From: a bacterium
GTDB taxonomy: Bacteria; Armatimonadota; Chthonomonadetes; Chthonomonadales; CAJBBX01
Direction of reading: 5' to 3'
Assembly (NCBI GenBank): GCA_009885735.1
Contig: VFKD01000707.1
Coordinates: 1-34,704, forward strand
DNA length: 34,704 nt
Position 1 is the first letter of the stretch. Each line of letters opens with the position of its first letter. This document shows, piece by piece, positions 1-34,704 of the stretch. Below the pieces are notes generated by a model. It did not search any database, was not told the DNA's origin, and saw only the letters and a list, made by a program, of their open reading frames with translations. The translations under genes were made by a program, and so were the position numbers.

Positions 1-1489
1 CGATTGCAGGCCGGCTTCGGTAGTTTGTCCGAAGCAGGATGCGGCTGCCCGAAGGATAGTCTCGCTCGAACTCAGAGACATTCGCCGGCGAGGCGCCCCG
101 AAACCGGTAGATTGCCTGCGCGGCATCGCCCACGACCCAGAGGCCCGATCCATCTCCAGACAGGGCTTTGAGCATTCGAGCGCTTGCGCGATTGATGTCT
201 TGATATTCATCCACTAGGATGTGAGGCCACTCGGCCTGAACTCTGCATGCCACATCCGGCACGGTCTCCAGCATCTCCGCCGTTCGCATGATGAGGTCGG
301 CGAGCTCCAGCGAGCCTGTGTCTCGCAGCAAGTTATCCCACTCCCCATAGAACCGCGCGAGTTCCACTGCCTTTGGGTCTGAGGTTACCTCGTCGGTCAT
401 GGAGGCCGCGGCCAGAGCCATGAATTCGCCGGGACCAATCATCTCGTCCTTCGCGGCCGAGACTGCGCCGAGCAGGTCCGCGAGCCCGAGCGCCGGATTG
501 TGAGGATGAAGGTAGGCATCCAGAGAGAATCGGTCGAGGTGGTCCAGAATCATCTCGATAGAGAGTGCGCGGTCGAGCAGCCTTGGGCGCAGCGGGAGAC
601 CAATTGAGCTCCCGAAACGGCGGAGCAAGTCAAGTCCAAAGGCGTGAAATGTGCCCGTCCAAATGCGGTTTGCCTCTCTTGGTGCAAGAACCGCAAGCCT
701 GTCGCGCAGTTCGTTCGCCGCCTTGTTCGAGTACGTGAGCGCCAATATTCTCTCGGGAGGCGTCCCTGCTTTGATCAGCACGCCAATTCGTGCAATCAGC
801 GTCCGCGTTTTGCCGGTTCCAGGGCCTGCCTCCACCAGCAGGGGTCCCTTCTTGAAGCGAGCGGCGGCGTCTTGATCCTCATCCAAGCTCGCGGCTTCCA
901 GCGGCAACTTGGGAGGCTTTGCAGCCTGCACAGCATCGTCGACGGCGTTCGATGCGCCCAACGCCTCGGTGAGCTGGGAGAGGACGACGGACTCCGATAC
1001 GCCAAGCCGAGACGCAATCTCACCGCAGCCAAGCCCGTCGCACAGCATCTTGCCCACGATACCCAGAGGCGCAAGTAACTCCGCAGCGAATCCATTAGCC
1101 TCTCCTTCCCGGCGTTGGGCGGGGCTGTAGCCCACTATGCGCTCGACGGCCTCGTGGCCGTCGTTGTAGAGGCGAGCAGTAGTCGGACTCGCCTCGTCAT
1201 CTGAGTGAAGGTGCAAGTGCGCCAGCTCATGCGCCAGGAGATAGGCCCGCGTGGCCGCGGGCATGTCGCTTCGTCGGAAGACGGAGCGCGTCGCCCTATC
1301 GAGCACCCCGTCGGCGCCGGCCAGAAGAGGGTCACGCCTGTCGAGCGCGAATTCAGAGATGTCGCTTAGCCGAAGCCCGGCAGCAGCGACGTCTGCCGCC
1401 ATTGGCAGGTCTGGGTCCGTCGCGAGCGTCGCGAGTGCGCGCATTCGAAGCGACCGTGCCGCGCGCCGGACCTCCGGGGCATTTGGCAC
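1..1489 (-). CDS. ImmA/IrrE-type zinc metallopeptidase domain fused to UvrD/Rep superfamily I helicase (3' end truncated by window edge)
   Basis: Hand translation of the reverse complement from GTG at 1489 stays open to position 1. It contains AYLLAHELAHLHLHSDDE (HExxH, 1217-1231) and REGEANGFAAELLAPLG (ImmA/IrrE signature), then LLVEAGPGTGKTRTLIARIG (Walker A, about 806-826), ILALTYSNKAANELRDRL, WPHILVDEYQDINRAS (Walker B, about 191-225), GDAAQAIYRFRGASP and LLRTNYRSRPAI. Confidence 0.9.
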   Translation of the reverse strand, partial: MPNAPEVRRAARSLRMRALATLATDPDLPMAADVAAAGLRLSDISEFALDRRDPLLAGADGVLDRATRSVFRRSDMPAATRAYLLAHELAHLHLHSDDEASPTTARLYNDGHEAVERIVGYSPAQRREGEANGFAAELLAPLGIVGKMLCDGLGCGEIASRLGVSESVVLSQLTEALGASNAVDDAVQAAKPPKLPLEAASLDEDQDAAARFKKGPLLVEAGPGTGKTRTLIARIGVLIKAGTPPERILALTYSNKAANELRDRLAVLAPREANRIWTGTFHAFGLDLLRRFGSSIGLPLRPRLLDRALSIEMILDHLDRFSLDAYLHPHNPALGLADLLGAVSAAKDEMIGPGEFMALAAASMTDEVTSDPKAVELARFYGEWDNLLRDTGSLELADLIMRTAEMLETVPDVACRVQAEWPHILVDEYQDINRASARMLKALSGDGSGLWVVGDAAQAIYRFRGASPANVSEFERDYPSGSRILLRTNYRSRPAI

Positions 1490-1490
1490 G

Positions 1491-2153
1491 TTACTTCCTC
1501 TCCAGAGTATCCGAGCCTGTGCAGGCAATCAGCCAGAACTCCCGCTGCTCCAAGGTAAGGTGCTCAGCCATTCGAATACTGTCCGCAAATGAGGCTTGCT
1601 CCGGAACCTGGGGCGCACTCCGCGCTTTGAAGTCCGCTGACAAGACAAGCGTGGGCGGAAGGGCTAGATAGTCCGAGATACTCTGAACCGTAGACTTGAC
1701 CGCACTGGCTAGGCGTTCGATCAGCAATGCAGGAATCGTGGACGCCAAGAACAGCCGTTGGCTCAGCTTTGCAATCTCCGGCAGTCCGAGATTCAGCCTA
1801 GATGCCAGATCCGAAGCGCTGAGGCCGGCATGGTGGGCCATGCCCAGAAGGTCCGCGTGAAACGGCGACGCGCTCTCGGCAACCATCATATGTCCAGACT
1901 TCGGCTCCGCATAGGCAAGCTGAGCCGCAGCCTGTTTCCGGTAGTGGTTTCCTGCATACTGCAGGTACCGCTTGGTGTCCGCGTCTTCCGCAAACTCTTC
2001 TTGCGCCGGCCCGTTTACCACCAGGCTTAGCGCCGCGTCCCGCAGTTCAGCGGCGAACTGCGGGTATCTCGCAGACCATTCGGCCACCGAGTCGCGAGTT
2101 GGGCTCGGGTACGAGTCCTGAAATGCTGCAAGTACTCTATTTAGATCGTCCAT
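1491..2153 (-). CDS. XRE-like HTH protein associated with ImmA/IrrE peptidase
   Basis: 220-aa ORF. GLSASDLASRLNLGLPEIAKLSQRLFLASTIPALLIERLASAVKSTVQSISDYLALPP has an XRE-like helix-turn-helix pattern. Stop lies 1 nt from the start of the downstream peptidase-helicase gene. Confidence 0.65.
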   Translation of the reverse strand: MDDLNRVLAAFQDSYPSPTRDSVAEWSARYPQFAAELRDAALSLVVNGPAQEEFAEDADTKRYLQYAGNHYRKQAAAQLAYAEPKSGHMMVAESASPFHADLLGMAHHAGLSASDLASRLNLGLPEIAKLSQRLFLASTIPALLIERLASAVKSTVQSISDYLALPPTLVLSADFKARSAPQVPEQASFADSIRMAEHLTLEQREFWLIACTGSDTLERK

Positions 2154-2162
2154 GATAATCCT

Positions 2163-2915
2163 CTATTCCAGGCTGCTGCAGGTTCTCTGCAGGTAGGCAA
2201 CGGCTGTACTCAAATAGTTGCGAACGGTTCTATCCGTTACGCCCATCTTGTGGGCAATCTCGGTGTGAGTGAGCCCAAACAGGTTCACTCCAACAAATGC
2301 CATTCTCGCCGCTGCGGGCATGCCGGCGAGCGCCTGCCTTATGGTCAGGCTGTCCAGAATCGCCGCGGACTCGCTGGGTGCGTTGCCGGCGCCCGCCAGG
2401 TCGTCAACTCGCTCCAGAGGAATCGACCGGCGCCGCTCCGCCGCTGCGTGCTGCATAACCGAGTGGACGAGCCTATCCAGCGCGAAGAAGAATCGAACCT
2501 CCCAGAACGACTGCTTCTCGCCCGTATCTTGCCAGACTTCAATACAGCGCACGACAATCTCCTGCTCCATCTCTTGCAGCGCGTCCGCGCCCATCCAAGA
2601 CACGGGCTGGAGCAGCTTGCGGATGCGCCCTGTACTCCGCAGGATGAGCTGCTTACAGTAGCGCTTCTCCTGATTCTTGTCATCCGACCAGACACACTCG
2701 CGCAGCAAATAGACCAGGCTTTCCATGCGCGGAGTGCCGGACATTCGGAAGTCCGTGCTCTTAATTGCTTCCGCTAGCGCCGCCGGCGCAAGTGCCAAAA
2801 GACGCACGATGTCCGCCTCCACTTCGGCTTCACGAGCGTAGTCTGCTCGTGCAATCGGCCGCAGGAACTCCGTGCCGCCGCCGCTCACCGCCCGACGCCT
2901 TGCTCGCTCACCCAT
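2163..2915 (-). CDS. RNA polymerase sigma-70-like factor
   Basis: 250 aa. Region-4-like HTH at C-terminus (FGLTHTEIAHKMGVTDRTVRNYLSTAVAYLQ). Region-2-like helical segment ALQEMEQEIVVRCIEVWQDTGEKQSFWEVRFFFALDRLVHSV. First gene of the operon. Confidence 0.7.
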   Translation of the reverse strand: MGERARRRAVSGGGTEFLRPIARADYAREAEVEADIVRLLALAPAALAEAIKSTDFRMSGTPRMESLVYLLRECVWSDDKNQEKRYCKQLILRSTGRIRKLLQPVSWMGADALQEMEQEIVVRCIEVWQDTGEKQSFWEVRFFFALDRLVHSVMQHAAAERRRSIPLERVDDLAGAGNAPSESAAILDSLTIRQALAGMPAAARMAFVGVNLFGLTHTEIAHKMGVTDRTVRNYLSTAVAYLQRTCSSLE

Positions 2916-3057
2916 ACACTCTTTTCTGCGCCGCGAATCCGGAAACAGTTCTCAAAAATGGTTTGCCGGAGGCACACCAAGCGGTGGTGCAGCAAAATGT
3001 TTTGACAAAGGCCTGCATCTGCTTTCCGCATTTGCGTCTCTCCAACGAGTATGAGAC

Positions 3058-3426
3058 TTGAATACATCGCCATTACGCCGCCGAGCCGCGTTTGCCCTCT
3101 TCGGCGCTCTACAGAGTATGGCACTTGGGGAAATTGAAATGCATGACGTACACGAGGCTGTCACGTTCGCCGGCATGATGGATGAGTTTGATCAGGATCT
3201 GGCCGATATCGAGTGCCTGCTGGATAGAGGGGAGACTGGAGCCGCCTGCCGAGCCTTCGGCCGAGTCGCTGCGTGGTATGGCGAGTGGGAGCCGCTGGTT
3301 GATGCCTACAGCGTGAAGGGCGCACTGCGCGACAGAATGGACCGGCTGCAGGCTAAGCTTCCGCTGCGAGTTCGGGCAGGCCGCAAGCCTATTACAAGGG
3401 TCGCGGCTGAGCGTGCTGCAGCGTAG
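3058..3426 (+). CDS. hypothetical protein
   Basis: 122-aa ORF divergent from the sigma-factor operon. The true start may be 3118 or 3139 (MHDVHEAVTFAGMMDEFDQDL). No recognised domain. Confidence 0.4.
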   Translation: MNTSPLRRRAAFALFGALQSMALGEIEMHDVHEAVTFAGMMDEFDQDLADIECLLDRGETGAACRAFGRVAAWYGEWEPLVDAYSVKGALRDRMDRLQAKLPLRVRAGRKPITRVAAERAAA

Positions 3427-3467
3427 GGACGCACCTTGCCGCCTCCTGGCGATACGATTGGACCGGC

Positions 3468-4496
3468 CTACCGGCTGCCAAGTGTCTCACTGAAGAACCT
3501 CTTGCAGTTCACCACTAGGGCAGTCGGCGGCAGCACGTGCCCGGAATTGAACCATACGAGCTGCTTCGGCTCTCTCGCTGCATTATGGAGCGCAAGCGTG
3601 GCCGCGCGGGGAATGAGTTCGTCCTTCGTTGCGGCCAAGATAAGGAGTTTGCGCGGGGCAAAGCCACCTACGAAGTGGATTGGATCGCAGAGTTCAGCGT
3701 TGGTTTCGAGCGTCGCGCCAGTTACTGTATTGTACATGGTGGCCTGCCGTGCGAAGCGAAGCACGCCTAGCGGCGGGAAGATCACCTCGGCCATTGCTGC
3801 ATAGCGAAGCGCCGCCATGCCTCGGGCGTACTCCACGAAGCCTGCGCCGGGAATAGCGAGGCAAGCGGAGCGGATGCGAGGTTCGACCCCGATGAACGTG
3901 CCGCCCACCATACCGCCCTGGCTGAAGCCGAGGAAGCCGATTCGATCAGGGTCGATATCAGGCCGCGACGTCAGATAGTCCACGGCCCGCCGGAGGTCCA
4001 CCACGGTCTGGATCCACGCATCGCGGTTTGCGTTTAGTTGGATGAAGTGGAAATCGCCGTCGCCGCCGGGCGTTGAGCGCTCTCCGTGATACTGGGCGTC
4101 GATTGAGAGAGATGCATATCCCAGGGTTGCCATCAGGTCTGCGGCAATGCGCACGTAGTCCGAGTCCTTGTGGCCGCCCGATCCTGCAAGGAGGATGACG
4201 GCAGGCGCCTTGGCCTGCCTCTTTGTCGGCAGCGAGAAGATTGCCGGCACTCTAGCATCGTGAATGCTTGAGTACTCCACGCGCCACCGAGCCCGAAGCG
4301 CTGTCTGAGTTACAAGCTTGTCAGGCATCCGCTTCTCTGTGGTTCGCAGCGGCAGGGTCGCATCGTATTGATAGGGCGCAAAGCGAAGCTGCCGGACTAG
4401 ACTTGCTGAGTCGACCTCGACTGCGTGGGCGCCGGCACACAAGAGTGCAGCCGCGAAGATGCACTGGACGTTTGTTGAACTAGGACCTCGCGTCAA
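3468..4496 (-). CDS. secreted alpha/beta hydrolase (dienelactone-hydrolase/acetyl-xylan-esterase-like)
   Basis: Signal-peptide-like N-terminus; LLAGSGGHKDSDYVRIAADLMATLGYASLSIDAQYHGER; nucleophile elbow GFSQGG; C-terminal NSGHVLP. TTG start overlaps the upstream TGA stop. Confidence 0.75.
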   Translation of the reverse strand: MTRGPSSTNVQCIFAAALLCAGAHAVEVDSASLVRQLRFAPYQYDATLPLRTTEKRMPDKLVTQTALRARWRVEYSSIHDARVPAIFSLPTKRQAKAPAVILLAGSGGHKDSDYVRIAADLMATLGYASLSIDAQYHGERSTPGGDGDFHFIQLNANRDAWIQTVVDLRRAVDYLTSRPDIDPDRIGFLGFSQGGMVGGTFIGVEPRIRSACLAIPGAGFVEYARGMAALRYAAMAEVIFPPLGVLRFARQATMYNTVTGATLETNAELCDPIHFVGGFAPRKLLILAATKDELIPRAATLALHNAAREPKQLVWFNSGHVLPPTALVVNCKRFFSETLGSR

Positions 4497-5395
4497 CGTC
4501 CCACGAACCGGGCCTGCTCGAGCATGTCGGCGTCGATCGGCGTCGACAGCAGGTCAATGCACTCTTTGACGTGCGATGCATGTTTTGAGCCCACAAGTAT
4601 TGAGGATACGCCCGGCGTGCTCACCACATGATGCAGTGCGAGCGCGTGCAGGAGGCGACCGTCACCCTTTGTCAACTCAAGGAGCTTGATAACCTTCTCC
4701 GGTCGCTTCTCCTCGGGCTCGGCGCATGCCTTTGGAGTGAGCCACCCCGCCCCGAGACCGCTTCGGATGAGCACGCCCACTCCCGAGTTGGCTGCCCGAG
4801 CAATCGAATCCGATGCGCCCTGGTCGAGCAGGCTGAATGCGACTTGCACCACGTCGAAGTCGCCGCTCGTGACGCATCGGTCTATCAGGTGCCTTGGAGG
4901 CGATGCGCCAAGGAAGCGCACCTTGCCGCTCTGCTGCGCGTCACGCATGGCGCGAACGGTCTCACCGGAGTCCAGGACGCTCTCCGGGTCTGGTCCAAAG
5001 TGAATTTGAATCAGGTCGAGATGATCGGTACACAGAAGGCGAAGGCTGAGATCGATTGAGTCGCTCACTGCCTGGTACGCGAAGTCATAGTACGTGTTGG
5101 GTTCGCTGCTGTGCTCGCCGCATTTGCTGGCGAGCACATATTCGGACCGTCGGCCCGCTGCGAACTTCCCAATACGCTCTTCGCTGCGGTGGTAGGCTCT
5201 GGCTGTGTCGATAAGGTTGACGCCTAGGTCGAGGACCTCGTTGAGGGTCGCTCCGGTCTGGCCCTCGTCAGGTCTGCTGCGGGCGTTGTCGTCGCCCAGT
5301 CCCCAGTCCCTGCCAATCTCCAGCGCGCCAAAGCCGATAGTGCTTACCCGAAGGTTGGTTCGCCCAAGCAGGGCGCTCGGAAGTGTCGTGACCAT
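4493..5395 (-). CDS. aldo/keto reductase
   Basis: 300 aa. LGRTNLRVSTIGFGALEIG, GVNLIDTARAYHRSEERIG, DHLDLIQIHF, GVSSILVGSKHASHVKE. Confidence 0.88.
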   Translation of the reverse strand: MVTTLPSALLGRTNLRVSTIGFGALEIGRDWGLGDDNARSRPDEGQTGATLNEVLDLGVNLIDTARAYHRSEERIGKFAAGRRSEYVLASKCGEHSSEPNTYYDFAYQAVSDSIDLSLRLLCTDHLDLIQIHFGPDPESVLDSGETVRAMRDAQQSGKVRFLGASPPRHLIDRCVTSGDFDVVQVAFSLLDQGASDSIARAANSGVGVLIRSGLGAGWLTPKACAEPEEKRPEKVIKLLELTKGDGRLLHALALHHVVSTPGVSSILVGSKHASHVKECIDLLSTPIDADMLEQARFVGR

Positions 5396-5495
5396 AGTGT
5401 TGCTCCAGTTCAGTGCAGGGGATTCGCTGTCGGGCTAGAACCTACCGAGGTACGGTCGAATTCCGCCTGAGACAAGGTACCCGACACTTCACCCA

Positions 5496-7595
5496 ATGAG
5501 CTACTTCCCTTCGCTCGACCCGACAACAGATGATACAGTCGTCTCAGCGCTTGTTGGGAACGGCGCCATCTGCACGACTCTGTCGCCCAGTGGATTTCAC
5601 GAAGCCACGCGCAGCGTCGATGTAGTGGCACACCGAACACAGTCCTTCGTGTGGGCCGGCAGACGGATGCACGGGCCGAGGCATCGCCTTACGAACTTCG
5701 GCTCGCTTTCGCGGGTAATCAAGGTCAACGGTCAGGAACAAAAGTGCGAGAGCTGGACCCAGACCATCGTGCCTGAAACCGGCTGCGTGCGGAGCACGTT
5801 GACCCATAGTGGCGTGTCGGAGGTGACAGTCAGCAGAGTCTGCCTGCACCGAAACGTCTTCTTGGCAGAAACGGAGATCACAAACGGGTCTGCCGAAACC
5901 CTCGAACTTGAGTGGACTGTCTGTCTGGACATTTCGTGGGCCAGGCCAGCGGAATGGCAGGAGGAACGCGAGTGCCTCGTTCTTGATTATGAGCTGGAGG
6001 ACCATCTGGGACAGCTGAGGTTCATGTCTGACGGTGACGGTATCCAGGGTGCGCCTGTCCGTTCATCGAGCGCCGTGTGCTTGACCCATGAGGGCTTGCT
6101 CGCTCCGGGAAGCAACTATCGTATACGAATAGCGGTGCAGTTCTCCGACCGCGAGACGTACGACTTTCCAGTCTCCGTGGGCGATGTGGACGACCTGCGG
6201 ACCGAAAGCGACCATGCATGGGGCGATTTCTGGAGCCGAAGCACGCTTAGTACGGGATGTGAGATTGTTGACCAGTTCCGCACTATGTCGCTGTATACCA
6301 TGCGCTGCCAGGCAACCGACTGGTCCATACCTCCCACGCTCTCGGAGACCTATTGGGGCGGCGGCGCCTTTCACGACGAGATGTACCCATTTCTGGGCCT
6401 TCTGTCGGGCGACTACGTGGACCTAGCGGTTCGCATTCCCAGATTTAGGCTCATGACGCTTGGAAGGGCGCTAGTGCGCGGCAAGGGGATTGGCGCGCTC
6501 TACCCGTGGAGCAGCACCGAGACGGGAGAGGAGCGCGATCCGCACGGAAACTGGCTCACCGAGCGGTTTCATCTGGGCCAGTTCTCGGTGTGCATCAAAG
6601 CGTTGTGGGAGTACACCGCGGACCTTGCCACGCTCCGCGAACTCTATCCGGTGGTTCGTGAGATTGGTCGATATTTCGAGAATGCAGTGCTGGAGCGAGA
6701 CGCAAGTGGTACGCTGGGCTGTAGGCCGTGCGTCGACTTCGACGAGTCGGTTGGGCCCGTGCGCAACGGTCCGTTTACCGTCTCGGCAGCCATTTTCAGC
6801 TTGAGATGGGCGGCAGATGCCGCGGAGATTCTTGGCCTGAAGACCGAGCAGCTCGACGAATGGAGGCGCCTAGCCGACGAACTTGCAGGTGTCCAGAAGG
6901 CTGAGACCATTAGAAATCAGGGCTACACCATTCCAGATGGTCGTGCAAATCATATGTCCGTGCTTGGCGTTACGTTTCCGTTCGGTGTCGATGTTGCCTC
7001 GGAGCATGCACTTGCGGCGGCGGCGAGAGTCCATGAGGCATGCAGAACCCCGCGAGGTTGGCGTCCAGGCGACTCAGAGGTCTTCCGAGGCTCGGCATGG
7101 ATGTGGACTGCTGGGCATCTCGCGGCGGTTCACTGCATTCAGAATCGGCCGGATCTGGCCTGGGACGCGATTGTTCGCGGTCCAGAATCGGCAGGGCCGT
7201 TCGTCTCCCCAAACGAACACGTGGACCGAAATGGGGTTGTGCAGGTACCCTGGTTTACAACGGGCTGCGGGGGCTGGCTCTATGCGCTTCACTCCCTCGT
7301 GGTGCGAGTATCCGACGATGCAACCCACCTACTGTCCGGAGTCCCAGAGACACTCCCCAACCTAACCTTCGAGAAACTGAAGGGCGGCAGAGGCGCAACT
7401 CTATCGGGCCGTGTCCTGGACGGTAAACTGGTGTCCTTGAGCGTTGAGTCCGACATCACAGAACCATGGACGTTTCGAATACCAATGCGATTCGTCGCCC
7501 CAGAAGGGCGGGCCTGGCTAGAAGCAACCGCTCACCTAGCCTCGGGGACGCCGATCGATCTGCTCGGGTTCATCAACACCCTTCTGGAGAGTTAA
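5496..7595 (+). CDS. six-hairpin (GH65/95-like) glycoside hydrolase
   Basis: 699 aa. TYWGGGAFHDEMYPFLGLLSGDYVDLAVRIPRFRL and GCRPCVDFDESVGPVRNGPFTVSAAIFSLRWAADAAEILG match the clan GH-L (alpha/alpha)6 barrel pattern. Exact family uncertain. Confidence 0.6.
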   Translation: MSYFPSLDPTTDDTVVSALVGNGAICTTLSPSGFHEATRSVDVVAHRTQSFVWAGRRMHGPRHRLTNFGSLSRVIKVNGQEQKCESWTQTIVPETGCVRSTLTHSGVSEVTVSRVCLHRNVFLAETEITNGSAETLELEWTVCLDISWARPAEWQEERECLVLDYELEDHLGQLRFMSDGDGIQGAPVRSSSAVCLTHEGLLAPGSNYRIRIAVQFSDRETYDFPVSVGDVDDLRTESDHAWGDFWSRSTLSTGCEIVDQFRTMSLYTMRCQATDWSIPPTLSETYWGGGAFHDEMYPFLGLLSGDYVDLAVRIPRFRLMTLGRALVRGKGIGALYPWSSTETGEERDPHGNWLTERFHLGQFSVCIKALWEYTADLATLRELYPVVREIGRYFENAVLERDASGTLGCRPCVDFDESVGPVRNGPFTVSAAIFSLRWAADAAEILGLKTEQLDEWRRLADELAGVQKAETIRNQGYTIPDGRANHMSVLGVTFPFGVDVASEHALAAAARVHEACRTPRGWRPGDSEVFRGSAWMWTAGHLAAVHCIQNRPDLAWDAIVRGPESAGPFVSPNEHVDRNGVVQVPWFTTGCGGWLYALHSLVVRVSDDATHLLSGVPETLPNLTFEKLKGGRGATLSGRVLDGKLVSLSVESDITEPWTFRIPMRFVAPEGRAWLEATAHLASGTPIDLLGFINTLLES

Positions 7596-7598
7596 CAC

Positions 7599-8108
7599 AT
7601 GCCGGACATGCTGGTTCACCTGTTGGAGCTTCCTCCGCTAGGACCCACACTAGAGAGTTTGAAAGAGGCCGGCATCGTCATTCGGCCTGCCCGACCCTAC
7701 GAGATTAGCCTCATTGCCGACTTCGTGGTTCACAATTTCTCGCAGGGCTGGGCGGATGAGATATCGGTGGGATATGCAAACAAGCCAATCTCGGTGCAAC
7801 TCGCCCTGAAGAACGGCGAGATCATCGGTTTCGGGGCCTACGAGTGTACGCGGCGCGGATTCTTCGGTCCAACAGGAGTATCGGAAGCCCACCGAGGCAT
7901 CGGCGCCGGCAAGGCCCTGCTGCTCTCGTGCCTTTGGGCCATGCGCGAGATGGGGTATGCCTACGGCATCATCGGTGGAGCAGGTCCAGTTGGCTTCTAT
8001 GCGAAGGCGGTCGGCGCGGTTGAGATTCCCAGGAGTGTCCCTGGAATCTATGCCGATCCAATTGCGCGGCTTGTCAGCAACGAACAGACACAGAGGAGCG
8101 AGACCTAG
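7599..8108 (+). CDS. GNAT-family N-acetyltransferase
   Basis: 169 aa. IGFGAYECTRRGFFGPTGVSEAHRGIGAGKALLLSCLWAMREMGYAYGIIGG (acetyl-CoA binding R-G-x-G-x-G/A motif). Confidence 0.8.
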   Translation: MPDMLVHLLELPPLGPTLESLKEAGIVIRPARPYEISLIADFVVHNFSQGWADEISVGYANKPISVQLALKNGEIIGFGAYECTRRGFFGPTGVSEAHRGIGAGKALLLSCLWAMREMGYAYGIIGGAGPVGFYAKAVGAVEIPRSVPGIYADPIARLVSNEQTQRSET

Positions 8109-9104
8109 ATGAGAGTACTCATAATCGGCGGCACCGGTCTGATAAGTACGGAAATCACCCGGCAGCTTCTGGCGAGAGGCGACGAAGTAACCCACTTCAA
8201 CCGCGGCAAGACGCCAAACCGGGCGGGAGAGGGCGCTCGCGTTATCTCGGGTGACCGAAAGCAATACGCGGAGTTCGAGGCGCGTATGGCAGACAGCCGA
8301 TGGGATGCTGTGATCGACATGATTGGCTTCGTGCCGGAGGACGCGGCGAGCCTCATCCGCGCATTTGAGGGTCGCGCGAAGCACGTCGTGTTTTGCAGCA
8401 CAGTGTGCGTCTATGGCGGTCCGCTGAGCCGGCTGCCTGCCACCGAGGAGGAACCTCGCACGCCGGTAAGCACGTATGGCGCGAACAAGGGTGCATGCGA
8501 AGACGCCCTCCTCGCCGCGTACAGGCAGTCGGGGTTTCCCGTTACGATTATTCGCCCTTCTCACACGTATGGAGAGGGCGGGGGCATCGTACACTCTCTG
8601 GGCGCATGCACGCAGTACATCGACCGGATTCGGCGTGGGCTGCCCGTGGTGGTTCATGGGGATGGATCGAGTCTTTGGGCGTCTTGCCACATCAGCGATG
8701 TTGCCAGGGCCTTCGTGAACTCGCTCGGAAACGCGCGGTGCTTCGGTGAGGCCTACCATGTGACAGGAGAGACCTGGATGAACTGGAACGAGTATGCCGA
8801 GGGAGTTGCCGAGGCGGTGGGAGGCACTGCTGTTCCGGTTCACATACCCACGGACCTCTTGGTAAAGCTTGCGCCGACGGAGACCGGTATGACCCGCGAT
8901 ATTTTCCAATACCACAGCGTGTTCAACAATGCCAAGGCCAGAGAGCATCTCGGGTTCAGTCAGCAGGTGCCTTGGATAGAGGGAGTTCGGCGAACCGTGG
9001 CTTGGCTGGACGAGCAGGGAAGAGTTGAGCAGAGCACGGAGGAGGACCTAGACAGCCGGATCATCAGCGCATGGCAGCGGCTAAGTGACTCGATGGCCGT
9101 TTAG
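8109..9104 (+). CDS. NAD-dependent epimerase/dehydratase
   Basis: 331 aa. N-terminal MRVLIIGGTGLISTEITRQLLARG Rossmann motif; VVFCSTVCVYGG; IIRPSHTYGEGG. Confidence 0.87.
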   Translation: MRVLIIGGTGLISTEITRQLLARGDEVTHFNRGKTPNRAGEGARVISGDRKQYAEFEARMADSRWDAVIDMIGFVPEDAASLIRAFEGRAKHVVFCSTVCVYGGPLSRLPATEEEPRTPVSTYGANKGACEDALLAAYRQSGFPVTIIRPSHTYGEGGGIVHSLGACTQYIDRIRRGLPVVVHGDGSSLWASCHISDVARAFVNSLGNARCFGEAYHVTGETWMNWNEYAEGVAEAVGGTAVPVHIPTDLLVKLAPTETGMTRDIFQYHSVFNNAKAREHLGFSQQVPWIEGVRRTVAWLDEQGRVEQSTEEDLDSRIISAWQRLSDSMAV

Positions 9105-9119
9105 GTGGTGATAGCCGCC

Positions 9120-9542
9120 CTATCTGCCTCCAGGTGTACCGAGTTGCGGACCAGAGGCGGGAGCTGCAATGGTTGCAAGACTATCACGACCATGGTCGGA
9201 GATAACACGAGTCCAAATCAACACACTCAATAAGACAATTGCAGCGGCACACGCGCCAGCGGCTAGCATGCCGCGCAGAGGAGCAAGGTCGATCGACCAT
9301 CCAGGCCGGGAGCCGGACACTCTGGCTCGCACCGCGCTCGCCATTGACGGCGAGTAGAGTGGTTCTGCCGCCTCCAGCGAGTGCAGCGCCTGCAGGTCGA
9401 TCTCTACGGAGTTCCACTGCCTGATGAAGTGTCGGCACGTCTGACATTCTCCCACATGGCCCTTCAAGTCCAGTGGAAGGCTGGCAGCTGCCGCAGTATC
9501 AAGCCAAGTATGAATTCGTTCTCGTGCTGCCGTGCACTTCAT
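9120..9542 (-). CDS. anti-sigma factor (zf-HC2-like, single TM)
   Basis: 140 aa. HVGECQTCRHFI zinc-binding motif near N-terminus and a hydrophobic helix AAGACAAAIVLLSVLIW. Downstream of an ECF sigma gene. Confidence 0.7.
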   Translation of the reverse strand: MKCTAARERIHTWLDTAAAASLPLDLKGHVGECQTCRHFIRQWNSVEIDLQALHSLEAAEPLYSPSMASAVRARVSGSRPGWSIDLAPLRGMLAAGACAAAIVLLSVLIWTRVISDHGRDSLATIAAPASGPQLGTPGGR

Positions 9543-9594
9543 TTTGCGTACCCTTCCGTATCATCGGCCATCAAAGCTGCCATTGTGGTCAAAC

Positions 9595-10302
9595 CTATTC
9601 CGTGAGGGAGAGCCTCGTGGCCAGTCGCTCCCTTGCGCGATGCAGGCGGACCTTTACCGCGCTAACCGACACGGTCAGCGCCTTCGATATCTGTTCCACG
9701 GAGAACTCTTCGAAGTAGAACAGCACCATCACGAGCCTATAGTGCTCGGGAAGCGCATCAATGGCTTCTCGCAACTGCCTGTTGCGCTCACCTATCATCG
9801 CTCCTGCGACCAGGTCGATTGGAGCAGCCATTGGAGCAATAGTATCTAGGCCAACTGTAGGCCGGCTGCTGCGCATCCGTCGCCGGCACTCATTGAGCGT
9901 GATCCGGTACATCCAGCTTGAGAAGAACCCGTCTGGCCGGTATGCGCCCAAAGCTCGGTAGGCTCGAACAAACGCCTCCTGAACGGCATCCTCCGCGTCG
10001 GAGCGATCTCGCAAAAGGCGAACCGCAAACCGAAGCAATCGAGCTTGATAGCGCTCAACCAGCAGATCGAATGCGCCGAGGTCGCCCGCACGACACCGAA
10101 GCGCAAGGCGATCCTCCTCATGTGTTTGTGCCCGATTTGCAGCGAGTTCAATAGCCACCGTGTCGCCCTCGTTCCCGTGCGGATAGTGCCGACATCGCCT
10201 GTGGGTCGGAGCGCGACTCACAATGCCAACACTCAGCAGACGACCAAAGCGGGACGAATGTTCGGGTCGCGGGGAACAAGAGATTGCAGCAACTCCGTTC
10301 AT
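9595..10302 (-). CDS. ECF RNA polymerase sigma factor
   Basis: DLGAFDLLVERYQARLLRFAVRLLRDRSDAEDAVQEAFVRAYRAL (region 2) and LPEHYRLVMVLFYFEEFSVEQISKALTVSVSAVKVRLHRARERL (region 4). True start probably about 10150-10170. Confidence 0.88.
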   Translation of the reverse strand: MNGVAAISCSPRPEHSSRFGRLLSVGIVSRAPTHRRCRHYPHGNEGDTVAIELAANRAQTHEEDRLALRCRAGDLGAFDLLVERYQARLLRFAVRLLRDRSDAEDAVQEAFVRAYRALGAYRPDGFFSSWMYRITLNECRRRMRSSRPTVGLDTIAPMAAPIDLVAGAMIGERNRQLREAIDALPEHYRLVMVLFYFEEFSVEQISKALTVSVSAVKVRLHRARERLATRLSLTE

Positions 10303-10353
10303 AGCCTACAACCCACTCGAATTGCGCAGGTTACCGCCACTGTGCTCCGCCCG

Positions 10354-12207
10354 CTATGCGGATACGCTGCCGAGAATGGTCGCCTGACCGAACGACCTCC
10401 GTACGTCAGTCAGCCTTGCACGAACTCGCTGGCCGACTAGCTTCTTGCCGTCGTTTAGCTCTACCATGTATCCATCCGCCCAGCCCACTACAGCCGGTTC
10501 GGGATGAACGGCGGAGCGGATGACGTCGCACTCGAGGATCGTCGAACGCTTGTGGCTGCTCCATCTCTTGTCCAGCTCCGTTATCTCGCCCCAACTCACC
10601 GAGTGCTTCTCAATGTGCAGCGTTGCATCTCCGCGGATATAGACGGCTCGCATGAGCTCCTGCTCGAGTTTGCTTGCCGTGTCTCCATCGATGCCCACAA
10701 GTGTCTCTGCGACGTCGGGGTGGCACACCACCAGGAGCGCCTCGCGGTTTTTGCGGTCTGTAGCAACCGTTCGGCGGAGCTCCTGCTCGATAGCGAGAGC
10801 AATGGTCTCGGCTGACGGCACCTTTCCGCGCCCGCCGCAATACTCGCAAGGCTGGGTCATAAAGTCTACAATCGTTTCCGCGGTTCGCTTGCGGGTCATC
10901 TCGATGAGTCCGAGCGGACTAACACTGGATATCTTGGTTCTCGCTCTATCGCGCTTAAGCGCCGCTTCCAGCGATTTAGCAACGTGCTGGCGGTCTCTCG
11001 CCTGGTTCATGTCGATGAAGTCGATCACGATGATGCCGCCGATGTCTCGAAGCCGAAGTTGTCTTGCAATCTCTGAAGCGGCGTCGAGGTTCGTTTTTAC
11101 AATGGTCTCGGAGAGGTTGCTTCCGCCCACGAACTTGCCGGTGTTTACATCAATGACAGTCAGCGCTTCGGTCTCATCAAAGATCAAGTAACCGCCGGAC
11201 CTGAGCCAGACCTTTCGCTTGAGGGTCTTCTCGATTTCAGCCTCGATGTTGAAGTGGTCGAAGATCGGCACGGCAGATGAGTAGAGGTGGATTCGGCCTC
11301 TAAGCTTTGGCGAGACCATCTCGAGTAGCTCATTTGCCTTCTCGTACTCGGTGGCGTCGTCGATTGTCAGCCTGCCGACGTCCGAGCCGAAGATGTCGCG
11401 AATAGTCTTGTAGACTAACGTGAGGTCCTGATGCACCATGGCAGGAGCACGAACCTTACGCGAGGTCTCCTGCACCTGTCTCCAGAGCTTCAGCAGGAAG
11501 TCGCGGTCTGCCATTAGCTCTGCCTCGGTCTTGTCCTCTGCCTCGGTGCGAATGATGATGCCGAAGCCCGGCTCGCGCATCTTCTCGCCAATTCTCTTGA
11601 GGCGGTCTCGCTCCTTGTTGTCTTCAATCTTGCGCGAGACTCCGATGTTGTCTGCCTCGGGCATCAGGACTATGTATCGGCCCGGCAGGGAGATTCGGGT
11701 CGATACCCTGGCGCCCTTGGTGCCCCGCGGGCCTTTGGTGACCTGAACGAGCAGCTCCTGACCTATTCGCAGAACGTCGGATATCTTCTGCTGGCGCAGC
11801 ACGGAGCGGCGAATGCTGCGGGGTCTTGCGCGTGTCTTTGCCGCGCCGGGATCGGTCTCTTCATCGCCGCCGTCTCCCTCGTCCTCGTCTCGCTCGTCCG
11901 ACTCGTCCGCAGGAGATGCGCCGTTCGATGCGCCGGAGTCCGAAGTCGGAAGCACATCGCCGACATAGAGGAATGCATTACGGCTGAGCCCCACATCCAC
12001 AAACGATGCATCCATGCCTGGCAGTACGTTCTCAACGCGCGCCTTGTACAGGCTGCCCACTACTCGCTCTTCGCGTTCAATGTGCAGTTCTGCAAGCCTG
12101 CCGTCTTCCATCACGGCGATGCGCGTTTCCCGTTCACCCACGTTTACTACTATTTCCTTCGACAACCTACGCCTCCTGGGGGTTTCCTTGGAGCAGGTTC
12201 GGAGCAT
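10354..12207 (-). CDS. rng: Rne/Rng family ribonuclease
   Basis: 617 aa. S1-like LYKARVENVLPGMDASFVDVGLSRNAFLYVGD; GGYLIFDETEALTVIDVNTGKFVGG; RDIGGIIVIDFIDM; zinc-link CEYCGGRGKV. Confidence 0.93.
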   Translation of the reverse strand: MLRTCSKETPRRRRLSKEIVVNVGERETRIAVMEDGRLAELHIEREERVVGSLYKARVENVLPGMDASFVDVGLSRNAFLYVGDVLPTSDSGASNGASPADESDERDEDEGDGGDEETDPGAAKTRARPRSIRRSVLRQQKISDVLRIGQELLVQVTKGPRGTKGARVSTRISLPGRYIVLMPEADNIGVSRKIEDNKERDRLKRIGEKMREPGFGIIIRTEAEDKTEAELMADRDFLLKLWRQVQETSRKVRAPAMVHQDLTLVYKTIRDIFGSDVGRLTIDDATEYEKANELLEMVSPKLRGRIHLYSSAVPIFDHFNIEAEIEKTLKRKVWLRSGGYLIFDETEALTVIDVNTGKFVGGSNLSETIVKTNLDAASEIARQLRLRDIGGIIVIDFIDMNQARDRQHVAKSLEAALKRDRARTKISSVSPLGLIEMTRKRTAETIVDFMTQPCEYCGGRGKVPSAETIALAIEQELRRTVATDRKNREALLVVCHPDVAETLVGIDGDTASKLEQELMRAVYIRGDATLHIEKHSVSWGEITELDKRWSSHKRSTILECDVIRSAVHPEPAVVGWADGYMVELNDGKKLVGQRVRARLTDVRRSFGQATILGSVSA

Positions 12208-12877
12208 CCAGCCCGGTTAGTCGCAGGCGATGCACACGTCGAACCCGCAGGCCGGACAGTGTCCGACTAAGAACCTCGACAATCTCTTGCGGCTTTGCAT
12301 TTCCGTCATTACCTATGGTGAGCTCCATGTGAAGCTGAAGCCTCTGGCTCAGAAGACTCTCGCACCATAGCGACCGTATCATCGGCCTTATGTCGATCTC
12401 CTTCTTGCGCCCCTCTCGCTCGCGCACTACTTGCGCCGAGGGTGCCGCGAGAAGCGCATCAACTGCTGTCGCAGCCTCTTGCAGTGTCATATTCGCGTCT
12501 GCGTCACATACCACGCTGAGCACCGCGCACGTGTAGGCATTCATGAGATCTCGAGAGCCTGCGTCCGGAATCTCAGCCGCTGCAACTATCTGGATGCCGA
12601 CAGGGAGCTTCGCATTCAGACGGCTGGTCAGTACTTCCGGGGCAATCTCGGAAGACAGCTCTATTGTCATGGGCTCGGCATCGCCCGTAACGCCAACGGC
12701 AAGGGCTGATGCGAAAGAGAGCTTCTCTCGAGGGTTGAATCCAGTTGTGAAGGCAATTGGCAGCTCGGCCCGACGGATGGCCCGCTCGAATGTTCGCAGC
12801 AGGTCCAGATGTCCAAGCCAACGGGCGCTCTCACCCTTTGTAAACAGAGCAAGGTACTTCATACTGGGCATGCACAC
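12167..12877 (-). CDS. DUF2344 / TIGR03936-type radical-SAM-associated protein
   Basis: KGESARWLGHLDLLRTFERAIRRAELPIAFTTGFNPREKLSFASALAVGV is diagnostic of this family. Overlaps the start of the RNase G gene. Confidence 0.82.
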   Translation of the reverse strand: MCMPSMKYLALFTKGESARWLGHLDLLRTFERAIRRAELPIAFTTGFNPREKLSFASALAVGVTGDAEPMTIELSSEIAPEVLTSRLNAKLPVGIQIVAAAEIPDAGSRDLMNAYTCAVLSVVCDADANMTLQEAATAVDALLAAPSAQVVREREGRKKEIDIRPMIRSLWCESLLSQRLQLHMELTIGNDGNAKPQEIVEVLSRTLSGLRVRRVHRLRLTGLDAPNLLQGNPQEA

Positions 12878-12906
12878 GCGGAACGGCGCAGAAAGCGCCG
12901 TTCCGC
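12878..12906. repeat. perfect 12-bp inverted repeat (5-nt loop)
   Basis: GCGGAACGGCGC-AGAAA-GCGCCGTTCCGC between the YHS-like gene stop and the DUF2344 gene start. No T-tract on either side. Confidence 0.85.
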
Positions 12907-12937
12907 AGCACTGGTGCCAACCGTCAATGGGATGCGT

Positions 12938-13426
12938 CTACTTCTTAACGAGTGCCAACACCTTGTTTGTCTTCTCGGCGGTTGAGAGGGCGTCGAACTG
13001 AGGCTTGCATCCGGCGCAGCAGAAGTGAACTTCGTAGCCGGCCACAGTCGTGGTCTCGCCAGTGCTGCCCTTCACGGCTTCGCCGGAAATTGGGCAGGAC
13101 ATCACCTGCGTGAGAGTGGTGGTCGTCGGAGTGGAGCTGGTCTTCTTGGCCTTCTTCGCTAGTTCATTGTATGCCTTCACGAACTTTGCTGGGCTGGCAT
13201 TGAACTGATCGGGGCAGCCGCCGCAGCACATAAAGTAGCGCGTACCCTTGTAGACAATGTTTGAGAACGCCTTCGCTTTGGATGTGATGGGCGCTCCCAT
13301 GACCGGGCAGATCAGCTTGGCATCCTTAACCTTGGCGGCTTTAGCCGGCTTGGCCTGGGGCGCTGCGAGAGCGGCGGACGCGAGCACCGCGCCGGCTGCC
13401 ATCAGAACTGCAATCCTCTTCAACAT
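12938..13426 (-). CDS. secreted protein with two YHS/TRASH-like metal-binding domains
   Basis: Start MLKRIAVLMAAGAVLASAALAAPQ (signal peptide) with SD GAAAGGAG; CPVMGAPITSKA...YFMCCGGCPDQF and CPISGEAVKG...VHFCCAGCKPQF. The track ORF start (13585) is too far upstream. Confidence 0.75.
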   Translation of the reverse strand: MLKRIAVLMAAGAVLASAALAAPQAKPAKAAKVKDAKLICPVMGAPITSKAKAFSNIVYKGTRYFMCCGGCPDQFNASPAKFVKAYNELAKKAKKTSSTPTTTTLTQVMSCPISGEAVKGSTGETTTVAGYEVHFCCAGCKPQFDALSTAEKTNKVLALVKK

Positions 13427-13614
13427 ATGCTGCTCCTTTCGCCGGGCGACCACGCGACTAGCGCTCCCACCCGTGCAAGTACATCCTGAATGTGTGCGGC
13501 ACAGATTCTGACTCGATGAAGGAGGGGCCGAGTATGACTCTGCGGCACGACATCCCTCACCAAGACCATACGTAGGATACCGCAAATACGTTCATTCGCG
13601 TTCAGCGGCAGCAC

Positions 13615-13631
13615 TTGGCACGATTATTGCA
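13615..13631 (+). promoter_or_regulatory. sigma-54 (RpoN) -24/-12 promoter match
   Basis: TTGGCACG-ATTA-TTGCA; GG and GC dinucleotides spaced exactly 12 nt; intergenic, about 100-190 nt upstream of a + strand glycosyltransferase. Confidence 0.65.
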
Positions 13632-13730
13632 CTGAGTAAAGTGTAGGCCCGTAGACTGTCACCAGAGCGGAGCATCTGTCGAATGTCCGGAATGTGGAAC
13701 AATCCTACCTAGACTCTGTCTTGCGGCTGC

Positions 13731-15005
13731 ATGCACAACATCAGTTGCGCCGTATTGGGCAGGAGCAGGAGAACAGTACACATCGTGGGAGTAGGAGAGG
13801 CAAAGCCGCTGCATGTGATGTTCCTGAACACTCGCTCCGGATTGGGAGCGGATGTCGCCGTGCATCTTACAATCATGCGGAGTCTGGACCCAGCGCGGTG
13901 CCGCGTTACGTTTGTCACGAACTCTCGGGCAAGCGATCTTCATAAGATTCTGGGTCCTGTGCGGGCAGTGCCAAACGTTAAGACAGTCTTGATGAATCTG
14001 GGAGATGAGGTGTCGGGTGCCTCGACGTTGGTACGCCGTATGCATGCGGCTCGAGCCGCGGTGGTGATGTGTGCCGCGCTGATCCGTTTGGTTTTGATGG
14101 TCCGGAGCACGCGGGTCGATATCATCCATTCGACCGATCGCACCCGGGATGCCCTGCTCTCAACTCTGGTTTCGATGTTCGGAGGCTGCAGGAACATCCT
14201 TCACATGCACATTAAGTGGGGCTCGGACTTTGGCCGCATCGCAAAGTGGGCTATGGAGCGATGCAGCGCGACCCTGGCAATCTCTAACTATATACGATCC
14301 ACTCTGGTGGATGGAGGAGTCCCGACAGAAAAGGTCTATACCGCGCTGAACGCAACGGACCCAACAGAGTTCGACCCAGCCAGGGCAAGTGCCGGAGTGC
14401 TAAGAGTGAAGTTCGACATACCGGCGGATGCGCCCATCGTCGGCTTGGTGGGACGAGTGCTGCTCTGGAAGGGACACCTAGATATGGTCGAGGCGCTGCC
14501 TGCCATCAAACGGCAGTGTCCCGAAGTGCGGTTGGTGTTCGTTGGGTTTGAAGCCGACCCAGCCGAGCCGTTCACCAAACAGGTGAACGCTCGTGCCGAG
14601 GAGCTGGGAGTTCGAGCTAACCTTATCTGGGCTGGCTGGCTTAGCCCGACAGTAGATGCGTATGCAGACTTTGATGTAACCTGCGTGCCGAGCGCCGAGG
14701 AGCCGTTCGGACTGGTTGTAACCGAGGCGATGGCAATGAGTAAGCCGGTGGTCGCGTATGCATCGGGAGCGCTGCCGGAGATAATCACCGACGGGGTGGA
14801 TGGCTGCCTGGTGCCTCCGGGCGACACGCACGCTCTTGCGGCGAGGGTTGTTGACCTCCTCGGCAATGGCGCCAAGAGAGTGGCGATGGGGGCGAAAGCC
14901 CGACAGACCGTGCTGGGACGATTCACGCCCGAGCGCCAAGCGCGCGAGGTGTGTGATATATACTATGCCGTGTGCCGACCACATGTGTCGGCGCCTGCAG
15001 GATAG
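13731..15005 (+). CDS. glycosyltransferase family 4
   Basis: LHVMFLNTRSGLGADVAVHLTIMRSL; VGLVGRVLLWKGHLDMVEALP; PSAEEPFGLVVTEAMAMSKPVVAYASGALPEII. True start may be about 13815. Confidence 0.88.
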   Translation: MHNISCAVLGRSRRTVHIVGVGEAKPLHVMFLNTRSGLGADVAVHLTIMRSLDPARCRVTFVTNSRASDLHKILGPVRAVPNVKTVLMNLGDEVSGASTLVRRMHAARAAVVMCAALIRLVLMVRSTRVDIIHSTDRTRDALLSTLVSMFGGCRNILHMHIKWGSDFGRIAKWAMERCSATLAISNYIRSTLVDGGVPTEKVYTALNATDPTEFDPARASAGVLRVKFDIPADAPIVGLVGRVLLWKGHLDMVEALPAIKRQCPEVRLVFVGFEADPAEPFTKQVNARAEELGVRANLIWAGWLSPTVDAYADFDVTCVPSAEEPFGLVVTEAMAMSKPVVAYASGALPEIITDGVDGCLVPPGDTHALAARVVDLLGNGAKRVAMGAKARQTVLGRFTPERQAREVCDIYYAVCRPHVSAPAG

Positions 15006-15017
15006 AGGGAGCAAGAT

Positions 15018-16595
15018 ATGCAATCAGTCGTTTTAATCAACCCGCCGGCCTTGCGCGGCTTCACAAATGAGCGAACGTTCTCCGGCGGCATCGGAGTGTC
15101 TAGAAAGCTGAAGCCAGGCGAGCAGGAGATGCCGATCATCCTGCCTATCGACTTTCTCTACATGGCTGCCGTAGCCGAGAAGGTGGGCGCTAAGGCGACC
15201 CTCGTCGACCTGCTCTTGGACCGTCATTGGGATCGCGATGCTGAAGAGTACTGTATGCGAAAGATTGAAGCCGCCACAGAAGACGACCTCTGGGTGGGAA
15301 TTCGTCTGTCTATCCCTTCGCTTCGCCAGGATCTTGAGTTTGCAAACGCCATGAAGAAGCGGCTCCCGAACGCGAAGGTTTTCGTCTTCGGCACGGTCAT
15401 CATGGCTACCATCGATCACTGGATATCAGAGTGCAGGGTCGACTTCCTCATCTACGGCGAGCCGGAAGCGCTTTTTGAGGAGCTGCTCACGGCACAGGAC
15501 TATCGCAAGGTGAAGGGTGTCATCCGACCCAAGACCTACGTTCCCCTTGCAGGCTCCGCGCTCTACGATGGCGAGAAGAACGCCTATAAGGAAGAAGCGT
15601 GGATCAAGGTCAAGAATCTAAGCGATCTGCCTCGACCTGCCTGGCATCTCCTCGAAATGGGCCGGTATGCCATCGATGGAAGCGGCGACACCTCCAAGGT
15701 AGGCGTCTTCATCCAGGCCAGCAGGGGATGCCCGATCGGATGCACTATGTGCCCCTATATGCTGCTGGAAGGTCTCCCGTGGCGCAGTAACGACATAGAG
15801 GCGGTTGTGGACGAGATTGAGTACCTCAACAAGACCTATGGCATCTACCACATTCGGTTCCGCGACCCGAATTTCGGCTTCAACCGCAAGTATGCGCGCG
15901 AGCTGTGCGAGTCTATTATTCGCCGAGGCGTTAAGCTCGAGGCAACGGTCGAAACCAGTGTCGAGGTCTTCGACGAAGATAACCTCCGTAAGATGTTCGA
16001 TGCCGGTGTACGGGTAATCACCACGGGAATCGAGACGAACGACGAAGCATGCATGGCGAGTATTGGGCAGAAGATCAAGGTCAATGACAAGCTCCGCGAG
16101 AAGATCGATATCTGTGACAAGATCGGGTTTCACATCTACGGTACTTACTGTCTCGGCACCCCGGAAGAGACTTGGGAGACTGTAGAGAAGACATGGCGAT
16201 TTGCCATCGAGGTGGGCGTTGAGAGCGGATTCACGGTTCTCACTCCGTTCCCTGGAACCCCAATGTATTGGCGCGCGCTCAAGGAGGGGCTGCTTCCGAA
16301 GCGGATGCAGTTCAGCGATTGGAACAGCTACACATCGACCGTTCCAACCTACGAATTGTCCATCAAGGACCTGGATATGGCTCGACTCTGGTCGCGCCTG
16401 GAGACGATTCTGCCCTATCGCCAGAAGCGGGCGAAGGGCCTGAGCGAAACCATTCAATTCCACTATCGCCACATTCCGCACTATCTCGCGCGACACTACT
16501 GTCGCCTCTATGTCTGGTATCGCAAGGCCCGGCGCCAGTCCGAGAAGTCAAGCCGACCGGTCTCGCCGCCGGAGGAGATAGCCACGGCCGCATAG
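15018..16595 (+). CDS. B12-binding-domain radical SAM protein
   Basis: 525 aa. QASRGCPIGCTMCPYMLLEG (CxxxCxxC). N-terminal cobalamin-binding-like region. Confidence 0.87.
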   Translation: MQSVVLINPPALRGFTNERTFSGGIGVSRKLKPGEQEMPIILPIDFLYMAAVAEKVGAKATLVDLLLDRHWDRDAEEYCMRKIEAATEDDLWVGIRLSIPSLRQDLEFANAMKKRLPNAKVFVFGTVIMATIDHWISECRVDFLIYGEPEALFEELLTAQDYRKVKGVIRPKTYVPLAGSALYDGEKNAYKEEAWIKVKNLSDLPRPAWHLLEMGRYAIDGSGDTSKVGVFIQASRGCPIGCTMCPYMLLEGLPWRSNDIEAVVDEIEYLNKTYGIYHIRFRDPNFGFNRKYARELCESIIRRGVKLEATVETSVEVFDEDNLRKMFDAGVRVITTGIETNDEACMASIGQKIKVNDKLREKIDICDKIGFHIYGTYCLGTPEETWETVEKTWRFAIEVGVESGFTVLTPFPGTPMYWRALKEGLLPKRMQFSDWNSYTSTVPTYELSIKDLDMARLWSRLETILPYRQKRAKGLSETIQFHYRHIPHYLARHYCRLYVWYRKARRQSEKSSRPVSPPEEIATAA

Positions 16596-16639
16596 TCCAT
16601 CTGGGCCAGATTCCACTTGCTTGGCCAGTGTCCCGCACT

Positions 16640-16687
16640 AAGCGCGCCCCACCATGCTCAGATTCAGGAGCATGGTAGGGTGCGCTT
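16640..16687. repeat. 20-bp imperfect inverted repeat with 8-nt loop
   Basis: AAGCGCGCCCCACCATGCTC-agattcag-GAGCATGGTAGGGTGCGCTT: 18 Watson-Crick pairs, one G.U and one C.A as + strand RNA. Confidence 0.9.
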
Positions 16688-16790
16688 CGCACTCCCATTT
16701 CCGCGTCCTCTGAGCGTAACCCAGAACACCTGATTCCGCTCACCCCGTGTGCGCACCCGTTCATCCTGAGCGCTTGACAGTCTCTCCGTC

Positions 16791-16860
16791 GAGCAGTCGA
16801 AGGACCGTACCCTGGCAGAGTCGAAGGACCTCACCGACGAGCAGTCGAAGGGCCGTGATC
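16791..16860. repeat. three degenerate tandem copies of a 24-bp unit (GAGCAGTCGAAGGACCGT core)
   Basis: GAGCAGTCGAAGGACCGTACCCTG / GCAGAGTCGAAGGACCTCACCGAC / GAGCAGTCGAAGGGCCGTGATCAA begin at 16791, 16815 and 16839. Confidence 0.8.
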
Positions 16861-16871
16861 AATCAGCTCGG

Positions 16872-16901
16872 TTGACGCTGCCAGATTCGCGAACCTATAA
16901 T
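16872..16901 (+). promoter_or_regulatory. near-consensus sigma-70 promoter for leaderless fdhD
   Basis: TTGACG (16872-16877), 18-nt spacer, TATAAT (16896-16901), then ATG at 16908. Confidence 0.75.
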
Positions 16902-16907
16902 AGGTGT

Positions 16908-17732
16908 ATGCTTCCTCCTCAGCCGGAGAGCCGTATTGAGCTAGCCGCGCGGCGGTTCGACCATGGACGTTGGTATGAGTCGGTCCAGGATGTCGTGGTG
17001 GAAGAGCCGCTCGAAGTGCGCATAGATGGCGAGCCGTTCGCGGTCACCATCCGCACGCCTGGACACGACTCCTACCTCGCCGCGGGCCTCGCATTTGCCG
17101 AGGGTGCTGTGGGCGAACCTGCCGACATCCTCGACGTCACGCGCTGTGCCCACCCAAGTTGGCCCGATGCGCTGAACGTGGCGGACGTAATTACTTCGCG
17201 CGGCGCCGCAGCGCGTGTGGTCCCGCAGACCACCCGTCGATTTGCAAACAGCGGGTGCGGAGCCTGCGGCAAGCTCATGATTGACGATATCGTCACGTGC
17301 GTCGGGCGAGTGGCTCCCCTTACACCTGTGTCTGCGGAATGGATTGTCAGCTTGCCTCAAGCCATGCGCACCTCGCAGAGGGTATTCGAACGAACGGGAG
17401 GACTGCATGCAGCCGCGCTGTTTGAGCCTATGGGAAGTGCGATAGCGGTCTTCGAGGACATTGGCCGTCACAACGCGGTGGATAAGCTCGTTGGCTGGGC
17501 GATGCTGGAGCAGAAATGGCCCATTCGGGGCAAGGTGATGATGGTGAGCGGCCGCGCTGGGTTTGAGATTCTCCAGAAGGCCGCTGCCGCCGGTATCTCC
17601 TGCGTCTGCTCGGTCTCCGCTCCGTCCAGCCTCTCTTGCAGCCTCGCTCAGGAGGCCGGCATCACGCTCATCGGCTTCCTTCGCGGCGACACATTCAACG
17701 TCTATTCGCACCCCGAGGGGATTATCGAATGA
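16908..17732 (+). CDS. fdhD: formate dehydrogenase accessory sulfurtransferase FdhD
   Basis: EEPLEVRIDGEPFAVTIRTPGHDSYLAAGLAFAEG; NSGCGACGK; FEDIGRHNAVDKLVGWA; MMVSGRAGFEILQKAAAAGI. The ORF-track start at 16872 is the -35 box, so ATG 16908 is preferred. Confidence 0.92.
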   Translation: MLPPQPESRIELAARRFDHGRWYESVQDVVVEEPLEVRIDGEPFAVTIRTPGHDSYLAAGLAFAEGAVGEPADILDVTRCAHPSWPDALNVADVITSRGAAARVVPQTTRRFANSGCGACGKLMIDDIVTCVGRVAPLTPVSAEWIVSLPQAMRTSQRVFERTGGLHAAALFEPMGSAIAVFEDIGRHNAVDKLVGWAMLEQKWPIRGKVMMVSGRAGFEILQKAAAAGISCVCSVSAPSSLSCSLAQEAGITLIGFLRGDTFNVYSHPEGIIE

Positions 17733-18646
17733 CTTCATCCATGATGGGCCTCACCACAAACCATGCTTTATTCATCGAAAACGCACAGAAGTCCGGCGAG
17801 CTCTACATCACTCAGCCGTACGAGCTCTATTCCGACGAGAATCACGAGGCATGGCGCAGGCTCTACTCGCGCATGATGGGGAGCTGGGAGCAGTATGCAA
17901 ATCCACGCTTCCAGCAGGGAATCTCGAGTTTGTGCTTGAGCCCGGATAGGGTGCCGCGGCTAAGCGAGGTGAACCAGTTCCTGAGCCCTCTCACGGGTTT
18001 CCAGGCGAAACCGGTGAGCGGCTACGTCCCCGCGTTCCTTTTCTTCGACTGCCTGCGCAACCGCGAATTTCCCACCACCATTACGATTCGCCCTCTCGAT
18101 TCGCTCGACTACCTTCCGGAGCCGGACATCTTCCACGACATCGCTGGGCACGTACCGATGCATACCGATCTGGCCTTCGCAGATGCCTTGGCCCGCTTTG
18201 GAGACTGCGCGCATACAGCGGCTGACATCGTCGCGTCGATCACCGATGAGCACGAGAAGGTCCGAAGGGTGGTGAGCATCTTTAAGGCGCTCGCGAGGTT
18301 CTTTTGGTTCACGGTTGAGTTCGGCCTAATGCGAGGACCAGGAAGCAGCCTCAAAGCGTATGGCAGTGGGCTCCTCAGCTCATACGGCGAGCTGGCGCAC
18401 TGCATCGAGTCGCGAGAAGTTCAGCGCTTCCCGGTGCAGCTAGAGTGGATTGTTAACCAGTATTTCGAGATCGACCATTATCAGCCGCTGCTCTTCGTGG
18501 TGGACTCATTCGAGCACCTATTCGAGATGGTAGGAACTCTGGAGAAGTGGATGCTGGACGGAAAGCTGGACAATGTGGCACCAGGCGAGCCGCAGATGAG
18601 CGAACAGGATGTGGCGAGCTTCCTACATGCGTCGGAAGCGCGGTAG
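17729..18646 (+). CDS. phenylalanine 4-hydroxylase-like aromatic amino acid hydroxylase
   Basis: YVPAFLFFDCLRNREFPTTITIRPLDSLDYLPEPDIFHDIAGHVPMHTDLAFADAL (FHDxxGHxP metal-binding motif); FWFTVEFGLM. ATGA overlap with the fdhD stop. Confidence 0.87.
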   Translation: MTSSMMGLTTNHALFIENAQKSGELYITQPYELYSDENHEAWRRLYSRMMGSWEQYANPRFQQGISSLCLSPDRVPRLSEVNQFLSPLTGFQAKPVSGYVPAFLFFDCLRNREFPTTITIRPLDSLDYLPEPDIFHDIAGHVPMHTDLAFADALARFGDCAHTAADIVASITDEHEKVRRVVSIFKALARFFWFTVEFGLMRGPGSSLKAYGSGLLSSYGELAHCIESREVQRFPVQLEWIVNQYFEIDHYQPLLFVVDSFEHLFEMVGTLEKWMLDGKLDNVAPGEPQMSEQDVASFLHASEAR

Positions 18647-19741
18647 TTGACGCGCATTGCGGTCATCCCGGGTCCAGGCAGGCCGGTGGAGATTCGCACA
18701 GCGCAAACACCTGCGGTCGAGCCGGGTGGAGTTCTCCTCGAAACCATCGCCGCCGAGGTCTGCGGCACCGATGTACATCTCCGCCACGGCCGGCTGGCCG
18801 GCGTGCCGTACCCTCTCACTCCGGGGCATGTCTCGATTGGCCGCGCTATCGAGGTTGGCGGCGAGGTTCTAGATGTCGCGAAGAGGCCGATCCGGGTCGG
18901 CCAGGTCGTCACCTTCCTGGATGTCCACGAGACCTGCCACCGCTGCATCTACTGCACAGTGCTGAAAGCCACCACACGCTGCCCGGAGCGCAAGGTGTAT
19001 GGGATCACCTACGGCACGGCAGATGGCCTGCTGGGCGGTTGGAGCGAGCACATCTACCTGAAGCCCGGCGTGCTCATTCTGCCGCTCGCTGAAGGCGTGA
19101 CCGCTGAACAATGGATCGGCGGAGGGTGTGGATTGCCGACTGCGGTCCATGCAGTCGAGCTTGCCAGAATTCAGCTTACCGATCGGGTGTTGATTCAGGG
19201 CAGCGGTCCGGTCGGTCTCAGCGCGTGCGCGCTTGCACGCTTGAGTGGCGCAGGTTGGGTGGGAGTGATTGGCTCACCAGAGCTTCGTTTGGACGCTGCG
19301 CGCAAGTTCGGCGCGGACCTTACCCTCGACGTGATACAGACCACGCGCGAGGAGCGTTTGGCGGCCATACGAGAGGCGACCGGCGGCCTTGGAGTGGACG
19401 TGGTTATCGAGGCGACGGGAAATCCCAGGGCAGTTCCAGAGGGGTGCGAGCTAGTCCGAGACGCGGGACGCTATGTGATAGTGGGGCAGTACACCGACCA
19501 CGGTGGAGTCGAGCTGAACCCTCACCTGCACATCAACCGCAAGCACATCGAGATTCGCGGCTGCTGGGGATCGGACTTCAGTCATGTATGGCGCGCAATG
19601 GAGGTGCTGCGGAGGTTCGGCGGGCAGGTGGACTGGACATCGCTCATCACGCGGCGCTTCCGGCTGGACGAGTGCGAGCAGGCGCTTCAGGACGTGGAGT
19701 CTCAGCGTGTCATCAAGGCGGTTATTCTGCCGAATGGGTAG
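18647..19741 (+). CDS. zinc-dependent MDR-family alcohol dehydrogenase
   Basis: CGTDVHLRHGRL, GHVSIGRAIEVGGEV, RVLIQGSGPVGLSACALARLSGA, VIEATGN. TTG start directly after the upstream stop. Confidence 0.87.
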   Translation: MTRIAVIPGPGRPVEIRTAQTPAVEPGGVLLETIAAEVCGTDVHLRHGRLAGVPYPLTPGHVSIGRAIEVGGEVLDVAKRPIRVGQVVTFLDVHETCHRCIYCTVLKATTRCPERKVYGITYGTADGLLGGWSEHIYLKPGVLILPLAEGVTAEQWIGGGCGLPTAVHAVELARIQLTDRVLIQGSGPVGLSACALARLSGAGWVGVIGSPELRLDAARKFGADLTLDVIQTTREERLAAIREATGGLGVDVVIEATGNPRAVPEGCELVRDAGRYVIVGQYTDHGGVELNPHLHINRKHIEIRGCWGSDFSHVWRAMEVLRRFGGQVDWTSLITRRFRLDECEQALQDVESQRVIKAVILPNG

Positions 19742-19804
19742 ACAGACTCTTCATGTCTTGGGCGATGTATAATAGGTGTATCGCAGACTCTCGGTTAGAG
19801 GTGT

Positions 19805-20446
19805 ATGATGAGCGCATTGACGCCAGTTCGCATGGATGAAGCGGTCGATACCGGCTGCGAACGCAAACTCTGGACAGTAGATGAGTATCACTCGTTTGCC
19901 GGACTCGGTCTACTCAATACCGAGGATCGGATTGAGCTGATTCGAGGGGAGTTGATACACAAGATGACCCAGGGCAGCGCCCACGCGATATCAATGCGTC
20001 GGATTAGTCGAGCGCTTCAACGGGCGATGGGCGAGCGTTATGAGGTTCAATCCCAACTTCCAATTACGCTTGCACCTCACAGCGAGCCGGAACCGGACTT
20101 TGCGGTTCTACGCACGCTTGAGGGTGACTACGAGGGACGCCACCCCGGTCCCGCCGATGTGCTCCTTGTGGTCGAGGTCTCGGACACAACTATCGTGACG
20201 GACAGCACGAGCAAGGCCGCGCTCTACGCCGAGTTCGACATTCCGGAATACTGGAACCTGAACCTGAGGGACCGAATGCTCGCCGTCTGCCGGGAGCCCG
20301 TCCCCATGCCGTCGTCTCAGTATGGGTTTGGGTACCGGTCGATTACATTGGTTCGCGAAACGGAGACTGTCTCGCCGCTCTTTGAGGCTGGGCTTGGGAT
20401 TTTGGTAGGGGAGATGCTTCCTCGAAGTAAACCCATAGAGGGGTAG
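19805..20446 (+). CDS. Uma2-family (DUF820) PD-(D/E)XK endonuclease-like protein
   Basis: RIELIRGELIHKMTQGSAHAISMRRISRAL...PEPDFAVLR...DVLLVVEVSDTT...KAALYAEFDIPEYW. Confidence 0.9.
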   Translation: MMSALTPVRMDEAVDTGCERKLWTVDEYHSFAGLGLLNTEDRIELIRGELIHKMTQGSAHAISMRRISRALQRAMGERYEVQSQLPITLAPHSEPEPDFAVLRTLEGDYEGRHPGPADVLLVVEVSDTTIVTDSTSKAALYAEFDIPEYWNLNLRDRMLAVCREPVPMPSSQYGFGYRSITLVRETETVSPLFEAGLGILVGEMLPRSKPIEG

Positions 20447-20604
20447 GAAGCACGTTGCTCTAGTGAATTCGCGAACAGCCACGCGCTGCGTGCGGCAGAG
20501 GTGTTGCTCAGGTTCTGTGGACAGATGCCATAGGTGTCGCCCACTTCGCGACGAAACAGCCTCGACTAATCCGAGCAGGATCCGAATGGCGCAGACGCTC
20601 AGCA

Positions 20605-20640
20605 ATTGATTAACGCGGTGATTATGCCGAACGGGTAAGG
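20605..20640 (+). pseudogene. C-terminal remnant of an MDR dehydrogenase-like gene
   Basis: Translation ...AQQLINAVIMPNG* resembles the tail of the 18647-19741 gene (...SQRVIKAVILPNG*). About 25 of 33 nt identical over the last 11 codons. Confidence 0.45.
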
Positions 20641-20806
20641 ATGAAAGAGGTCGAACGGTGGTCAGGGAGACGCATGAAGGATAGCTTGCCCGACTGCGCG
20701 AACCAATCATAGGACCGGCGCATCGCCGGCAACTTCGAAGCCCACGTGTACGACTACGATACCTCCAGTCAATCGGGCCAACACGGCGTTCAGCGAGATC
20801 AACAGC

Positions 20807-21211
20807 ATGCAACTCAGTCTGCGGCCGTGCCCGGCCTGTGGCCACAGTGTGAGCACAAGCGCCTTTGCGTGTCCGAGCTGTGGGCATCCACTCAGAGAAG
20901 TGCCGACAGCAGTATCAGAGCAGATTCTGATGGATGTTGGCGCGAGCATGCTGCGAGGTATTGAGCCCGTCGGCGGGCGCTTGAAGGTCACAAACAGAAG
21001 GGTAATATTCGAAGGTAGCGGATTGGGTCTGTTTAGCTATTCTCTTGACATACCGTTCGACAATATCCGTGGAGTAGCACCTTACAACTCAATGGGTATA
21101 TTCCCCAATGGCCTCCGGATAGACCTCATATCCGGAGTTGAGTACGGCTTCCGAGTGTGGAAGCGAGACGAACTCATCAGAACTATCCGTGCATATCTGA
21201 CGAATGCATGA
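20807..21211 (+). CDS. zinc-ribbon protein with GRAM/PH-like domain
   Basis: 134 aa. CPACGHSVSTSAFACPSCGHPL then GRLKVTNRRVIFEGSGLGLFSYSLDIPFDNIRGVAPY. Confidence 0.7.
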   Translation: MQLSLRPCPACGHSVSTSAFACPSCGHPLREVPTAVSEQILMDVGASMLRGIEPVGGRLKVTNRRVIFEGSGLGLFSYSLDIPFDNIRGVAPYNSMGIFPNGLRIDLISGVEYGFRVWKRDELIRTIRAYLTNA

Positions 21212-21231
21212 CGAATCGGCGAACCACATGC

Positions 21232-23679
21232 CTAAAGCGCCATGAGATCAGAGCGTGTCAGGAACTGAACGCGGTCGCCGAGTACGTTCGTGGCATTCGT
21301 CCGCGTTACATCGCTCCAGCCATCTGCATAGGTCGCAAGGATGATCCCTTTCGCTCGTGTGGCTTCCATCAACGTCTCTAGCAACTTCAGCCGCTTCACC
21401 ACCATTGAGGTTGTGTCGTCAAGGTCTCCTGTGAGTTTTGCCTCTCCAAGGAACACTTCGCCATCGACTGAGCATACGATGTCGATCTCCGCCTTCTTAC
21501 CGTCATTAGCGTTGACCGGCTCAAGGTCTGTCTCGTGAAGGTACATGAAGCCGCGACGTCCTCGCGCCTTGAGGGCTGCTAGGGCCAGGACCGATACGTG
21601 ACCGTTCGACCTAGCGAATTGGTAGACGACCTCGTCGAGCTTATAGAACCAAGAGGGCTCGTCCGGCATCCTCCAGTGTCGGCAAACCATCGTCTGCATG
21701 CGTCGACACCGAGAGCAGGTGAATTGCATTGCTACTGCACCCAGAGGGTAGAAATCCAATTGTCGACATGCGTCGCACTTGAGGAGCAATCCTCGATGAA
21801 CCAAGCCTCGGGCTATCCAATCGTCTAGCATCTGGCGGGCAAGAGCATCTGCAGCGATCGGCGCATCGTCAGTGCTATGCGAACTCTCTGTCTCGGTCTG
21901 GCTGCTCGTGTTAGGTTCAATGACCTTGTTACTGTCTGCTGATGGCAGATACGCTGACGCAAAGGCACCAAACCTCAGAAACCAGCGATCGGAAGTACAG
22001 CAACGATCTCGAAAGGAATTGCGATCTGGGATCGGTTTGGTGTACGCTTCAAGGACGGCTTGTGAGGCAGGACGACGAAGAAACGTGGTCAGTTCGTCGA
22101 GCGAACCAAGCTTGTGCTCGATTTCGGCCGCATAGTTGCCCTTGTCAGACCTGTTCACCGTGTAGCCCGCGCGGTGAAACAGGCGGCTGAACACGTCGTC
22201 TGCTGACATTACTGACAGTCTTGGACGAACGAGTACGTCGTCAATGTCACCACCGAAGTATGCGAAATTCGGACACAGATAGGAGAAGCCATAGTCTGAC
22301 GCTCTCGCGAGCCCGTTGTCATAATTGGCATAGTCAATCGCGTCGGGACCGAGATTGAGATTGGATGGTGGTGTGTACGCCTCTATTGCAACGTCCGTTA
22401 TCCAGTTTACACTTTCGGGTGGAACGCTCGTCAGATGCTTGGGCTTTGGCGTCGGGATGAAGCTGACGCTCTTGCCGTCAACGAACTGATCTCGATACCT
22501 GCCACTTGTGTTTCCGATCTCATACAGTCGTTGTCGCCAGAGGCGAAATGACACATCAAACGGCTGTGTTACAACCCCGGTTCGTGCCGATGATGCGAAC
22601 TGGCTGGACTGCAGAATCGTCAGGAGTTCGTTCTCTGACAGGCTAGTTGACGTTAGCGTAATCTCCGATCCATTCCGTGTGGCGCCGCGCATCAATTGGC
22701 TGCACACATGCAATGCCGGACGATCAAAGTGTTCAAGAGCCCTTTCTGGGCTGCTCTCACATCTGGCCACCAAAGGGTCTGCGTGAGGTATCCAGGCTGC
22801 GCTCCCATACAATCGTTGGAGGTCGTAGTATAGGCAGAAATCCTCGATGGTGTTGCCGGCAACGATCCACAGTGGCCTTGGCAGCGCGCCGGCCTCGATG
22901 CTTCGGAAGAACGCACAGCTTGCAATGGAAGCAGGACTCATGACTGGCGGCTCAAGACAATGCTGCGCAAGTGTTTCCGACTGCTCTGGTGTTTGATGTG
23001 ACCAATTCACGCGATGCTGACCCTCAGGGGTCAAGACGGTTGGGCGGAGCCGGCCAAGAATGCCGTGGACCATGAGCCTGTGAACCAAGGGGCCATCAAA
23101 GTCGAAGTCACGGGCTCCAACAGTATCCTTCAAATGAGGAAGAAGATGCTCAATGTGTGTTAGCGGATACCGTTCGTGGTTAGATCGGCACGTTATGGCC
23201 GAAATAGAGTGGCCGTCGGGATCGCGAAACGCATTGAGCCGTTCATAGAGCGCCAGCACTAGTACTTCGCCTGGCTGAAATGACGACCAGCGAGAGCTTT
23301 GAATTTGCTCCTTAATGGCGCGCTGATTGGCCTCGCCAGTTGCAACAGGGTACCTGTCGCACCAGGATTTCCACTCTCGCCCCAGGCACTCGGTGAACCG
23401 TGCCGGATCCGAAATCTCAATGTCTCTACCGGTCTTATAGTAGTAGCGAACATAGTCTGGGTCATAGAGCTCCAAGGCATCCCAGAACATCGGGTTGATG
23501 GTCTGACCGTCTGTCGGTACTAAGATGAAATACCATCCGCCCCAAATCGCGCTTGACCACTCGGTAATGCGAAGGCACGTCTGCATCCAGTCAGTGTCGT
23601 TGATGTCCACGAGAATGGCGCAACGGGCCGGTCGTAGGGCGGTCTGAATAGTTCGAGCGTCGTAGGTTGGTTGTGTCAT
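21232..23679 (-). CDS. large orphan protein with C-terminal zinc ribbon and PD-(D/E)XK-like nuclease motif (candidate defence protein)
   Basis: 815-aa ORF. CDACRQLDFYPLGAVAMQFTCSRCRRM zinc ribbon; EIDIVCSVDGEVFLGEAKL (D-x(n)-E-x-K). N-terminal two thirds unrecognised. Confidence 0.6.
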   Translation of the reverse strand: MTQPTYDARTIQTALRPARCAILVDINDTDWMQTCLRITEWSSAIWGGWYFILVPTDGQTINPMFWDALELYDPDYVRYYYKTGRDIEISDPARFTECLGREWKSWCDRYPVATGEANQRAIKEQIQSSRWSSFQPGEVLVLALYERLNAFRDPDGHSISAITCRSNHERYPLTHIEHLLPHLKDTVGARDFDFDGPLVHRLMVHGILGRLRPTVLTPEGQHRVNWSHQTPEQSETLAQHCLEPPVMSPASIASCAFFRSIEAGALPRPLWIVAGNTIEDFCLYYDLQRLYGSAAWIPHADPLVARCESSPERALEHFDRPALHVCSQLMRGATRNGSEITLTSTSLSENELLTILQSSQFASSARTGVVTQPFDVSFRLWRQRLYEIGNTSGRYRDQFVDGKSVSFIPTPKPKHLTSVPPESVNWITDVAIEAYTPPSNLNLGPDAIDYANYDNGLARASDYGFSYLCPNFAYFGGDIDDVLVRPRLSVMSADDVFSRLFHRAGYTVNRSDKGNYAAEIEHKLGSLDELTTFLRRPASQAVLEAYTKPIPDRNSFRDRCCTSDRWFLRFGAFASAYLPSADSNKVIEPNTSSQTETESSHSTDDAPIAADALARQMLDDWIARGLVHRGLLLKCDACRQLDFYPLGAVAMQFTCSRCRRMQTMVCRHWRMPDEPSWFYKLDEVVYQFARSNGHVSVLALAALKARGRRGFMYLHETDLEPVNANDGKKAEIDIVCSVDGEVFLGEAKLTGDLDDTTSMVVKRLKLLETLMEATRAKGIILATYADGWSDVTRTNATNVLGDRVQFLTRSDLMAL

Positions 23680-23728
23680 GTCTTACCTTGCCGCAGGAGG
23701 ACTTTCTTGGCGTTCCCACTCACAGGTG

Positions 23729-23818
23729 TCAGTCCTTGTGCCGCAGAGGAGGTTGGCAGCAAGCGTCACGCACCAGAGGACCAAGAAGGCTACCGTCCGT
23801 ATCGAGAACTAAAGTCAC
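23729..23818 (-). pseudogene. truncated PIN-domain (VapC-like) toxin remnant
   Basis: GTG-initiated VTLVLDTDGSLLGPLVRDACCQPPLRHKD*, resembling PIN N-termini (VLDTGPLLALLxRD). Lies 36 nt downstream of an antitoxin-like ORF and is only 29 codons long. Confidence 0.45.
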
Positions 23819-23853
23819 TCTGTGAACCAATCGGGCGAGTCTACAGCGTTCGG

Positions 23854-24036
23854 CTACGCCTTCCGGTATTCGGCACCGAGCCACATGGCCTCGTCGTAGA
23901 GCGGATCGTCCTTGAATGCGCCGACATGCTTTTGCCACCACGGCTCCGTTCCGTTTGCGTGCGCGGGCTCGTTCATGAGCCGCGCAACCTTCTTCTCGAG
24001 ATCAGTCAACCTCGCTTCAATCGTAGGTTCCGACAT
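23854..24036 (-). CDS. small antitoxin-like protein (copy 1)
   Basis: MSEPTIEARLTDLEKKVARLMNEPAHANGTEPWWQKHVGAFKDDPLYDEAMWLGAEYRKA with SD GGTGGAGGTGAG. The FKDDPxxDEAMxLGxEYR tail is typical of proteins preceding PIN toxins. Confidence 0.7.
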   Translation of the reverse strand: MSEPTIEARLTDLEKKVARLMNEPAHANGTEPWWQKHVGAFKDDPLYDEAMWLGAEYRKA

Positions 24037-24060
24037 CAATCTCACCTCCACCTAATTGTA

Positions 24061-24300
24061 TTATAGCGATAGGTGGCGCGGAACCCACCCGGCACACTCC
24101 ACATCCGGAGGCCGGAGCGATTGGCGGTACTCTCGTCCGAGACGCATCGCTTCGTCGAATTCCGGGTTGTCTTTGAACCGCCCTGCAATCTTGCGCCACC
24201 ACGGCAGGTCATCCTCCCGAGGCTTTTCAAGGTCATGCTCAATGCGGTGAACTCGGCTCTCTAGTTCCGATAGCCGTTCTTCAACTCTGTCAACTGCCAT
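24061..24300 (-). CDS. small antitoxin-like protein (copy 2, paralogue)
   Basis: MAVDRVEERLSELESRVHRIEHDLEKPREDDLPWWRKIAGRFKDNPEFDEAMRLGREYRQSLRP...; SD GGAGGTG 5' of ATG. Confidence 0.7.
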   Translation of the reverse strand: MAVDRVEERLSELESRVHRIEHDLEKPREDDLPWWRKIAGRFKDNPEFDEAMRLGREYRQSLRPPDVECAGWVPRHLSL

Positions 24301-24466
24301 GTGCGTTCACCTCCAGTCTTCAGCAGGAACTGATCCGAAGCTACTCTTCGCATTGTATCACAACGACGATTGCGTGGTAAGAAAGTGAGCGTTGTGCGGT
24401 CGTTCGAGGTCCGCTGCGAAACTTGGTTCAATGGTCCTAGTCGGGGCCAGATGCGTGTTTCCCGCC

Positions 24467-25048
24467 CTAAACCCCCGCGTCGTCCCGCGCGCGGACGAGG
24501 AGATCTGCAACCTTCAGTTCCGCCGCCCACTCCGTGAGGTAATCGAAGTCAAGCGCGTCTGCTTGGACCTTGAGCACGCCTTGGGCGTCGGTCCACTGAC
24601 TGTTCGAGACCTCGTTCCCAAGTCGATACCAGCGCAGCTTGCTGAGGATGGTGTCTTCGGGGCTTGCCACGAAGATACCGAAGGTCTGTCCATCGTGATC
24701 CAGCGAGACCCAGATGCTACGTGAAAGCTGCAATTGCGACCAGAGATCGGGCTTTGCGACGAAGACATCGACCTTGCCCATCGTCTCTTTGGAGAGGACG
24801 TTGAAGCCGTCAATGCGCAATACAGCTTCCATCACACTCTCTGGATCGACATAGAAGTCCAAATCCATCGCGCGGCTAAGTGCAACTGCGTCCTGTCTTG
24901 TTAAGCGAGCAATACAATCTACATCCGCAGTTGCGCGATATACGCCGTGTACAGAGCTGGCTGTGGAGCCGACAATTGCGTACTTGATTCCCGTATCGCT
25001 GAACACCTTGGCAAGTAGACGAAGGACGCCGATCGGATCTGCCGTCAC
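24467..25048 (-). CDS. nucleotidyltransferase, AbiEii/MNT-like
   Basis: YAIVGSTASSVHGVYRATADVDCIARLTRQDA (G-S-x(n)-D-x-D NTase pattern); KVDVFVAKPD; SPEDTILSKLRWYRLGNEVS. Confidence 0.82.
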   Translation of the reverse strand: MTADPIGVLRLLAKVFSDTGIKYAIVGSTASSVHGVYRATADVDCIARLTRQDAVALSRAMDLDFYVDPESVMEAVLRIDGFNVLSKETMGKVDVFVAKPDLWSQLQLSRSIWVSLDHDGQTFGIFVASPEDTILSKLRWYRLGNEVSNSQWTDAQGVLKVQADALDFDYLTEWAAELKVADLLVRARDDAGV

Positions 25049-25054
25049 GTGTAG

Positions 25055-25300
25055 CTACCCACGAGGTCCAAGCCATCGATCAATCAGCGCAGACCCGCAT
25101 CGAATTTTCGCCAGTCGGCGAGCTAGCTCCGGCTCACTTTCGGAAGGATGGCGGTGGCGCAGTCCGGCCAACACGAGCATGTCTACTCGTAGGCACTCTC
25201 GGCGCATCCGCAGCAGCCGGTCTCCTGGGGACATGGTGCGGATTGCCTCGATGAGGGTGCGCTCCGTTCCGGGCGATGTGTCTTCTGAAAGCGTCTTCAT
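25055..25300 (-). CDS. small partner protein of nucleotidyltransferase
   Basis: 81 aa. MSPGDRLLRMRRECLRVDMLVLAGLRHRHPSESEPELARRLAKIRCG; 6 nt upstream of the NTase gene. Confidence 0.65.
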   Translation of the reverse strand: MKTLSEDTSPGTERTLIEAIRTMSPGDRLLRMRRECLRVDMLVLAGLRHRHPSESEPELARRLAKIRCGSALIDRWLGPRG

Positions 25301-25373
25301 ATCATCCCGATTCTACCGCAATCCAGCCTCACCATGCTTGCCCTTCGTACTCATCGTCTTGCGTCCAAGAGCA

Positions 25374-25403
25374 TTGACAGGCACTTCGGCTGTGGGCTAA
25401 ACT
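25374..25403 (+). promoter_or_regulatory. sigma-70 promoter upstream of lysA
   Basis: TTGACA (25374-25379), 18-nt spacer, TAAACT (25398-25403). Confidence 0.6.
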
Positions 25404-25413
25404 CACGAAGGAT

Positions 25414-25445
25414 GAGCCGGTCGCTGCGGCGACGCGGCTCTTTTT
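25414..25445 (+). terminator. promoter-proximal intrinsic terminator-like hairpin
   Basis: GAGCCGGTCGC-TGCG-GCGACGCGGCTC-TTTTT: stem of about 11 bp with one bulged G, UGCG loop, then T5. Confidence 0.65.
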
Positions 25446-25483
25446 GGTCCTCGCTGGCGGGACAAGGAGCCAAACCGGAATTG

Positions 25484-26845
25484 ATGTGGCTGGGTACACA
25501 ACGGGCAAACGCGGCGGGCAACCTGGAAATAGGCGGCTGCGACGTCACGCGCCTTGCCGCTGAGTTTGGAACTCCTCTCTACGTGGTGGACGAGGCTCTC
25601 ATTCGGTCGAACTGTCGAGAATTCTCTGCTGCATTCGCCGCAAGGTACCCCTCGGTGGTGGTATGCTATGCCGGCAAGGCGTTTCTGACGCTTGCCATGG
25701 CAAGAATCGTGGCGCAGGAGGGGCTCTCAATTGACGTTGCGTCGCTTGGCGAGCTCTACACGGCGGTACGCGCCGGCTTCCCGCGCAAACGCATCAACCT
25801 GCATGGCAACAACAAGAGCCGAGAAGAGCTTGAGATGGCCGTCTCAATAGGCATCGGTCATGTGATTGTGGACAACTTCCTCGAGATCGAGATGCTTCAG
25901 GCGGTTGTGCGCGAGCAGCACAAGTCGATGAACGTGCTGGTGCGCTGCACTCCTGGAGTGGATCCGCACACTCACAAGTTTATCAGCACTGGTCAGGCAG
26001 ATACAAAATTCGGCTTCAACATTAAGGATGGTTCGGCGATAGAGGCTGTGCGGCGCTTGTTGGCCTCAGACGGGGTGGTGTTCGATGGCCTGCACTGCCA
26101 TGTAGGCTCGCAGCTATTAGACACCCAGGCCCACGAAGGCGCGGTGGACGCGCTTGTCGGGCTTATGGCGGAGATCGAGCGCAGATTTGGGCAGTCCTGC
26201 AAGATGCTCAATATCGGCGGCGGCTTGGGAGTGCGGTACACGGAAGATCAGCGTCCTCCCTCATACGACGAGTTTGCGGAGGTGGTTACGAGCAGGCTGA
26301 AGTCCGCACTAGACCGCGCCGGCCTGAAGTATCCCACTCTGGCGCAGGAGCCTGGCCGCGCTCTGGTCGGCGAGGCGGGGACTACGCTCTATACGGTTGG
26401 CTCCATCAAGACAGTGCCTATTACCGAGGCTCCGGGGCACCGAACCTATGTGAGCGTGGACGGTGGAATGTCGGACAATCCGCGTCCGCAGCTGTACGAT
26501 GCGGTTTATCAGGTGATCGTGGCGAATAGGGCTACCGAGAAGCACGACCAGATTGTCTCGATCGCCGGAAAGCACTGCGAGACGGATGTGCTCATCTGGA
26601 ATGTGGCTGCGGCGGCCATGAAGACCGGAGATATCCTGGCCGTGCAGACCACGGGCGCCTATAATCATGGAATGGCCAGCAACTATAATCGGTTCCTACG
26701 GCCAGCCGTGGTGCTGGTGAACGACGGGGCTGCCGATCTCGTAGTAGAGCGAGAGACCCTGCGCGACCTGCTTCGCAAGGAGCGCGTGCCGCAGAGGCTC
26801 AGAGCCGGCGGCCAGAGGCGCTCTCGATCACTGTCCGCCAAGTAG
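25484..26845 (+). CDS. lysA: diaminopimelate decarboxylase
   Basis: FGTPLYVVDEALIRSN; VCYAGKAFLTLAMARIVAQEG; LHGNNKSREELEMA; CHVGSQLLD; LNIGGGLGVRY; EPGRALVGEAG; GKHCETDVL. Start uncertain (25412, 25481 and 25484 all in frame). Confidence 0.93.
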   Translation: MWLGTQRANAAGNLEIGGCDVTRLAAEFGTPLYVVDEALIRSNCREFSAAFAARYPSVVVCYAGKAFLTLAMARIVAQEGLSIDVASLGELYTAVRAGFPRKRINLHGNNKSREELEMAVSIGIGHVIVDNFLEIEMLQAVVREQHKSMNVLVRCTPGVDPHTHKFISTGQADTKFGFNIKDGSAIEAVRRLLASDGVVFDGLHCHVGSQLLDTQAHEGAVDALVGLMAEIERRFGQSCKMLNIGGGLGVRYTEDQRPPSYDEFAEVVTSRLKSALDRAGLKYPTLAQEPGRALVGEAGTTLYTVGSIKTVPITEAPGHRTYVSVDGGMSDNPRPQLYDAVYQVIVANRATEKHDQIVSIAGKHCETDVLIWNVAAAAMKTGDILAVQTTGAYNHGMASNYNRFLRPAVVLVNDGAADLVVERETLRDLLRKERVPQRLRAGGQRRSRSLSAK

Positions 26846-26905
26846 ACCTGGGTACCAGGGCCGATTTAAGTCCGGCACGATGCCGGCAGAGAAGACCACA
26901 CAAGC

Positions 26906-27553
26906 ATGGGCGCTAACTTCGATCTGACCCACTTCATACTGCAGATGGCCGTTCTCGTCATTGCTATTACGATTCACGAGTTTGCTCACGCCATCACCGC
27001 GGATCGCCTAGGCGACCCCACTCCTAGAAGCCAAGGTCGCATCTCGCTCTTCCCCACGGACCATCTCGACCCCGTGGGTTCGATAATGATGGTGCTGTCG
27101 AGCCTAGTGGGATTCGGAATCGGTTGGGGCAAGCCGGTGATGACAAATCCGGGCAATTTCAAGAACCCGAGGCGGGATGGAGCGATTGTTGCGGTTGCGG
27201 GTCCCATCAGTAATCTCATCCAGGCCACCATCTTCGCGCTCATACTTAGAGCAACAATCAGCCAGGACTTGAGCCCGTCCGTTGCCTATTTCCTTCTCAT
27301 GGGCGTCTATATCAATCTGTCGCTCGCGTTCTTCAACTTGATTCCGATAGCGCCGCTTGATGGCTCATGGATAATGACCGCCATCCTCCCGTACCAGCAG
27401 GCGATGGCCTATCGAGCTTGGATGGGTCAGTACGGCATGCTCCTGTTCCTCGGCCTCATCCTATTCGAGAGACAGCTCCACATCATTAATAGCCTGATCG
27501 GGCCGCCGGTCACATATTGTGCGAGACTGCTGCTAGGTGGCCTGGGTGGCTAA
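26906..27553 (+). CDS. site-2 protease-like M50 family membrane metallopeptidase
   Basis: VIAITIHEFAHAITADRLGDPTPRSQGRISLFPTDHLDPVGS (HExxH) and LIPIAPLDGSWI. Confidence 0.93.
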   Translation: MGANFDLTHFILQMAVLVIAITIHEFAHAITADRLGDPTPRSQGRISLFPTDHLDPVGSIMMVLSSLVGFGIGWGKPVMTNPGNFKNPRRDGAIVAVAGPISNLIQATIFALILRATISQDLSPSVAYFLLMGVYINLSLAFFNLIPIAPLDGSWIMTAILPYQQAMAYRAWMGQYGMLLFLGLILFERQLHIINSLIGPPVTYCARLLLGGLGG

Positions 27554-27577
27554 CCGGCCCTCAGCGTGGTTCAGGCA

Positions 27578-28573
27578 ATGAGCGGAAAGAGGCTTCTGAG
27601 CGGAATGCAGCCCACCGGCACGGGCGCGCTGCACATTGGCAATCTTGAAGGGGCGCTCCGCAACTGGGTGAGGCTGCAGTACGACTACGAGATGTTTTGC
27701 TGCGTGGTCGACTGGCATGCGCTCACGACGATGTTTGACCGGACTGAAGAGATTGGCCCAGCCGCAAGGCAAACGGCGGCGGATTACATCGCGGGTGGTC
27801 TTGACCCGCAGCGCTGCGCCATTTTTCTGCAGAGCCATGTGCCGCAGCACGCCGAGCTGCACCTGCTTCTGTCTATGGTGACACCAGTAGGCTGGCTGGA
27901 GCGGGTCCCAACCTACAAAGAGAAGCGCGAGAGCCTGAAGCTCAATGATGAGCAAGTCTCGTATGGGCTGCTGGGTTATCCCGTGCTGCAGACCGCGGAC
28001 ATTCTGCTCTACCGGGCTCACGCGGTCCCGGTCGGCAAGGACCAGGCCGCTCACCTCGAGATTTCACGCGAGATCGCTAGGCGGTTCAATCGATTGTATG
28101 GCGAAGTATTCCCAGAGCCCGCCGCAGTGATTGATGCCGCCACCGCGGTTATCCCAGGGCTGGATGGACGGAAGATGAGCAAGTCGTACGACAATGCCAT
28201 CTTTCTGTCGGATTCTGCCGACGTGGTGGCTGCCAAGGTCAACTCGGCCTTCACCACCGAGACCAAGCTGCGCAAGACCGACCCAGGAATTCCCGAGACG
28301 TGCGTGGTCTGCCAACTCCGCAAGGTCTATGATCCTGAAGGCTACCAGACGTCGTGGGAAGAGGACCGTCGGGGCGAACGCGGCTGTATGCAGAGCAAGC
28401 GCGAGCTGACGGAGATATTGAACGAAGCGCTAGAGCCCATTCGCCGCAGGCGCACCGAACTGCTTGCCGACCCGGCCCAACTTGAGGCGATCCTGAAGTT
28501 GGGCGCGCAGAAGGCAAGCGACGCTGCATCTGAAACCATGAAAGCCGTCCGTACCGCCATGAAGATGTATTGA
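27578..28573 (+). CDS. trpS: tryptophanyl-tRNA synthetase
   Basis: MSGKRLLSGMQPTGTGALHIGNLEGALRNW (HIGN) and KMSKSYDNAIFLSD (KMSKS). Confidence 0.95.
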   Translation: MSGKRLLSGMQPTGTGALHIGNLEGALRNWVRLQYDYEMFCCVVDWHALTTMFDRTEEIGPAARQTAADYIAGGLDPQRCAIFLQSHVPQHAELHLLLSMVTPVGWLERVPTYKEKRESLKLNDEQVSYGLLGYPVLQTADILLYRAHAVPVGKDQAAHLEISREIARRFNRLYGEVFPEPAAVIDAATAVIPGLDGRKMSKSYDNAIFLSDSADVVAAKVNSAFTTETKLRKTDPGIPETCVVCQLRKVYDPEGYQTSWEEDRRGERGCMQSKRELTEILNEALEPIRRRRTELLADPAQLEAILKLGAQKASDAASETMKAVRTAMKMY

Positions 28574-28601
28574 CACTATCGCCAAAGGAACTGTCAAACT
28601 G

Positions 28602-29507
28602 ATGGAAGTTCAGCTTATTTCGCTAGACAACATAGTAGAGGACGAGAACCAGCCGCGCAAGCGCTACGATGCCGAGGCGCTAACGGGCCTTGCCGACAGC
28701 ATTCGCCAGCACGGCGTGCTGCAGCCCATCTCAGTTTTGGCCCTGCCGAGTGTCAACATGTTCCGCATCGTTACCGGAGAGCGCAGGTGGCGAGCCGCGA
28801 AGGAGGCCGGTCTCGAACAGATACCTTGCCTCGTGAGGGAGAATGCTCCCGACGACATTCTTACCGAGCAGCTCATCGAGAACGTTCAGCGCGAAGACCT
28901 TCAGCCGCTCGAGAAGGCGCGGGCCGTGGACGTCATCAAGGAGCGGCTCGGCGCCACAAATCGCGAGATTGGAGGCCGCCTGGGCGTCTCCGAGCGCACG
29001 GTGGGCTACCTGCTCGATCTGCTCGAGCTGCCGGCCGAAATTGGCGAACAGGTTGTTGCCAGCCCAAATAGGCCATCGGCCGGACAGGTAACCGAGAAGC
29101 ACGCCCGATTCCTGCGGCAGCTCAACGACTTGCCGGATGTGCAGTCCGCCGTTGTGGACAAGATTCGTGAAGACCGGCTGAATACCGACCATACCGGCCG
29201 CTTGGTGAAGGCGATACGCGAGAAGCCGGAGCGCGCGGACGAATACCTTGGCGCCTCAAGCGACGACCTGCGGGAGCTCTTTGGGACCGGTCCGACGGTC
29301 GCTGCGGTGGTGCAGTCCGCCCCCTCCGGCGTACCGTGCTCCTTTGCCGATCGCATCCTCGAATTCATCGGAACCCTGGACCACTTCCAGCCGATGCTTA
29401 TGTCTCCAGAGCAGGTTCGCCGGTCTGAGGAGGCGCTCACTTCGCTTCGAATGACCGTGGACGCGCTCCTTCGCGAGTGCCGGCTCGAGACCGGCGATCC
29501 TGTCTAG
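28602..29507 (+). CDS. ParB/Spo0J-family partition protein
   Basis: NQPRKRYDAEALTGLADSIRQHGVLQPISV; GERRWRAAKEAGLEQIPCLVR; LIENVQREDLQPLEKA; HTH NREIGGRLGVSERTVGYLLDLLELP. Confidence 0.92.
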   Translation: MEVQLISLDNIVEDENQPRKRYDAEALTGLADSIRQHGVLQPISVLALPSVNMFRIVTGERRWRAAKEAGLEQIPCLVRENAPDDILTEQLIENVQREDLQPLEKARAVDVIKERLGATNREIGGRLGVSERTVGYLLDLLELPAEIGEQVVASPNRPSAGQVTEKHARFLRQLNDLPDVQSAVVDKIREDRLNTDHTGRLVKAIREKPERADEYLGASSDDLRELFGTGPTVAAVVQSAPSGVPCSFADRILEFIGTLDHFQPMLMSPEQVRRSEEALTSLRMTVDALLRECRLETGDPV

Positions 29508-29518
29508 GGGCGGCCACG

Positions 29519-29896
29519 ATGCGTCTCCGAAGCCTTCTAAAGAGCAAGATTCACCGGGCAACTGTTACGGAAGCAAACGTCGACTACATCGGCAGCATCA
29601 CTGTTGATGTGGAGCTGCTAGACCTCTCCGACATCATTCCCGGCGAGCTTGTACACGTCTGGAACGTGGGCAATGGCGAGCGGTTCGAGACCTACGCCCT
29701 TGCTGGCCCTCGCGGCTCGGGCGTGGTCTGTGTTAACGGCGCTGCGGCGCATCGCGTGGAGGTGGGGCACCACGTGATCATCACCGCATTCGTGCTCAGT
29801 GATGAGCCCATCAAGGCAAAGGCGATTATGGTGGATTCGACAAACCGCTTCACGCTCTATCTCTCGCCTCCTGGATATGAGGAGGTCATTACCTAG
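29519..29896 (+). CDS. panD: aspartate 1-decarboxylase
   Basis: MRLRSLLKSKIHRATVTEANVDYIGSITVDVELLDLSDIIPGELVHVWNVGNGERFETYAL (YIGS pyruvoyl self-cleavage site). Confidence 0.95.
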   Translation: MRLRSLLKSKIHRATVTEANVDYIGSITVDVELLDLSDIIPGELVHVWNVGNGERFETYALAGPRGSGVVCVNGAAAHRVEVGHHVIITAFVLSDEPIKAKAIMVDSTNRFTLYLSPPGYEEVIT

Positions 29897-31233
29897 TCTG
29901 GGAGCGATGTAGGCGTGCGGTGATCGAGGCCGAGGAGTTCGCTGGTTGCTCTACGAATGATCTTCTCGCACTCCGGCGTCAGCCGATGTGCGTGATAGTA
30001 CCGGTGAGCGATGTCGACCTCATATCCGCCCTTCTCAAATGCTGCGGCTGTCGGCACGTATCCGTGGACACCATTGACGCAGCCGAGCGCGAGGCATGGC
30101 CTCGGCGTGAGGGTCGAGAGTTCGTTGCCATAGGATACAAACATTTCCGCTGGAAAGCCGACCAAGTCTGCTCCGCCCAATCCTAACCGCTGAATCTCAA
30201 ACTGGACCGGCGCCGCCTTCGCGGCCCGCTCCATCCGATAGTATCGCAACATGCCGTCCGCATGCTGCGCCTCGGCCTTGCCTTCCGCCGACCGTCTCAC
30301 CTTGCTCCAATGCGCCAGTTCCACTTCCGCTTGGGCTCTGCCCATGGGAACTGTCGGCAGGCTCACGACGGATGTTTCGGCACTCAGGGCGTTGTGACCA
30401 GCTAGTGGTTCGGCGGTTTCCGCCGCTGCCAGCACCGCTGCGGCCAGACTTTCCCCAGCAGTCTGGGAGTGCGCGAATTCGCCGCGCGGGAATGGGTTGA
30501 TATCCGCACAGCAACCCTGCAAGAAGAACGGCACCACTGTTCCGTTTGTCTCCGCGCGAATTCTTTCGCATGCCGCACCGCAGAAGTCTGCGGTCACCGC
30601 GAGATTGTCGCCGCCGAGCGTCGTGGGGTGGCAGGTATGTGAGAACAGGACGATGCGCAGTCGTCCGGCGCCGTCGCGCAGAGTGACTACGCGGACACTT
30701 TGGTCTACGGGTCCAGCCGGATTGTGACCGATGACGCAGTCCCCATTCGTGCGAATCTCTCGACGGTTGACGCCAAGCTGCAGTGGAGCGCGACCAGCGG
30801 AAATCGTTGCGGGCCAGACGTTGGAGCATGCCCGCCGCACCAGGTGCGCCATTGTGGCGACTAGGAACGCAATGTAGGCCGGATCGCGGGGGCCCATGGC
30901 GTTGAACTGCCGCGTGACCGGTCCTCCATGTGTGTGAGTACAACTCAACATAAGCGCGAGCGAGGGGATTGCGCTCTCGGCTCGCACTCGCCGGCGAATG
31001 AGCCGCACGAGGTCGAAATCCAGTCCAATGAGATCTGCAGCGACGATAGCGAGGTGAGTAACGCCGTCCGAGAGGACCAGAGCGCGCGCCTTGAGGCGGT
31101 CGTAGATAGAGGTGCATGGATTTGGCCGATAGGCGAACCCGCAGAGGTGAACACCCAATGGGGGAGTGATGTCGGCCTCTGCGGCTCCTGCCGTCAAGTT
31201 CATGAAAATCCTGCCTTCAGAGGAATTGGGCAA
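29893..31233 (-). CDS. neutral/alkaline ceramidase N-terminal-like domain protein
   Basis: MNLTAGAAEADITPPLGVHLCGFAYR...LKARALVLSDG...LSCTHTHGGP. True start probably about 31203. Confidence 0.8.
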   Translation of the reverse strand: MPNSSEGRIFMNLTAGAAEADITPPLGVHLCGFAYRPNPCTSIYDRLKARALVLSDGVTHLAIVAADLIGLDFDLVRLIRRRVRAESAIPSLALMLSCTHTHGGPVTRQFNAMGPRDPAYIAFLVATMAHLVRRACSNVWPATISAGRAPLQLGVNRREIRTNGDCVIGHNPAGPVDQSVRVVTLRDGAGRLRIVLFSHTCHPTTLGGDNLAVTADFCGAACERIRAETNGTVVPFFLQGCCADINPFPRGEFAHSQTAGESLAAAVLAAAETAEPLAGHNALSAETSVVSLPTVPMGRAQAEVELAHWSKVRRSAEGKAEAQHADGMLRYYRMERAAKAAPVQFEIQRLGLGGADLVGFPAEMFVSYGNELSTLTPRPCLALGCVNGVHGYVPTAAAFEKGGYEVDIAHRYYHAHRLTPECEKIIRRATSELLGLDHRTPTSLPD

Positions 31234-31240
31234 CTTTCAT

Positions 31241-31269
31241 TTGACCCAGACCACATACTCGACTATACT
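31241..31269 (+). promoter_or_regulatory. near-consensus sigma-70 promoter for leaderless moaA
   Basis: TTGACC (31241-31246), 17-nt spacer, TATACT (31264-31269), then ATG at 31275. Confidence 0.7.
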
Positions 31270-31274
31270 AGGGC

Positions 31275-32414
31275 ATGCCGCTCATAGACTCCTTCAATCG
31301 AACTATCGACTACCTTCGAGTAAGCGTGACGGATCGCTGCAACTTCCGGTGCATCTACTGCATGCCGGAGGAGGGCGCCGCGATCGCGCCGAAGAAGGAC
31401 CTGCTCACCTACGAGGAGATCGTTCGCGTGGTGCGGGTCGCCGCTGATTGCGGGGTAACCAAGGTTCGTATTACAGGCGGCGAACCGCTGGTGCGCAAGG
31501 ATATCGTCGAGCTCATTTCGCAGATTGGGTCCATCGACGGTATTCGCGACCTCTCTATGACCACCAACGGCTTCCTGCTCGATCAGGTGGCGGAAAAACT
31601 GGCCCAGGGCGGGCTGCATCGCATCAACATCAGCCTTGATACGCTACGCCCAGAGCGGTTCGCGCCAATCGCACGCCGGGGCGAACTTGCGTCTGTTCTG
31701 GCAGGCATCGACGCGGCAAGGGCAGCCGGCCTGACTCCCATTAAGCTCAACGTGGTTGCCATGCGCGGCGTGAATGATGACGAAGTGCTCGACTTTTGCC
31801 GCCTCACTTTGAACGAGGACGTGGACGTTCGGTTCATCGAGCTGATGCCGATAAGCTGGTCCACCGGCGACGACAGCATGCGCGATTTCTATGCGCTCTC
31901 CGGCAAGTCGGACTCATCGCGGGTCTCTACGCTCACGTTGTATCCCAACCGCACAGAGGCATCGTTCAATCGCCTCATGGATACGGGCGGAGTGATGGCG
32001 ACGGACCGCATGCTGGATGCGTCCGCGATGCGCAAGCTCTTTATTTCTGCGAGTGAGATGCGGCAGGGAATTGAGCGCGAGTTTGGACCGATGCAGGCGG
32101 CTGAAGTGGTGACGAACGGTCCAGCCAAGAGTTTTCGCATCGATGGAGCCATTGGCACCGTTGGCTTCATCAGCCAGATATCCAGCGACATCTGCGCGAA
32201 CTGCAACCGCCTACGACTAACCGCAGACGGCCACTTGCGCCCGTGCCTCATGGCGGATGGCGAGGTGGACCTCCGTGGGCCTCTGCGTTCCGGCGCGACG
32301 GACCGTGACATCGCCGATCTGTTTGATCTCACGGTACTGCACAAGCCGTTTGAGCACAGGCTTGAGGACGGCCATGCCCCTCGCAGCCGACACATGAGCC
32401 AGCTCGGCGGCTAA
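31275..32414 (+). CDS. moaA: GTP 3',8-cyclase MoaA
   Basis: DRCNFRCIYCMPEEG; VRITGGEPLVRKDI; second cluster CANCNRLRLTADGHLRPCL; C-terminal MSQLGG (conserved GG tail). Confidence 0.95.
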   Translation: MPLIDSFNRTIDYLRVSVTDRCNFRCIYCMPEEGAAIAPKKDLLTYEEIVRVVRVAADCGVTKVRITGGEPLVRKDIVELISQIGSIDGIRDLSMTTNGFLLDQVAEKLAQGGLHRINISLDTLRPERFAPIARRGELASVLAGIDAARAAGLTPIKLNVVAMRGVNDDEVLDFCRLTLNEDVDVRFIELMPISWSTGDDSMRDFYALSGKSDSSRVSTLTLYPNRTEASFNRLMDTGGVMATDRMLDASAMRKLFISASEMRQGIEREFGPMQAAEVVTNGPAKSFRIDGAIGTVGFISQISSDICANCNRLRLTADGHLRPCLMADGEVDLRGPLRSGATDRDIADLFDLTVLHKPFEHRLEDGHAPRSRHMSQLGG

Positions 32415-32422
32415 CCGCATCC

Positions 32423-32767
32423 ATGCGGAAGGTCTTCCACCCGGTCGCGCGAGCCGAAGATGTGCCGCCTGGAACGGGTATTCCCATTAAAGTCGGCGAC
32501 GACCCCAATTGTGCTCTCTTCCGGACCTCGGACGGTGAGTTCTTCGCCTCCACCTCTCTGTGCCCGCATCAGAATGAAGCACTCGACCAGGGAAGACTAG
32601 AGGGATGCGAGGTGATCTGCCGTCGGCACCATCTGCGGTTCGACCTGCGCACGGGCGACTGCACGAATGCCGGAGGCTATTGGCTGCGCATGATGGAGGT
32701 TCGGCGAACGGGCGACCATATCGAGGTCGGCATCTGGGAGTATGACGACGACCCGAGGTCCGCCTAG
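32423..32767 (+). CDS. Rieske-type [2Fe-2S] ferredoxin-like protein
   Basis: 114 aa. SLCPHQNEALDQGRLEGCEVICRRHHLRFDLRTGD (CxH...CxxH). Confidence 0.88.
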   Translation: MRKVFHPVARAEDVPPGTGIPIKVGDDPNCALFRTSDGEFFASTSLCPHQNEALDQGRLEGCEVICRRHHLRFDLRTGDCTNAGGYWLRMMEVRRTGDHIEVGIWEYDDDPRSA

Positions 32768-33606
32768 TACTTCACAAGGTCATCTCTGCTGGTGAGCCAC
32801 GCATGCTTCTCCCACAACTTGCACCGGAAGACGAGCAAGTAGAGCGTGTTTAGCGCGCAGACCATGTAGCCGTGAAGTCCGTCTCTATACCCCTTGCGCC
32901 GCACATAGAGGTCGAAGAACACCTTCACAAGGGCGGCAAGCGTACGTCCAGGCCTAGGCAGGCGAAATGTGGGAGCCAGCACATCGGTCCGCTCTACATC
33001 CCTATCAGTATAGTAATTCGCCTTACGAATCCATTCCGACACAGAGCGGTGCGAGAAGTGATCGTAGTGGCCGCGCAGGACACCTAGCTCGCCCGATGTA
33101 GTGATGTCTTCGTGTTCCGTATTGCATGCGTAACGCGCTGTGTTCTTGCGAAACAGAATCTTTCGCCTTCCGAATCCGACCGGCCCATCGCGATTCTCTG
33201 GGCCGTATGCGATGCCGTATCGGATCCACTTGCCGAAGAAGAAGACCTTGTTCGGCACCCAATATCCAGAGTATGGGCTGTCCGGCTTTGCAAGCACCTC
33301 CTCTTGTATCTCGCTCGCCAGTTCCGGAGACACGACCTCATCGCTATCCAGGCGCATCACCCAGTCGCCGCTGGCATGGTCGAACCCATAATTGACGTTC
33401 GCGTAGATATAGTCCTTATTCTGCAGGAACCGAACGTTGGAGTAAGAGCGGCATATCTCCTCCGTTTTGTCGGTAGAGAACATATCGACCACAGTAACTT
33501 CGTCGGCCCATGTCAATGCATCCAGGCAGCGGGAAATGATCGGCTCAACGTTGAAGACCGGGATGACAACGGTGAGCGTCTGGCGTGGCCCTGACATGGC
33601 CGTCAA
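32764..33606 (-). CDS. glycosyltransferase family 2 (WaaE/KdtX-like)
   Basis: LTVVIPVFNVEPIISRCLDALTWADEVTVVDMFSTDKTEEIC; GDWVMRLDSDEVVSPELA; RVFFFGKWIRYGIAYG-like segment. Start could be ATG at about 33597. Confidence 0.88.
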   Translation of the reverse strand: MTAMSGPRQTLTVVIPVFNVEPIISRCLDALTWADEVTVVDMFSTDKTEEICRSYSNVRFLQNKDYIYANVNYGFDHASGDWVMRLDSDEVVSPELASEIQEEVLAKPDSPYSGYWVPNKVFFFGKWIRYGIAYGPENRDGPVGFGRRKILFRKNTARYACNTEHEDITTSGELGVLRGHYDHFSHRSVSEWIRKANYYTDRDVERTDVLAPTFRLPRPGRTLAALVKVFFDLYVRRKGYRDGLHGYMVCALNTLYLLVFRCKLWEKHAWLTSRDDLVKY

Positions 33607-34430
33607 TAGTCCACCACTTCGCCAGGGTGTGCCTGCCGGACGTGTTTTTCCCAGAGTTTACACCGTTCAACGAGTATGTAAGCTGTATTCAGCGCACACG
33701 TGATGAAGCCGTGAATGCCGTCTCGATAACCTTTGCGCTTGACATAGAGGCGATAGAAGATTACCGCGAGTGCGACGACTGTCTTCCCAGGTTTCGGAGG
33801 TAGATAGCCTGGTGCGAGGACATCGATCCGCCCTGCGTCGAGGTCGGTGTAGAGGTTCATCTTCGTGATCCACTGGGAGACCGTTCGGTGAGAGAAATGG
33901 TCATAGTGGCCGTGGAGCCTGCTCCAGGATCCTCTCACGCACAGCTCTTCGTGCTGCCGCAGGCAGGGGTAACTCGCAGAGCCCTTCCGGAACAGCACCT
34001 GCCGATAACCGAAACCGGGTCTTTCGGTCCCGAATCGCGTGTCTAGCGCAATCCCGTAGCGAATCCACTTGCCAAAGAAGAAAACCCGGTTCGGCACCCA
34101 GAAGCCCTCGTAGGGCCGATCCGCCAGAGCCAGAACTTTGACCTGAATCTCCGCTGCAAGCTCAGGAGATACCACTTCATCCGCATCGATTCGGAGTATC
34201 CAGTCACCAGTCGACCGCTCGATACCAAGGTTGATATTGACGTTTAGCCAGTCCTCACTCTGCAGAAACACAACGTTCGGGAATCCAGTTGCGATATCGG
34301 CCGTGCGGTCTGTGGAGAACTTGTCCACGACGACGATCTCATCGCACCAGCCTAGTGCCTGGAGGCAGCGCGGCAGATTGTGCTCCTCGTTGTATACGCC
34401 CATCACCGCAGATATCTTCTGGCGGATCAC
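33603..34430 (-). CDS. glycosyltransferase family 2 (WaaE/KdtX-like), tandem paralogue
   Basis: ISAVMGVYNEEHNLPRCLQALGWCDEIVVVDKFSTDRTADIA; GDWILRIDADEVVSPELA; VFFFGKWIRYGIALD. The track extends to 34634, but a GTG start near 34430 avoids overlap with the ABC gene. Confidence 0.86.
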   Translation of the reverse strand: MIRQKISAVMGVYNEEHNLPRCLQALGWCDEIVVVDKFSTDRTADIATGFPNVVFLQSEDWLNVNINLGIERSTGDWILRIDADEVVSPELAAEIQVKVLALADRPYEGFWVPNRVFFFGKWIRYGIALDTRFGTERPGFGYRQVLFRKGSASYPCLRQHEELCVRGSWSRLHGHYDHFSHRTVSQWITKMNLYTDLDAGRIDVLAPGYLPPKPGKTVVALAVIFYRLYVKRKGYRDGIHGFITCALNTAYILVERCKLWEKHVRQAHPGEVVDY

Positions 34431-34704
34431 GCAGAGGTCTCCTGCTCGAAGTCGGGAGTGTCCGAGGCGGCTACATAGGCAGATACCACCTCCTCTACTC
34501 CTCCGTCCATTCGTACCCCGCCTTGGTGCAGCCAGATGACGCGATGGGCAACCTGGCGCACTACCTTCATGTCGTGTGACACAAAGACTATCGTCTTGCC
34601 TACGGACTGCAATTCGCCAATCTTGCGATAGCACTTCTGCTGGAACGCCTCGTCTCCCACTGCAAGGACCTCATCCACCACTAGAATGGCCGGGTCGGTG
34701 TGGA
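34427..34704 (-). CDS. polysaccharide/O-antigen ABC transporter ATP-binding protein (Wzt-like), 5' end off window
   Basis: HTDPAILVVDEVLAVGDEAFQQKCYRKIGEL (Walker B and D-loop) and IVFVSHDMKVVRQVAHRVIWLHQGG (H-loop). Open to the window edge. Confidence 0.9.
   Translation of the reverse strand, partial: HTDPAILVVDEVLAVGDEAFQQKCYRKIGELQSVGKTIVFVSHDMKVVRQVAHRVIWLHQGGVRMDGGVEEVVSAYVAASDTPDFEQETSA

Follow-up and report, generated by a model that had tools for sequence, protein, structure and literature searches.

The window, which is the whole stretch of DNA that was analysed (34,704 nucleotides), opens with part of a gene that joins an M78 (IrrE/ImmA-type) zinc peptidase to a UvrD/Rep helicase. 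This fusion is the last gene of an operon, behind a sigma-like factor and then a 220-aa XRE-like protein (p220), a setting missed in the preliminary description. With a little more confidence than doubt, we propose that the three proteins form a three-part switch in which engagement of DNA by the helicase-protease would lead to cleavage of p220, release of the sigma factor and expression of repair and anti-phage genes. The architecture, the conserved active sites, the operon and its co-occurrence, and a two-box promoter with its positions were all computed.

The single chain of M78 peptidase and UvrD/Rep helicase claimed in the preliminary description was confirmed. Positions 2-1489 of the minus strand form one uninterrupted frame with a GTG start at 1489, which contains both of the stretches that had been quoted for the two domains, and neither a stop nor a frameshift, named there as a refutation, lies between them. 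An in-frame TTG is located at 1528. Given that the window is an entire contig (G000:C140:1-34704) of a 741-contig genome, the frame runs off its left edge. The end of contig C312 is an exact 109-base copy of window positions 1-109, and the frame continues there to a stop (gene end at position 6014 of C312, locus L019), resulting in a full-length protein of 1094 aa with the order M78 peptidase, SF1 helicase and, at the C-terminus, a PD-(D/E)XK-like domain. Pfam matched the window part to Peptidase_M78 (E=1.5e-11, residues 66-173) and to UvrD-helicase (E=2.5e-59, residues 203-479). When the gene was extended left of position 1, as had been proposed, M78, UvrD-helicase and UvrD_C were all matched, and across 41 aligned fusions these were found in 41, 41 and 40 sequences, with PDDEXK_1 in 34. 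The minus-strand location and the C-terminus with UvrD_C and a PDDEXK_1-like domain are additions to what had been described. Counting of the architecture, also proposed there, gave 77 separate loci with an identical arrangement, which rules out an assembly chimera. Feature coordinates are provided in the table.

Table. Positions, strand and basis of the features identified in the window
Feature	Position	Strand	Basis
N-terminal 496 aa of the fusion	1..1489	minus	GTG start 1489; rest of gene on C312 (L019)
Peptidase_M78 (IrrE/ImmA) domain	971..1297	minus	Pfam/HMM match
HExxH of the M78 domain	about 1217-1231	minus	Invariant columns H87 E88 H91
Candidate third zinc ligand, Glu128	about 1106-1108	minus	Invariant column E128
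UvrD/Rep helicase N-terminal domain	53..883	minus	Pfam; coordinates derived from residue numbers
Walker A of the helicase	about 803-829	minus	Coordinates derived from residue numbers
Walker B (DEYQD) of the helicase	about 197-214	minus	Coordinates derived from residue numbers
p220, 220-aa XRE/HTH-like protein with N-terminal helical domain	1491..2153	minus	HTH matches of relatives; AlphaFold
Sigma-70-family (ECF-like) factor	2163..2915	minus	Sigma70_r4_2; TIGR02937
Two-box promoter of the sigma operon, TTTCCGGATTCGCGGCGCAGAAAAGAGT	2918..2945	minus	Motif search
Divergent two-box promoter copy, TTTCCGCATTTGCGTCTCTCCAACGAGT	3023..3050	plus	Motif search
122-aa candidate ORF behind the divergent promoter copy	3058..3426	plus	ORF call

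Downstream of the fusion on C312, three adjoining membrane-protein-like ORFs were observed (L019:3423-6013). At least two of them share a terminal motif, LLRPAS..DAPEQVLLRPVG..DETQLLRPAQPD, and a similar gene was found behind the fusion in one relative only (L027).

For p220, Pfam gave no match to the protein of the source genome on its own; among 37 relatives, HTH_31 was matched in 8 and HTH_25 in 6. The AlphaFold model (pLDDT 85) consists of a helical N-terminal region and an XRE HTH. Searching this model with Foldseek returned XRE proteins, DdrO and CapH among them, and every E-value exceeded 0.1; the fold alone is therefore supported. From its sequence and fold, p220 is predicted to be an XRE-like protein of the kind cut by M78 peptidases, and is the predicted substrate here. 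In the sigma-like factor, region 4 was clear (Sigma70_r4_2, E=1.4e-10) and region 2 was not recognised by Pfam; TIGR02937 matched residues 110-244 (E=1e-8) in an alignment that spans the weak region 2. The true start of this gene may be an internal GTG.

Linkage of the three genes was determined for 73 fusions with enough upstream sequence. In 41 of these p220 was adjacent, and in 39 both p220 and the sigma gene were present. The 32 fusions that lack an adjacent p220, which include most of the Ktedonobacteria-like ones, count against the switch model. Within the order, p220 was present in 25 of 26 genomes with the fusion (the exception being a genome of 64% completeness), and the 5 genomes that lack the fusion all lack p220 as well (Fisher p=3.5e-5). 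In five genomes p220 is unlinked from the fusion, and the sigma gene and p220 are still neighbours there. This unlinked co-occurrence, together with the adjacency, is the strongest evidence that the sigma factor and p220 may be one unit with which the fusion would act.

The heptamer CTTTCCG was over-represented upstream of the sigma gene (12 of 43 loci; p about 1e-9, uncorrected for heptamer number). In genome matches of an extended form of this box, a second box (GAGTA) was found at a fixed distance, with 16 of 42 sites having [GC]AGT at offset 13 and no other offset being used by more than 3 (p about 3e-23, some sites being orthologous). The combined pattern, TTTCCGGWTT-N14-GAGT, is directional and not palindromic. 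Counted from the first T of TTTCCG, the G of GAGT lies 24 nt on, a distance on the usual scale of a -35/-10 promoter pair. It precedes the sigma gene in the source genome and in many relatives.

Genome-wide, the pattern was found at 22 sites in the source genome (the sigma gene's own and 21 others) versus 3 for a reversed control, and the corresponding counts were 15 to 0 in G003 and 11 to 0 in G025. Totals, calculated with kinship ignored, were 203 versus 30 in 27 genomes with the system and 20 versus 18 in 12 genomes without it. In four system-bearing genomes (G005, G006, G018 and G019) the motif was absent or unenriched, which counts against the switch model; promoter specificity has perhaps drifted in these few. 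When the region was scanned for generic sigma-70 promoters, the outcome was no better than chance. We infer that the operon's own sigma factor reads the two-box promoter. In G001 the two-box sites share an almost identical spacer (CCCAACCCCAAACGAGT), which could mean that they form a repeat family or that the regulon is unusually uniform.

The preliminary description had also proposed that the helicase could gate the protease and thereby couple DNA damage or invasion to transcriptional derepression. Such gating and coupling would agree with the conserved active sites, the XRE-like 220-aa neighbour and the promoter in front of repair and defence genes. Simple derepression as the output did not hold up as well: besides the XRE-like protein, a sigma-like factor is encoded in the operon and the two travel together, and therefore sigma activity is the likely output.

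According to the most direct rival to the switch, p220 is a conventional DNA-bound XRE repressor of the operon, like DdrO and CapH, that the fusion cuts on damage, and the sigma factor, once expressed, merely amplifies the response without the contact of an anti-sigma factor. The XRE HTH fold of p220 would suit this role, and the known M78 substrates are DNA-bound repressors (PMC10904395). Against it, what is conserved upstream has the form of a directional two-box promoter and not of a palindromic operator, p220 adjoins the sigma gene also in genomes where it is separated from the fusion, and p220 has a conserved N-terminal helical domain besides its HTH. We consider this reading unlikely, although it keeps a real share of the probability; a damage-inducible regulon would be expected under both, and the difference lies in p220-sigma contact.

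In the source genome, genes directly behind two-box sites encode an SMC-like ATPase (L390), an AAA ATPase of the candidate defence family HEC-01A (L391, E=6e-142), a DinD/BRO-like protein of PDC-S13 (L395, E=1e-112), two SNF2-PLD helicases (L397 and L406), a type II DNA methylase (L398) and two RhuM proteins (L399 and L402). A recognisable nucleic-acid or defence gene was present at 11 of the 22 sites, the sigma operon included; about half of the sites are thus without a recognisable gene function, which counts against the switch model. Targets in relatives include SSB, LigA, HsdR_N, SNase, ADP-ribosylglycohydrolase, ARPP-1 and Cas3 (one firm by PADLOC and one similar by eye). Ordinary genes such as PBP1A are also among them, and these likewise count against the model. 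Proteins were selected for PADLOC by their defence-like look, and therefore the matches describe these genes and do not test for enrichment. As a rough yardstick, ten window genes were scanned and gave one match, a MoaA-like radical SAM protein (31275-32414, plus strand). It matches models of prokaryotic viperins weakly (E=5e-16), and its Mob_synth_C domain assigns it to ordinary molybdenum cofactor synthesis.

Two protein types without a Pfam match were found behind two-box promoters both in the source genome and in G008 (L404:488-1117 with L419:291-962, and L403:379-2304 with L420:286-2007, each pair similar by eye), and these are candidate regulon members. The source genome also carries a second M78 gene, an XRE-M78 protein of 390 aa, in an apparent defence island on contig C678 (L031:1440-8406). 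The order there, with most gene names read from sequence, is an SNF2-like helicase, a two-box promoter, a MerR-like gene, XRE-M78, a short PIN-like gene and a DNA methylase. A near-copy of this promoter and MerR-like gene, again behind a two-box site, is located on contig C145 (L389).

Using the M78 region as query, the fusion was found as a single-copy gene in 12 of 12 genomes of the source family (Armatimonadota, Chthonomonadales), where it is a conserved chromosomal gene. An M78 profile search of the order located it in 26 of 31 genomes, the remaining weak match being a short unfused frame, and located it in other Armatimonadota outside the order as well. Among 399 genomes of Chloroflexota (the phylum of a Ktedonobacterales MAG), several dozen carry it. 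All three operon genes were present at two loci from the genomes of this search, labelled Chloroflexi and Proteobacteria; the latter is probably a mislabel, as that genome falls within the Chloroflexota search. Searching a viral collection gave relatives of the helicase region only, and a viral or mobile origin of the fusion was rejected on this basis.

This distribution bears on a second rival, in which the fusion is a defence effector: its helicase would recognise invading DNA, its protease would cut cellular targets so that growth stops, and the neighbouring genes would only control expression. In favour of an effector are the resemblance of the helicase region to PADLOC defence helicases, e.g. 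GajB, and the defence genes that also stand behind the two-box motif. The presence of one conserved copy in every genome of the family, not patchy or mobile, argues against it, as do the lack of a viral or mobile-element copy in the viral collection and the finding that p220 and the sigma factor co-occur with the fusion also in genomes where linkage is lost. Moreover, GajB and the other PADLOC models match the fusion in its helicase region only. This explanation is judged quite improbable, clearly more so than a DNA-bound repressor.

Both active sites of the fusion, M78 and helicase, are conserved in about 95-100% of 79 aligned fusions. The two HExxH histidines show no variation, the glutamate of this motif is kept in 75 of 79, and 77 of 79 have the candidate third-ligand glutamate. 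The core residues of the helicase (Walker A, Walker B and motifs IV-VI) vary little or not at all. Counted by locus, HExxH is kept in 73 of 77 fusions. None of the four fusions with a broken motif (L176, L186, L187 and L188) has an adjacent p220, a weak association (p=0.03); two of the four are close relatives. A Capsulimonas-like genome (G051) carries two copies of the fusion, one with an intact and one with a broken HExxH.

In the C-terminal domain, four cysteines in an AddB-type Fe-S arrangement are kept in 78 of 79 fusions, suggesting that the domain may hold an Fe-S cluster. The catalytic D-x-K of PD-(D/E)XK nucleases could not be recognised by eye in the 79-sequence alignment, and an active nuclease at the C-terminus was rejected on the loss of this motif, as judged by eye. 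The AlphaFold model of a homologue of 1149 aa (mean pLDDT 88, pTM 0.89) gave UvrD, PcrA, AddA, AdnB and RecB as its best structural matches. The M78 profile of the fusion matched IrrE (3dte) and CapP (7t5t), both modestly. A third rival, in which the fusion works as a helicase in DNA repair and its M78 domain, without protease function, is left as a structural relic or DNA-binding module, is highly improbable. In its favour, the overall fold matches UvrD, AdnB and AddA, and four fusions have lost HExxH. Against it, the histidines, the glutamate and the third ligand are near-invariant, the part that has decayed is the nuclease motif, which would be required in a helicase-nuclease for repair, and the HExxH losses coincide, weakly, with the lack of an adjacent p220.

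Compared with IrrE/PprI-DdrO of Deinococcus, where ssDNA is the activator (PMC10904395), the system shares an HExxH M78 zinc peptidase, an XRE-type partner and a link to DNA damage. Unlike the Deinococcus protease, which has a GAF domain, the fusion ends in a helicase and a nuclease-like domain; no GAF match was found by Pfam among 41 fusion relatives, in which the helicase occupies that place. Its partner is also coupled to a sigma factor, with LexA present alongside. CapP-CapH of CBASS, which controls anti-phage genes in response to ssDNA (as reported in PMC10904395), likewise pairs an M78-type protease (the 7t5t match) with an HTH partner; CapP lacks a fused helicase, and control here is predicted to be genome-wide via the sigma factor and not of one adjacent defence operon. 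ImmA-ImmR of mobile elements is alike in that a peptidase adjoins an HTH regulator, whereas the fusion is chromosomal, conserved in its own family, seen in no mobile-element context, and accompanied by a fused helicase and a sigma factor.

AddAB, AdnAB and RecB have the same succession of an SF1A helicase and a PD-(D/E)XK-like domain with the AddB-like four-cysteine set, and AdnB and AddA are among the best structural matches of the fusion homologue. They differ in that the D-x-K of the fusion is unrecognisable and an M78 peptidase is added at its N-terminus. ECF sigma factors controlled by regulated anti-sigma proteolysis share the region-4 domain, a promoter of the same form at the sigma gene itself and a co-encoded partner. 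Here the partner is XRE-like without sign of a membrane role, and the predicted release protease is the M78-helicase fusion.

For the favoured three-part switch, the following sequence of events is proposed. In resting cells, p220 would hold the sigma factor inactive, acting as an anti-sigma factor or, as we also infer, possibly as a repressor. The AddA/AdnB-like motor would engage DNA ends or ssDNA that arise from damage or phage entry, and this engagement is the presumed trigger that would render the M78 domain active and cause it to cut p220. The freed sigma factor would then read TTTCCGGWTT-N14-GAGT promoters, its own included, and DNA-repair and anti-phage genes would be switched on. The model is supported by precedent, since PprI/IrrE cuts DdrO better once it has bound ssDNA (PMC10904395), and CapP cuts CapH on ssDNA (as reported in the same paper).

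A role as a replacement of LexA/SOS was rejected, because LexA is present in 30 of the 31 genomes of the order, including the source genome. No description of an M78-UvrD fusion was found in the open-access literature, and DdiA of Myxococcus, followed as a literature lead, has an architecture unrelated to the fusion. The system thus looks like an apparently undescribed way of sensing damaged or foreign DNA.

To our knowledge, how the many scattered bacterial defence systems are coordinated during infection is largely unknown. Given that the sensor, its partner, the sigma factor and the promoter sequence are predicted together, the regulon is directly testable. If the switch is true, ssDNA-activated M78 proteases would act not only on lone repressors but also within a switch that is driven by a motor and coupled to a sigma factor. 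We suggest tentatively, at somewhat below an even chance, that the Armatimonadota may possess a further response to DNA damage or invasion beside RecA-LexA and IrrE-DdrO, in which a translocating helicase-protease would sense DNA ends, cut an XRE-like anti-sigma factor and thereby release the sigma factor to switch on a genome-wide regulon of repair and anti-phage genes, with the same three-gene operon in part of the Chloroflexota.
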